DNA of 44,190 bases from a virus: IMG/VR virus record IMGVR_UViG_3300033064_000522, positions 1 to 44,190 of that record; one strand, written 5' to 3'. The notes under the pieces are model-generated. The model searched no databases. It saw nothing but the letters and a program-made list of their open reading frames with translations, and was not told the DNA's origin. A program made the translations under genes and the position numbers. Positions within the stretch are counted from its first letter, which is position 1; every line of letters starts with the position of its first letter. Below are positions 1 through 44,190 of the stretch, one piece after another.

Positions 1-294
1 GGCGTAACAGCAACAAAGAGCCTAGGTCTTGAGGCAGGTGCACTTGGTGCAGCCCCAACAGAGCGTCAATTAATCGCAGTTGGACAATCTCCAACAACAG
101 CAACAAATACATCAACAGAGCGTGTATATTACGCACGTCGAGTTTTGTCTGTTCAGCAATCAGCTTTCTCTCTAGCACGAAGCGCAGCAACCACATTTCC
201 AGTAACCTTCCGTCTTCTTCCATCAGGTAGCTCAAGCTACGTTGGATCAGAGTACGGCAAGATTATTGACCGTGTACTAACAGTAACAGCATAA
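1..294 (+). CDS. Probable major tail (tube) protein, 3' end only
   Basis: An open frame enters at base 1 and ends with TAA at 294, giving the last 97 residues of a longer protein. The visible part is Ala/Ser/Thr-rich and ends in a beta-like segment (KIIDRVLTVTA). I do not recognise a diagnostic motif. The call is by position: it is followed by a terminator, a new promoter, a pair of tail assembly chaperone frames and the tape measure gene, the place normally taken by the major tail protein in siphophages. A strong terminator right after it fits a highly expressed structural gene. It could instead be another structural protein. Confidence 0.5.
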   Translation, partial: GVTATKSLGLEAGALGAAPTERQLIAVGQSPTTATNTSTERVYYARRVLSVQQSAFSLARSAATTFPVTFRLLPSGSSSYVGSEYGKIIDRVLTVTA

Positions 295-318
295 TAATTT
301 AATTAAATTATTACCAGG

Positions 319-343
319 GCCCCCAGAAATGGGGGCTTTCTGC
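319..343 (+). terminator. Intrinsic terminator after tail tube gene
   Basis: GCCCCCA (319-325), a GAAA tetraloop (326-329) and TGGGGGC (330-336) form a perfect 7-bp GC-rich hairpin, followed by TTTCTGCTTGT. It lies 24 bases after the stop of the first gene and just before the next promoter. The T-tract is interrupted, so termination may be partial. Confidence 0.8.
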
Positions 344-372
344 TTGTGTTAGAAAATTAAGGTTGCTATAAT
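344..372 (+). promoter_or_regulatory. Promoter of the tail assembly/tape measure operon
   Basis: TTGTGT (344-349), a 17-base spacer and TATAAT (367-372), with a TG one base before the -10 (TGCTATAAT), match a sigma70-type promoter with extended -10. The predicted start is near 379, leaving a short leader with AAGGAGG at 387-393 before the TTG start at 399. Confidence 0.75.
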
Positions 373-398
373 AATTAAGACTATCCAAGGAGGATAAA

Positions 399-737
399 TT
401 GGCTACAACAGTATATAACGTAGAAGAAATCACCCTACAAAGCGGTGACAAGGTTAATCTAAAGCCTTTAACAATTAAAGCGCTTAGAAAATTTATGACA
501 GTTATTGCAAAAACTTCATCCTCAAAAACAGAAGATGAAACACTAACAATTTTAATGGAAGCCTGTGCAGTTGCGATTGAATCACAACTACCAGAGCTAG
601 CAGCTGATATGGACAAACTTGAAGGAGCATTAGACATGCCAACCATCAACAGAATCCTTGAGGTGTGCGGCGGAATTAAACTTGACGACCCAAACCTGGG
701 AGCGGCAGCAGTTCTAGCTGGTCAGAACTCGATCTAG
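399..737 (+). CDS. Tail assembly chaperone, short form (lambda G-like)
   Basis: A 112-residue protein starting at TTG 399, chosen because AAGGAGG lies 5 bases upstream. It is mostly helical and acidic, with no catalytic motif. Identity comes from architecture: a short gene directly before a giant tape measure gene, overlapped near its end by a -1 frame that carries a second open region, is the G/GT arrangement known from lambda and most siphophages. The chaperones hold the tape measure protein during tail assembly and are not in the virion. A slippery heptamer CCCAAAC lies at 689-695, in phase as C CCA AAC, 40 bases before the stop. Most ribosomes should stop at 737 and make this short form. 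Confidence 0.8.
   Translation: MATTVYNVEEITLQSGDKVNLKPLTIKALRKFMTVIAKTSSSKTEDETLTILMEACAVAIESQLPELAADMDKLEGALDMPTINRILEVCGGIKLDDPNLGAAAVLAGQNSI
689..695 (+). promoter_or_regulatory. Programmed -1 ribosomal frameshift site (CCCAAAC)
   Basis: CCCAAAC fits the X XXY YYZ rule in the frame of the upstream gene (GAC CCA AAC). The -1 frame has a stop at 683-685 and is then open to 1057, so a slip is useful only between 686 and 737, and the heptamer lies inside that window. A possible stimulatory hairpin follows: AGTTCT (710-715) pairs with AGAACT (724-729) around an 8-base loop, 14 bases downstream, a little farther than usual. Confidence 0.85.
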
Positions 738-1057
738 CCGCCTTGGAGGGCGAAGTATTTCTTTTGGGTAATTGGAAAAATTACCAAGAACTAGAAGAAA
801 ATATTTCGATGCCAGAGTTAATTCAAACTTTTAAGTCTATGCAGAAAACAGAAGAAGAAAAAAGAAAATTCTTAGCTTCTCTTCAAGGCGTAAACTTAAA
901 TGAAGAAGTACAGGAAGAGGGTCCCACCTTCGAAGATATAAAAAGAAGAGCTCTTGGAATATCAGCATCAGAAAACGATGTTGTTTCATTACAAGGACCT
1001 TACGCAGCAAGTGCTGGGTTTGGTATCGGAGAAGGATTAGGATACTCTAAGGAGTAA
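695..1057 (+). CDS. Tail assembly chaperone, -1 frameshift extension (lambda T-like)
   Basis: This frame is most likely translated only as a fusion: 99 codons from 399-695, then a -1 slip re-reading base 695 and 120 more residues to the stop at 1057, 219 residues in all. The junction reads DD-PKPGSGSSSSWSELDLAALEG. A possible independent TTG at 743 has no convincing ribosome binding site and lies only 6 bases past the upstream stop, so separate initiation looks unlikely. The extension is highly charged (EEEKRKFLASLQG), as expected for the T domain that contacts the tape measure protein. It ends just before the tape measure gene. Confidence 0.75.
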   Translation, partial: PGSGSSSSWSELDLAALEGEVFLLGNWKNYQELEENISMPELIQTFKSMQKTEEEKRKFLASLQGVNLNEEVQEEGPTFEDIKRRALGISASENDVVSLQGPYAASAGFGIGEGLGYSKE

Positions 1058-1066
1058 AATAGTTAA

Positions 1067-4000
1067 ATGGCTGATGAACAAATAGTAACGAATATAGTCG
1101 CTACTTCTGATTTTTCAAATCTTATTGTAGATCTCAATAAGGTTTCATCAGCATTAACTAAATTACAAGATAAATTACAAGCCACCAATAAGACTTTAGC
1201 CGCTCAAGTTGCGGTGATGAATAGGTCATTTGCCGACACAATAAGAAGTACTGGCCAGTTCTCAACACACTTCGTTAGCCTAACATCAGACGTAGATAAG
1301 TTTGGACAACAGTTAGACAAGGGCCAAATGAAGTTGGGCCAGTTCTTCAGAACATATGCCTCTCATGCAAAAACTAATGGCGGATTAGTCAGAGACCTAG
1401 CAAAACAACAAGTTCAATTACAGAATTCTATTCTGCAACCATTAGGAAGAAACGCCGAAGGTTTAATGCAGTACAACGTACATATTCCAAGAGGATTAGA
1501 CGTAGTAAAAAATAAGACAGCAATTGCAAGACAAGAGTTAATGATCATGAACAAGATGGTTCAAGAGGGCGCAAACTCTTTAATTAACTTTGGTAAGAAT
1601 ACACAGTGGGCAGGTAGGCAGCTAACTATAGGATTAACAGTTCCAATAGTAGCATTTGGAAAAGCCTCAGCCGATGCGTTTAGATCTGCAGACGAGCAGC
1701 TAGTTCGTTTAACAAAAGTTTATGGCGGAATAAGTCAGACATCAACTTCTGAGTTATTAAAAGTAAGAAAAGACGTTGTAGAAACTGCAAGACAAATTTC
1801 TAAATCTATGGGAGCTGGATTTAATGAAACAATTGGCTTGGCGGCAGATATTGCGGCAACAGGTAAGACAGGAAACGAATTATTAAAGTCAGTTCAAGAA
1901 ACAACTAGACTTGCAGTACTTGGTGAAGTAGATCGTCAAGAAGCAATGAAAGCAACATTAGCAATTCAATCAGCGTTTAAACAAAATACAGAAGAGCTAA
2001 CTGAAACAATCAACTTCTTGAACGCAGTTGAAAACCAGACATCAACTACTCTTAATGACTTAGTAGAAGCAATTCCAAAAGCAGGTCCTATTATCAAGGG
2101 CCTTGGAGGAACTGTTCAAGACTTAGCTTTATATTTAACAGCAATGAGAGAAGGCGGAGTCAATGCTTCAGAAGGAGCAAACGCTCTAAAGTCAGCACTA
2201 GCCTCTCTAATCAACCCGACAAATGTTGCTAAAGATAAGTTCTTGTCATTTGGAATATCTTTAGAAAATATTGTAAATCAAAATGCTGGTAATACCACAG
2301 CAACAATATTAGAACTACAATCAGCCCTAGATACTTTAAACCCATTACAGAAACAACAGGCGCTAGAGCAATTATTTGGTAAGTTCCAGTTTGCTCGTAT
2401 GAACGCTTTGTTTGAGAACCTTGGAAGACAGGGAAGCCAAACTCTTCAGGTATTAGATTTAATGAAAGCAAGTAGCCAAGACTTAGCTAATTTGGCAGGA
2501 CGAGAATTATCTCAGGTAACAGAGTCTGCTTCTGGTAGATATCGTAGAGCGTTAGAAGGACTTAAAGCTGATTTAGCGGCAGTGGGAGATCAATTCTTAA
2601 CTATTAATACACACCTTATTAACTTTGTTGATGGCATTATAAAATTTGTTAATAGACTTCCAGATCCAATAAAGAAAGTACTTGGAATATTGGGAATGTT
2701 TACAGCCGTAGCAGGACCTTTAATTATGTTAACTGGTGTACTTGCAAACTTCTTTGGATATATAATAAAGGGCGTCTCTCATATGAGAGCTCTGTTTAAA
2801 GGTGGAGAAGGATTTAAACTTCTAACCCCAGAAATTTTAGCTGCCCAAAGAGCGGGAGATTTAGTAGAGAAAACATTCTACAGTGACGCTAAAGCAGCCG
2901 CAGTATTAAAGCAATCAATTGCTGCCTTATCAGCAGAATTTACTCTTCTGCAACAGAGAGCAAACTCAGCAGCCATTTCAGTTAATCCAGCAATATCTAC
3001 AGCAGCAGGAAATGTTATTATTGGTGGTCAAAGAGTTGTAGATCCTAACAATCCACTTGCTGGAAAAATGGGAACAAGAGCTGCGGGACACCATAATCCA
3101 GTTTCTATTATGGATGCAAATGCTAGAGTTAATCAAACAATCCACTCTTTTACTCCACAACCAATACCTGTAAATAGAAAAATTGGTGCTGTTCCACAAA
3201 TATTTGCAGATGGAGATTTACCAAGCATTGAAGGCTTAACAACTTCTAGAGGTGTTTCAACAGGAATAGTTGCGGGAGAAGCTGCAAAGCATCATGCTCT
3301 TATGGGAACTCTATCCATGCTTTCAAAAAGAGAAACTACAGAATTAAAACATCAAATTAAAACAACTGGGTCTTTTAGCACAGAAATAAACACTACCTTT
3401 GCTGCACTTGTTCCAGAGATGACTAAGTTAACTACTAATGCAGCAAGACAATCGGCTGCCATAGTTCAACAACTTCAAGCAGGAAAAATTACAATGGAAG
3501 CAGCTCGTGCAAAAATTATTGCAATAAATGCACAACTAGAAGCCATGATGGGACAGGCAACAACCCAACTTGCAACAAGTTTAGGAAGAACAGCTAATTT
3601 AACTCAAGTTCCTTTAATTAATCAGCCTATTGTTAGCCCTAAGGGCAAGGCCAATATGAAAGAAATATTTAGGTCAGGAAGACCTGGATCTGGAATAATT
3701 GATAGAATTGCAAGAGTACTAGGCGTAAAAACTTACGGAGCAGGATACTCAACAGAGACAACAATTCCTAAGATGAATAGCGGTGGAAACGTAGTCCCAG
3801 GACCAAATGTAAATGCAGATGTTGTTCCAGCCCTATTAACTCCAGGAGAGTTTGTTGTTAATAGAGAAGCAACGGCAGCCAATTTGCCATTACTCACAGC
3901 ATTAAATAATAATAGAGGATCAAATGGGCCTGGGTATAATACTGGTTCTAGAAAAGAAATTAGAAGTTCCGTAAGATCAATGCTTGAGGGAAGACAGATG

Positions 4001-7000
4001 TCTCATTTAGATGAAGGATTTAGATCTTCAAGCAGACCAGATCTTCATAGTCAATTAATGTCTGATTATGGAATAACACAACAACAAGCTTCAGATCCAA
4101 GAACTTCTGTTAAGAGCGGCCTACTTGCTGCCTATCATAAATTTTTTAATCAAGGAACTGCAAGAGGTACGTTGCCAATAGATGCAGCTATAAGTTATTT
4201 AAGTGGAGAACCAGTTTCTGTTTCTGGGAAAGGGTTATACGATCCTTCTAGCAAAAATTCCGTAAGACATGATCCTTTAATTGCATATGGACCACTCATG
4301 GATGATCTAGGAATTAGAGGAAGAAGCAGGATAGAGTTTGCTGCAGATTTAGATAGACAAATGGTTGAGGATTTAAATTTGCAAAAAAGTAGAGGAAAAA
4401 TATTTTTATCAGATGAAATTTCTGGAAAGAATGCTTCTGGGCAAGCAAGGTCTTCTATACTTGGAAGATCAGTTGGTTCTGTTTCACAAAGATATGGTAA
4501 TTCTATAAGAAGAGCATTTAATGCATTAAGTGAACCTCAAGAGGTACGTGTTGCAAGAGAAAGATCTGCTGGAGATATAGCAAGTGGTCGTGGGGCAAGT
4601 ACAAACAGAATATTTAGAAGGAATGAATCTAGAGTTACATCTGCGGTTTCTGCTATAAGAGCTGGAAGAGGAGTTCCTACTTTTGGCGGCAGAGCTCTTG
4701 AGTTTGCAAGTAAAGCCATAAGAAGAAGAAATGCTGGCGGATATATTGAAATGAATGCTGGAGGAATGGTTTCAATGCCACCAGCACTTCCAATCCCACC
4801 ACAAAATGGAAAATACAATATGGGCGGAATGGTTCAAGGATATAACCGTGGTGGAATGATTGCACAAATGTTACTTCCAATGCTTGGATACATGGGTGGG
4901 CAATCAATAGGAACTCAAGTTGGTGGCGCTGGTGGAGGTTTCACTGGCGGAATGATTGGATCAATGATTCCTTCAATGCTTATGGGAGGCATGGGGTCAG
5001 CTAGAACTAAAACGGCTCCAGGCTCTGATGAGGCTTATGATAAATATGCAAACAGGGTAGGCAAATCAACCTTAGCAAATAATAAATTTTCATTATCCTT
5101 AGCTAACTCAGCGGCACAAGGATCTAGAGTGTCTGGAGTTCTTACTACTCTTATAGGAGGACTAACTAAAACAAATCTTGTAGTAGCTGGAGTAACAACT
5201 GTCTTAGCAGCTGGATACTCAGCATTTAAAAATTATCAAGAAGGCGTTAAACTAAATGTATCTACATTTGGCCTTACCGCTGAAGCTGCAGAAAAAGCTG
5301 GACTAAAAGTAACAGATTACAATTCGGCTATTAAAAATTCTACCGATACAATAAATGCAACTATTGAAAGAAATAAAATGCTTTACGATAGCATGAACTC
5401 TGCTGGAATTCCAATTAAGATGACTATTGAAGAATACAAAAAATTAAAAGAAGAAGTTAAAAGCAGCATGGGCGAGTCTATTCAAGCAATTAATAGAATG
5501 AAAGAAACAGATCTAAAAGATTATGCAGAAAGACTAAAGGCCCAAATGATTGCAGCTGGATCTTCTGCAGATGACGCTGCTAAAAAAATATATGCAGCAT
5601 TTGCCTTGTCTAACAAAGCTGAATTGGCGGGAGCTTCAACAGTAGGTAATATTGGATTTAATAAAATACAAGACGGAATAACAGCAGCAATAGAAGCCTA
5701 TCAAGTATTTAATGATACGGTTAAAAATGAAAGCGCAGCCGCTCAGGGAATGGCTTTAACAACATCTATGGAGGCAGCCAATAAAGCTGTAGAAGAAGCA
5801 ATTGCTCTTAGCCAAAAGAAAGCTGATGCGGACAAGACTGGCAAGACCGCATTAATATCTAGATCTCAAGCAGAACTTCAAGTTTATGATGTAATAAAAT
5901 CTAAAGTTTCTGAACAAGCAAATGTTTCTCAAGGCCTGTTAGATAATATTTTTGCTCAAAATAGAGAAGCAAAAAAATTCCTTTCATTACAAGATACTTC
6001 TTTAAGCATATATCAAAAATTAAGACTTCAAGCTCAGGGCTACACAGGAGACTTAGCAAAAGGTGCCATAGAGGCAGATCGACTGTTTTCAATGAGAACC
6101 GCAATTGAATCTAGCGTTACATCATTTTCTACTTCTCAAGGTGGACCACTGTTTGGAATATCTCAAAAACTAATAGCAGCCGAAAAACAATATAAAAAAT
6201 TACAAGCGGCATCTAAAGGCGCTAGCGCTCAACAGCAAATAGACTCAAGAAAAGCTGGCGAAGCAATTGATGAAAGAATTAAAAAGATTAAAGAAGAGGC
6301 TGATGCAAGACGTAAAGCCCTAACTCAAACACTACAAGATGAGGATTTCTTAACTGAGATTAAGAAAAAACAATTAGAGTATCAAGATGCCTTGGCCTCT
6401 GGAGATATGTCAAGGGCGGCTCAGGCACAGCTTGACATTCAGTCATTAAATAGAAAACAGCAAACCAACAAAGCAATGGACGCAATTGATGAAAAAGAAA
6501 AATCTGATCTTAAGCCACTAGAGGCTCAAAGAAAAGCGCTTTCAGATGCTAATCAAAAACTTTCAGACTCAGCTTCATTAGCTGGCAATGGCTTACAAAA
6601 ACTTGCAGCAGATATAGAAAAATACAAAACACAAATGTCTGGATTCACTAATGCTTTAACTAACTTCCTTGCATTTATAAATGATAAAGATAATAAGGGT
6701 AAAAGTGCAGCAGGACCAGCAGCAGCATTGGTAGACGCATCTAAAGCAATTGGATTTGATATGCCAAGTAGTTTTTCTGGCCCAAGACCAAAGGGAACTA
6801 CTGAGATAGCGCAAGAAATTGCTTCAAGATTCCCAGAGTTATTAAAAACTATAAATGCAGATTCAGCTGTTATTAATGTGAACTCAGCAATAATTGATGA
6901 GAAAAAAATTGCAGACATAAAAAATGTTAGACCTATGGGAACTACTGGAAGAGGAGGATCTGGATTTATACCAAGACCTTCAGCAACTACTGTTTATGGA

Positions 7001-7339
7001 AAAGATCCAGTAGTAGTACCAAGGTATCAAACAGGAAGTACCTATACTTATAGTGCTCCAGTGGCTCCTGTTAAAAAATCAATGGGTGGATTAATTAAAA
7101 TGTCTACCTTTCCTAAAATGTCTTCTGGTGGACCAGTAATAAATACCGTTCCTAAATATAATTCAGGGGGATTTGTTAATCGTTCAAGTAGCTCATCTTC
7201 TTCTTCGGTAAACATAGGCACTATAGCGGTAACAATGACATCAACACCAGATAATCCTAAAAAGTTTTTTGCTGATCTTAAAGAAATAGCAAGACAAGAG
7301 GGAGCCAAAGTAAGCCCTGGAGGTAAAAAAGCACAATGA
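1067..7339 (+). CDS. Tail tape measure protein
   Basis: A 2090-residue protein, by far the largest gene and directly after the chaperones. The N-terminal 150 residues are helical with coiled-coil character. A TP901-type tape measure core follows (about 160-560), ending in a hydrophobic segment (LGILGMFTAVAGPLIMLTGV) near 545. Around 915-936 is the Gly/Pro motif PALLTPGEFVVNREA, common in tape measure proteins. Residues about 940-1220 form a polar module of unknown nature. Glycine-rich membrane-like stretches follow near 1260-1310 and 1360, then long coiled coils to about 1880 and a Gly/Ser-rich tail. The RBS AAGGAG at 1049 is 12 bases from the ATG. At roughly 0.15 nm per residue the tail would be near 300 nm, an inference. 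Confidence 0.93.
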   Translation: MADEQIVTNIVATSDFSNLIVDLNKVSSALTKLQDKLQATNKTLAAQVAVMNRSFADTIRSTGQFSTHFVSLTSDVDKFGQQLDKGQMKLGQFFRTYASHAKTNGGLVRDLAKQQVQLQNSILQPLGRNAEGLMQYNVHIPRGLDVVKNKTAIARQELMIMNKMVQEGANSLINFGKNTQWAGRQLTIGLTVPIVAFGKASADAFRSADEQLVRLTKVYGGISQTSTSELLKVRKDVVETARQISKSMGAGFNETIGLAADIAATGKTGNELLKSVQETTRLAVLGEVDRQEAMKATLAIQSAFKQNTEELTETINFLNAVENQTSTTLNDLVEAIPKAGPIIKGLGGTVQDLALYLTAMREGGVNASEGANALKSALASLINPTNVAKDKFLSFGISLENIVNQNAGNTTATILELQSALDTLNPLQKQQALEQLFGKFQFARMNALFENLGRQGSQTLQVLDLMKASSQDLANLAGRELSQVTESASGRYRRALEGLKADLAAVGDQFLTINTHLINFVDGIIKFVNRLPDPIKKVLGILGMFTAVAGPLIMLTGVLANFFGYIIKGVSHMRALFKGGEGFKLLTPEILAAQRAGDLVEKTFYSDAKAAAVLKQSIAALSAEFTLLQQRANSAAISVNPAISTAAGNVIIGGQRVVDPNNPLAGKMGTRAAGHHNPVSIMDANARVNQTIHSFTPQPIPVNRKIGAVPQIFADGDLPSIEGLTTSRGVSTGIVAGEAAKHHALMGTLSMLSKRETTELKHQIKTTGSFSTEINTTFAALVPEMTKLTTNAARQSAAIVQQLQAGKITMEAARAKIIAINAQLEAMMGQATTQLATSLGRTANLTQVPLINQPIVSPKGKANMKEIFRSGRPGSGIIDRIARVLGVKTYGAGYSTETTIPKMNSGGNVVPGPNVNADVVPALLTPGEFVVNREATAANLPLLTALNNNRGSNGPGYNTGSRKEIRSSVRSMLEGRQMSHLDEGFRSSSRPDLHSQLMSDYGITQQQASDPRTSVKSGLLAAYHKFFNQGTARGTLPIDAAISYLSGEPVSVSGKGLYDPSSKNSVRHDPLIAYGPLMDDLGIRGRSRIEFAADLDRQMVEDLNLQKSRGKIFLSDEISGKNASGQARSSILGRSVGSVSQRYGNSIRRAFNALSEPQEVRVARERSAGDIASGRGASTNRIFRRNESRVTSAVSAIRAGRGVPTFGGRALEFASKAIRRRNAGGYIEMNAGGMVSMPPALPIPPQNGKYNMGGMVQGYNRGGMIAQMLLPMLGYMGGQSIGTQVGGAGGGFTGGMIGSMIPSMLMGGMGSARTKTAPGSDEAYDKYANRVGKSTLANNKFSLSLANSAAQGSRVSGVLTTLIGGLTKTNLVVAGVTTVLAAGYSAFKNYQEGVKLNVSTFGLTAEAAEKAGLKVTDYNSAIKNSTDTINATIERNKMLYDSMNSAGIPIKMTIEEYKKLKEEVKSSMGESIQAINRMKETDLKDYAERLKAQMIAAGSSADDAAKKIYAAFALSNKAELAGASTVGNIGFNKIQDGITAAIEAYQVFNDTVKNESAAAQGMALTTSMEAANKAVEEAIALSQKKADADKTGKTALISRSQAELQVYDVIKSKVSEQANVSQGLLDNIFAQNREAKKFLSLQDTSLSIYQKLRLQAQGYTGDLAKGAIEADRLFSMRTAIESSVTSFSTSQGGPLFGISQKLIAAEKQYKKLQAASKGASAQQQIDSRKAGEAIDERIKKIKEEADARRKALTQTLQDEDFLTEIKKKQLEYQDALASGDMSRAAQAQLDIQSLNRKQQTNKAMDAIDEKEKSDLKPLEAQRKALSDANQKLSDSASLAGNGLQKLAADIEKYKTQMSGFTNALTNFLAFINDKDNKGKSAAGPAAALVDASKAIGFDMPSSFSGPRPKGTTEIAQEIASRFPELLKTINADSAVINVNSAIIDEKKIADIKNVRPMGTTGRGGSGFIPRPSATTVYGKDPVVVPRYQTGSTYTYSAPVAPVKKSMGGLIKMSTFPKMSSGGPVINTVPKYNSGGFVNRSSSSSSSSVNIGTIAVTMTSTPDNPKKFFADLKEIARQEGAKVSPGGKKAQ

Positions 7340-7794
7340 CACATTTAACTCTACCAGTAGGATCTATCCTATATTTAAACTCAAACATTAAACTATCAGA
7401 GCACAACAGACAGCCAATTGCTATATCAAAAACAAGAATAGAGCAAAGCAAGAGAATGTCTAATGGAACATTCCGTAAATTCTTTATTGCAGATAAAGAG
7501 GGTATTTCTGTATCCTGGAATATGCTCCCTTCTTTTTCAACCTTTACTATAGATGGAGGATACGGTGCAGTAGACTTAAAAACATTTTATGAAGGAACAG
7601 CCGCTAAAGCCGCAGGCGCATTATCTGGACAATCAACATTTGACGTATCAATAAATTACGGAGGAGCAACAAGACAAATAGAGATGGTGTTTACAAGTTG
7701 CTCGTTTGAAATTGTACGAAGAAACGTAAAAGAAAATGTAGGAAATACCCCGCAGGAGTTCTGGAACGTATCCATATCAATGGAACAAGTGTAA
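7336..7794 (+). CDS. Probable distal tail protein (Dit position)
   Basis: A 152-residue beta-rich protein whose ATG overlaps the tape measure stop (ATGA), implying translational coupling. No motif is diagnostic. The position between the tape measure and a hub-like protein is that of the distal tail protein in many siphophages, and features such as GTFRKFFIADKEGISVSWN and a C-terminal WNVSISMEQV strand suit a tail-tip beta sandwich. It is shorter than classic Dit proteins (about 200-300 residues), so it may be a Dit core domain or another minor tail protein. Confidence 0.45.
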   Translation: MTHLTLPVGSILYLNSNIKLSEHNRQPIAISKTRIEQSKRMSNGTFRKFFIADKEGISVSWNMLPSFSTFTIDGGYGAVDLKTFYEGTAAKAAGALSGQSTFDVSINYGGATRQIEMVFTSCSFEIVRRNVKENVGNTPQEFWNVSISMEQV

Positions 7795-10700
7795 TGATAA
7801 CAGCCTCCGAATCTTTAAAAAATATATTTAAGCAACAAAAGTCTATTAAGGCCGACGTTGGTTGCGAAATAGAATACAACATGAACTCTTTGATTGATGG
7901 GATAACAGTAGTTTCTGCAACAGCAGACTCTACCTATACTTCTCAAATATCTGGGTGGCCTTCAGGTAAAGCAAATCCATATAAGAAATTGTTTCCAATT
8001 GATTCTATTTTAAAACCTTTTAGGCCAACACAATCTGGAATTAAATATTTTGTTTTTTTACCCAATGATACAGTTGCAAATAGCTTTTCTTCATATAGGG
8101 CATTACAGTATCCAGGAACTCAACCTAGACTTTATTACCCTGGAGTAACAACACAATACAAATATTGGCTAAGCGCAAAAGATGCTAATGTTAATATAAC
8201 AGTTAACTATCTAACAACAGGGCTGCTTGGCAATAAGAGTGCTCTATCAAATAAAATTATTGTTAGGTTTGAGAAGTACCACACCTTACCAACCACATAC
8301 TCTTTAGTAATTACTAAATCAGATAACAGTACCCAGTCAGTCGGACCTTTCTCTACGCCAACAGACGGCAACGTAGAATTAAACTATAATGGAACTTCAT
8401 GGACCCAAGGAGCTTTATCTGAGCCCGTATCCTATGCAACACCAATATTAATTAAATCAATTAACTTAACTGCAATTAATCCTGGCGGGGGCAAAGTAAT
8501 AGGAGTAATTGAAGTATCTGCCAGACTAGTAAAAGACATATCTTCTGATATCGTTAAGATAGATATTCAAAAAGAATCCTCATCTTCAGCAGAAGACATA
8601 TTACCAGTTGGATTCGTTAGCGCAAACAGCATAAACCTTGAGCTCGTTAAATACAACCAGTCAACCATGCAGACAGTTCCATACAATAGGTTGTCCACAT
8701 CCTTTGACTCATCTTTAATTTACATGTCTAAAAATGCAGAGATTAGACCATACTTTAAAATATATCATTCTGGTGCAACCACAGTTGCTGGATCATATGA
8801 TAAAGTAAAGCAAGGCATGTTTTATGTTAATGATTTTAACATCAGCGCATATGGGGAGACCACAGTATTTGCTCTAGATGGATCTAAGTATTTAATGGAC
8901 ACTCTGTGCCCAGACGTAATTTGCGAGAACTATCCAGTTACTGCAATATTAAGAAGGCTGTTAGATTCAGTAGGATTTGCAAATTATAATTTTAATTTAA
9001 ATACAACTTCAGAGGTCTCTATTCCTCAAATAGATTACTGGTGGACAGATGATTCTAAAACTGTATGGGAATCAATTCAAGAGCTATGCAGAGATATTCA
9101 AATGAACGCCTTCTTTGATGAAAACAATGTTCTTCAATTTTACAGCAGAGACTATATATACGATAACACAAGAACTAGCCAATGGGATTTTTATAGCGAG
9201 CCAGAAGGATCTACGCTTCCTAACATTATAGAGTTTGTTCAAAAAGATATTGTCGGGGCCAACTTTGTTAAAGTTTTATGGGATGCGGCTATAACCTCTA
9301 ACTACACTGGAACCTCAGGAGATCTATGGAGAGCGCCAACAACATTTTTAAGCGCTGGCGGACTCTTGACTTCCCTGACAGAATCAGACGACACCTATCT
9401 AACAATAGATACTAAGTCTTTAGATGTTTATGCTCAACAACAATCCTTTTACAATTTTGCAGGATTCGTTTTAATTGATTCAGAAATTATAGAGTATGAT
9501 GGAATAGAGTATGACCTAACCCTACTAAATGGAACAAAAGAAACTCAATTAATAAAATCATCTTCTGATGTTAACAAGTATAGGGCTTTATCTAAAGCAG
9601 GATATGCTGACGAAACAAATCCAGCAGATACCGCATATTTTAAACCTAGCGGTCGTTATAAGATTAAAAAAAGAGGAGCTCTAGGAACCGTAGCAGCAGC
9701 ACACTCTGCACAATCAGCTAATTTAAATAACTGGACCCCAGTAAATGTTTCATGGAATTCTAAGCAGCCATCTACTTCTGGAACATCAGTAACTGCATCA
9801 GGACTAGATCTTTACTATACATTAAGACCAAAGCAAATATCTCTTACTAGCGTAGAACTAGATTTTGTTGTACCATCAATTGCTCCAACACACTATTTAG
9901 TATCCGTTCAATTATTAAATTCTGACAACTCTAACGATGGCCCAGCAATTGCTTTAGCACAATATACAAATCAGATCCCATTGGTAGTTACAAACCTGTC
10001 CCCTGGAGAAAAATATACTTTTAGAGTTACTCCTAAAAATGGCGCAGATACATTTGGAAACTCTATGACAAGTCCTATATTTACTATGAGCGAGACTTCA
10101 TCTGGAGGAGGCATATCTTCTAGTTTTATAAATTCAGCAACCATAGTTCCGCAAAAATCTTATTTTAAATTAACAAACAGCACAAGCGATAAAGATAAGT
10201 ATGTAATGGCATATAGAGATTTTCAAGGAATTACTCTGGCTTCGGCAACAGTTAATGGTAGCTACGCTCCTTATTCTTATCCAACAAACAATTATTCTTT
10301 ATCCTACTACTCTTTTGGGACTAGCGTATTTTTAGATGCAGATGATAGATCAAAAGGATCTTCTGCTGGACTAGGATTTTTTGTAAACGATTTAGGAAAG
10401 ACAGGATATTTTGTAGTTGTAGAAACAACCAAGTCTTCTACTTTAAAAGAAACAAAATCTGTTAGAATCTTAAAGGCAGACGGAGTTGGAGTACGTGTGC
10501 TAGCAGATTCTCAAAGAACTGCTTCTTCTACTTTTGAAGGTGTGTTTGGAGGAACTCAGTATAATATTGATGCAAGAGTTAAGGTTGATGGAAGCTCTGT
10601 AACAATTAATGTTTCTATTAATGGATATAAAATTAATGCCACAGACACTAACTCTAATCTTAATGCTAAAGAAACTAATAAGATATTGGCTCCAACCAAA

Positions 10701-11453
10701 TCAGTTGCAATTGTTTGCGGGAACGGATCCGTAGCTTTTGATTATGCTTATGGCACTAATATGACAGAGACTAAGTATCAAGAATCTCTAGTTGATCCAA
10801 ACTTATATCTAGCACAGTATTCAAATGACTTGCTTGACATGTCCTTTGGGGACCTATTCTATGACGCAAACAACTCAGACAATACTCTAAAAAGCCAGAC
10901 AGTAGATGACTTTGGTACGGTAGTCAGAGAAATTTATTATGTAAAAACTAAGTTAAACGCCAGACCCGCCTTCCCAGTAAGATGGTCTACATCAGACAAT
11001 AGGTCTGTAAATTTAATAGGCCAGAAGTTTTCTAACTTTGAGGCAGAAGCATATGTTTTAAATAATACGTCTACCACTATTCCATTAAGTGACGGAGGCA
11101 AAGCCTCTCTATATATATTTGGCAATGAGATAAATTCATCTGGAACCCTAGAGTATTCTACAGATGATAGTCCCGAGTATGTTAATAAAGAGCCAGTAAT
11201 TTTTGAATCAAGGTGGTTACAGAATCAAAAAGATGTTCAAAATCTAGCCAATTTTATAAAAACTAAAGCTATTAACAAAGGTAAGGTTATTGATATAGAT
11301 ATATTCGGCAACCCGTTGCTTTCAATAGGGGACATAGTGTCTATAAAGTATACCTATCAAGGCCTCCTGGGTACCGAAAAAATGATAATTACAAACATAT
11401 CACAATCTTTTGAGGAAGGAATAAGTACCTCCATTAAGTGTAGAACCATTTAG
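7794..11453 (+). CDS. Minor tail protein / baseplate hub with FN3 and jelly-roll inserts
   Basis: A 1219-residue protein, ATG overlapping the preceding stop by one base (TAATG). Residues about 330-500 look like a hub or Tal-type domain (KYLMDTLCPDVICENYPVTA, then a WESIQELCRDIQMNAFFDEN stretch). The last 60 residues (GNPLLSIGDIVSIKY ... STSIKCRTI) resemble the end of such hubs. Between them sit a fibronectin type III domain (about 680-765, LSPGEKYTFRVTPKNG) and a laminin-G/concanavalin-like jelly roll (about 780-990, YNIDARVKVDGSSVTINVSI). It probably closes the tail tip and contacts the host surface, with the inserts as possible carbohydrate-binding arms. Confidence 0.75.
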   Translation: MITASESLKNIFKQQKSIKADVGCEIEYNMNSLIDGITVVSATADSTYTSQISGWPSGKANPYKKLFPIDSILKPFRPTQSGIKYFVFLPNDTVANSFSSYRALQYPGTQPRLYYPGVTTQYKYWLSAKDANVNITVNYLTTGLLGNKSALSNKIIVRFEKYHTLPTTYSLVITKSDNSTQSVGPFSTPTDGNVELNYNGTSWTQGALSEPVSYATPILIKSINLTAINPGGGKVIGVIEVSARLVKDISSDIVKIDIQKESSSSAEDILPVGFVSANSINLELVKYNQSTMQTVPYNRLSTSFDSSLIYMSKNAEIRPYFKIYHSGATTVAGSYDKVKQGMFYVNDFNISAYGETTVFALDGSKYLMDTLCPDVICENYPVTAILRRLLDSVGFANYNFNLNTTSEVSIPQIDYWWTDDSKTVWESIQELCRDIQMNAFFDENNVLQFYSRDYIYDNTRTSQWDFYSEPEGSTLPNIIEFVQKDIVGANFVKVLWDAAITSNYTGTSGDLWRAPTTFLSAGGLLTSLTESDDTYLTIDTKSLDVYAQQQSFYNFAGFVLIDSEIIEYDGIEYDLTLLNGTKETQLIKSSSDVNKYRALSKAGYADETNPADTAYFKPSGRYKIKKRGALGTVAAAHSAQSANLNNWTPVNVSWNSKQPSTSGTSVTASGLDLYYTLRPKQISLTSVELDFVVPSIAPTHYLVSVQLLNSDNSNDGPAIALAQYTNQIPLVVTNLSPGEKYTFRVTPKNGADTFGNSMTSPIFTMSETSSGGGISSSFINSATIVPQKSYFKLTNSTSDKDKYVMAYRDFQGITLASATVNGSYAPYSYPTNNYSLSYYSFGTSVFLDADDRSKGSSAGLGFFVNDLGKTGYFVVVETTKSSTLKETKSVRILKADGVGVRVLADSQRTASSTFEGVFGGTQYNIDARVKVDGSSVTINVSINGYKINATDTNSNLNAKETNKILAPTKSVAIVCGNGSVAFDYAYGTNMTETKYQESLVDPNLYLAQYSNDLLDMSFGDLFYDANNSDNTLKSQTVDDFGTVVREIYYVKTKLNARPAFPVRWSTSDNRSVNLIGQKFSNFEAEAYVLNNTSTTIPLSDGGKASLYIFGNEINSSGTLEYSTDDSPEYVNKEPVIFESRWLQNQKDVQNLANFIKTKAINKGKVIDIDIFGNPLLSIGDIVSIKYTYQGLLGTEKMIITNISQSFEEGISTSIKCRTI

Positions 11454-11459
11454 GTTCTA
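11441..11459 (+). terminator. Hairpin at gene end, weak terminator or insulator
   Basis: TAGAACC (11441-11447), loop ATTTA and GGTTCTA (11453-11459) form a perfect 7-bp stem with the stop codon of the hub gene in its loop. No T-run follows, so it may pause or partly insulate transcription rather than terminate it. A promoter begins directly after it. Confidence 0.4.
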
Positions 11460-11462
11460 AAA

Positions 11463-11471
11463 TGGTATAAT
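11463..11471 (+). promoter_or_regulatory. Extended -10 promoter, leaderless start
   Basis: TGGTATAAT is an extended -10 with no good -35. Six bases separate it from the ATG at 11478, so the predicted +1 is the A of the ATG. The 18 bases 11461-11478 recur exactly at 25438-25455 before recA. Confidence 0.7.
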
Positions 11472-11477
11472 AATAAA

Positions 11478-12284
11478 ATGACAAAAAGCTCAGTGCCAAA
11501 AAGAATTAAGAGTAAAGATGTTGTTCCTAAGGGATCGATAATCTTAAAAAGCACCAGCCCAGATCTACTTTGGGTAGGAGCTAACCCAAGCGTAGTAACT
11601 TATGATGATACTGGATATGAGCTTAATAAATATTTAGGTGGACCAGTAGAATCAGAAACAGCAAGCGATGAATTAGAATTAGAAAACTTATCGGTACAAG
11701 GAAGTCTAGAACTTTCAGAAATAGATACTGTAGATATGACAGATATTGAAAATGTAACCTTTGAAGAATATTTTGACTTATCTACTAAAATTACCAAGTA
11801 TAATGTTTATATTAAAATAAGAAATGGTAGTTCAAAATCAGCATCCGTTGCTGGCGTAGACGCAAGAATTTATGATGCCGCCGCTTCTTCATATGCACCT
11901 AGCTCTACTCCAGTATATGAAAACCCTGCATCTTTTATAACACCAACACCAAGCATACCGTCCGTAATATTTAAAAGAGATGGGACAGCAATTGCTTGGG
12001 GATGGGATGACTCATCTGACTTTGGATCATATTCATCAATATATTACGAATGGATAATTACAACATTAAAATCTGGAGGAACTACAATTAGCGAAGGTTC
12101 TTCCGCTTACCCTTCTTCATCAAGTTATGCAATTGGCAGTAGCGGTAAAACAAAAAAGTATAGAGTTAGTTCTTCTCAAGGAGATACGCCATCTAGCGCT
12201 TCAGAAAGATGGCTTAAAGTTAGAACAGTAGTTGTTGGAACAAATAGTAAAAAATACTATTCAGCATACTCTACTGCAATTTAA
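11478..12284 (+). CDS. Tail accessory protein, unknown
   Basis: A 268-residue protein, ATG immediately after a leaderless-type promoter and without a Shine-Dalgarno. The N-terminal 50 residues are basic and then hydrophobic (VPKGSIILKSTSPDLLWVGA), and residues 55-95 are acidic. Residues about 145-268 form an Ig/FN3-like beta domain (IYYEWIITTLKSGG, ERWLKVRTVVVGTNSKKYYS). It lies between the hub and the fibre genes, so a virion surface or tail-tip role is likely. I do not recognise the family. Confidence 0.5.
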   Translation: MTKSSVPKRIKSKDVVPKGSIILKSTSPDLLWVGANPSVVTYDDTGYELNKYLGGPVESETASDELELENLSVQGSLELSEIDTVDMTDIENVTFEEYFDLSTKITKYNVYIKIRNGSSKSASVAGVDARIYDAAASSYAPSSTPVYENPASFITPTPSIPSVIFKRDGTAIAWGWDDSSDFGSYSSIYYEWIITTLKSGGTTISEGSSAYPSSSSYAIGSSGKTKKYRVSSSQGDTPSSASERWLKVRTVVVGTNSKKYYSAYSTAI

Positions 12285-12293
12285 AGGAGAAAA

Positions 12294-13433
12294 ATGATAA
12301 AAGGCACATACATATTTTACCAAGACGGAAAAGAGATATACCGTTCTCCTAATATTATAACTAAATTTGGAAAAAGATATTTTACTAGATACCTAGCAGG
12401 TCTTATTGAATCAGGATCAAAGGACATTGTTTTTGGAATTAGCGAAGATAAATTAATTTCTTCTGTCTCTGCAACCAGTGGAACTATAACCTATACAACA
12501 TTTTCTGCCCACGGGTTATCTGCAGGCAATAAAGTTAGCATGGTAAACATAAACCCTAGTGCATACAATTTATTAGATGTTACTGTAAACGCTACTACAA
12601 GTACAACCTTTACAGTTATAAATTCAGCTTCAGGAACTTATGTGTCTGGAGGAAATGTAGTTTCAGATGTAGACACACGCCTAGGATTTGAAATATACAG
12701 AACGCCAGTTTTACTTGGAAGCAGCGATATCCAAATTGAAAATGATATTGCTAAGTATTCAATTGTTTATAAATCTACTATACCTAAAGATGTTTCTGGT
12801 GTAATTTCAGAAATTGGCATATACCCTTCAACAAGAACATCTGCCAATAACTTTGACGGTAAATTTATAGCGGACTTTGATAAATATTTTGATTGGGTAG
12901 ATGGTAGCGGATACAGCCCAACCCTTTCTACAGTAGGGGCAAAGGTCGGCGGTAACGTGTTAAGCATGACATCTAATGTTTCTGCTTCGAATGAATACAA
13001 GGCAAACATATCTTTGGATTTAGAGGGATACAGCAATTTAGATTCCTTAAGCCTAGCCTATTATAAAAACGATACAAATTTAAACACAATAAGAATAAAA
13101 TTATATAGCTCAACAGGAAACTACTATTATGTAAATGTAACCCCTAAAAGCGGTACTGGAGCTAAAATTAACTCAGACATAATGCTGAGCACATTATTTT
13201 CAAATGTTGTTGGGTCTCCAATAAAATCACAAATAAGTTTAATTGGAATAGAGGTAATTCCTAATACGTCAACTACTACAACTGTCGGACTAGACGCATT
13301 AAGAATTAATGACGAGGACACGTTTGACCCAAACTTTGGACTACTTAGCAGATCAATTTTAGATACACCGTATTTAACAAAGGTTGCGGGAAGACAGATA
13401 GACGTAGAGTATAGATTAGATTTGAGTTTCTAA
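12294..13433 (+). CDS. Minor tail / baseplate protein, unknown
   Basis: A 379-residue beta-rich protein. AAAGGAG overlaps the stop of the previous gene and gives good spacing to the ATG. Residues 1-60 resemble N-terminal attachment domains of phage fibre proteins (KFGKRYFTRYLAGLIESG). Residues about 60-125 form a small Ig-like insertion (LSAGNKVSMVNINPSAYN). The stretch VISEIGIYPSTRTSANN is the kind seen in baseplate-anchored fibre bases. A carbohydrate-binding-like sandwich follows (about 195-345). It is likely a tail structural protein connecting to the fibre encoded next. Confidence 0.5.
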   Translation: MIKGTYIFYQDGKEIYRSPNIITKFGKRYFTRYLAGLIESGSKDIVFGISEDKLISSVSATSGTITYTTFSAHGLSAGNKVSMVNINPSAYNLLDVTVNATTSTTFTVINSASGTYVSGGNVVSDVDTRLGFEIYRTPVLLGSSDIQIENDIAKYSIVYKSTIPKDVSGVISEIGIYPSTRTSANNFDGKFIADFDKYFDWVDGSGYSPTLSTVGAKVGGNVLSMTSNVSASNEYKANISLDLEGYSNLDSLSLAYYKNDTNLNTIRIKLYSSTGNYYYVNVTPKSGTGAKINSDIMLSTLFSNVVGSPIKSQISLIGIEVIPNTSTTTTVGLDALRINDEDTFDPNFGLLSRSILDTPYLTKVAGRQIDVEYRLDLSF

Positions 13434-15542
13434 ATGGCATATCAAGATCTACTAAAGGATACATCTAAACCAGATCCAAGCAACAAGGACTACTTTCTTG
13501 TAACGCTAACCGACATAGAGGTAAGTCAATCCTATCCAATTCAATTTAGATGGAAATATAATGATGGAACTTTTTCTCCATGGTCAGCAGTTAAAGTTGT
13601 AACAACGCCTGGAGAATCAAGTCCTAACACACCCTCTACTTTAACAGTTGTTGGAGGCGCTGGATTTTTAACAGTAACATGGGATGGGAATATCTCAACA
13701 GGTGCAGCTCTAACTAATTTTGATCGAGTAGATATTTATGTAAACGGGGCACCATTTAACGGCAGTAAACCAGCAGACTCATTTTTTTCAGCAGGCACAA
13801 AAACAATTACTGCTCCAGCAGGCACATATATAGTTTCATCTTATGCAGTATCAAAATCTGGAAAATCATCAGCAATGAGTGCTGCAGTAACCAGAACAGT
13901 AACAGCTAACGTTCCCGCGGCATTGCCATCATTAACCCCATCTACGCCAACAGCTTCTTCTGTTTTAGGTGCTATACAATTATCTTGGAATGGAAAAACT
14001 TCAACAAATACAGATCAGCCATACGGATTTAATGCAGCAAAAGTATATGTCGGTACGAGTGCAGGGTTTACTCCAATTAATACTGGAACTGCAGGCGCAA
14101 ACCAAGTAGACGTTTTAAATTTTGCAAATGGCCAAAATACTTTAAATATTGGATTAGGAACACTTGTTAATGGAGTTGCTTTAGATCACGGTATTGATTA
14201 CTACATTAAAATTGCTACAACTAATGGCACAGATACTTCAACAGCAGTTTCTGCAACTGGAAATCCAGTGCGGGTAGGACAAGTTCAAAATGGAAGTTTG
14301 ATTACTGTGACTGCAGATAAAATCGATACAGGAACGTTGTCTTCTGGATCAATAATAACAGTTGGCTCAACTGCAGGAAAACATGTTAAATTATCTGGAA
14401 CTGGAGATCCTCTTACTATTTATGGAAGTGGCGGAACTGCTAATCCAGTATTAAGTTTTAATGGAGCTAAATTATCTATTGTAGGAGATGGAACATTTAG
14501 TGGAAACTTAGTTATTGGATCTACATCAACTGCATCAGTATTCAAAGCAGAGCCTGCAACTGGAATATGGCTTGGAGATCAGTCTTATTCGTCTGCTCCA
14601 TTTAGCGTAGCAGTAAACGGGGTTATTAAAGCTAACTCTGGAACTATTGGAGGATGGACATTAGGTTCAAGTTTTTTGCAAGGAAGCAACTTTGAAATAA
14701 ATAGCTCTAACTCAACAATATATGTAGGCCCAACAAGTGGGTCACATATTAGAATAAGTGCGTCTAATGGTATAGCAACATACAATGGCGGAACTCAAAC
14801 TAGCGGATTTAATTTAGCAACAAATGGAACCTTAAGCTTATCTGGGGCAATTACTGCTACTTCTGGTAGTTTTACTGGATCTGTAATTACTTCAAATATA
14901 TTAGCAACAGGAGGAACTGTCGGAGGATGGACACTTTCACCTACATCTATATCTGCTGGAGGAACTACTTTATCTTCAAATGGATATTTAAGTTTTACTA
15001 ATGCAGGTCCAGGAGCCCTTGTTTTAAATCAAGCAACTATATTTGAATCAGCTGGAACAGCGGGAACACCAGCAGGCTCATTAACTTTTAGCACAAGTAA
15101 TAGTCCAAGGCAGATACATTTTTTTGATCAAAATGATCTTTCTGGAATTGTTTCAATAAATAAACAATTAAATTACCCTGGAATATCAACTGGAACAGGA
15201 TCTACCGTTGTATATCTATCATCTAGCGGAAGAATAGGATACACAACATCTTCAAGAAAATTTAAAAATAACATACTTCAATTGCAATCTGGAACTTATG
15301 TAGATAAAGTTATAGAATTAGATCCAGTCTCTTTTGATTGGATAGACCAGCCAGAGGACATGCCCTATAAAATGAATTATGGCTTAATAGCTGAAGATGT
15401 CAGTGAAATTCCAGTCATGGACAGTATAGTTAATTATAATGAAAATAATGAGCCAGTTAGCATATCTTATGAAAGACTCACCCCATTTTTGGTCATGGCT
15501 ATAAAAGAAATTGCAGCAAGGCTTGACGCCCTTGAAGGGTAA
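13434..15542 (+). CDS. Tail fibre with C-terminal S74 intramolecular chaperone
   Basis: A 702-residue protein starting one base after the preceding stop. The N-terminus has two FN3-like domains (about 55-150 and 160-280; FLTVTWDGNISTG, IQLSWNGKTSTN). The middle is a repetitive Gly/Ser/Thr-rich beta region (GTIGGWTLGSSFLQGSN and GTVGGWTLSPTSISAGG are two copies of one motif). The last 100 residues match the S74 endosialidase-type chaperone: SSRKFKNNI with the Ser-Lys dyad near 605-610, then YGLIAEDVSEIP and a terminal coiled coil. Known S74 domains trimerise the fibre and then cut themselves off. This is probably the receptor-binding fibre. Confidence 0.85.
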   Translation: MAYQDLLKDTSKPDPSNKDYFLVTLTDIEVSQSYPIQFRWKYNDGTFSPWSAVKVVTTPGESSPNTPSTLTVVGGAGFLTVTWDGNISTGAALTNFDRVDIYVNGAPFNGSKPADSFFSAGTKTITAPAGTYIVSSYAVSKSGKSSAMSAAVTRTVTANVPAALPSLTPSTPTASSVLGAIQLSWNGKTSTNTDQPYGFNAAKVYVGTSAGFTPINTGTAGANQVDVLNFANGQNTLNIGLGTLVNGVALDHGIDYYIKIATTNGTDTSTAVSATGNPVRVGQVQNGSLITVTADKIDTGTLSSGSIITVGSTAGKHVKLSGTGDPLTIYGSGGTANPVLSFNGAKLSIVGDGTFSGNLVIGSTSTASVFKAEPATGIWLGDQSYSSAPFSVAVNGVIKANSGTIGGWTLGSSFLQGSNFEINSSNSTIYVGPTSGSHIRISASNGIATYNGGTQTSGFNLATNGTLSLSGAITATSGSFTGSVITSNILATGGTVGGWTLSPTSISAGGTTLSSNGYLSFTNAGPGALVLNQATIFESAGTAGTPAGSLTFSTSNSPRQIHFFDQNDLSGIVSINKQLNYPGISTGTGSTVVYLSSSGRIGYTTSSRKFKNNILQLQSGTYVDKVIELDPVSFDWIDQPEDMPYKMNYGLIAEDVSEIPVMDSIVNYNENNEPVSISYERLTPFLVMAIKEIAARLDALEG

Positions 15543-15551
15543 TGGTACTAT
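15523..15551 (+). promoter_or_regulatory. Promoter inside the end of the fibre gene
   Basis: TTGACG (15523-15528), a 17-base spacer and TACTAT (15546-15551) with an extended TG (TGGTACTAT). The predicted start near 15558 leaves about 16 bases with AAGGGAG before the ATG at 15574. The -35 and the spacer overlap the last fibre codons. Confidence 0.6.
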
Positions 15552-15573
15552 TAGTCTCTATTAAGGGAGAACT

Positions 15574-15729
15574 ATGGCTAACAAAGCAGAATTAGTTGTT
15601 GCCGCTTTGCAACAACGTATAGGAGAAATCGTATCAACTTATGAAACTCAAATTGCAATTTTACGTGCAGAAATTACACAACTTGTTGAAAAAGATCAGG
15701 AAAAAAACTCAACCTCAGACTCTAACTAG
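15574..15729 (+). CDS. Small coiled-coil protein, 51 aa
   Basis: ATG at 15574 with AAGGGAG just upstream opens a 51-residue frame (MANKAELVVAALQQRIGEIV ...) ending TAG at 15729. It is almost entirely helical, with a heptad-like pattern through residues 5-40 (IGEIVSTYETQIAILRAEI) and a polar tail (NSTSDSN). Its own promoter and strong RBS make it more credible than the overlapping frame that begins at an ATG at 15641. The function is unknown. Small helical proteins of this type follow fibre genes in several actinophages and could be trimerisation or accessory factors, which is inference. Confidence 0.75.
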   Translation: MANKAELVVAALQQRIGEIVSTYETQIAILRAEITQLVEKDQEKNSTSDSN

Positions 15730-15736
15730 TCCAGTA

Positions 15737-16084
15737 ATGCTGCCGTCAGGATTGGCAGTAAAGACAGACAGTGGAGTTTATTGGGTAAAAGACGATAAAA
15801 GGTTTAAGCTTATATCTAATCGTGCCGCTAAGTCCTGGTCATTTCCAACCGTTTTAGCAACCGATAAAGCAGTTGCTGGAATAAAGATAGTTGGAAAGCT
15901 AGGGTTCAGAGACGGTACTTTGATAAAGAACATAGCCGATGGTAAAATATATTTAATATCGCAAAACAAACGTAGACATATTGTAAGCCCAGATTCTTTT
16001 GAAAAGTATGGTCTTAATAGATCTGATATCGTTGAGGTTAGTGATTCAGAAGTTAATATGCATGACCTAGGAGAAAACTTATAA
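15737..16084 (+). CDS. Tail-associated surface-module protein
   Basis: A 115-residue protein. The frame is open from an ATG at 15641, but that stretch is an out-of-frame reading of the 51-aa gene, so the ATG at 15737, eight bases past that gene's stop, is preferred; its RBS is weak and the start is uncertain. It holds two copies of a WVKDDKRFKLISN / IYLISQNKRRHIVSPDSFEK type motif (about residues 14-40 and 70-100), a module seen in surface proteins of Gram-positive bacteria where it ends in a pattern like SPDSFEKYGL. A cell-wall contact or fibre accessory role is plausible. Confidence 0.6.
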   Translation: MLPSGLAVKTDSGVYWVKDDKRFKLISNRAAKSWSFPTVLATDKAVAGIKIVGKLGFRDGTLIKNIADGKIYLISQNKRRHIVSPDSFEKYGLNRSDIVEVSDSEVNMHDLGENL

Positions 16085-16476
16085 TGGCCGATTTAATACC
16101 AGTTACCTTTAATGAGGGAGAGCCCCTAGACGTTAGCAAGTTAAATAATCTTAGACTTAACCAAGTAACCACATATCAGATTGCTTCAAGTTTACAGAAC
16201 TCAACAATAGATGGTAAAACAGTTCCAATGATAGATTATGGATCAGTAAACGTAGTTACTAAACTAGGATCTTCTGCTGCAGTAAGTTTGCCAATTAATC
16301 CTAATTTTACTGGAACCCCCACATTTATTGTTTCAATAGGTGGTGGATCAGTTGGATCAGCAATTGCTATCCCACGTGTAATTGGACAATCTGGAAGCAA
16401 CCCTCAGGTGGTAGTTAACTCTACAAAAGAAGTAGGAACAATACAAGTAAATTATATAGCAATACAAAACAAATAG
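16084..16476 (+). CDS. Last tail-module protein, unknown
   Basis: A 130-residue protein coupled to the previous gene by a TAATG overlap. It opens with VTFNEGEPLDVSKLNNLRLN, resembling N-terminal peptides of virion attachment proteins, then becomes a beta-rich domain (FIVSIGGGSVGSAIAIPRVI, GTIQVNYIAIQNK). It has no signal peptide or membrane segment. As the last gene before the terminator-like hairpin at 16532 it closes the tail transcription unit. It may be a small head or tail decoration or a fibre-tip protein. Confidence 0.5.
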   Translation: MADLIPVTFNEGEPLDVSKLNNLRLNQVTTYQIASSLQNSTIDGKTVPMIDYGSVNVVTKLGSSAAVSLPINPNFTGTPTFIVSIGGGSVGSAIAIPRVIGQSGSNPQVVVNSTKEVGTIQVNYIAIQNK

Positions 16477-16489
16477 ACTCAACCAGTAC

Positions 16490-16517
16490 TTGACACCCCA
16501 ATCAAATATGTTACAAT
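16490..16517 (+). promoter_or_regulatory. Strong promoter with overlapping inverted repeat
   Basis: TTGACA (16490-16495), a 16-base spacer and an extended -10 TGTTACAAT (16509-16517). ATGTTAC (16508-16514) and GTAACAT (16524-16530) form a 7-bp inverted repeat covering the -10 and the predicted start at 16524, a typical place for a repressor operator. Confidence 0.75.
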
Positions 16518-16531
16518 TACCTTGTAACATT

Positions 16532-16556
16532 AAAGTCACAATTTTGTGACTTTTTT
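16532..16556 (+). terminator. Terminator or attenuator hairpin
   Basis: AAAGTCACAA (16532-16541) pairs with TTGTGACTTT (16544-16553), followed by TTT, for six T in a row at 16551-16556. It stops the tail operon, but it lies downstream of the promoter at 16490, so it would also act on that transcript before the ATG at 16573. Confidence 0.75.
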
Positions 16557-16572
16557 AATGTAAGGATATTAA

Positions 16573-17388
16573 ATGTCTAACGACTTAAAATGGATGCTGT
16601 CTTCAGATCAACAGTTTCCATATCAAGATGATAAAATGATCGAGCTTTGGTTTAAGGTTATGAAGTGGTTTAAGCCAGACGTAGTAGATTATCTTGGCGA
16701 TACAGATGATCAGGCTTGCTACAGTAGATTCACAGAGGGAAAGCCAACAGAATTTTTAAAAGCGTATAAGAATGATGATGTAACAAACGATTTAGAATTA
16801 ATGCTAAAAGACATGAAGTTTGAAGCAAGTGGTGCTCGTGAATTTTATGAAAGAACAAGAAAGATGCTTCCTAATGCACAACTGTTTTCAGCCTTAGGAA
16901 ATCATGATATTAGAATTTTTGATTATTTAGATAAGAAAATTCCTGAGTATGCAAAGCACGTTACTCCAGAAGCTTTATGGAGTTTAGACTCATTAGGATA
17001 TGACTACATTTATTATAACGAATTACCTAAGCGCCGTTTTGGAGATATCCATGTTCACCACGGAATGTCAATTGCAGCCACAGGTTCTGCTAGAAAAGAT
17101 ATGGAAGACATGCAGGTATCTTTAATTAGAGGTCACTCTCACAGAATTGCTTCGCACATGGTTACCTATGAACTTAGAAATAAGGGCAAGGGAGAAACTC
17201 TTCGTGGATATGAGATTGGACACATGTGTGATGAAAAAGGTCCAGGAATGAAGTATACTCAACATCATGACTGGCAAAAGGGATTTGCTATTGCTCATAT
17301 AGAGAACGGAAAGTATCCTCATGTTAACATGATTCATGTATCTCCAGACTATACTTGTGTTGTAGATGGGAAAGTGTTTAAACTATAA
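16573..17388 (+). CDS. Calcineurin-like metallophosphoesterase
   Basis: A 271-residue protein with RBS AAGGA 6 bases before the ATG. The metal-binding series is clear: SSDQQ (D12, with Q14 where D-x-H is more usual), GDTDD (42-46), GNHD (109-112), HHG (162-164) and GHSH (187-190). This family hydrolyses phosphoesters with two metals (Mn, Fe or Zn) and includes Mre11/SbcD nucleases and phosphatases. No capping or Rad50 partner is visible, so the substrate is unknown. It opens the DNA-metabolism transcription unit, suggesting nucleic-acid or nucleotide processing. Confidence 0.85.
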   Translation: MSNDLKWMLSSDQQFPYQDDKMIELWFKVMKWFKPDVVDYLGDTDDQACYSRFTEGKPTEFLKAYKNDDVTNDLELMLKDMKFEASGAREFYERTRKMLPNAQLFSALGNHDIRIFDYLDKKIPEYAKHVTPEALWSLDSLGYDYIYYNELPKRRFGDIHVHHGMSIAATGSARKDMEDMQVSLIRGHSHRIASHMVTYELRNKGKGETLRGYEIGHMCDEKGPGMKYTQHHDWQKGFAIAHIENGKYPHVNMIHVSPDYTCVVDGKVFKL

Positions 17389-17573
17389 TGCAGTGTCAAA
17401 AATGTACGGGCAGGGTTTTTGTGGACAGAGTTTTTTCACAGAAACTACATATAGAACTTTTTTGCATAATGTGTGGAAAAAGGTGGATGATAAACAAAGA
17501 GACGAATGCGTTTGCTAAATGGTTAGAGAAAAAAGACAGGGACCACGCAAAAAGTTACTCTATTTCTTCTTAA
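17388..17573 (+). CDS. Small zinc-ribbon protein, 61 aa
   Basis: ATG overlaps the previous stop (TAATG). Two CxxC knuckles (C3/C6 and C26/C29; QCQKC and FCIMC) about 20 residues apart form a probable zinc ribbon, followed by a basic helix rich in Lys and Asp. There is no signal or membrane segment. Its role is unknown. Such tiny ribbons often bind nucleic acid or proteins. Confidence 0.65.
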   Translation: MQCQKCTGRVFVDRVFSQKLHIELFCIMCGKRWMINKETNAFAKWLEKKDRDHAKSYSISS

Positions 17574-18001
17574 ACGAAAAAATACATAAAGTAATTAAGT
17601 CCTCAAAAGCTAAGGACGAATTGATTGCCTGGTGCTACCCAGACAAAAAAAGAGTTCTATATTCCTACTCACAAGTAAAGAGCAACATGTCTGGCGCATA
17701 TTCAGTTATACAAGTAGCTAAAATGTTAAACCGTACACGTGTTAGCATACAGAGATATATACTAGATGGTAAAATTTCTCAACCTCAAAAGCTATATTCA
17801 ATTGGCAACCCAGACGGACCATGGAGCAAGATCATGCTTAGCGAGTCCGATATATACCAATTGCACCAATTTGTCCTAGAGGCAGGGTATACAAAAGACT
17901 TTCCTTCACGTGCAGAGCTGACGGCTCTTCTCAAACACAACTTAATATTGTATACTAAGACAGAAGAAGGTAATTTTGTACCCATATGGAAGGCGGAATA
18001 A
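17519..18001 (+). CDS. Helix-turn-helix DNA-binding protein
   Basis: The frame is 160 residues from ATG 17519, which overlaps the zinc-ribbon gene by 55 bases with no clear RBS. The true start may be later (the next in-frame ATG is at 17689). Residues about 60-90 (YSVIQVAKMLNRTRVSIQRY) form a winged-helix or MerR/excisionase-like HTH, and QLHQFVLEAGYTKDFPSRAE follows as a helical part. This could be a phage transcription regulator or an accessory replication protein. The sister motif VSAMTIQRYL occurs in the 48-aa protein at 29129. Confidence 0.6.
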   Translation: MVREKRQGPRKKLLYFFLNEKIHKVIKSSKAKDELIAWCYPDKKRVLYSYSQVKSNMSGAYSVIQVAKMLNRTRVSIQRYILDGKISQPQKLYSIGNPDGPWSKIMLSESDIYQLHQFVLEAGYTKDFPSRAELTALLKHNLILYTKTEEGNFVPIWKAE

Positions 18002-18210
18002 TGTCGGAGACAAGAGTCAAGGTGGACTTGTCATTCACACGCAATCTAGGAAACTATGAAAGCATTAGAATTAATATAGGCGTAGAAGACGATATTCGTC
18101 ATGGAGAAAACGTAGACACAGCAACCGAAAGAGTATATAAGTTTGTAGAGAGTAAGCTAATTGAAAAAACTCGTGAGGTTGAGCAGGAATTAAAAAATGT
18201 CAAACAGTAA
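18001..18210 (+). CDS. Small protein of unknown function, 69 aa
   Basis: Start set at ATG 18001 (MSETRVKVDLSFTRNLGNYE), with AAGGCGGA upstream and a TAATG overlap, rather than the in-frame ATG at 17986. The product has an N-terminal beta hairpin (VDLSFTRNLGNYESIRINIG), then an amphipathic helix rich in Glu and Lys (ATERVYKFVESKLIEKTREV). I do not recognise it. It sits just before the helicase block and is probably co-translated with it. Confidence 0.65.
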   Translation: MSETRVKVDLSFTRNLGNYESIRINIGVEDDIRHGENVDTATERVYKFVESKLIEKTREVEQELKNVKQ

Positions 18211-18517
18211 AGAGCCATATATTTTGTTAACTCATTATCACAATTTATATAAAACAAAATATGGTAAGGCTCCTGTTATAAATAAGTTTAGAGAAAAATG
18301 GGGAATGCAGGACGTGATAGATAGCGTAGGGTTTGACAGAACAAAAAGTTTATTAGATTACTATTTTACAACTGGTAAAAACGGACACCCGTTACAGTTT
18401 TTCTATTATAATTTTGACAAGATAGATCAGGTTAATAAAGAAGCTGAAAAAGACAAAGAGAATAGAAAAAGATTAAGAGAAGCTACTAAAAAAATGGTGG
18501 AAGAAGGAGTAGAGTGA
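18197..18517 (+). CDS. Helicase-proximal protein, possible loader
   Basis: A 106-residue basic helical protein; its ATG overlaps the end of the previous gene. It has a compact N-terminal part (YGKAPVINKFREKWGMQDVI) and a long charged C-terminal helix (EAEKDKENRKRLREATKKMV). It ends inside the GTG start of the helicase gene (overlap 18514-18517), so the two proteins are translationally coupled. Small basic proteins at this place often load the replicative helicase or bind ssDNA, which is inference from position only. Confidence 0.55.
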   Translation: MSNSKEPYILLTHYHNLYKTKYGKAPVINKFREKWGMQDVIDSVGFDRTKSLLDYYFTTGKNGHPLQFFYYNFDKIDQVNKEAEKDKENRKRLREATKKMVEEGVE

Positions 18518-19752
18518 ATACAGAAGCAACCCTAATATCCGCTGTATGTAAAAACAAAGACATAAGCACCCTACTTGCAGATAACGTAGATGAACTATTT
18601 ACTTCTCATAGAGATATTTGGGAAGGCCTAAAGTCCTATTACTACAAGTTTAAAGCAGTGCCAGAGGTGGGAGTACTGCAAGATAAGTTTAAAGACTTTG
18701 AGCCAGACTCTAATATAAAAGCCGAAACAGGTTATTACTTAGATACACTAAAGAATGAATACCTGTCTGCTAGACTTAAAAGCATTATGCTTAAGGGCGG
18801 ATCTTTATTAAAAGAAGAGGCTGCCTCAAGAGTTCTTTCTCAAATGCAGATTCAATTAGCTGGTCTTTCTAAATTTACCAACAATGTTCGTGACTTAGAT
18901 GTTATAGATTTAGAATCAGCAGAGAGACACTTTCAGTCAGTAAAAGAACGCTCTGCGGTAATGGGAGGAAGTCCAGGAATATTAACTGGGTTTAAAGCAA
19001 TCGATGCTGCTTATCCTACGGGTATGGCACCAGGACATTTAATTGTTGCTATTGGTTGGCCAGGAAAAGGAAAGACATGGTTTACATCTTATTTAGCATG
19101 CAAGGCTTGGGAGCAAGGATTTAAACCAATGATCGTATCCCTTGAAATGTCTCCAGAAAATATGCGTGACCGTATTTATACAATGCTTGGCTCTGGTCTA
19201 TTCCGTGCCAGCGATCTATCTCGTGGAGATATAAACATAGATACTTTTAAATCATGGGGTAAAGAAAAGTTTGAAGGAAAGAACTCATTCGTACTTGTTT
19301 CAAACGAAGGAACCTCAGAAGTAACTCCTGCAACTATTCAGGGAAAGATAGATCAGCATAAGCCAGACTTAGTTATCCTTGACTATCACCAATTATTTAA
19401 TGATAATAAGCGAAGCAACTCTGAAGTAGAGCGTAACCGTAACATATCTCGTGAGTTTAAACTACTTGCAGTATCTAACAACATTCCAGTAATTGATATT
19501 ACTGCAGCAACTGCAGATGATATATCTGATCAGGATAATCCGCCAATGATGAGTCAAGTAGCTTGGTCAAAGGCAATTGAGTACGATGCTGATATGGCTA
19601 TGGCAGTTCACAGATATCCAGGAACTAACATGATTGAAATTGTAAGTAGAAAGAATAGACATGGACACGAGTTTGATTTCTACCTAGATTGGGATATCAA
19701 TAAAGGAATTATTAAAGAATTGTACGATTATGTACCAACACAGACAAATTAA
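18514..19752 (+). CDS. DnaB-type replicative DNA helicase
   Basis: A 412-residue protein starting at GTG 18514 with AAGAAGGAG upstream. The N-terminal part (about 1-130) is a DnaB-like helical domain. The RecA-fold motor carries Walker A GWPGKGKTW (about 180-188), EMSPENM (motif H1a), Walker B LVILDYHQLF (about 285-294) and a late SRKNRHG arginine-finger-type stretch near 375. It is somewhat shorter than bacterial DnaB (about 450-470). It unwinds the fork together with the primase encoded two genes later. Confidence 0.92.
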   Translation: MNTEATLISAVCKNKDISTLLADNVDELFTSHRDIWEGLKSYYYKFKAVPEVGVLQDKFKDFEPDSNIKAETGYYLDTLKNEYLSARLKSIMLKGGSLLKEEAASRVLSQMQIQLAGLSKFTNNVRDLDVIDLESAERHFQSVKERSAVMGGSPGILTGFKAIDAAYPTGMAPGHLIVAIGWPGKGKTWFTSYLACKAWEQGFKPMIVSLEMSPENMRDRIYTMLGSGLFRASDLSRGDINIDTFKSWGKEKFEGKNSFVLVSNEGTSEVTPATIQGKIDQHKPDLVILDYHQLFNDNKRSNSEVERNRNISREFKLLAVSNNIPVIDITAATADDISDQDNPPMMSQVAWSKAIEYDADMAMAVHRYPGTNMIEIVSRKNRHGHEFDFYLDWDINKGIIKELYDYVPTQTN

Positions 19753-20035
19753 AAAGTTTCAAATATCTGTTAATTTTTTAGATGACTCAGATATGATTAG
19801 GATAAGGAATCAGTACGAAAATTTATTAGTTGGCAAAATGAAAGAGCAGGGCTACGTTAGAGTGCTTGACATAGACACTGCATTTTCTGTAGAATTTACT
19901 GGCGAGACCTGGCAGTTTCTTATGACTATTCAGGGCATATATGTAGGAAGGAGGAAAGCATGGCAATCAGAGGGAGTTACACAGGGAAAGTTAATTCCAC
20001 GCAATACACCCAAGGTCACATCAAGTCGGTCTTAA
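19730..20035 (+). CDS. Conserved-looking protein between helicase and primase
   Basis: A 101-residue frame starting inside the end of the helicase gene (ATG 19730) and overlapping the primase start by 76 bases. The core VRVLDIDTAFSVEF...WQFLMTIQGIYVGRRKAWQSEG looks like real protein, with alternating strands and a conserved-type GxYVGRRKAW end. The last 20 residues (KLIPRNTPKVTSSRS) are out-of-frame reading of the primase N-terminus and may be dispensable. The function is unknown. Confidence 0.6.
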   Translation: MYQHRQIKKFQISVNFLDDSDMIRIRNQYENLLVGKMKEQGYVRVLDIDTAFSVEFTGETWQFLMTIQGIYVGRRKAWQSEGVTQGKLIPRNTPKVTSSRS

Positions 20036-20958
20036 AAGAGATAGGCTTAGATATATCTGGAGAAACGTCTAATGACTTTTTATGCTATTGCCCCTTTCAT
20101 TCCAATAGACATACTTCAAGCTTTAGCGTAAGCAAAGAGTACGGCGCATTCATATGCTTTAATCCTGCATGTGGAGAGTCAGGAACATTAATAGAGTTAA
20201 TAAAAAGAGTTTTAAACAAAAATGACTTTCAGGCTATGAGGCTTGTGTTCTCTAAACAAGAAGAGGCTCTGGATAACTTTGAAGAAATTATGGCGGAGAT
20301 GTTTAAAGATAAGCCAGACTTTGTTGAGTTCCCACAATCTAAAATAAATGAATTATCTACTAGCCTTACATTAAACAAGGTGGCAAGAGATTACTTTGTG
20401 TCTCGTGGTATTAATGAATTATCAATGTCTCATTTCGAACTTGGGTATTCAGAAAATCAGAACATGGTTACTGTACCAGTTCACACGCTAGACGGATTAC
20501 CAATTGGTTTAGTTGGTAGATCTATAGAGGGAAAGTCTTTTAAGAATAGTACAAACCTGCCTAAGAGCAAAACGCTATTTAATATTCACCGTGCTAAAAA
20601 AATAGGAGACCATGTAATAATTGTAGAGTCAAGCTTTGATGCAATCCGCGTTCATCAGGCTGGCTTCCCAAACGTAGTGGCTACCCTAGGCGGATTCTTG
20701 TCTACCGATCAGCACAATTTGCTGAACAGACATTTTAATAAAATAACTATTATGACGGATAATGACCTAGCTGGAAGAGAGCTTGGTTCGGGAATAGCCT
20801 ACAAGTTAAAGAATAAAGACATCTTGTGGAGTTCTTTTGAATATGGTAAGATATATCCTCATGATGCAAAAGATGCAGGCGACATGACTGATGAAGAAAT
20901 TAAAACCTGTGTTAAAAATTCTGTATCCAATATAGAATACAGATCTTGGAACTCGTGA
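19960..20958 (+). CDS. DNA primase (CHC2 zinc finger plus Toprim)
   Basis: A 332-residue protein with a very strong RBS (GGAAGGAGG) before ATG 19960. The zinc module is C44-P-F-H47 ... C66-x4-C71. The Toprim fold follows: VIIVESSFDAI with the catalytic Glu near 222, and MTDNDLAG with the paired Asp near 266-268. The family makes RNA primers at the fork and works with the DnaB-like helicase. It is much shorter than DnaG (about 580) and lacks the C-terminal helicase-binding domain, so a short phage-type primase is the best description. Confidence 0.9.
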   Translation: MAIRGSYTGKVNSTQYTQGHIKSVLKEIGLDISGETSNDFLCYCPFHSNRHTSSFSVSKEYGAFICFNPACGESGTLIELIKRVLNKNDFQAMRLVFSKQEEALDNFEEIMAEMFKDKPDFVEFPQSKINELSTSLTLNKVARDYFVSRGINELSMSHFELGYSENQNMVTVPVHTLDGLPIGLVGRSIEGKSFKNSTNLPKSKTLFNIHRAKKIGDHVIIVESSFDAIRVHQAGFPNVVATLGGFLSTDQHNLLNRHFNKITIMTDNDLAGRELGSGIAYKLKNKDILWSSFEYGKIYPHDAKDAGDMTDEEIKTCVKNSVSNIEYRSWNS

Positions 20959-20990
20959 TATGATAAAACTACAGATGGATTTATACCATC
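20956..20990 (+). promoter_or_regulatory. Possible promoter and leader hairpin before SSB-like gene
   Basis: TGATATGAT (20956-20964) is an extended -10-like element without a good -35. GATGG (20974-20978) and CCATC (20986-20990) form a 5-bp stem in the leader, then AAAGGAG precedes the ATG at 21013. The evidence is weak. Confidence 0.3.
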
Positions 20991-21012
20991 AACTACAAAG
21001 GAGAATATATAA

Positions 21013-21684
21013 ATGAGTATAGTAAAGGGTCTAAAGGACCTAAACAAGGCACTAGATAAACCTACCTACAGTGGTGGGGATGAAAACAAAGGTCGCTGGC
21101 TTAAAATTGAAGACGGCGAAAGCGTAAAGATTAGATTCCTTCAAGAGTTGGATGCAGACTCACCAAACTACAATGATAAACTTGGTTGCGGATTTATCGC
21201 CCTAGAACATACAAATCCAAAAGATTACCGTCGTAAAGCTTTGGACACAATGGAATCTGATGGCCGTGACTGGGCAAACGAACAACATCGTAAAGATCCA
21301 AAGGCTGGCTGGAAAGCAAGAACACGTTTATACATTAACGTATTGGTTGACGATGGCAAAGAGGAGCCATATGTTGCAATTCTTTCACAAGGAACTAGCG
21401 GTAAAACAATTACTCCTACATTAATTGAATACGCTGGAGAGATGGGAAGCATCTCAAATCTTATGTGGCGTATTAAGCGTAACGGAACAAAGACAGACAC
21501 AAGCTACACAATTATTCCTTTAGCTAAGGATGAAACACCGTTTGATTTTTCTAGCCTAGAGTTGCATGACTTAGAAAAAACTGCGGTTAGACACGTACCA
21601 TATGCAGAGCAAGAAGCTTTTTACATGGGCGAAAATGTTGAAAAAGAATCAGTATCTGCTGCTAGTAGCAGCGTAGACTGGTAA
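21013..21684 (+). CDS. Probable single-stranded DNA-binding protein
   Basis: A 223-residue protein with RBS AAAGGAG. It has an OB-fold-like pattern (ESVKIRFLQELD, TRLYINVLVDDG, EPYVAILSQGTSGKTITPTL, WRIKRNGTKTDTSYTIIPLA) and an acidic, Ser-rich tail ending in DW, as in SSB-type proteins whose tails recruit partners. The position between primase and polymerase, and a strong terminator directly behind it that allows high expression, support the call. The family is recognised by resemblance to phage gp32-like proteins; a generic replication protein remains possible. Confidence 0.65.
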   Translation: MSIVKGLKDLNKALDKPTYSGGDENKGRWLKIEDGESVKIRFLQELDADSPNYNDKLGCGFIALEHTNPKDYRRKALDTMESDGRDWANEQHRKDPKAGWKARTRLYINVLVDDGKEEPYVAILSQGTSGKTITPTLIEYAGEMGSISNLMWRIKRNGTKTDTSYTIIPLAKDETPFDFSSLELHDLEKTAVRHVPYAEQEAFYMGENVEKESVSAASSSVDW

Positions 21685-21694
21685 TATTAAATTC

Positions 21695-21728
21695 ACAGGG
21701 GCAGTCTTGACTGCCCCTGTATTATTTA
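21695..21728 (+). terminator. Strong intrinsic terminator overlapping the next promoter
   Basis: ACAGGGGCAG (21695-21704) pairs perfectly with CTGCCCCTGT (21711-21720) around the loop TCTTGA, followed by ATTATTT. It ends the transcript of the SSB-like gene. The -35 of the next promoter (TTGACT, 21707-21712) lies in the loop and the first bases of the 3' arm. Confidence 0.9.
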
Positions 21729-21735
21729 GTAAAAT
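21707..21735 (+). promoter_or_regulatory. Leaderless promoter of the polymerase unit
   Basis: TTGACT (21707-21712), a 17-base spacer and TAAAAT (21730-21735). Exactly six bases then lead to the ATG at 21742, so the transcript should start on the start codon. Confidence 0.8.
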
Positions 21736-21741
21736 TTAACT

Positions 21742-21948
21742 ATGACTACATATGATATACCAGATCCATTTCAAACATTTGTGTCTAATAAGTATAAGAA
21801 TTATGTAGGAGCAGTATACGACTTTTTTGCCAGAGAGTGGCACATGAAATGCGGATGCTGCAAGATTGATATATACGCACCAACAAAAAAGATATTAACC
21901 AAGATTCGGTTATATCATACTAGAAACGAATGTCAAGGCGGATACTAA
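21742..21948 (+). CDS. Small Cys-containing protein before DNA polymerase
   Basis: A 68-residue protein whose ATG is at the predicted transcription start, with no SD. CGCC (residues 38-41) and a later Cys near the C-terminus (NECQGG) could bind a metal. The N-terminal half is aromatic (FQTFVSNKYKNYVGAVYDFF). It is coupled to the polymerase gene by a TAATG overlap. The function is unknown. Confidence 0.6.
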   Translation: MTTYDIPDPFQTFVSNKYKNYVGAVYDFFAREWHMKCGCCKIDIYAPTKKILTKIRLYHTRNECQGGY

Positions 21949-24900
21949 TGAACTTTACACACCTGCACGTTCATTCATACTATTCATTAATGGATGGTCT
22001 TAATTCTCCTGCCGATCTAGTAAGGGCAGCAAAAGACGCAGGTCAAACATCTTTAGCAATTACAGATCACGGCACCCTGTCCTCACATAGAGAAATGCAG
22101 ATAGCCTGTAAAGAACAAGGCATAAAGCCTATACTTGGAGTAGAAGCCTACTTATCTCCAACAGATAGATTTGATAGATCTTCCTCAACCGATAAAAGCA
22201 TACAAGCATACAATCACATAATCCTACTTGCCAAAAATAAAAAGGGATTAGAGAACATTAATATGCTGCAGGAGCTTGCCTGGAATGAAGGGTTCTACCA
22301 TAAACCAAGAATTGATAGAGAAATATTGTTTTTATACAAAGAAGGAATAATTGTTTTGTCTGGTTGTATGAACGGAATTATGGCAAAATGTATCGCAAGG
22401 GGTAGCATGGATGAAGCAAGGCTGCTACTAAAAGAATTTAAAGCACAGTTTAAAGAAGATTTCTATGTAGAAATTCAGGCGCATAATGATAAGGAAGTTA
22501 ATGACGGGTTAATAAAACTGTCAGATGAATTAGGAATTAAAATGGTTGCAACTAGCGATGCTCATTATGCCAAGGAGGAGGACAGAGTATTAGAAGAAGC
22601 AATGCTCATCCTATCCACTTCACCAAAATCAGACAAAGAAGCAAGCTTTGAAATGTCTCGTGAGATAAAAGACATGATGGAAAGATTTAATTACCTGTAT
22701 CCAGAAAGAAAGATATCCTTTCAAAACTATAATCTATTTATTCAGTCTCGCCAACAGATCGAAGAAGACTTTAATAAGATTGGTATCGTTAGAAAAGATA
22801 TATATGAGAATACATTAGAGATATCCAATAAAGTCCTAGAATACGATTTTAAGAGGGGGCTAGACCTTCTGCCAGTCCCTAAGACCAACGCAGACCAGCA
22901 ACTCTCCCAGATGGCCTTTGACGGCCTAGAAAGGCTACGCCTTAGAGAGAACTGGCTAGGAAATGACGTATATGATCAAAGACTTATTGAAGAGCTAGAG
23001 ATAATTAAATCTAAGAACTTCGCTTCGTATTTCTTAGTTGTAGCAGATATGGTTAATTGGGCAAAAGAAAATAATATTATGGTGGGTCCAGGTCGTGGCT
23101 CTGCCGCTGGTTCGTTAGTCTGCTATGCGCTTGGTATCACAGATGTAGATCCAATTGAATATGACTTGTTATTCTTTAGATTTATTAACGAAGAGAGAAA
23201 CGACTTTCCAGATATAGACACAGATTTTGAAGACGGCAGAAGAAAAGAAGTTAAGGACTACCTTAAAAATAAATTTAAATATGTTGCTTCTATCTCTACA
23301 TTTACTTATTTTAAAGATAAAGGTGTTATCAGAGATGCTGCTCGTGTATTTATGGTTCCACTTTCAGATGTTAATCGTGCCATGAAGTCTATAGATACTT
23401 TTGAAGAGTTTGTAGATTCTCCTAACACAAAAGAGTTTAGAATGAAATATCCAGAAGTGGTCTGGCTTGCAGAAAAGTTGCGTGGAAAGATTAGATCTGT
23501 GGGAGTTCATGCTGCAGGAGTAGTTGTTGCAAAAGATGATCTTAGGAACTATGCTCCAGTTGAATCTAGAGCTGATGCAGATGATGATGTTTCTGGAAGA
23601 ATTCCTGTTGTTGCATACGACATGGATACGGTTGCAGATATAGGCCTTATCAAACTAGATGCACTAGGACTTAAGACCTTATCTGTAATATCCGATACAT
23701 TAAAGACTATTAAAAAACAATCTGGAAAAGAAATTCATCTTTCTTCTTTAGAATTCAATGATGCAAATGTTTATAAAATTTTAAGCGATGGATATACCAA
23801 GGGAGTGTTTCAGGCCGAAGCAACCCCCTATACAAATTTACTTATGAAAATGGGTGTGAACAAGTTTGAGGATCTTGCCGCATCTAACGCTCTTGTAAGA
23901 CCAGGAGCCATGAATACAGTGGGATCTTCTTATATTAAGAGAAAAAATGGCGAAGAGGCAGTCAAATACATTCATCCAATTATGCAACCTTTTACCGAGA
24001 ATACATACGGTGTTATTATATATCAAGAGCAGGTTATGCAAGCCTGCGTACACTTAGGTGGTATGACTTGGTCAGAGGCTGATAAGGTCCGCAAGATTAT
24101 TGGAAAGAAAAAAGATGCAACAGAGTTCAACCAGTTCAAGGATAAATTTATTGACGGGGCTTCAAAACACATTTCTAAAAAACAAGCCGAGACCCTTTGG
24201 CAAACTTTTGAAGCTCACGCAGGTTATTCTTTTAATCGTTCTCACGCTGTTGCTTATTCTATGCTTAGCTATTATACTGCCTGGCTTAAGACTTATCACC
24301 CTCTTGAATTCATGTTTTCAATTCTTAAAAACGAAAAAGATAAAAATGCTAGGACCGAATATTTAATTGAAGCTAAAAGACTTGGCGTTAAAGTTTTACT
24401 TCCTCACATTAACGAATCAGATGTTTATTTTTCTTTGCAAGGTGGCGGTGTAAGATTCGGGCTTGCAGAAATAAAGTTTATATCAGACGGTATAGCAAAC
24501 AAAATTATTGAAAAGAGACCATATGCCACTTATTCCGATTTCATACAAAAAGCCTCTGCGAAAGGTAGCGGGATTAATAGTAGGGCTGTATCTGCTCTTA
24601 ATGCTATTGGTGGTGCTGCTTTTGAGGACAATGTCAGAGGCGGTAAGGAAAAAGAATCGTACTACGAGTACTTAGGAATTCCAACATTTAATTTAGACTT
24701 ACCTCCAAGAATTAAAGCGCAGGCTAGACCCATACAAGACTTTGATGATCTAGGATCTTTTGTTATGTTTGGAATGGTTAAGTCTATTAAAAGAGGAACT
24801 GGCTGGGCAAGAGTAGAGATAGTAGATGAAACTGGATCCGTTGGCCTGTTTCACAATGAGCAAACTCAAATTGAAACAAATCAGATGTACTTCATTCTTG

Positions 24901-25226
24901 TGGGAGATAACAGAATAGCTAAATACATTAACGTAAAAGATGTGGACCCAAACAGCACAGATATCTTTGTAGATTATTTATACAGAAAAGAATACGATAT
25001 GGAAGAAGATGAATTTTTAGTTATCAACTTTACTCCTTATAGAACAAAAGCTGGAAAGACTATGGCCCACATAGTATTTTCTGATAAGAATAAAGTTTTA
25101 ACTAGAGCAATTGTTTTCCCAACAATGTACGGCAAGGCGGTAGGAAAAATGCGTGAAGGAATGACTTGTAAAATGGTTCTGTCTAAACTGGATGACGGAA
25201 CGCTTATGGTTAAGGAGATAAAATGA
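21948..25226 (+). CDS. dnaE: DNA polymerase III alpha subunit
   Basis: A 1092-residue protein. Start at ATG 21948 (MNFTHLHVHSYYSLMDG) because AAGGCGG precedes it; the in-frame ATG at 21930 would add six residues encoded by that RBS. An N-terminal PHP domain has HLHVHS, ITDHG and ATSDAH. The C-family palm carries GPGRGSAAGSL and PDIDTDFEDG (catalytic Asp near 421 and 423), with a third acid in the IKLDALGLKTL region. SHAVAYSMLSYYTAWL is typical of DnaE. The C-terminal OB fold is FVMFGMVKSIKRG. It is a near full-length replicative polymerase (bacterial DnaE about 1150). No separate proofreading subunit is visible; the PHP domain may supply it. Confidence 0.96.
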   Translation: MNFTHLHVHSYYSLMDGLNSPADLVRAAKDAGQTSLAITDHGTLSSHREMQIACKEQGIKPILGVEAYLSPTDRFDRSSSTDKSIQAYNHIILLAKNKKGLENINMLQELAWNEGFYHKPRIDREILFLYKEGIIVLSGCMNGIMAKCIARGSMDEARLLLKEFKAQFKEDFYVEIQAHNDKEVNDGLIKLSDELGIKMVATSDAHYAKEEDRVLEEAMLILSTSPKSDKEASFEMSREIKDMMERFNYLYPERKISFQNYNLFIQSRQQIEEDFNKIGIVRKDIYENTLEISNKVLEYDFKRGLDLLPVPKTNADQQLSQMAFDGLERLRLRENWLGNDVYDQRLIEELEIIKSKNFASYFLVVADMVNWAKENNIMVGPGRGSAAGSLVCYALGITDVDPIEYDLLFFRFINEERNDFPDIDTDFEDGRRKEVKDYLKNKFKYVASISTFTYFKDKGVIRDAARVFMVPLSDVNRAMKSIDTFEEFVDSPNTKEFRMKYPEVVWLAEKLRGKIRSVGVHAAGVVVAKDDLRNYAPVESRADADDDVSGRIPVVAYDMDTVADIGLIKLDALGLKTLSVISDTLKTIKKQSGKEIHLSSLEFNDANVYKILSDGYTKGVFQAEATPYTNLLMKMGVNKFEDLAASNALVRPGAMNTVGSSYIKRKNGEEAVKYIHPIMQPFTENTYGVIIYQEQVMQACVHLGGMTWSEADKVRKIIGKKKDATEFNQFKDKFIDGASKHISKKQAETLWQTFEAHAGYSFNRSHAVAYSMLSYYTAWLKTYHPLEFMFSILKNEKDKNARTEYLIEAKRLGVKVLLPHINESDVYFSLQGGGVRFGLAEIKFISDGIANKIIEKRPYATYSDFIQKASAKGSGINSRAVSALNAIGGAAFEDNVRGGKEKESYYEYLGIPTFNLDLPPRIKAQARPIQDFDDLGSFVMFGMVKSIKRGTGWARVEIVDETGSVGLFHNEQTQIETNQMYFILVGDNRIAKYINVKDVDPNSTDIFVDYLYRKEYDMEEDEFLVINFTPYRTKAGKTMAHIVFSDKNKVLTRAIVFPTMYGKAVGKMREGMTCKMVLSKLDDGTLMVKEIK

Positions 25227-25417
25227 CAGACGATATACAGGGGCTAGTTACTTCAATTAGCTTAAATCAAGTTTTAGTAGCTATATTAGAAGAGCATACT
25301 AAATTAACTGTTCCAACTTCAAAGTTTTTAGAGGCATCTTCTGAAGAAAAAGAGCTTGTTATTGACTATGACGAAAATAATTTGACATTTACCTTTAGCT
25401 TAAGGCTTAAAGACTAA
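25223..25417 (+). CDS. Small acidic protein after DnaE
   Basis: A 64-residue protein, ATG overlapping the polymerase stop (ATGA), with AAGGAG upstream. It is acidic with an N-terminal helix (GLVTSISLNQVLVAILEEHT) and a C-terminal beta hairpin (KELVIDYDENNLTFTFSLRL). Translational coupling to DnaE suggests a polymerase or fork accessory, but nothing in the sequence proves it. Confidence 0.6.
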   Translation: MTDDIQGLVTSISLNQVLVAILEEHTKLTVPTSKFLEASSEEKELVIDYDENNLTFTFSLRLKD

Positions 25418-25419
25418 TG

Positions 25420-25448
25420 AAGACAGGCTCTATTTTTAATGGTATAAT
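25420..25448 (+). promoter_or_regulatory. recA promoter with extended -10
   Basis: AAGACA (25420-25425), a 17-base spacer and TGGTATAAT (25440-25448). The predicted start near 25455 leaves a purine-rich leader of about 18 bases without a strong SD. The bases 25438-25455 are identical to 11461-11478. Confidence 0.7.
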
Positions 25449-25472
25449 AATAAAAAGAGAAAAGATAACTAA

Positions 25473-26477
25473 ATGACAATTGTATTAAATGATATATTAG
25501 CAAAACTGGATCCAAAAACTAGGGCAAGAGTTCGATCTGCTCAGGATGTTGAGATTCATAAACAGCCTACTCCAAGCATTGGATTAAACATGGCTCTTCG
25601 TGGGGGACTTCCCTATGGAAGACAGGTGCTTGTATGGGGAAATAAATCTTCTGGTAAATCTTCCTTTTGCTTGCAGATTATAGCCCTAGCCCAAAAAGAA
25701 GGAAAGAGTTGTGCATGGATTGATGCGGAAGCATCTTATGATCCTAAATGGGCAGAAGAGTTGGGAGTAGATTCTTCTAAACTAATTTACTCAACCGCAA
25801 AAACTGTAAACGATATGGTAGATGTTGCTACAAAATTAATGGACGCAGAAGTAGATTTAATTGTTGTGGATTCAATATCAGCTTTACTACCTGCAATCTA
25901 TTTTGAAAAAGATGGAAATGAAATGAAAGATTTACAAGACACTAAACAGATAGGCGCTGAAGCAAAGGATATGACCCACGCAGTCAAAATGTTAAACTAT
26001 GCAAACAAAAACACATTACTTATTCTCATCTCACAACAACGAAATCAATTTGGATCTATGCATGCTAGCCACATCCCCACGGGCGGAATGGCAGTTAAAT
26101 TTTTTAGCAGCACGGTCATTAAACTCTGGTCTTCTGAAGCTGAGGCTAATGCTATTAAGGCTGGTATTAAAGTTGGCGACAAGATTATTGAGCAAAGGGT
26201 CGGCAGACCAGTTAATTGGATTGTTGATTACAGCAAAGTCTCACCCCCAAATTTATCGGGACAGTATGACTTTTACTACCAAGGGGAATCTATTGGTGTA
26301 GATAGAGTAGGAGAAACTCTAGACGTTGCAGAGATGTGCGGCATTATTGAAAAAGGCGGAGCTTGGTATACCGTAAACGAAGAAAGATTCCAAGGCAGAG
26401 CAAAGGCAGTTCAATATCTACGTGATAACCCAAAGGTTATGGAAAAGCTTATAAAGGAAATTAATGCCAAGTCTTGA
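25473..26477 (+). CDS. recA: RecA recombinase
   Basis: A 334-residue protein. Walker A GNKSSGKSS (56-64), Walker B LIVVDSISALLP (about 130-142) and an ILISQQRNQFGSMHA loop-L1/L2-type region, with VGDKIIEQRVGRPVNWIVDY in the core. It lacks most of the acidic C-terminal tail of bacterial RecA (about 350). It catalyses strand exchange in recombination-dependent repair or replication and probably works with the PD-(D/E)XK, Cas4-like and RuvC-like nucleases that follow. It has its own promoter. Confidence 0.92.
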   Translation: MTIVLNDILAKLDPKTRARVRSAQDVEIHKQPTPSIGLNMALRGGLPYGRQVLVWGNKSSGKSSFCLQIIALAQKEGKSCAWIDAEASYDPKWAEELGVDSSKLIYSTAKTVNDMVDVATKLMDAEVDLIVVDSISALLPAIYFEKDGNEMKDLQDTKQIGAEAKDMTHAVKMLNYANKNTLLILISQQRNQFGSMHASHIPTGGMAVKFFSSTVIKLWSSEAEANAIKAGIKVGDKIIEQRVGRPVNWIVDYSKVSPPNLSGQYDFYYQGESIGVDRVGETLDVAEMCGIIEKGGAWYTVNEERFQGRAKAVQYLRDNPKVMEKLIKEINAKS

Positions 26478-26652
26478 TGAATTTATAAATAAACCAGAGA
26501 AAGTTTACAAAGCAGAACTAGAAAGAATTGGTGGAGCAAAGCCGTGCTCAAAATGTGATAAAGATTCTGTTGAATACTTTTGGAATGCAGTAGAAACTAC
26601 TATGTCATGGGAGTGTCCAGACGGACATAAGAATACGTTTGTGATTAAGTAA
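26464..26652 (+). CDS. Small zinc-binding protein, 62 aa
   Basis: Starts inside the last codons of recA (ATG 26464). C28-x2-C31 and C50-PDGH (C50/H54) look like a zinc ribbon (PCSKCDKDSV, SWECPDGHKNTF). It ends in TAATG with the next gene. The role is unknown; the location suggests a recombination accessory. Confidence 0.65.
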   Translation: MPSLDEFINKPEKVYKAELERIGGAKPCSKCDKDSVEYFWNAVETTMSWECPDGHKNTFVIK

Positions 26653-26963
26653 TGTCAGAAAAATCAGAAGTAAAACGTGACGGGGCAAAGGCTCAAAAAA
26701 ACAGCGGTCGAGGAGACTACCAAAAGGGCGATGCTAAATGGAACAAGTTCCTTGTAGATTACAAAGAAGCCTCTTCCTCGTTTACTTTAAATAAAACCGT
26801 ATGGTCAAAAATATGTACAGATACATTTAAGGTAAGCAGAGATATGCACCCAGCTTTAAAGATTATTATAGGAACTGATTCCAAGGTCCGTCTTGGAATT
26901 ATCGAGTGGTCAGTTTTAGAAGAACTGATCGTATCTTGGGAGAAAAATAATGGGATCAAATAA
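26652..26963 (+). CDS. PD-(D/E)XK nuclease, resolvase-like
   Basis: A 103-residue protein. The N-terminal segment GAKAQKNSGRGDYQKGD and the core FLVDYKEASSSFTLNKTVW, with D36-Y-K38 and E39, then WSKICTDTF and PALKIIIG, match the small phage resolvase/endonuclease type of the restriction-endonuclease fold. D27 and D36/K38 are the likely metal and catalytic residues. Members cut branched DNA at Holliday junctions or forks. Its place after RecA and before the Cas4-like exonuclease supports this. Confidence 0.65.
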   Translation: MSEKSEVKRDGAKAQKNSGRGDYQKGDAKWNKFLVDYKEASSSFTLNKTVWSKICTDTFKVSRDMHPALKIIIGTDSKVRLGIIEWSVLEELIVSWEKNNGIK

Positions 26964-27081
26964 TAAAATACCTTTTAACCCTACCGTTATTAAAGACGGA
27001 AGGATTGTCAGGATTAGAAAAGATGGTACCGTAAAGGCAGATTTAGGCCCTTACAAGTTAAAGAGTAAGAAGGCAAACTAA
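26950..27081 (+). CDS. Small basic protein, 43 aa
   Basis: A short gene overlapping the nuclease end by 14 bases. The ATG at 26950 has GGGAGA seven bases upstream. The product is strongly basic (DGRIVRIRKDGTVKADLGPY, ending in KLKSKKAN) with a small beta hairpin, consistent with nucleic-acid binding. It is coupled to the next gene by TAATG. Confidence 0.6.
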   Translation: MGSNNKIPFNPTVIKDGRIVRIRKDGTVKADLGPYKLKSKKAN

Positions 27082-27191
27082 TGGAGATCTTTTTATTTAG
27101 TGGTATAGCAATAGGGTTTTTAATAGGATACCCAATTGGATTATTCATAGATAATTTAAATAAGAAAGAAAATAAAAAAAATGGCAGATGA
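27081..27191 (+). CDS. Small membrane protein, 36 aa
   Basis: ATG at 27081 overlaps the preceding stop (TAATG). One hydrophobic helix (LFSGIAIGFLIGYPIGLF, about residues 5-22) with small-residue GxxxG-like spacing is followed by a basic tail (NLNKKENKKNGR), so the C-terminus should be cytoplasmic. It is unusual inside a replication cluster. The role is unknown. Confidence 0.5.
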   Translation: MEIFLFSGIAIGFLIGYPIGLFIDNLNKKENKKNGR

Positions 27192-27519
27192 TAAAAACAC
27201 TTTAGAGTTAATCAATTCTATTACTGAGTTTAACGATCTTTCCGAATACATGAAAGATGATCAGTTAGATAAAGCATTAGCAATTATTGTTAAGCTTCTG
27301 ATGAATCCAGATGTGCCTTCGGCAAAGGCTCCGTATTTAATTATAGAGCTGCAAGCAATGTCTACTAAGTTTTCCATGATGGCCTCAGTGTATTCTACTA
27401 TTGCAAAGGACAAGGCTGGAACCGTAAACAATAATAAGAAAAATATATACTATTCAGCAAAGGAGTCCATAGACAAACTTGTAGATGCACTTAAGTATGT
27501 CGTTAGGTACAATTCATAA
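27181..27519 (+). CDS. Helical protein of unknown function near RecA
   Basis: A 112-residue, mostly helical protein with an A-rich upstream region and no clear SD. It ends in a long amphipathic helix (AKESIDKLVDALKYVVRY). The size and all-helical make-up recall recombination mediators of the UvsY type, but no motif establishes that. It is coupled by TAATG to the Cas4-like exonuclease gene. Confidence 0.55.
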   Translation: MADDKNTLELINSITEFNDLSEYMKDDQLDKALAIIVKLLMNPDVPSAKAPYLIIELQAMSTKFSMMASVYSTIAKDKAGTVNNNKKNIYYSAKESIDKLVDALKYVVRYNS

Positions 27520-28304
27520 TGGGTAGAAAAATAGTAAAGAATCTAAAGTTTAAAAAACATAGCGGAAAGCACTTTGATCCAGAGAAGTTTGCTTCTTTAC
27601 TAGATGAGTCATATTTAAAAATAAAACGAGCTGACGGGGAAATGACAAAAAAGTCATTTAGCCCAAGCTCTTTGGGATATGGTCATGGAAATTGCCCTAG
27701 GTATTGGTACATGGCCTTTAGTGGTGCTATGTTCATAGATGATAACGATTCAGTCGCAGTTGCTAATATGGCACAAGGAACTCAGGCTCACGAAAGATTA
27801 CAGAACTTAATTAAAACTATGCCAGAATTTAGATCAGAAGAAGAAGAGATCCTAAATGATTATCCTCCAGTAAAAGGCTTTGCAGACTTGGTCATGGAGT
27901 ATGATAACGAAATGGTCATTGGAGAAATAAAGACAGCCAAGCAAGAAGCATGGGATGCCAGACAATCAGAAATGAAATCTACCCCAAATCATTTACTTCA
28001 ACTGCTTACCTATATGAAAATTAAAAAAGCTAAAGAGGGATTCTTCCTTTATGAGAATAAGAATACGCAAGAAATAATTGTTATTCCTATATCTATGAAT
28101 GAAAAAAATACTAAAATTATTGAAGATACTTTTTCTTGGATGTGCGAAGTTTGGGATAACTTTAAAGACGGAGATCTGCCAATGAGGCCTCCTGGTGCTT
28201 CTAAGTCTAAGCTTCCCTGTACTTACTGTCCAGTTAAAAAAGAATGTTATTCTGGATTAACAGGAACTGTTCAAATAGAGATGTTGGATATTTCTAATTT
28301 ATGA
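27519..28304 (+). CDS. Cas4/RecB-like exonuclease with 4Fe-4S cluster
   Basis: A 261-residue protein. The nuclease core shows GTQAHERL (H91), GFADLV (D123), GEIKTA (E136-x-K138) and QLLTY (Q161, Y165), the RecB/Cas4 PD-(D/E)XK signature. C59 plus C234, C237 and C243 (CTYCPVKKEC) are arranged as in AddB/Cas4 Fe-S proteins. There are no CRISPR genes near it, so it is a stand-alone phage exonuclease. It probably makes single strands for RecA. Confidence 0.85.
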   Translation: MGRKIVKNLKFKKHSGKHFDPEKFASLLDESYLKIKRADGEMTKKSFSPSSLGYGHGNCPRYWYMAFSGAMFIDDNDSVAVANMAQGTQAHERLQNLIKTMPEFRSEEEEILNDYPPVKGFADLVMEYDNEMVIGEIKTAKQEAWDARQSEMKSTPNHLLQLLTYMKIKKAKEGFFLYENKNTQEIIVIPISMNEKNTKIIEDTFSWMCEVWDNFKDGDLPMRPPGASKSKLPCTYCPVKKECYSGLTGTVQIEMLDISNL

Positions 28305-28579
28305 AATGTGCAAATAAAGAATGTGCTATAGAGTTTAATCCTAAAACTCATAATCAAAAATATCATAACGATGAGTGCTGTAGGGTTGCCACCAATAGAA
28401 GAATCATGGAAAAATATTATGAAAAAAAGGCAATTAGGGGTGGCTCTGTAAGAAATTGTGAGAACTGCAAAACTCTTTTAAGTAGATACAATCAGAAAAA
28501 TATTTGTTCTGCGTGTGAGAAGAACAACAAAATTACAAATAAAAAAATGCTTTTAGGGATATTAGATGAAATTGGGTGA
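28301..28579 (+). CDS. Double zinc-finger protein, 92 aa
   Basis: ATG overlaps the previous stop (ATGA). The first module (CANKECAIEFNPKTHNQKYH then DECC) is an FCS-like finger. The second (NCENC ... ICSAC) is a CxxC-CxxC ribbon. The linker and tail are basic and helical. It is probably a nucleic-acid-binding accessory of the neighbouring nucleases; the exact role is unknown. Confidence 0.7.
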   Translation: MKCANKECAIEFNPKTHNQKYHNDECCRVATNRRIMEKYYEKKAIRGGSVRNCENCKTLLSRYNQKNICSACEKNNKITNKKMLLGILDEIG

Positions 28580-29132
28580 GTTAATTAAACTAAAAGCCAG
28601 CAGAGTCTTGGGGATAGATGCCTCAACAAACTCAATAGCATTTTGTTTAATGGAAGATAATCATCCCCTTAAATGGGGAAAGGTAGACCTAGTTGGATCA
28701 GATATATATGAGAAGATATACGATGCCAAAGTTAAGATGAATGTTATGCTAGATGAATTAAAGAGCGATTACATTGCGGTAGAAGGGGCTATACTTGTCA
28801 GATCACCTGATGCTGTGATAAAATTATCATATGTTTATGGAGTTGTCATTGCCGAGCTTATGTCTACTGGCTCTCGTGTCATTACTATATCTCCAAGTTC
28901 TTGGCAAGCATATATTGGCAATAAGAACCCAACCAAAGAAGAAAAAGCGGACATTAGATTAAAGAATCCAGGCTATGCAGATTCTTGGTACAAGACCCAG
29001 CTTAGGAATATGCGTAAACAAAGAACTGTAGATTATTTCAATAGTAAATATAAAATAAGTTTAGATGATTTTGATGTAGCAGATTCATTTGGTATTGCTC
29101 ATTATGCCAACAAGGTGTTAACAGAACGATGA
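28566..29132 (+). CDS. RuvC-like Holliday junction resolvase
   Basis: A 188-residue RNase H-fold nuclease. The four acidic positions fit RuvC: D18 (VLGIDASTNS), E73 (YIAVEGAIL), D170 and D173 (DDFDVADSFGIAHYA). The length is close to RuvC (about 170). It cuts four-way junctions left by recombination or replication before packaging. It overlaps the zinc-finger gene by 14 bases. Together with the PD-(D/E)XK protein the phage seems to have two junction-cutting enzymes. Confidence 0.85.
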   Translation: MKLGELIKLKASRVLGIDASTNSIAFCLMEDNHPLKWGKVDLVGSDIYEKIYDAKVKMNVMLDELKSDYIAVEGAILVRSPDAVIKLSYVYGVVIAELMSTGSRVITISPSSWQAYIGNKNPTKEEKADIRLKNPGYADSWYKTQLRNMRKQRTVDYFNSKYKISLDDFDVADSFGIAHYANKVLTER

Positions 29133-29275
29133 AGTTATATCAGAGCAAAGAATGGCTGCATAGAAGGTATGTAGTTCAAAAGAAAACAGTTACAGAGATA
29201 GCCAAGGAGTGTAATGTTTCTGCTATGACTATACAGAGATACCTAGATCAGTTTGGACTAATTAAAAAACGATGA
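29129..29275 (+). CDS. Tiny helix-turn-helix protein, 48 aa
   Basis: A short gene with ATG overlapping the RuvC stop and its own stop overlapping the next ATG (ATGA at both ends). Residues 20-44 (TVTEIAKECNVSAMTIQRYL) form a clear HTH followed by DQFGLIKKR, so this is essentially a single DNA-binding domain. It could be a regulator or a dimerising DNA-bender. Confidence 0.7.
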   Translation: MKLYQSKEWLHRRYVVQKKTVTEIAKECNVSAMTIQRYLDQFGLIKKR

Positions 29276-29823
29276 GCAAAGACGTATGGCTAGGAGCCAA
29301 TAAAGAAACTGCAGGAGATTTAATACTCAGCGGATATTCTGGAGAGCTTAAAGATATGCCAGTATATAGTGAGGTCAAAGCGCTGTTCAGAAACGGAGCA
29401 ACAGCATTAGATTTTGGTTGCGGGGTAGGAAGAAACTCAGTAGCACTTGCAGAAACATATGACAAGGTAATCTCTTTTGATTTTCCAAATATGATAGATC
29501 TAGTCCCAGAAGAAAATAAACTAAGTAACATATCATACACAACAGACTGGGAGCATGTCAAAGGATTTAAATTTGATACAGTATTGGCAAGCCTAGTATT
29601 CCAGCATATTGAAGATTCAGAGTTAGATTCATATCTAAATGATTTGTCTCAAATAGTGGACAGATTAGTTATCCACAGCAGAACATGGATTGATCATTCG
29701 GCCTCACAGGTATTGCCAATTATAGAAAAATATTTTATAATTGACAGTATAGAGTATTCAAGAGATCCCAACAATCCCGTTGACGATCATTTTATTGCAA
29801 TATTAAATAAAAAGGTGGACTAA
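29272..29823 (+). CDS. SAM-dependent methyltransferase
   Basis: A 183-residue class I methyltransferase. Motif I is ALDFGCGVGRN (about 45-55); motif II VISFDFP and motif IV-like DTVLASLVFQHI follow. It lacks DPPY or PC motifs of DNA methyltransferases, so the substrate is not DNA by motif. A small molecule, tRNA, protein or glycan is possible. Its place beside the MazG/NMAD-like gene suggests nucleotide metabolism, which is inference. Confidence 0.75.
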   Translation: MSKDVWLGANKETAGDLILSGYSGELKDMPVYSEVKALFRNGATALDFGCGVGRNSVALAETYDKVISFDFPNMIDLVPEENKLSNISYTTDWEHVKGFKFDTVLASLVFQHIEDSELDSYLNDLSQIVDRLVIHSRTWIDHSASQVLPIIEKYFIIDSIEYSRDPNNPVDDHFIAILNKKVD

Positions 29824-30146
29824 TGCTAAAGCCAGTATTTCAAGATACAGATGTATTTGCTTATAATGATCTTTATCTTCACGCAATATCCGCCCCAGCA
29901 GGGCATAAGATATTAAACACATGTCTTGAAATAGCTCAGATGCTAATTGATAAAAATATTTCATACGGCAACTCAGCCCTTGAGCCTGTAAGAATATTTT
30001 CAACGGCGGATTCCACAGAGCAATTAAAGGTAAGAATAGACGATAAACTAAATAGAGTAAAGAATAATCAAGGATATGCTGGAGATAATGATATAGATGA
30101 TCTCATAGGCTATCTAATGCTGTATAAAATAGCTAAATCAGGTTGA
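29823..30146 (+). CDS. MazG/NMAD1-like nucleotide-associated protein
   Basis: A 107-residue helical protein with AAGGTGG upstream. The core KNISYGNSALEPVRIF ... VRIDDKLNRV ... DDLIGYLMLYKI, with an RIDDK acidic helix and a later DIDDL, matches the all-alpha nucleotide-modification-associated proteins often found in phages and resembles MazG-type pyrophosphohydrolase helices. It could hydrolyse or handle dNTPs. The call is by pattern only. Confidence 0.55.
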   Translation: MLKPVFQDTDVFAYNDLYLHAISAPAGHKILNTCLEIAQMLIDKNISYGNSALEPVRIFSTADSTEQLKVRIDDKLNRVKNNQGYAGDNDIDDLIGYLMLYKIAKSG

Positions 30147-30171
30147 TTTTTTAGTCGACTAAGAGTATAAT
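30143..30171 (+). promoter_or_regulatory. Terminase promoter with palindromic operator candidate
   Basis: TTGATT (30143-30148), a 17-base spacer and TATAAT (30166-30171), then exactly six bases to the ATG at 30178 (leaderless). A perfect 12-bp palindrome TTAGTCGACTAA (30151-30162) fills most of the spacer and is a likely repressor site. A weak hairpin AAATCA/TGATTT (30135-30149) overlaps the -35. Confidence 0.8.
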
Positions 30172-30177
30172 CTAAAC

Positions 30178-30717
30178 ATGTCTGAGATAGAGTTATCCGC
30201 CCATTTTGACCGAATGAACAGAGTAGTGTCAGAATTACTAAAAGGAAGCAATCCCACCCAAATCGCCGCTATAACGGGTTTTAAGAGGGGTGACGTAGTT
30301 GACCTTATAGATGACTGGAAAAATGTTATTCATAACGACACAGGGGCACGTGAGAGGGCTAAAGAGGCTATCTCAGGAGCAGACCAGCATTATGCAATGC
30401 TAATCAAGGAAGCTTGGAAGACCGTAGAGGATGCCGATCAGGCGGGACAACTAAATGTTAAGGCTACATCCCTAAAGCTAATTGCAGATATTGAAGGCAA
30501 AAGAATTGGAATGCTTCAAGAGGTAGGCCTGCTAGACAATGCCGAACTTGCAAATCAAATTGCAGACACAGAGCGTAAGCAAGATATCCTAGTAAAGATA
30601 TTAAAAGAAGTTACAGCGTCTTGCCCTAAATGTAAAATAGAGGTGGCAAAAAGACTTTCACAAATTACTGGAATTGTAGAACCAATTGAGATAATTGAGG
30701 AAGTAAATGGACCTTAA
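30178..30717 (+). CDS. Terminase small subunit
   Basis: A 179-residue protein. The N-terminal HTH (residues about 24-48, PTQIAAITGFKRGDVVDLID) is of the DNA-recognition kind used by TerS. A long helical middle (KEAISGADQHYAMLIKEAWK) would form the oligomerisation ring, and the C-terminal part carries an isolated CPKC pair. It overlaps the large subunit by 11 bases. It recognises phage DNA for packaging and should be expressed from its own leaderless promoter. Confidence 0.75.
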   Translation: MSEIELSAHFDRMNRVVSELLKGSNPTQIAAITGFKRGDVVDLIDDWKNVIHNDTGARERAKEAISGADQHYAMLIKEAWKTVEDADQAGQLNVKATSLKLIADIEGKRIGMLQEVGLLDNAELANQIADTERKQDILVKILKEVTASCPKCKIEVAKRLSQITGIVEPIEIIEEVNGP

Positions 30718-32497
30718 TTTTAATGATTTAATTGATATATTAGATGGAGCAGAGTTTGAAGAAACCCCAGTAGATCTAAGAACATTTGTGGTAAATCCAG
30801 AGTATCTTTCTCTGCCCCCACTTTCAGAATTGCAATACCAGCTAATTGAAAAGAGTTCTCAGATATATAAAGAGTCTAGTCTTATTAAATTATTTGGAGA
30901 AAAAGATGGACAAAGAATATTTAAACAAACATGTAACGAAGTTATAGCACAACTAGGAAAAGGTTCAGGAAAAGATTACTGCTCTACCATATCAGTTGCT
31001 TACATTGTCTACCTGCTTCTTTGTTTGAAAGATCCCGCAGCATATTATGGCAAACCCCCAGGTGACTCAATAGATATCTTAAATATTGCTATTAACGCAC
31101 AGCAAGCAAGCAATGTGTTTTTCAAAGGATTTAAAACTAGAATTGAAAGATCTCCATGGTTTGTTGGAAAGTATGAGGCTAAGGCTTCAGAAATGAAATT
31201 TGATAAAGGAATAACAGTTCATTCTGGACACTCAGAAAGAGAAGCATTTGAAGGATATAACGTAATAGCCGTAGTCCTTGATGAGATATCAGGATTCGCA
31301 ATTGAGAGCACAAGCGGCAACGATCAGGCTAAAACAGGAGAAGCTATCTATGATATGTATAGAGCCTCAGTTGCATCCCGTTTCCCAGATTTTGGTAAAG
31401 TAATACTTCTTTCTTTCCCAAGATTTAAAAACGATTATATTCAGGCACACTACGAATCAGTAATTGCAGAAAAGGAAGTTGTTATTAGAAGTGAAACAAT
31501 GAAGATGGATGACGATCTGCCAGACGGAACGGATGGTAATGAGGTTACTGTTCAATGGGAAGAAGACCATATTAAATCATATCTATACCCAAAAACATAT
31601 GCTATTAAAAGACCAACATGGGATGTTAATCCTACAAAAAAAATACAAGACTTTAAAGTAGACTTTTATAGAAACTACATGGACGCCTTAGGTAGATTTG
31701 CCTGCATGCCACCAGAAGCCGTAGATGCTTTTTTTAAATCAAGAGAGAAAATAGAAAAAGCTTTTAATAACATGAATCTGCCAGTAGATAATTTTGGAAG
31801 AATGGAAGATTGGTTTCAGCCAGAAAAAGATAAAGAATATTTTATTCACGTAGACTTAGCTCAGAAGCACGACCATTGTGCAGTTGCAATGGCACATGTA
31901 AATAGATGGGTAAATGTAAAAGTAACTAATGAATATTCTCAACCTGCTCCTGTTGTAGAGGTAGATGCAGTAAGATTTTGGACTCCAACTGCAGATAAGT
32001 CAGTTGACTTTACTGAAGTAAAAGATTACATCTTGTCATTAAAGACAAGAGGATTTAATATCAAGGTGTGCACATTTGATAGATGGAACTCCCACGACAT
32101 GATGCAGCAATTGAAACAGTACGGAATTAATACGGAGCTGCTATCTGTTGCTAAAAAACATTATGATGATATGGCAATGATTGTTTCAGAAGAAAGAGTC
32201 TCTGGCCCAGCAATTAAATTATTAATTGATGAGCTATTGCAATTAAGAATTACAAGAGACAGGGTTGACCACCCAAGAAAAGGCTCAAAGGACTTGGCGG
32301 ATGCAGTTTGTGGATCAATTTTTAATGCTATAAGTAAATCAAAGCAGGACAAACAAAAAGAAATTCAGATTCATACCTATGATTCTATGAATGATGATAA
32401 CGATCAGAAGGATGAAGAGGTTGTTCTTAATATGATTAGAGCACCTAGAATACCGACAGACCTACAAGAAGCAATGGAGAATATGCAAATAATATGA
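30707..32497 (+). CDS. Terminase large subunit
   Basis: A 596-residue protein. The ATPase has a Walker A LGKGSGKDYC (about 83-92) and Walker B VVLDEISG (about 189-196; D192, E193). The C-terminal RNase H-like nuclease shows HVDLAQKHDH (first Asp near 384), FDRWNSHDM near 465 and a final DLADAV Asp near 530. It powers DNA translocation and cuts the concatemer. The Ser in GKGSGKD and the overall layout fit siphophage terminases. No portal gene follows, so packaging and head genes are separated in this genome. Confidence 0.93.
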   Translation: MDLNFNDLIDILDGAEFEETPVDLRTFVVNPEYLSLPPLSELQYQLIEKSSQIYKESSLIKLFGEKDGQRIFKQTCNEVIAQLGKGSGKDYCSTISVAYIVYLLLCLKDPAAYYGKPPGDSIDILNIAINAQQASNVFFKGFKTRIERSPWFVGKYEAKASEMKFDKGITVHSGHSEREAFEGYNVIAVVLDEISGFAIESTSGNDQAKTGEAIYDMYRASVASRFPDFGKVILLSFPRFKNDYIQAHYESVIAEKEVVIRSETMKMDDDLPDGTDGNEVTVQWEEDHIKSYLYPKTYAIKRPTWDVNPTKKIQDFKVDFYRNYMDALGRFACMPPEAVDAFFKSREKIEKAFNNMNLPVDNFGRMEDWFQPEKDKEYFIHVDLAQKHDHCAVAMAHVNRWVNVKVTNEYSQPAPVVEVDAVRFWTPTADKSVDFTEVKDYILSLKTRGFNIKVCTFDRWNSHDMMQQLKQYGINTELLSVAKKHYDDMAMIVSEERVSGPAIKLLIDELLQLRITRDRVDHPRKGSKDLADAVCGSIFNAISKSKQDKQKEIQIHTYDSMNDDNDQKDEEVVLNMIRAPRIPTDLQEAMENMQII

Positions 32498-32748
32498 GCG
32501 ACTACCAAGATAAAGCAAAAGAGTGTAAATGTTGTGGAAAACACGTTCCGCTTCCAATAGTTCTTAAAGAATATTTTGGAAACACGGTCTGCCCTACTAC
32601 ATTTGCAAACATCGTAGAGTATAAAAGAATGTGGATTAGCCTAGGCAAAAGACCACAAGGCAATATCAGAAAGCATTTTTCTGACTATGTTCAACAAATA
32701 GTAGAACAAACAATTGATAAAAAAGAAGACGGAAGCCTACAGAGCTAA
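32494..32748 (+). CDS. Small zinc-binding protein after terminase
   Basis: An 84-residue protein, ATG overlapping the terminase stop (ATGA). C11-x-C13-C14 (ECKCCGKHVP) and C33 (VCPTTF) may bind zinc. A C-terminal helix (IRKHFSDYVQQIVEQTIDKK) follows. The function is unknown. Confidence 0.6.
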   Translation: MSDYQDKAKECKCCGKHVPLPIVLKEYFGNTVCPTTFANIVEYKRMWISLGKRPQGNIRKHFSDYVQQIVEQTIDKKEDGSLQS

Positions 32749-32754
32749 TTGCTG

Positions 32755-32760
32755 TATAAT
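32755..32760 (+). promoter_or_regulatory. -10 element before the 110-aa gene
   Basis: TATAAT at 32755-32760 with no good -35. The predicted start near 32767 leaves a short leader with AGAAGG (32772-32777) before the ATG at 32783. Confidence 0.5.
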
Positions 32761-32782
32761 TATATGCAGAAAGAAGGTTGCT

Positions 32783-33115
32783 ATGTTTGAAGATGAGTAT
32801 GAGGACGAGCAAGACGGACAGGATCTTTCTGTCTACATGGAAATGGGAGTCATAGAGTTAGAAGGAATGGACGAAAACGGAGAAGCAATTTTCTCTATAA
32901 ACGAAAGCGCTAAAATTTTAGCCCCACACTTATGGCAATCTCATATAGACTATGTAGATAAATCTTTAATAGAATTATACGAAGCTGGTTTAGTTAAGGT
33001 TGAGTACAACGAAGACTTAGAGGCAACCTTTCTTTTGTCCCCAGAAGGACACGCCCTTGCAAAAGAAAAGGGACTAATTGAAATGGATATTAATAGGAAT
33101 ATTCCGAACGACTAA
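32783..33115 (+). CDS. Acidic protein, 110 aa, winged-helix-like
   Basis: Start at ATG 32783 because AGAAGG lies 5 bases upstream; an earlier in-frame start near 32714 would lie upstream of the promoter. The first 20 residues are almost all Asp/Glu. The rest (SHIDYVDKSLIELYEAGLVK then VEYNEDLEATFLLSPEG) resembles a winged helix with a DNA-mimic-like acidic head. It could be a regulator or an antagonist of a host DNA-binding protein; both are inference. Confidence 0.6.
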   Translation: MFEDEYEDEQDGQDLSVYMEMGVIELEGMDENGEAIFSINESAKILAPHLWQSHIDYVDKSLIELYEAGLVKVEYNEDLEATFLLSPEGHALAKEKGLIEMDINRNIPND

Positions 33116-33141
33116 AAAAGACCAAGAGAACAAAAAAATAG

Positions 33142-33147
33142 TATAAT
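33142..33147 (+). promoter_or_regulatory. -10 element of the structured RNA
   Basis: TATAAT at 33142-33147, with a weak AAGACC at -35. The predicted start falls at 33154, inside the first stem of the structured RNA that follows (33151 onward), or a few bases earlier. Confidence 0.55.
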
Positions 33148-33150
33148 AAG

Positions 33151-33234
33151 AACCTGCACCCCTTCATCGGGGAGTCGCAGGTTATTCGGGTCGCTACCCG
33201 AAGGATGGACCTGAGTACGTCCGCAAACTGCTCA
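33151..33234 (+). ncRNA. Structured RNA / leader with three hairpins and possible pseudoknot
   Basis: Stem 1 AACCTGC (33151-33157) with GCAGGTT (33177-33183), enclosing CCCC (33159-33162) and GGGG (33169-33172). Stem 2 TTCGGGT (33185-33191) with ACCCGAA (33196-33202), loop CGCT. Stem 3 GGAC (33207-33210) with GTCC (33219-33222). Loop bases TGAGTA (33212-33217) can pair with TGCTCA (33229-33234), one G-U, making an H-type pseudoknot. It is GC-rich against an AT-rich background, has a -10 before it and no credible reading frame. It may be a small RNA or a 5' leader of the nuclease gene at 33255. I recognise no known family. Confidence 0.7.
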
Positions 33235-33254
33235 TTTAAAATTTAAGGAGAGTT

Positions 33255-33662
33255 ATGTTCGAGTACAGAGTTAAACAAATTACAAAGGTAGTAGACGGAG
33301 ACACTATTGATGTTGATATTGATTTAGGATTTAGTATTTCTTACTCTCAAAGATTAAGATTAGCTGGCATAGATACACCAGAATCTAGAACAACAGATAA
33401 GCTTGAAAAAACTTTAGGCCTTGAATCAAAAGAGTATCTTAAGTCTAAATTTAAAAATGCTGTATCAATAATTGTAAAAACAGAAAAGCCAGACAGTACA
33501 GAGAAGTACGGTCGTATTCTTGGATGGGTATACCTTGATGGAAATACAAAGTCTGTTAATGAACAAATGATTGAAGACGGATACGCCTGGGGATACATGG
33601 GCGAAACTAAGGTTAAAGACTTTGTAGCCTTAGCAGAAAAGAGAAAGAAGAGCGGTAAATAG
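33255..33662 (+). CDS. Thermonuclease-like (SNase fold) nuclease
   Basis: A 135-residue protein, RBS AAGGAG before ATG 33255. The SNase signature is VVDGDT (12-17), RLAGIDTPE (R35, D40, T41, E43) and YGR (R87), at the same numbers as in mature staphylococcal nuclease. It cleaves DNA and RNA with calcium. There is no signal peptide, so it acts inside the cell, perhaps on host DNA. It follows the structured RNA, which may be its leader. Confidence 0.88.
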   Translation: MFEYRVKQITKVVDGDTIDVDIDLGFSISYSQRLRLAGIDTPESRTTDKLEKTLGLESKEYLKSKFKNAVSIIVKTEKPDSTEKYGRILGWVYLDGNTKSVNEQMIEDGYAWGYMGETKVKDFVALAEKRKKSGK

Positions 33663-33844
33663 TGCCGAATTACGAATACTCATGTTCATCCTGCAACAAA
33701 TCTACAGAAGTTAACAGAAAGTTTGATGATAAAGAAATAATCCCTCCTTGCCCTTCCTGTGGATATAGAATGACAAGATCCTATGGTGCAGTTGGAGTAC
33801 AGTTTAAAGGGTCTGGGTTTTACAAAACAGATAATCCTAAGTAA
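33662..33844 (+). CDS. FmdB-like zinc ribbon, 60 aa
   Basis: Starts at GTG 33662, overlapping the stop before it. CSSC and CPSC knuckles with the family ending GVQFKGSGFYKTDNPK match the FmdB/regulatory zinc-ribbon group, whose members are thought to bind proteins or nucleic acid. The function in phage is unknown. Confidence 0.8.
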   Translation: MPNYEYSCSSCNKSTEVNRKFDDKEIIPPCPSCGYRMTRSYGAVGVQFKGSGFYKTDNPK

Positions 33845-33869
33845 CTAAACTAATTTAAATATACATACG

Positions 33870-33906
33870 TGATATAATCTTCATGTAACAAAAATTTTGT
33901 TGCATG
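33870..33906 (+). promoter_or_regulatory. Promoter with 25-bp palindrome at transcript start
   Basis: TGATATAAT (33870-33878) is an extended -10. A near-perfect 25-base palindrome (33882-33906, CATGTAACAAAA / TTTTGTTGCATG, one mismatch) follows. The transcript would begin near 33885, so the palindrome is either an operator or a 5' stem-loop directly before the GGAG of the next gene. Confidence 0.65.
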
Positions 33907-33915
33907 GAGACCCAA

Positions 33916-35982
33916 TTGAGTAGAAAGATAAAATTATTTCTGGCTGGCCTGTTTGTAACTGGTTGGCTATTTTTTATAGGCCCAACTTATGCGTGGGCGA
34001 CAGAGCAAGGCGGACAAGAACAAGTAGTAGTAAGTCCAGCGCAAGTGGCGGTAAATACAACCATTGCAACAGCCACCACTGAAGTTGCACAAGCAGTATC
34101 AGCATCAGAGTCTGCAACTGCAATAATTGCAACTGCGGTTCAAGCAGTAACAACATCTAACACGGCCGTATCAGCAGCAAACACTGCAGTCACTGCAGCA
34201 ACTATTGCGGTAGCAGAAGTTCCTTTGCTTATAGAAACAGCAACTACTTTAATTCAATCAGCACAAACATCAGTAGAGTCAACCGCAGCAACTGTATCGG
34301 CAGCAAATACTGCGGTGGTAGCAGTATCTCCAGCCCTAGCAGAGGCTCAAACACAATTAACTCAGGCAAACGTTGCAATTAATACTGCTCAAGATGCAGT
34401 AAATGATTTGGTAGCTACAGTTGGCACAACATCAAATGTTTTAGCAAATACAGATGACGCAGGAATTCTTATGAATTTACCATTTAATTTACAATTAGGT
34501 GGAGTTACATATTCAAATGTTTATGTTAGTTCTAATGCAACAATAACTTTTGGTGTCAATGAAGGACAAAACTACTCTTCTACACCTAATGCTCCTTCAA
34601 TTTCTGTGGCAGGTTACGATTGGACTACGTGGAGCAATGGCTCTGGTATTACTTATTCAACAACAACTAACACCCTGTCTATTGCTTGGGATGTTCGTGT
34701 ATTTCCTTTAACAACAGCAGAAACACAGATGACTCAAATTAGATTTAATGCAGATGTAAATCCATCAGACAGTGCTTGGTCAGCAGACATAAGTGTTACT
34801 GGACCAATACCAAACGGAACAAGATTCAACGTAAGAGAAGTTGCTGGCGGAGCAATAACTAATACTCCAGATACAAATGCTGGTTCTGGATATAACGCAA
34901 CAATTAGTCAAGGCGCTGCATTTATCCCTACCCCCGATCCAGACAATGCAACGGTATTGGCAGCAATTGATACAGCAAATGCACAAATTGCTGCGTTAAA
35001 CTCAGCAATTACAGCAGTTGTTGCAACAAATACAGCAAATACAAATACAGCTATTGCACCAATAGCAACTGTTTCACAAAATATTTTAACTGCATTATCG
35101 ACAGCAGCTACATTCTTAGCCACAAAGTTAGCAGAGGTAGCACCGCCATCTTTGGTTTATACTGCACCAACACCACCTGAGCCACCCGCAGAAGAGCCAC
35201 CAGTAGTAGAGCCACCCGCAGAAGAGCCACCAGTAGTAGAGCCACCCGCAGAAGAGCCACCAGTAATAGAGCCACCTGCAGAAGAGCCACCAGTAATAGA
35301 GCCACCTGCAGAAGAGCCACCACTAACTGTAGAGGAAATTGAAAACATTATTGATGAGCTAGTTTCTACTGGAGAGTTATCTAACTCTGATTCAGAAATT
35401 ATTTTAGATGCATTAAGAGCAGATGGAGAGATTACATCTGATGAAGTTAGTGCTCTTTCTGAAGCTTTATCTGCTGATGGCGAATTTACTAGCGAAGAAG
35501 TAGCATTAGTTGTAGAGGCAATTATTGAGGCAGCGGATGGGGAAGCAATTACGGCAGAAGCTATAACAGATGCTGGACTTACCTATAATGACTTGCCAGA
35601 AGCTACCCCCGTTGAAGTAAGGCAGGATGAGAATGGAAATTCCGTTATAATAGTAGCAGAGATAGCGGCAGCTTTACAGGTGCTTGAATCTCCAGCAAAA
35701 TTTGTTTCAGCAGTATTTAATGATCCAGGACAGGCACTAACAGCTGTATTAAATATTGGTGCTGACATGAGTGATGAAGAGCGTAAAGGCGCAGAAGAAA
35801 TGATAGTTTCTGCAATTATTGCAAGTAATGCTGCAATTAACGCAGTTAGCGTTGCAGGAAATGCTGCCGCAAATGCTGCATCATCTGCATCTAGAACGGC
35901 AACTGGAGGAACAACTCCTAAAGGACCAAGCGGCGGTGGACCAATGGGTGGAGATCCAAGAATAAGGAGAAGAAAACCATGA
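33916..35982 (+). CDS. Large secreted surface protein with Pro/Glu repeats
   Basis: A 688-residue protein. TTG 33916 is chosen because GGAGA lies 6 bases before it; an ATG at 33904 overlaps the palindrome and would add METQ. The N-terminus is a signal peptide or anchor (LFLAGLFVTGWLFFIGPTYA). Residues 30-170 form an Ala/Thr-rich coiled coil, 175-335 a nidogen-like or jelly-roll domain (YSNVYVSSNATITFG), then EPPAEEPPVV repeats (422-469), EF-hand-like acidic helices (ADGEITSDEVSAL, ADGEFTSEEVALV) and a Gly-rich basic end (RIRRRKP). It is probably exported. It lies just upstream of the lysis genes, so a role in envelope change or lysis is possible. Confidence 0.7.
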   Translation: MSRKIKLFLAGLFVTGWLFFIGPTYAWATEQGGQEQVVVSPAQVAVNTTIATATTEVAQAVSASESATAIIATAVQAVTTSNTAVSAANTAVTAATIAVAEVPLLIETATTLIQSAQTSVESTAATVSAANTAVVAVSPALAEAQTQLTQANVAINTAQDAVNDLVATVGTTSNVLANTDDAGILMNLPFNLQLGGVTYSNVYVSSNATITFGVNEGQNYSSTPNAPSISVAGYDWTTWSNGSGITYSTTTNTLSIAWDVRVFPLTTAETQMTQIRFNADVNPSDSAWSADISVTGPIPNGTRFNVREVAGGAITNTPDTNAGSGYNATISQGAAFIPTPDPDNATVLAAIDTANAQIAALNSAITAVVATNTANTNTAIAPIATVSQNILTALSTAATFLATKLAEVAPPSLVYTAPTPPEPPAEEPPVVEPPAEEPPVVEPPAEEPPVIEPPAEEPPVIEPPAEEPPLTVEEIENIIDELVSTGELSNSDSEIILDALRADGEITSDEVSALSEALSADGEFTSEEVALVVEAIIEAADGEAITAEAITDAGLTYNDLPEATPVEVRQDENGNSVIIVAEIAAALQVLESPAKFVSAVFNDPGQALTAVLNIGADMSDEERKGAEEMIVSAIIASNAAINAVSVAGNAAANAASSASRTATGGTTPKGPSGGGPMGGDPRIRRRKP
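35179..35320 (+). repeat. 30-bp in-frame tandem repeat, about 4.7 copies
   Basis: Copies begin at 35179, 35209, 35239, 35269 and 35299 (partial). Each encodes EPPAEEPPVV or EPPAEEPPVI. Copies 1 and 2 are identical, and the later ones differ at one or two bases, suggesting recent expansion. The product is a stiff acidic Pro-rich spacer typical of wall-spanning stalks. Confidence 0.9.
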
Positions 35983-36152
35983 TTAAGAGAGTAATAAAAG
36001 ATATGATAGACCAGTTATGGACCCTATTAGGAATGTTTATTGCTTGGGTAGTTCTTGACGGATCTGCAAAAACCGTTGTTGGATATGCAATTATTGGCAC
36101 ACTAATAGCCTGGGCCGTTACTTATCCAATTAGAAATAAAGATTTAGAATAG
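35979..36152 (+). CDS. Small two-TM protein, holin candidate, 57 aa
   Basis: A short gene starting in the stop of the previous one (ATGA). Two hydrophobic segments, LLGMFIAWVVLDG (about 16-28) and VVGYAIIGTLIAWAVTYPI (about 33-51), are joined by a short polar turn. The N-terminus is basic (MIKRVIKDM). It sits at the head of the lysis region with lipoprotein, another membrane protein and endolysin behind. The size and topology suit a small holin or antiholin, but many small phage membrane proteins look like this. Confidence 0.6.
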   Translation: MIKRVIKDMIDQLWTLLGMFIAWVVLDGSAKTVVGYAIIGTLIAWAVTYPIRNKDLE

Positions 36153-36154
36153 GG

Positions 36155-36160
36155 TATAAT
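36155..36160 (+). promoter_or_regulatory. Leaderless -10 of the lysis unit
   Basis: TATAAT 36155-36160 is followed by exactly six bases and the ATG at 36167. No good -35 is visible. Confidence 0.6.
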
Positions 36161-36166
36161 AGGATT

Positions 36167-36364
36167 ATGAAGAAACTAATCCCTATTGCTTTATCAGGCA
36201 TACTAATGCTATCCTTAAGTGGATGCGGCTATGACGGTAATTATCGTTATCCATGCCAAGATCCAAAAAATTGGGAATCAGCAGAGTGCAAACCACCAAT
36301 CTGTACAGCTAACGGGGCTTGTCCAGAAGACTTAGTAGAGATGAAGGAGCCAACAAATGGCTAA
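36167..36364 (+). CDS. Small lipoprotein
   Basis: A 65-residue protein with a type II signal: basic MKK, hydrophobic PIALSGILMLSLSG and lipobox LSGC (Cys20). The mature part has four further Cys (CQDPKN, ECKPPIC, ACPED) and is acidic. It would be lipid-anchored outside the membrane. In the lysis region it may be an Rz1-like partner or a superinfection-exclusion protein; these are inference. Its start is leaderless, and it overlaps the next gene by 8 bases. Confidence 0.75.
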   Translation: MKKLIPIALSGILMLSLSGCGYDGNYRYPCQDPKNWESAECKPPICTANGACPEDLVEMKEPTNG

Positions 36365-36764
36365 AGAAAGATTATCCCCACAAGACTTAGACGCAAGACT
36401 TAAATTTATTTTAGGTATAACTTTAGGATCAATTTTATTTATTACAGCAACAGGAATCATGTATGCGTTAATATTTGTTACACAGCCAGTTACTGGTCAA
36501 TCAGAAAACGACAAGATGTTCTTTAACGTTCTAGGTAGCGTTGCAACATTTATTACAGGAACACTTGCTGGTTTACTAATTGGATCATCTGGAGCTAAAG
36601 ACGTAATGTCAGCACAGCTGGCTAATAAAGAGATGGATGCTAAAAATACTGCAGCAGATAAAACACTTGAAGCAGAAATTGATGCAACAGCTGCACGTTT
36701 AGCAGCAAAGCCAGACGGAGCGATGCCAGAGGCTCAACCAGTAGATACTAATTGGGATAAGTAA
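36357..36764 (+). CDS. Holin-like membrane protein, 135 aa
   Basis: AAGGAG is placed 7 bases before ATG 36357. Two clear TM helices, FILGITLGSILFITATGIMY (about 17-37) and VLGSVATFITGTLAGLLIGS (about 58-77), are followed by a charged cytoplasmic tail with a helix (MDAKNTAADKTLEAEIDATA). The gene directly before an endolysin with this topology is the usual place of a class II holin. Of the two membrane proteins here this is the better holin candidate. Confidence 0.65.
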   Translation: MAKERLSPQDLDARLKFILGITLGSILFITATGIMYALIFVTQPVTGQSENDKMFFNVLGSVATFITGTLAGLLIGSSGAKDVMSAQLANKEMDAKNTAADKTLEAEIDATAARLAAKPDGAMPEAQPVDTNWDK

Positions 36765-36766
36765 TC

Positions 36767-37336
36767 GTGGCAGATCAAGGTACAGCAGCACGTCTTATTG
36801 AAGTTGCTACAGCAGAAGTTGGAACTATTGAAGGTCCAAAAGATAATGAAACAAAATATGGCGCTTACACAAAAATGAACTTTCAACCTTGGTGTGGATC
36901 ATTCGTTAACTGGTGTGCAAATGAGGCTGGTGTAAAAATCCCTAATACTGTTTACACTCCAAGTGGAGCGCAAGCATTTAAAAAAGCTGGAGCATGGATT
37001 GATGGAGATATTGCAGATCCAGAGCCAGGCGATATTGTTTATTTTGATTTTCCATCAGACGGTGTAGATAGAATTTCTCACGTTGGCATTGTTGTAAAAG
37101 ACAATGAAGACGGAACTGTTTGGTGTATTGAAGGAAATACTACTTCAAAGAAAAAGGGAAGCCAAAGAAATGGCGGAGAAGTTTGCAAACAACTTCGTGC
37201 TTTTAAGAAGAATAAGGCTAGAGTAATGATTTCAATTGTAGGCTTTGGTCGCCCAAAGTTTGGCAAAATATCTAAAACTAGTTCATCACCAGATAAATCT
37301 AAGGTATGTAAGGCCTGTGGCCAAACAGTAAAATAA
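36767..37336 (+). CDS. CHAP-domain endolysin
   Basis: A 189-residue protein starting at GTG 36767 just after the holin-like gene. The CHAP cysteine is in PWCGSFVNWC (C43), the His in HVGIVV (H105) and the third residue in IEGNT (E122/N124). These domains are amidases or endopeptidases of peptidoglycan. No signal peptide is present, so it needs a holin. The C-terminus has a CKACG pair (about 181-184) and a basic linker. It is probably the main lysis enzyme. Confidence 0.88.
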   Translation: MADQGTAARLIEVATAEVGTIEGPKDNETKYGAYTKMNFQPWCGSFVNWCANEAGVKIPNTVYTPSGAQAFKKAGAWIDGDIADPEPGDIVYFDFPSDGVDRISHVGIVVKDNEDGTVWCIEGNTTSKKKGSQRNGGEVCKQLRAFKKNKARVMISIVGFGRPKFGKISKTSSSPDKSKVCKACGQTVK

Positions 37337-37480
37337 ATGAATATATATAAAGTTAAACTAGAAGTAGATGTAGAAATAGAAGCTTTTAATGAAGACGATG
37401 CATTAGATTATTCTAGCGATATCTTTGGCGTAGATGATGAAATAAAAAATGTCAAAGTAGTTAGCATAAAGGAGAAATAA
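37337..37480 (+). CDS. Small acidic protein, 47 aa
   Basis: A short gene beginning right after the endolysin stop and sharing a TAATG with the next gene. The product MNIYKVKLEVDVEIEAFNED continues as an acidic alpha-beta peptide. No SD is visible, so translation would rely on coupling. The function is unknown. An AAAGGAG inside its last codons serves the next gene. Confidence 0.5.
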   Translation: MNIYKVKLEVDVEIEAFNEDDALDYSSDIFGVDDEIKNVKVVSIKEK

Positions 37481-38256
37481 TGGCAAAAGAGGGATACAAG
37501 CCGACATCTGGAATGCAATCTGCAGCCCGTCGTGCAATTAAATTAAAAGAGCAGGGTAAGGCTAAGGGAGCGGGAACAATTGTAGGATGGACCCGTGCAG
37601 GACAATTAGCAAGAGGCGAGACTTTAAGTTTATCTACAGTTAAAAGAATGTACTCATTCTTCTCACGTCATGAAGTGGATAAAAAAGGCAAGGACTTCAA
37701 TAATGCCGAGAACCCATCTAATGGTAAAATTATGTGGTTGGCATGGGGCGGAGACGCAGGTTTTTCCTGGTCCCGTAAAATAGTAAATAGGGAGAAAAAT
37801 ATGAAAAAAAGTTTAGAAATTCAAGAAGTAGTAGAAGAGATCAAGAGCATCTTGTCAGACGCAGTTAACCCCGCAGAGACAATTGTTGAAATTGCAGATG
37901 ATTTAGAAAAAGCTAATGCAATAAATGTCCCAATGGGAGAAAAAGTAGAGAGTAATAAAATTAAAAAAGAATACGAAGGCTGTGGTTGCGAAACCTGTAA
38001 AGCAATGAACGTAAGTTGCGAAGACTGTCCTGTGTGCTCAGAAGATATGGCAATGAGCAAGAATTATCAATCTGAAAATGAAGAAGAAGATAAGTGGAAT
38101 AATATGGAAAAGGCATGCTGGGAAGGATATGAGCAGCGTGGAATGAAAGACAAGGGTGGCCGCAAGGTTCCTAATTGTGTATATGTTGGAAAGTCTGGAG
38201 ATATGCCTAAAGAAGAAGTAAAGAAGTCCATATGGAATGGAACTTTTCTTAAATAA
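37480..38256 (+). CDS. Phage protein with KVPNCVY end motif and zinc-like cluster
   Basis: A 258-residue protein with a strong RBS (AAAGGAG). The N-terminal 105 residues (SAARRAIKLKEQGKAKGAGT, STVKRMYSFFSRHEVDKKGK, IMWLAWGGDAGFSWSRKIV) form a recurrent phage domain of unknown function. Cys-rich GCGCETCKAM and CEDCPVCSED (about 168-188) look metal-binding. The end WEGYEQRGMKDKGGRKVPNC is a motif often seen at the end of capsid-associated or portal-fused phage proteins. It may be a head-related or internal virion protein. Confidence 0.55.
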   Translation: MAKEGYKPTSGMQSAARRAIKLKEQGKAKGAGTIVGWTRAGQLARGETLSLSTVKRMYSFFSRHEVDKKGKDFNNAENPSNGKIMWLAWGGDAGFSWSRKIVNREKNMKKSLEIQEVVEEIKSILSDAVNPAETIVEIADDLEKANAINVPMGEKVESNKIKKEYEGCGCETCKAMNVSCEDCPVCSEDMAMSKNYQSENEEEDKWNNMEKACWEGYEQRGMKDKGGRKVPNCVYVGKSGDMPKEEVKKSIWNGTFLK

Positions 38257-38259
38257 CTA

Positions 38260-38309
38260 TTGACAAGACCGCAGCTCCTATTGTATAATAATACTTGGGA
38301 TGCTGCGGT
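38260..38309 (+). promoter_or_regulatory. whiB-unit promoter with flanking inverted repeat
   Basis: TTGACA (38260-38265), an 18-base spacer and TATAAT (38284-38289). ACCGCAGC (38268-38275) and GCTGCGGT (38302-38309) are an 8-bp inverted repeat flanking the -10 and the expected start near 38296, a credible operator. A 6-codon frame (ATG 38300, MLRFNS) lies in the leader. Confidence 0.75.
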
Positions 38310-38326
38310 TTAACAGTTAGGGAAAA

Positions 38327-38560
38327 ATGCTACATTTAAAACCGCTTGGGGTAGAGGTATTTATATCCAAATCTCAATCTAATCAACTAGACTCATACTG
38401 GAATAATTATGATCTTATGTTGTGGAAAAAAACCCACTCTGGATTTTTTAATGTAAAAGGTTTATTTAGAAAAAATTCGTGGGGAATTGTTGAAAAATTT
38501 TCAATGACCAATGATGGCACATGGGTGCTTCCAAAAAAATATGTCAGATATCTTAAATAA
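38327..38560 (+). CDS. Protein upstream of WhiB, unknown, 77 aa
   Basis: A basic, aromatic-rich 77-residue protein (WNNYDLMLWKKTHSGFFNV, KNSWGIVEKFSMTNDGTWVL). The RBS AGGG is weak. It overlaps the WhiB gene by 20 bases and shares its promoter, so the two products are probably made together. No family is recognised. Confidence 0.55.
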   Translation: MLHLKPLGVEVFISKSQSNQLDSYWNNYDLMLWKKTHSGFFNVKGLFRKNSWGIVEKFSMTNDGTWVLPKKYVRYLK

Positions 38561-38852
38561 TTTAGGGGTAGACCAGGAAGATTTTGAATGGTGGCACCTG
38601 TCCGTATGTAGGGGCATGGACACCAACCTATTCTACGATAAGTATGAGATAGATAACAATATTGCAAAAAATATAGATGAAGCATGTTTATCATGCCCAG
38701 TTATAGATATTTGTTTTAAAAATGGCACAACTAACGATGAGTACGGAGTTTGGGGTGGAGTGTATTTAAACGCTGGATTAATTGATAAATCTAGAAATCT
38801 ACATAAAACCGCAGAGGTTTGGAAAAGGTTGAAGAAAAAAAATGTTTATTGA
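38541..38852 (+). CDS. WhiB-family Fe-S transcription factor
   Basis: A 103-residue protein from ATG 38541; an in-frame ATG at 38511 is possible. Four cysteines, C23 (SVCRGMDTNLF), C49-x2-C52-x5-C58, fit the 4Fe-4S ligand pattern C-xn-C-x2-C-x5-C, followed by the family turn GVWGG (69-73) and a basic C-terminus (WKRLKKKNVY). WhiB proteins bind the principal sigma factor and redirect transcription. Phage versions are known to disturb host WhiB regulation. It may sense redox or NO or switch the phage genes. Confidence 0.9.
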   Translation: MSDILNNLGVDQEDFEWWHLSVCRGMDTNLFYDKYEIDNNIAKNIDEACLSCPVIDICFKNGTTNDEYGVWGGVYLNAGLIDKSRNLHKTAEVWKRLKKKNVY

Positions 38853-39171
38853 TAAGAGTGCAGAAAAACAAGCTGAGCACTTTAAGTATGGCATAAACCA
38901 TTGGAATGGTGAGCCAATGAAACCTGTATTTTATACAAAAGAAATGGCTCAAAAGGTAAGAGAAATCAAAAAGCCAGTACCAGATCTTTTGATGGATATA
39001 GTTTTATACCCAGATTTTTTAACTATTAGGCTGTATGAAGACAATTTCGTAATGTATGATGGCATTAAAAAAGAGATGGTTATCAATTACGTGACTAAGG
39101 TTAAAAAGCTTTTAGAGTCATATGGAGTAAGATGCGAGTTGGAAGGACAACCTAGCCGTGGAATATTATGA
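38842..39171 (+). CDS. Unknown protein, 109 aa
   Basis: The ATG at 38842 overlaps the WhiB end by 11 bases. The core VPDLLMDIVLYPDFLTIRLYE and MVINYVTKVKKLLESYGVRC looks alpha-beta. It has no signal peptide and no recognisable motif. It is probably co-transcribed with whiB. Confidence 0.55.
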   Translation: MFIDKSAEKQAEHFKYGINHWNGEPMKPVFYTKEMAQKVREIKKPVPDLLMDIVLYPDFLTIRLYEDNFVMYDGIKKEMVINYVTKVKKLLESYGVRCELEGQPSRGIL

Positions 39172-39352
39172 TACAATATACGTAGTGTTTATTCCTTTAG
39201 AGCAAGCTCATGGAGTTGTAGACCAATTAGGCGCATTTGCCTCAATTGTTAAATACAAAAAAAAAGGAATCGAGTGTGAAGTATTAATGGATAATAACGA
39301 TTTTATAGTAATGGATGAGATCACACACGTACACGTAGAGGAAATAATCTAA
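39158..39352 (+). CDS. Unknown protein, 64 aa
   Basis: Starts at GTG 39158 with GGAAGGA 10 bases upstream. A small alpha-beta protein (YVVFIPLEQAHGVVDQLGAF, then ITHVHVEEII). It overlaps the previous gene by 14 bases and is joined by TAATG to the next. The function is unknown. Confidence 0.5.
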   Translation: MEYYDTIYVVFIPLEQAHGVVDQLGAFASIVKYKKKGIECEVLMDNNDFIVMDEITHVHVEEII

Positions 39353-39588
39353 TGGACAAAGTTCTTTGTTATTCTTGTAATAAGACTAAAAATAAATTAG
39401 TTGTAAAAAAATCAAATCTGTTTCCAATTAGTTTGTTAATGTGCGAATCTTGCATTCTTTCTAAACTAGAGCCTAGATGGGCAATAATTTTATCTGGCAG
39501 GCAAAACGGGTCAGAATCTGTAAAGGATTTAATCCTTAAGCGTAGATATATTGGTGATGAAATTACAGCATCGGAGCTGTTAGTCTAA
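39352..39588 (+). CDS. Small zinc-ribbon protein, 78 aa
   Basis: CYSCNK (C6, C9) and CESC (C31, C34) form a treble-clef or ribbon pair. The remainder is a helical basic tail (SVKDLILKRRYIGDEITASE). It overlaps the previous stop and is the last gene of the whiB unit. Unknown role, likely a nucleic-acid or protein adaptor. Confidence 0.6.
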   Translation: MDKVLCYSCNKTKNKLVVKKSNLFPISLLMCESCILSKLEPRWAIILSGRQNGSESVKDLILKRRYIGDEITASELLV

Positions 39589-39601
39589 ACAATAACTGCG
39601 G

Positions 39602-39607
39602 TATAAT
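39602..39607 (+). promoter_or_regulatory. -10 element, near-leaderless
   Basis: TATAAT 39602-39607 lies 8 bases before the ATG at 39616. A second TATAAT (39612-39617) overlaps the start codon. No -35 is obvious. Confidence 0.45.
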
Positions 39608-39615
39608 TAGGTATA

Positions 39616-39936
39616 ATGAATCAATCTTCCCTTATTATTGCTATTTGTGCCGCTATATTGAGTGGCATGGGTACAGCCATAATTGCAGGACTTAGAGATA
39701 ATGTTAAAGAAAAAAGAAGACAGGTTGAGCGAGACCAAGACCATTTAAGGCTAGAAGTTAAAGACCTTAAAATTGAATTATATAAAATTGATCGTGAATT
39801 GACTGAATGGAAAGATAAATACTATAATGCCATTCAAGAATTAATTCTTGTAAAAGCAGAGCTGGAGAGCACCCTGTCTCAGCTTGACCACATAGAGCAT
39901 CATTCTGAGTCACTGGACACAGAATTTTTAATTTAG
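39616..39936 (+). CDS. Single-TM coiled-coil protein (Rz-like topology)
   Basis: A 106-residue protein: an N-terminal helix SLIIAICAAILSGMGTAIIA (about 5-24) followed by a long Glu/Lys-rich coiled coil (RDQDHLRLEVKDLKIELYKI ... ELESTLSQLDHIEHH). This resembles i-spanin or stalk proteins in topology. In a monoderm actinobacterium the role would differ, for example membrane anchoring of a partner. Confidence 0.55.
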   Translation: MNQSSLIIAICAAILSGMGTAIIAGLRDNVKEKRRQVERDQDHLRLEVKDLKIELYKIDRELTEWKDKYYNAIQELILVKAELESTLSQLDHIEHHSESLDTEFLI

Positions 39937-39942
39937 TATACT
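39914..39942 (+). promoter_or_regulatory. Promoter of the proteasome-like gene
   Basis: TGGACA (39914-39919), a 17-base spacer and TATACT (39937-39942). Seven bases separate it from ATG 39950, so the transcript starts at or one base before the start codon. Confidence 0.7.
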
Positions 39943-39949
39943 ATGAAGT

Positions 39950-40519
39950 ATGACCGCTGTCGTAGCCTTAATTCACGAAAACAAAGTCCTCCTTGGGGGA
40001 GACTCTGCTGCGTCTGATGAAAAAAGTGGACTCATATTTCAAAGAATAGATCCAAAGGTTTTTAAAATAGGACAATTTGGTATAGCATTTGTAGATAGTT
40101 TTAGAATGGGTCAAATTTTACAGTATAGCTGGACCCCTCCTGTTTACAAACCTACTGTTGGATTTAAGAACTTAGATAAATTTATGAGAACAAAATTTAT
40201 AGAATCAATTAAAGAAACATTTAAAGAACATGGTTACGGAAATCAAAACCCAGGATCAACTGATGATGGCGATGAAGGCGGAGTATTCTTAATAGCAGTT
40301 CAGGGAGCGGGAAGAGTATTTGTAATGGATACAGATTTTCATATTGGGGAAGCAGATGTTCAGTATATGGCAGAGGGAAGTGGTCAAATGCTAGCCTTAG
40401 GTTCTCTTTTCTCTACTTCAGCAGTTAAAGCACCTCGTAAGCGTGTTAGAATAGCATTAGAAGCGGCAGCAAAATTTAACATGAATGTAAGGCCACCGTT
40501 TACAATAATTGAAATTTAG
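39950..40519 (+). CDS. Proteasome-beta-like Ntn-hydrolase
   Basis: A 189-residue protein. After Met removal it starts T1-A-V-V-A and has D17 (GGDSA) and a Lys at 35 (DPKVFK; K33 in proteasomes), then a GSG near 142-144 (AEGSGQMLALGSL), the site of the oxyanion Ser in beta subunits. This is the T1/D17/K33 pattern of proteasome beta and HslV. It lacks the pro-peptide of bacterial PrcB (Met-Thr only) and is shorter (HslV about 175). Actinobacterial hosts often carry proteasomes. It could be an independent peptidase or interfere with the host 20S core. Confidence 0.7.
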   Translation: MTAVVALIHENKVLLGGDSAASDEKSGLIFQRIDPKVFKIGQFGIAFVDSFRMGQILQYSWTPPVYKPTVGFKNLDKFMRTKFIESIKETFKEHGYGNQNPGSTDDGDEGGVFLIAVQGAGRVFVMDTDFHIGEADVQYMAEGSGQMLALGSLFSTSAVKAPRKRVRIALEAAAKFNMNVRPPFTIIEI

Positions 40520-40527
40520 AGTATACT
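40499..40527 (+). promoter_or_regulatory. Leaderless promoter
   Basis: TTTACA (40499-40504), a 17-base spacer and TATACT (40522-40527), then exactly six bases to ATG 40534. The -35 lies in the last codons of the proteasome-like gene. Confidence 0.75.
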
Positions 40528-40533
40528 AATACC

Positions 40534-40743
40534 ATGGACATGAATAACTTGAGACCAACAGACTATTCAAAAGCTATGGATTTAAGAGGCACTCCTACAC
40601 ATGTGTGCCCATGCGGAGGATTTGTCTGGAACGTTAAAGTTGTATTTTATGAATCAGAAATTGCACAATATTTTTTGGACATGGAATGTTCAAATTGCGG
40701 TAGCCTTGCTACTGCCCCTACACCAGAGGACAGACTTATATGA
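40534..40743 (+). CDS. Small zinc-ribbon protein, 69 aa
   Basis: Two CxC/CxxC knuckles (VCPCGG and ECSNCGS) about 27 residues apart, with aromatic beta strands between (FVWNVKVVFYE). It is probably a zinc ribbon without signal. Leaderless start, no SD. It overlaps the next gene by ATGA. Confidence 0.6.
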   Translation: MDMNNLRPTDYSKAMDLRGTPTHVCPCGGFVWNVKVVFYESEIAQYFLDMECSNCGSLATAPTPEDRLI

Positions 40744-40910
40744 GAAAATCAGAAAGACTTAGATTAGTAGAGATGCAACTACTTAGAATGGAATTTGAGG
40801 TTGAGCTATTAAATCACATGCTAGCATCCCTCATGGAAAGCAATAACCTATCTAAGCCAGATCTAGACGCTGGGAAATGGTATAGAAAGAGATTAGATAA
40901 CCTAGAGTAG
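40740..40910 (+). CDS. Small helical protein, 56 aa
   Basis: A short gene in the ATGA overlap. The product MRKSERLRLVEMQLLRMEFE continues as an amphipathic helix with a basic end (DAGKWYRKRLDNLE). It is probably a coiled-coil adaptor. The function is unknown. Confidence 0.55.
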   Translation: MRKSERLRLVEMQLLRMEFEVELLNHMLASLMESNNLSKPDLDAGKWYRKRLDNLE

Positions 40911-40913
40911 GTC

Positions 40914-40942
40914 TTGACAGATCTTTGCCGATTTAGTAAAAT
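40914..40942 (+). promoter_or_regulatory. Leaderless consensus promoter
   Basis: TTGACA (40914-40919), a 17-base spacer and TAAAAT (40937-40942), with exactly six bases to the ATG at 40949. This is the best -35 among the leaderless set. Confidence 0.85.
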
Positions 40943-40948
40943 TAAGGC

Positions 40949-41542
40949 ATGACAAAAAAACTATTAGTATCAATATTAACAATTGTTTCAACGGTAACCG
41001 TAATGTTGCCTTCTGTTGCAAACGCAGAAAGCCCATATTACACTAAAAAAGAATATCAATCTAATAATAAAACAGATTCCTACTACTGGGCAAGCTTTGT
41101 CCTAGATTGGAACGTATTTCAGTCTGTATTCTTAGTTCCTAAAACTTATACTACTGTAGTAACAAAAACAGAAGTAGTCCCAGCAACTGAGACTGCTTCA
41201 GAAAAAACTATTACTACTTCAAGTACAGTTGAATCAGATCCATATTTTTATCCTAAAACTACCATTACAGATGTTAGTCATGGCTGGGCTCCTAAGGGAG
41301 ATCCAATTATTCCGACTAATGCCACAGATCCAACTCAATTATGTTCAACGGGCTGTGCAGGTACAAACGGATCTGTAGGATACGCTCCAGGAGAAATTGG
41401 TTATAACGATGGAGTCAAAGTTATTACTAAAGATTATAGTACTGGCAGAATTTATGAAACTTATAATTTTGACAAGGTGAACAGCAGTTGGGTTGCTATG
41501 GGATGCGATGCATCTCCTACAGCAGGCTGCTTTACTAAATAG
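40949..41542 (+). CDS. Exported protein, unknown
   Basis: A 197-residue protein with a clear Sec signal peptide (basic MTKK, hydrophobic LLVSILTIVSTVTVMLP, cleavage after ANA near residue 26). The mature part has Thr/Val-rich repeats (YTTVVTKTEVVPATETASEK) and four Cys near the end (LCSTGCAG ... GCDASPTAGC) that may form disulfides. No enzymatic motif is seen. It is a strong leaderless gene, immediately before a secreted protease, so the two may act together. Confidence 0.7.
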   Translation: MTKKLLVSILTIVSTVTVMLPSVANAESPYYTKKEYQSNNKTDSYYWASFVLDWNVFQSVFLVPKTYTTVVTKTEVVPATETASEKTITTSSTVESDPYFYPKTTITDVSHGWAPKGDPIIPTNATDPTQLCSTGCAGTNGSVGYAPGEIGYNDGVKVITKDYSTGRIYETYNFDKVNSSWVAMGCDASPTAGCFTK

Positions 41543-41550
41543 AAATAATT

Positions 41551-42483
41551 ATGCGTAAACTATTAGTAGCGATTTTATTATTAGCCCCATCTTTTTCCCA
41601 TTCGGCAAAAGCTGAGACTTTTTCATTTCCAACAATTGCTATTATAGATACAGCAATTAACCCATCCTTAGAGTTATTCAAGGACAGAATTTTGCACGAA
41701 GTTTGTTTAATTAATTTAGACCCAACGTACAACTCTTGTCCTAATGGATCTAACATAATGGAAGGTCCTGGTGCTGCAAGCTTGCCATTAAACATAATTA
41801 CAAAAAATGGGTTTGAGCACGGAACTCAAATGTCAGCTCTTGCAGTAAGAACAAATCTAACTGTAAAAATTGTTTTCATTAGAATTATTGGATACAATCA
41901 AGACGGCTCACGCCAAATTTCTGGAGAGTCTAGCCTAAACAACGCTTTAGACTGGGTGTATAAAAACAAAGAAAAATTTAATATACAGGCAGTTTCTATG
42001 TCTCAAGGGCATCATAATTTAGGGGTTGCTGGAACAGATTATTGCCCTAAAACTCCTATTACTGAAAACAAGATTAATGAATTGATAAGCATAGGAGTTC
42101 CTACATTCTTCCCTGCAGGAAACGGCAGAGACTATCAAAGAATTGATTGGCCTTCCTGTATACCCTCTTCTATTGCAATAGGAGCAACTACGCCAGAAAA
42201 ATCAATTGCTATCTATTCTAATTTTGATCCAAATCTTGTAGACTTTTTTGTAAGAGGATCTTATAGAACTACTAATCCTGATAGCACACTTAAAAATATT
42301 GCAGGAACTTCTGCTTCAACAGTAGTTGCAGCAACTCAGTGGGCTACTGTAAAAAACAATAGACCTAACTTAAACTATTTAGAGGTATACGATATATTCT
42401 CTAAAACATCCATCCCTGTATCAAATTCAAAAATTACAGGTGGCAAACTAACAAACTTTGAAGGAGCTTTCTATGCCAAATGA
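41551..42483 (+). CDS. Secreted subtilisin-like (S8) protease
   Basis: A 310-residue protein with a Sec signal (LLVAILLLAPSFSHSAKA, cleavage near 21). The triad is D33 (AIIDTAI), H90 (FEHGTQMSAL) and S254 (AGTSASTVV), with oxyanion N191 (PAGNGR) and the S1 strand VSMSQG. No pro-domain is evident between the signal and catalytic part, which is odd for a subtilase. It would work outside the membrane on cell-surface or competing-phage proteins. No SD; it follows the exported protein by 8 bases. Confidence 0.88.
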   Translation: MRKLLVAILLLAPSFSHSAKAETFSFPTIAIIDTAINPSLELFKDRILHEVCLINLDPTYNSCPNGSNIMEGPGAASLPLNIITKNGFEHGTQMSALAVRTNLTVKIVFIRIIGYNQDGSRQISGESSLNNALDWVYKNKEKFNIQAVSMSQGHHNLGVAGTDYCPKTPITENKINELISIGVPTFFPAGNGRDYQRIDWPSCIPSSIAIGATTPEKSIAIYSNFDPNLVDFFVRGSYRTTNPDSTLKNIAGTSASTVVAATQWATVKNNRPNLNYLEVYDIFSKTSIPVSNSKITGGKLTNFEGAFYAK

Positions 42484-42685
42484 TAAACAAACAGTACTTG
42501 AGGGAATAGTTGAAGATGTAGGAATTGAGCTATACCAAAAAGTTTGGAATGCAATTTCAAAAGAAGACCAGACAGAAGAGTCTTCTAAAGCCCTAGCCAT
42601 TAATTCAAGAGATACAGCTGTATTTGTTATTCAAAGATTTATGGATAAATTTAATGATGCAGCAGAAGAATTAAAAGATAAATAG
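42473..42685 (+). CDS. Small acidic helical protein, 70 aa
   Basis: Start at ATG 42473 because AAGGAG lies 7 bases before it; an upstream TTG at 42458 is in frame but overlaps the protease. All-helical, acidic (VLEGIVEDVGIELYQKVWNA, VIQRFMDKFNDAAEELKDK). It overlaps the protease gene by 11 bases. The function is unknown. Confidence 0.6.
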   Translation: MPNDKQTVLEGIVEDVGIELYQKVWNAISKEDQTEESSKALAINSRDTAVFVIQRFMDKFNDAAEELKDK

Positions 42686-42689
42686 TTCT

Positions 42690-42992
42690 ATGATTTTAAC
42701 GGACGATACTATTCAGAAATCAATAGATACTGATCCCCTATTGTTTCTTTATTTTTGGGCTGAGTGGTGCGGTCCATGTAAACATTTTTCTCCAGTTGTA
42801 GAGGATTTGAAGAAAGAAAAAAATTTAAATATATTTAAGATGAACGTAGATGAAAATCCAATATCATCCGAAAAATTTAAGTTGACTGGAATTCCAACAA
42901 TCATAGTTATTAAAGATGGACTAGAGGTGCATAGGGTTATTGGTGGGATGCCTAAGCACAAATTAGCAGAGAGGCTTAAAGAATGGGTATAG
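42690..42992 (+). CDS. Thioredoxin
   Basis: A 100-residue protein with the active site WCGPC (W26-C30) and cis-proline loop GIPTIIV. There is no signal peptide, so it acts in the cytoplasm. It may reduce a phage ribonucleotide reductase elsewhere in the genome, or serve as a redox partner for the WhiB cluster or polymerase, as in T7. The length is near the family norm (about 105). Confidence 0.92.
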   Translation: MILTDDTIQKSIDTDPLLFLYFWAEWCGPCKHFSPVVEDLKKEKNLNIFKMNVDENPISSEKFKLTGIPTIIVIKDGLEVHRVIGGMPKHKLAERLKEWV

Positions 42993-43171
42993 GTTTTAAG
43001 AACGTAGAGTCTTGGTATGATTACGGAGTTAAAAAGAATTGGGTCTCAAAGGTGTTTTGCGACACCCATGAGGGTCCACCCATGTCAGATGAAGAAATGA
43101 AAGAATGGGACGAAGGAGGAGATCCCTGTAGTTTTCACATTAAACTTTCAGATCAATCTCCGCTACAATAA
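42983..43171 (+). CDS. Small CxxH-CxxH protein, 62 aa
   Basis: Overlaps the thioredoxin end by 10 bases, GAGAGG upstream. C26-DT-H29 and C49-SF-H52 form a possible zinc site. The middle is very acidic (MSDEEMKEWDEGGD). The role is unknown. Confidence 0.55.
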   Translation: MGIGFKNVESWYDYGVKKNWVSKVFCDTHEGPPMSDEEMKEWDEGGDPCSFHIKLSDQSPLQ

Positions 43172-43199
43172 GCAGAATTAAACGTTATACATTATAGGG

Positions 43200-43219
43200 T
43201 ATAATATGTATGTCCTATA
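43200..43219 (+). promoter_or_regulatory. Promoter and repeats before the last gene
   Basis: TATAAT (43200-43205) with poor -35. TATAGG (43194-43199) and CCTATA (43214-43219) are inverted around it, and TTATAC/GTATAA (43185-43204) overlap. The leader runs to the RBS AAAGGAG (43256-43262) before ATG 43274. Confidence 0.5.
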
Positions 43220-43273
43220 CAATAAAGGATTTCATGCCCACAACGGGGTGGAAATAAAGGAGAAATAAAATAA

Positions 43274-44190
43274 ATGAACTCATTTAAAAAAATAGCTTTA
43301 GTTATGGCTGCAGCCGTAGCAAGCACTTTTTTAGTTGCAGTACCGCAGGCCCAAGCAGCAGTTACAAACGGATACGTTCTATCCGATACTCTTGCTAATG
43401 GTGCTTATGGCGTTACTGTGCTAACAGACACAACAAAGGCAGAGGCTGGAGTTAACGCAGTTATTGCATTAACAACATCAGATACTTTAGCTGCTACGGC
43501 AGACGATAACGTAACCTTAGAAATCTCAGGTCCTGCAACATTTACAAATTTTACTGCAGCAGGGTCAAACCCTACTGGAGCAACACTTACCAGTTTAGGT
43601 AAACTGTTTACTTTTACAGCAACAACATCAACAGCAGTTACACTGCCAACAAATGTTAAGTTGACTGTTAATGGTGCAGGTACCGTAACGGTAACACAGA
43701 AGAAGAAGGTTGGAGCAACCACTTCTACAGTTGATATTAAAACAATTTATGCTTCAACTGTTGCAAAGACAAACATTTTGTCTGTAGCGAATAGCTTTGG
43801 CCGTGTTCAAGATACATCAACACAAGGCACACTTGCTTCTAGCACAGACGTTGTTGGATCAACATCCGTTGTTAACGGTGGAACAGCATACGTAAACGTT
43901 CTTGCAAAAGACGCATATGACGCTACACTTACAACAAACGGTGTTATTCAAGCAATTGCTACAAACGGAGCAGTAGTAGCATGGGACGCAGCACCAAGCA
44001 CACAGGTTAATGCAGTAGCAAAAACTGGTGTAGGCGGAGTACTTTATGTAACACAGGGTACTGCTAATGCTGGCAAACCAGTAGCAACTACAATTACCGT
44101 TTCATTTAACGGATTAACATTAGCAACTAAATCAATTAACTTTACTGGAGATGCTGCATCTATTGTAGTTTCAGGTGAAGACATTGCACA
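43274..44190 (+). CDS. Exported Ig-like/S-layer-like surface protein, 5' part
   Basis: The frame runs off the window after 305 residues. A Sec signal (ALVMAAAVASTFLVAVPQAQA, cleavage near 29) is followed by beta-rich Ala/Thr/Val domains resembling Ig-like or bacterial surface modules (ANGAYGVTVLTDTTKA, VTLPTNVKLTVNGAGTV, ATTITVSFNGLTLATKS). It resembles surface-layer or adhesin-type proteins rather than virion proteins. Strong RBS and own promoter. Confidence 0.65.
   Translation, partial: MNSFKKIALVMAAAVASTFLVAVPQAQAAVTNGYVLSDTLANGAYGVTVLTDTTKAEAGVNAVIALTTSDTLAATADDNVTLEISGPATFTNFTAAGSNPTGATLTSLGKLFTFTATTSTAVTLPTNVKLTVNGAGTVTVTQKKKVGATTSTVDIKTIYASTVAKTNILSVANSFGRVQDTSTQGTLASSTDVVGSTSVVNGGTAYVNVLAKDAYDATLTTNGVIQAIATNGAVVAWDAAPSTQVNAVAKTGVGGVLYVTQGTANAGKPVATTITVSFNGLTLATKSINFTGDAASIVVSGEDIA

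Follow-up and report, generated by a model that had tools for sequence, protein, structure and literature searches.

We analysed a 44,190-nucleotide stretch of viral DNA (IMG/VR record IMGVR_UViG_3300033064_000522, positions 1 to 44,190), here called the window. Behind the stop codon of an upstream gene and ahead of a gene for a SNase-family nuclease, the window carries a compact structured element whose parts are listed in Table 1. A sequence-only reading had described this element as three stems with a possible loop-to-3' pseudoknot, placed between a TATAAT and the ribosome-binding site of the nuclease gene. We found all three stems at the positions in Table 1, the placement is as described, and the loop-to-3' pairing is a genuine pseudoknot. 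The predicted fold of the 99-nt stretch has an energy of -34.2 kcal/mol, against -23.75 ± 3.15 kcal/mol for shuffled versions (z = -3.3), and one of 200 shuffles folds as well. The key part of the structure is its 3' third, an H-type pseudoknot at 33207-33234 that we call the knot. The same reading had recognised no RNA family, in agreement with our search of the window with Rfam 15, which gave nothing at gathering score; at E ≤ 10 the single match was a chance one to snoR18 (E 3.2), beside the element. A tRNA/tmRNA search of the window found none.

Table 1. Features of the structured element and its flanking genes (positions in the window)
Feature	Positions	Strand	Remarks
TAA stop of the upstream gene (ORF 32714-33115)	33113-33115	+	
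GTATAATA, probable -10 of the cassette's own promoter	33141-33148	+	TATAAT at 33142-33147
Hairpin 1 (HP1)	33151-33183	+	Predicted 5' end of transcript; alone -17.7 kcal/mol
Hairpin 2 (HP2)	33185-33202	+	Alone -8.5 kcal/mol
Pseudoknot stem 1, 5' strand GGAC	33207-33210	+	Pairs with 33219-33222; covariation
Loop 1, single C	33211	+	Conserved, but partly imposed by search patterns
Pseudoknot stem 2, 5' strand UGAGUA	33212-33217	+	Pairs with 33229-33234; compensatory and mismatch scans, other stem-2 types
Unpaired inter-stem spacer, 1 nt	33218	+	Usually A/U; C in the window
Pseudoknot stem 1, 3' strand GUCC	33219-33222	+	Covariation
Loop 3, 3' end AAAC	33223-33228	+	AAAC in every copy found, but demanded by search patterns
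Pseudoknot stem 2, 3' strand UGCUCA	33229-33234	+	Compensatory and mismatch scans, covariation
A/U tail without G, 3' of the pseudoknot	33235-33244	+	
Shine-Dalgarno sequence (SD) AAGGAG of the SNase gene	33245-33250	+	
SNase-family nuclease gene (PF00565)	33255-33662	+	Led by the cassette; ATG at 33255
Zn-ribbon protein gene (PF09723)	33662-33844	+	Overlaps the SNase stop

The window copy is part of a mobile cassette, placed ahead of SNase or Zn-ribbon genes, that consists of GTATAATA, one or two 5' hairpins, the knot, an AU-rich tail and an SD. That the element has a -10 of its own had been proposed before and is borne out by its relatives: GTATAATA is invariant in 18 aligned leaders while the upstream flanking DNA varies, and TATAAT precedes all 95 distinct HP1 copies that we found. 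By eye, no -35 consensus lies upstream of GTATAATA. Of the HP1 copies, 93 end in the knot and the other two in a knot with a broken stem 2. Nearly all of these cassettes are followed by an SD and the start of a SNase or, less commonly, a Zn-ribbon gene; in some relatives the Zn-ribbon gene lies directly 3' of the cassette. The upstream gene differs among relatives and often encodes an Hsp20-like C-terminus ending in TIKIK.

The 5' hairpins are the changeable part of the cassette. Among IMG/VR relatives of the SNase gene, the same knot occurs in about 35 leaders with 5' hairpins exchanged, shortened or missing. HP1 is absent from some (L012, L027, L030 and L053), and the leaders of L053 and L057 are reduced to a stop, 5 nt, the knot and an SD. 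Upstream of SNase in L014 and L032, most of the element is lost and the 3' strand CTGCTC..AAGGAG is retained. We also observed a second composite RNA in the same slot after the same -10 (L066, L091, L092, L124, L135, L141, L155 and L207). It comprises TATAATA, about 110 nt of conserved sequence (..CAACGGATGCTC..GTTAGCAGGAGTTGAATCTTCGTGGCTAAT..) as its body, and the knot with a 3-nt spacer; no SD comes after it, and it is possibly a phage small RNA. Rfam gave no hit for it in L091 and L092.

Both helices of the pseudoknot

Covariation among homologues had been suggested as a check on the fold, and it supports the fold. In the 18-leader alignment, HP2 (both-sided changes in four of seven pairs) and stem 1 of the knot covary, and stem 2 is supported by the wider family described below. 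The core of HP1 is almost invariant in this alignment, with few changes in its outer pairs, and is too conserved for a covariation test there. The consensus of the knot is NNNC-C-UGAGCA-W-GNNN-N2+AAAC-UGCUCA.

We scanned IMG/VR with a knot-only pattern, CCTGAGCAN{3,12}AAACTGCTC, in which stem 2 is fixed. The matches listed come mostly from contexts unrelated to SNase, with at most four copies per locus. Among them, stem 1 has at least 3 bp in 129 of 134 distinct matches and at least 4 bp in 104 of 129 copies, compared with a shuffled mean of 13. Because this pattern fixed stem 2, a separate test of that helix was needed. A compensatory stem-2 variant, TGGGCA/TGCCC, was present in at least 120 stretches and was accompanied by stem 1 in 107 of 115 distinct copies among the matches listed. 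In contrast, a completed scan with the mismatch control TGAGCA/TGCCC returned 56 stretches, with stem 1 in 9 of 35 distinct readable copies. When any pairing was allowed in stem 2, the fetched loci yielded 305 copies, 88 of them with other stem-2 sequences (TAAGCA/TGCTT, TGGACA/TGTCC, TGGCCA/TGGCC and others). Chance origin is ruled out by the same kind of scan on shuffled DNA: the strict version found zero matches in 2.2 Mb, and a laxer one about 1.4 matches per Mb.

For 86 non-redundant copies, the covariation score was 0.631, against 0.219 for shuffled copies and at most 0.147 when slid; both-sided changes filled 198 cells, against 63 when shuffled. The percentage of pairing is inflated by selection of the copies, and the diversity of pairs is unaffected by it. 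Judged by these comparisons of sequences, the pseudoknot is real, with both helices supported by homologues and stem 1 freely covarying. The loop 1 C and the loop 3 AAAC were demanded by the searches, hence their conservation is partly imposed. With a single nucleotide in loop 1 spanning the 6-bp stem 2, and an AAAC loop across stem 1, the knot has the features required for a tight, triplex-like H-pseudoknot.

Distribution and neighbours of the knot

More than 400 distinct copies of the knot were found, in phages of Cyanobacteria, Actinobacteria, Bacillota and Alphaproteobacteria and in crAss-like phages. Among annotated phages, verified copies are those of Mycobacterium Labelle, Acutalibacteraceae NatCom_11578, Paracoccus ParKuw1, the cyanophages S-RIM4 and S-CRM01, crAss-like cr7_1, Lactobacillus Lj771 and phig1e, Roseobacter SIO1, Arthrobacter Amigo, thermophilic D6E and Nostoc NMeng1. 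In Amigo, the order is SSB, knot, tRNA-Gly. Near-matches that the strict scan missed occur in S-EIVl, Bacillus poppyseed, Staphylococcus StB12 and Streptococcus Javan271. In BLAST searches of phages, a 141-nt query was uninformative and 30-nt queries worked. In Lj771, phig1e and D6E, the knot separates the portal/minor-head genes from the scaffold-capsid (or next capsid) module, and the near-matches of StB12, Javan271 and poppyseed occupy the same slot. Elsewhere the knot stands behind gene after gene, with 11 copies in 13 kb of L503, 8 in 6.3 kb of L491 and 8 in 13.8 kb of L394.

The knot had no match in 5,426 E. coli genomes. Pattern matches in bacterial genomes were mostly chance (stem 1 shorter than 3 bp in 82 of 117), and only those with the structure intact were used; a match in Pelagibacter HTVC115P, inside a gene, was likewise attributed to chance. 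An Rfam scan of 56 loci, at gathering score, placed no family over the pseudoknot, and at the knots of L254, L334 and L093 the adjoining hammerhead alone was significant. We found no prior description in the open-access journal literature covered by our search, and as an RNA family the knot appears to be new.

The position of the knot is tied to stop codons. In 38.9% of 401 distinct copies, it starts 5-10 nt after a same-strand stop, counting the stops of open frames of 60 codons or more. This spacing was found for 1.1% of random nearby positions and 3.0% of copies read on the antisense strand. Copies at 0-4 nt from the stop make up 1% (four copies, all at 4 nt). The stop is TAA in 84 of 121 cases, and in the same sample the open frames past it are short, with a median of 10 codons in frame, 9 in the -1 frame and 6 in the +1 frame.

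We found three kinds of neighbour downstream. (i) A same-strand tRNA gene, of many isotypes, begins 3-14 nt behind the knot in 23 of 236 copies, and none does so in antisense; simple arithmetic from 172 tRNAs in 1.95 Mb gives a chance expectation of about 0.2. (ii) Hammerhead ribozymes lie directly behind four knots, two in L254 and one each in L334 and L093, which puts the predicted cleavage about 6-13 nt after stem 2. (iii) Runs of at least four T occur at +1 to +10 in 21% of non-redundant copies, compared with 1-4% in neighbouring windows. Unlike in classical terminators, the U-run often sets in several nucleotides past stem 2. In all three cases, the 3' end of the RNA would fall just behind the knot. 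Across the family, G is halved at +1 to +10 after the knot. No recognised end-forming signal lies downstream in 208 of 303 copies (about two thirds).

Two of the hammerheads form a tandem. On the minus strand of L254, a Polynucleobacter contig that is probably a prophage, two successive pseudoknot-hammerhead pairs lie at 7271-7347 and 7541 to about 7620, an arrangement that suggests RNA units with ribozyme-made ends.

In a group of four loci (L491, L503, L459 and L478), most genes have their own putative promoter, TTGTCG-N16-TATAAT, behind a pseudoknot or a terminator hairpin. Eighteen distinct promoter slots in these loci are preceded by a knot with a T-run and ten by an ordinary hairpin with a T-run; the remaining slots mostly hold a knot with a broken stem 2. 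Several knots of this group carry a single stem-2 mismatch.

A candidate 3' boundary of phage mRNAs

We propose, with a probability of roughly 0.55 and from sequence comparison, that the knot is a new phage-wide H-type pseudoknot that would form the 3' boundary of mRNAs, serving both as a substitute for a terminator hairpin and as a block to exonucleases. The knot would fold 5-10 nt behind the stop, as near as a terminating ribosome should permit. An RNA 3' end would then be made 3-14 nt past it, through cleavage by RNase P (where a tRNA follows) or by a hammerhead ribozyme, through termination at a U-run, or through trimming, and the compact knot would block 3'-to-5' exonucleases. Where a U-run follows, the knot would take the place of the terminator hairpin. 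Like intrinsic terminators, it sits behind stop codons, is sometimes followed by a U-run and occupies the same pre-promoter slot in L491-type phages. Unlike them, it folds as a pseudoknot and not as a GC-rich hairpin, it lacks a U-run in most copies, and many copies precede a tRNA, a ribozyme or an SD.

It is also conceivable, at somewhat less than even odds, that the knot caps phage mRNAs universally at their 3' ends; it would cooperate with any end-maker, whether RNase P, a hammerhead or release of RNA polymerase at a U-run. If so, it would correspond, as a pseudoknot, to the intrinsic terminator and to the MALAT1 3' triple helix alike. In MALAT1, a compact tertiary fold lies upstream of mascRNA, which is cut off by RNase P, and protects the new 3' end. 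The tRNA-linked knots follow the same logic, with a fold directly upstream of an RNase P cut, although protection by the knot is putative, its fold is unrelated, and MALAT1 is a eukaryotic long noncoding RNA.

Other readings explain parts of these data. The knot could be a cis-regulatory leader of the downstream gene, riboswitch-like or a protein operator, in which UGCUC, the 3' strand of stem 2, would switch between pairing with the loop, which leaves the SD free, and pairing with the SD, which hides AAGGAG. About one third of SNase leaders do have a UGCUCCUUAA strand with strong complementarity to the SD (L016, L026 and L030 among them), and the distance from knot to SD is fairly constant among SNase leaders. 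However, many relatives show weak SD pairing or none (mean z -1.5), and in L031, where stem 2 has changed, the pairing is mostly gone; an alternative fold that hides the SD is present in some leaders and unconserved. Moreover, the family is tied to the upstream stop and not to a downstream start, and copies that precede tRNAs and hammerheads have no SD. We therefore regard this reading as unlikely. The narrower suggestion of a riboswitch-like leader of the nuclease gene, made in the sequence-only reading, was rejected, as the knot turns up in hundreds of other contexts, with diverse genes, tRNAs and ribozymes on both sides. Riboswitches of the preQ1-I type resemble the knot in size and H-type fold, whereas the knot has no Rfam match and no fixed gene set or expression platform, and follows stops. 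An element directed at the ribosome, which would halt sliding or re-initiation of terminating ribosomes or stimulate recoding as the MMTV- and MuLV-type knots do, would account for the spacing: 5-10 nt after a stop is the spacing of frameshift and readthrough pseudoknots (5-9 nt from the ribosomal A-site codon), and the H-type fold is alike, with a 1-nt loop 1, a 6-bp stem 2, one junction nucleotide and an A-rich loop 3. Unlike the viral examples, the phage knots have no extended frame past the stop in the 121 copies examined, the ground on which we rejected readthrough and frameshifting; the short frames and the preference for TAA make recoding unlikely. As this reading also leaves the tRNA, hammerhead and U-run neighbours unexplained, we consider it quite unlikely.

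The 3'-boundary reading is directed against 3'-to-5' decay; by analogy with coremin xrRNAs, the knot might instead stop a 5'-to-3' exonuclease of the RNase J type and protect the RNA downstream. Coremin is an Xrn1-resistant element of plant RNA viruses with a 4-bp hairpin that has a YGAD-type (or YGNNAD) loop, a conserved spacer and a second hairpin (PMC10520033). Both are compact 3'UTR or intergenic elements in which an A-rich spacer with AAAC at its end comes after a short hairpin, and the size and GUC..GAC..UUAAAC layout of the knot resemble coremin GUCCGAAGACGUUAAACUAC (PMC10520033); the window knot, furthermore, lies in a 5' leader. The coremin hairpin, however, is conserved in sequence and its second element is a separate hairpin, while stem 1 of the knot varies freely and the core of its 8-nt loop, C-UGAGCA-W, pairs with the 3' strand as stem 2; on these grounds we rejected membership in the coremin class. 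Coremin also blocks 5'-to-3' decay and comes from RNA viruses of eukaryotes. A cut by RNase P or a hammerhead downstream of the knot would leave the knot on the upstream RNA and the downstream RNA unprotected, and a 5'-to-3' block is in our view very unlikely. Least probable of the readings considered is that the knot is a site for an RNA-binding protein of phage or host, or else a counter-defence decoy. The strong preference of stem 2 for UGAGCA or UGGGCA and that of loop 3 for AAAC (partly imposed by the searches) would fit such a site, but stem 2 accepts many sequences if pairing is kept, the hosts are too diverse for one phage protein, and no candidate partner was found. Because the search patterns prescribed loop 1 and AAAC, a sequence-specific partner may exist. 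A decoy had been offered for the window element as well, and we found nothing in its favour.

For the window copy, the role of the knot inside the leader is less certain than a general role at mRNA 3' ends. Here and in relatives, the knot lies about 10 nt before the SD, which implies that there is no efficient terminator at this point; it probably bounds the upstream RNA, shields a leader or small RNA, or does both. The earlier idea of a phage small RNA is possible for the cassette as a whole, in that the ~110-nt body found in the same slot ends in a knot with no ribosome-binding site after it. Given this body and the unconserved hiding of the SD, the window cassette could be a knot-capped small RNA, a SNase leader or both.

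Recognisable terminators are scarce in many phages, and it is puzzling how the mRNAs of such phages are partitioned and protected. If the 3'-boundary reading is true, a knot of about 30 nt that recurs behind stops, and ahead of tRNAs, ribozymes, U-runs and capsid-gene modules, would serve as general punctuation. Annotation of transcripts and host-independent mapping of their ends would both improve, a compact and portable 3'-stability part would become available, and there would be a testable reason for some phage tRNAs and hammerheads directly behind protein genes.

We note two further sets of RNAs near knots. In an Acutalibacteraceae phage (L330, about 2525-2660) and a Clostridia genome (L283, about 5429-5560), a long conserved structured RNA (ACCG..CTGATCACTG..GGCTCAACGGT..AGCTGCCTTTTGAGCGGG..) directly follows the pseudoknot and may represent a further ribozyme-like or element RNA. 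Phage contigs with pseudoknot copies also contain, close to tRNA genes, tmRNA matches that span the model in only about 80 nt (L090, 2105-2185; L374, 5205-5289) and a drum RNA (L345, 2085-2194).

Follow-up and report, generated by a model that had tools for sequence, protein, structure and literature searches.

A conserved proteasome-like Ntn-hydrolase gene in a probable actinophage

What kind of peptidase does a phage encode when one of its genes resembles a proteasome subunit, and what might that peptidase do during infection? The question is raised by a gene on the plus strand at positions 39950–40519 of a 44,190-nt stretch of viral DNA (IMG/VR record IMGVR_UViG_3300033064_000522), the whole of which we refer to as “the window”. 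The gene has an ATG start and encodes 189 amino acids with the N-terminus MTAVVALIHENKVLLGGDSAASDEK. It was originally predicted, from the letters alone, to encode a proteasome-beta-like Ntn-hydrolase of a phage with an actinobacterial host, with three possible roles: a peptidase of the phage's own, a decoy subunit, or an inhibitor of host proteolysis.

The family assignment depends on profile methods. Pfam gave zero matches for the protein, even at E ≤ 1, and a single-sequence search of the PDB returned one weak, unrelated match. In PHROGs, the protein is a member of phrog_1040 (PHROG_1040, “peptidase HslV family”; E = 9.8e-11). When a profile of 25 relatives was used, the PDB ranking was led by BPH, the betaproteobacterial proteasome homologue (1e-8), followed by HslV (about 5e-7) and then by 20S beta subunits. 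An AlphaFold2 model from the same 25-relative alignment (pLDDT 88.4, pTM 0.85) is an alpha-beta-beta-alpha sandwich with helices at residues 51–60 and 75–93, and it ends at the last strand (residues 185–188), with the C-terminal S12/H5 extension absent. Foldseek placed BPH first for this model (E = 2.8e-10, TM 0.71–0.72), then HslV and 20S beta subunits, with over a thousand matches having E below 0.001; against viral models, the top matches reached TM 0.85, among them a protein named HslV and another from a Gordonia phage. Comparison of a predicted structure with PrcB and HslV, the check proposed with the original prediction, thus does recover an Ntn fold. For PrcB itself, the score with the NCBIfam model 20S_bact_beta was 17.2 bits (E = 0.003), far short of the 191.9-bit cut-off. 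On sequence and modelled structure, the protein is assigned to the proteasome-like Ntn-hydrolase superfamily and, within it, to group I, i.e., nearer to HslV and BPH than to the 20S alpha and beta subunits. Relatives are widely scattered among phages: tblastn found 31 phage records, every one with <60% identity, from phages of Vibrio, Aeromonas, Geobacillus, Moorella, Pseudoalteromonas, Tenacibaculum, Xanthomonas and other hosts. No chromosomal relatives were found in two scans of a genome collection, and PADLOC gave no match for the protein or its paralogue (see below).

The predicted active site is strongly conserved. Numbering from the threonine that follows the initiator methionine, the predicted nucleophile is Thr1 (codon 39953–39955), with Asp17 (40001–40003), Lys35 (40055–40057) and a GSG turn at residues 142–144. 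Asp17 and Lys35 are invariant in 53/53 distinct homologues, drawn from viral contigs and named phages with about 26–87% identity. The nucleophile column of the same set has Thr in 49, Ser in one and a gap in three, the gaps reflecting ORFs that were trimmed to an internal Met, at least two of which have Thr at position 2; Thr1 is invariant in alignment A5. Lys35 lies two residues further along than the catalytic Lys33 of BPH and HslV, with which it pairs in the profile alignment. The Thr1/Asp17/Lys35 site of the original prediction therefore holds up, including its proviso that Thr1 and the lysine be conserved among homologues. The GSG turn is a different matter: it is present, but its Ser, which corresponds to Ser129, is replaced by Ala in 39 of the 53 homologues, including most close relatives. 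The position aligned to D166 is Asn in the window protein and variable among relatives, and the variation at these two positions indicates that the accessory residues are under a different constraint from the catalytic ones. Purifying selection on the gene is strong, with a median pairwise dN/dS of 0.07 (52 same-length copies; synonymous sites nearly saturated). Across 80 related contigs, no other gene of the cassette matches it in median identity (84%, versus 41–78% for its neighbors).

The upstream sequence bears on both the expression of the gene and the maturation of its product. A promoter at 39914–39942 (plus strand) consists of a −35 TGGACA, a 17-nt spacer and a −10 TATACT, and 7 nt separate the −10 element from the ATG. 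All 37 distinct upstream regions from relatives have a TAxxxT −10 element at this fixed distance, and with few exceptions it reads TAGTATACT or TAGTATAAT; this agrees with the near-leaderless promoter first proposed. Because promoter-like sites in the region are as frequent as expected by chance (18 observed, 17.9 expected), the evidence for this promoter lies in its conservation and fixed spacing, not in its match to a consensus. Since the ATG is directly 5′ of the Thr codon and the −10 box is just upstream, the protein has no propeptide, as had been supposed. A second promoter of the same type (TTTACA, 17 nt, TATACT; 40499–40527, plus strand) precedes the gene at 40534, and the genes at 40534 and 40949 have a promoter layout like that of the gene at 39950. 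Elsewhere in the window, −10-like boxes lie 6–8 nt before an ATG at 11466–11478, 30166–30178, 36155–36167 and 39602–39616, as they do at 39914–39950, 40499–40534 and 40914–40949. The sequence suggests that leaderless, gene-by-gene transcription may be widespread in this phage.

The genomic context points to the host. A WhiB-like regulator is encoded at 38511–38852 (plus strand; PF02467, E = 2.3e-9) and is found at the expected offset in 76 of 80 relatives; WhiB has been described as restricted to actinobacteria and used to call actinophages (PMC6802176). The window also encodes a tape measure protein, a minor tail protein, a DnaB-like helicase, a primase, SSB, DNA polymerase III alpha, a RecA/UvsX-like recombinase and a terminase. 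The terminase is 59–62% identical to those of Streptomyces phages of the Stanwilliamsviridae, and the gene order helicase-primase-SSB-polymerase-RecA-exonuclease-terminase is shared with phage Gilson. WhiB and the terminase together support the view that the window is from an actinophage with an actinobacterial host, as originally proposed. A freshwater habitat is only our guess, from the literature (PMC6802176) and from DSL-LC01, a phage of lake origin (PMC10611076). When three of the Streptomyces phages whose terminase is similar were searched, no homologue of the peptidase was found; this search lacked its own positive control, though related models recovered every known copy. The gene is therefore probably not core to the wider group, judging from these genomes. 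Among deposited actinophage isolates, distant homologues labelled “protease” are carried by Microbacterium phage Pumpernickel (gene 135) and by the Arthrobacter phages Hum25 (gene 81) and Pitbull.

Within the window's own clade, the surroundings of the gene are stable. The order WhiB, small proteins, coil-like protein, zinc-ribbon-like protein, subtilase and thioredoxin, together with the peptidase gene, is conserved across the 80 related contigs. The syntenic upstream gene (39616–39936, plus strand; PHROG_10127, unknown function) encodes a hydrophobic N-terminal segment and a charged region that looks coil-like by eye. The syntenic downstream gene (40534–40743, plus strand; 78/80 relatives) encodes a small protein with two Cys pairs that is zinc-ribbon-like by eye and has no family match in PHROGs or Pfam. 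The subtilase (Peptidase_S8, E = 7e-16) is encoded at 41551–42483, has a signal-peptide-like N-terminus, and is syntenic in 74/80 relatives with a median identity of just 47%. Further upstream, a 692-aa protein with no PHROGs family (33904–35982) precedes a gene for a CHAP-domain lysin; it has a weak extensin-like (proline-rich) Pfam match, below the cut-off, and a relative (L128 3394–5823) has long VEEPP repeats. The distant phage homologues of the peptidase are often near genes of nucleotide metabolism and replication (loci L084, L085, L086, L088, L089, L090, L091, L125 and L127; noted without a background rate), including those for ribonucleotide reductase, thymidylate synthase, ThyX, MazG, PhoH and dCMP deaminase.

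How would such a peptidase work? Homology, fold, active-site residues, selection, promoter and context lead us to lean, somewhat beyond even confidence, toward an active, ATP-independent group I Thr-peptidase, probably a BPH/HslV-like double ring gated by an acidic loop. Host methionine aminopeptidase would cut off the Met and expose Thr1, which would be activated by Asp17 and the Lys33 equivalent. The likely assembly is a double ring like that of HslV and BPH, which would enclose the active sites. Residues 94–112 (40229–40285, plus strand), which include the motif DDGDE, connect the second helix to the next strand and align with the pore loop of BPH in the profile alignment. They thus form a counterpart of the elongated acidic pore loop of BPH, although in a region modelled as flexible and with low confidence (pLDDT 54–75 over residues 91–110). 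Entry would be controlled by this loop instead of by a dedicated AAA+ unfoldase, in which case cleavage would need no ATP. During infection, the substrates could be peptides, unfolded proteins or one specific protein, and the substrate set is best read as restricted. Several observations count against this explanation: purified BPH binds epoxomicin yet is inert on standard substrates (PMC5777263), the D166 position is Asn, and the Ser129 position is mostly Ala.

The search for an unfoldase is consistent with such gating. In 16 records, comprising the window and its relatives, which are mostly genome fragments, no AAA_2 domain of the HslU/ClpX type turned up; in the window and its 14 relatives, the latter again genome fragments, no AAA domain scored above the cut-off. 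AAA matches do occur in DSL-LC01, an actinophage that is more distant. Table 1 of PMC8665760 has no HslV mark for Actinobacteria, so an HslU partner supplied by the host is unlikely. Against this gating, an unfoldase may be encoded elsewhere in the phage genomes, and host unfoldases could serve the peptidase.

Other readings of the gene have to be weighed against an ATP-independent chamber. One that is rather improbable, but that we take seriously, is an Ntn enzyme of high specificity, perhaps a monomer, i.e., a processing protease or connectase-like ligase that acts on a single phage or host target. A precedent is connectase, a monomeric ligase among proteasome homologues (PMC8665760); the extreme diversity of the phage homologues in the tree, the lack of an unfoldase partner in the records searched, and the inertness of the group I relative BPH on generic substrates also fit. 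However, the two-helix insertion near the active site that marks connectases is absent from the model, whose helices and compact core fit the ring-forming BPH and HslV. The roles first linked to the host 20S proteasome and Pup tagging, as a decoy subunit or inhibitor, fare worse, and we regard them as very unlikely. They suit an actinobacterial host, and the match to 20S_bact_beta does reveal distant kinship with PrcB, but the closest relatives in sequence and fold are BPH and HslV, leaving decoy and Pup-pathway roles unsupported. In addition, the protein retains catalytic residues that a decoy would not need, and the family extends to phages of Vibrio, Aeromonas, Geobacillus and Moorella, hosts that are not known for 20S proteasomes. 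Of the three roles initially listed, a peptidase of the phage's own is the best, there being no evidence for the other two. We give similarly little credence to a virion maturation (prohead) protease. A maturation protease is a common requirement among phages, and the window is from a tailed phage, but the gene is outside the structural module and near WhiB, with tail genes at 1–15 kb and the terminase at 30.7 kb. Moreover, its counterparts in other phages are often among replication and nucleotide genes, and the search of related Streptomyces phages with a similar terminase gave no match. We rejected both the decoy and the prohead-protease ideas on fold, conservation and gene position.

A further possibility is that the protein is one subunit of a hetero-oligomer, paired with a paralogue in the manner of proteasome alpha and beta. 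A divergent second homologue, which we call type B, is present in 4 of 20 related records, about 6–12.5 kb downstream of the type A gene: G016 (11119–11640; L097), G017 (9786–10307; L098), G019 (91837–92358; L099) and G001 (90582–91112; L100). Type B proteins have intact Thr1, Asp17, Lys33 position and GSG, and they retain Asp at the D166-aligned position. Aeromonas phage 2L372X likewise has two adjoining genes annotated “peptidase HslV family” (L090; 6001–6552, and 115500–23 across the record start). Nevertheless, we consider pairing of this kind extremely unlikely. Most contigs, even those of 110–115 kb, show one copy, as does the window, although it ends 3.7 kb past the gene. In the tree, the four paralogues group with other actinophage homologues, whereas type A takes in the clade of the window together with most of the Firmicutes and Proteobacteria phages. 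The split between the two types has support of 95/81, and their relationship is distant, the finer details being unsure because several branches are long.

The wider implication of an ATP-independent peptidase would be that an actinophage clade encodes its own proteasome-like chamber, in some lineages with two catalytic subunits (A and B), that removes host proteins or recycles amino acids during infection; we consider this whole scenario distinctly unlikely. In this clade of at least 80 viral contigs, the gene is nonetheless strongly conserved and its active site is intact, and the homologues of Pumpernickel, Hum25 and Pitbull could be tested genetically. The feature is real, well conserved and of a known kind; its interest is in the biology of the peptidase in infection and in the two-paralogue lineages.

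How does the protein compare with known systems? Among solved structures, the best match by both profile and fold is BPH (PDB 5ovs/5ovt/5ovu), which shares Thr1/Asp17/Lys33, the compact core, a long acidic loop leading from H2 into the next strand, and the lack of a known unfoldase; in BPH, the acidic loop lines the pore of a 14-mer (PMC5777263). The two are only 19% identical, and the window protein is phage-encoded and has Asn at the D166-aligned position. HslV (ClpQ) is similar in fold and active site, with about 15% identity, but it has a short linker where the window protein has the long acidic loop, and no HslU-type unfoldase was found in the 16 records, mostly genome fragments. Actinobacterial PrcB shares the Thr nucleophile and the fold, but the window protein is far under its curated cut-off and lacks a propeptide. 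PHROG_1040, to which the protein belongs by profile, is a broad family named from remote homology, and no characterised member was found in the literature searched, nor was any experimentally characterised phage proteasome homologue. Fuchs, Alva and Lupas described two propeptide-less homologues of bacterial group I in tailed phages, PPH and AAH, with neither genomic context nor an AAA+ partner hinting at function (2021; PMC8665760). PPH has about 140 residues and no helix H2, whereas the window protein is 189 residues in length and its second helix is long; we rejected identity with PPH on this length and on the two modelled helices. AAH is a better fit by size and distribution, as compared by description rather than by sequence. 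The authors of that survey reported finding no Actinobacteria-specific phage that carries AAH. The finding was first framed as unusual, but its class is already represented in PHROGs and in the 2021 survey. Phage proteasome-like peptidases are already known in many phages, and the protein encoded at 39950–40519 is a well-supported further example.
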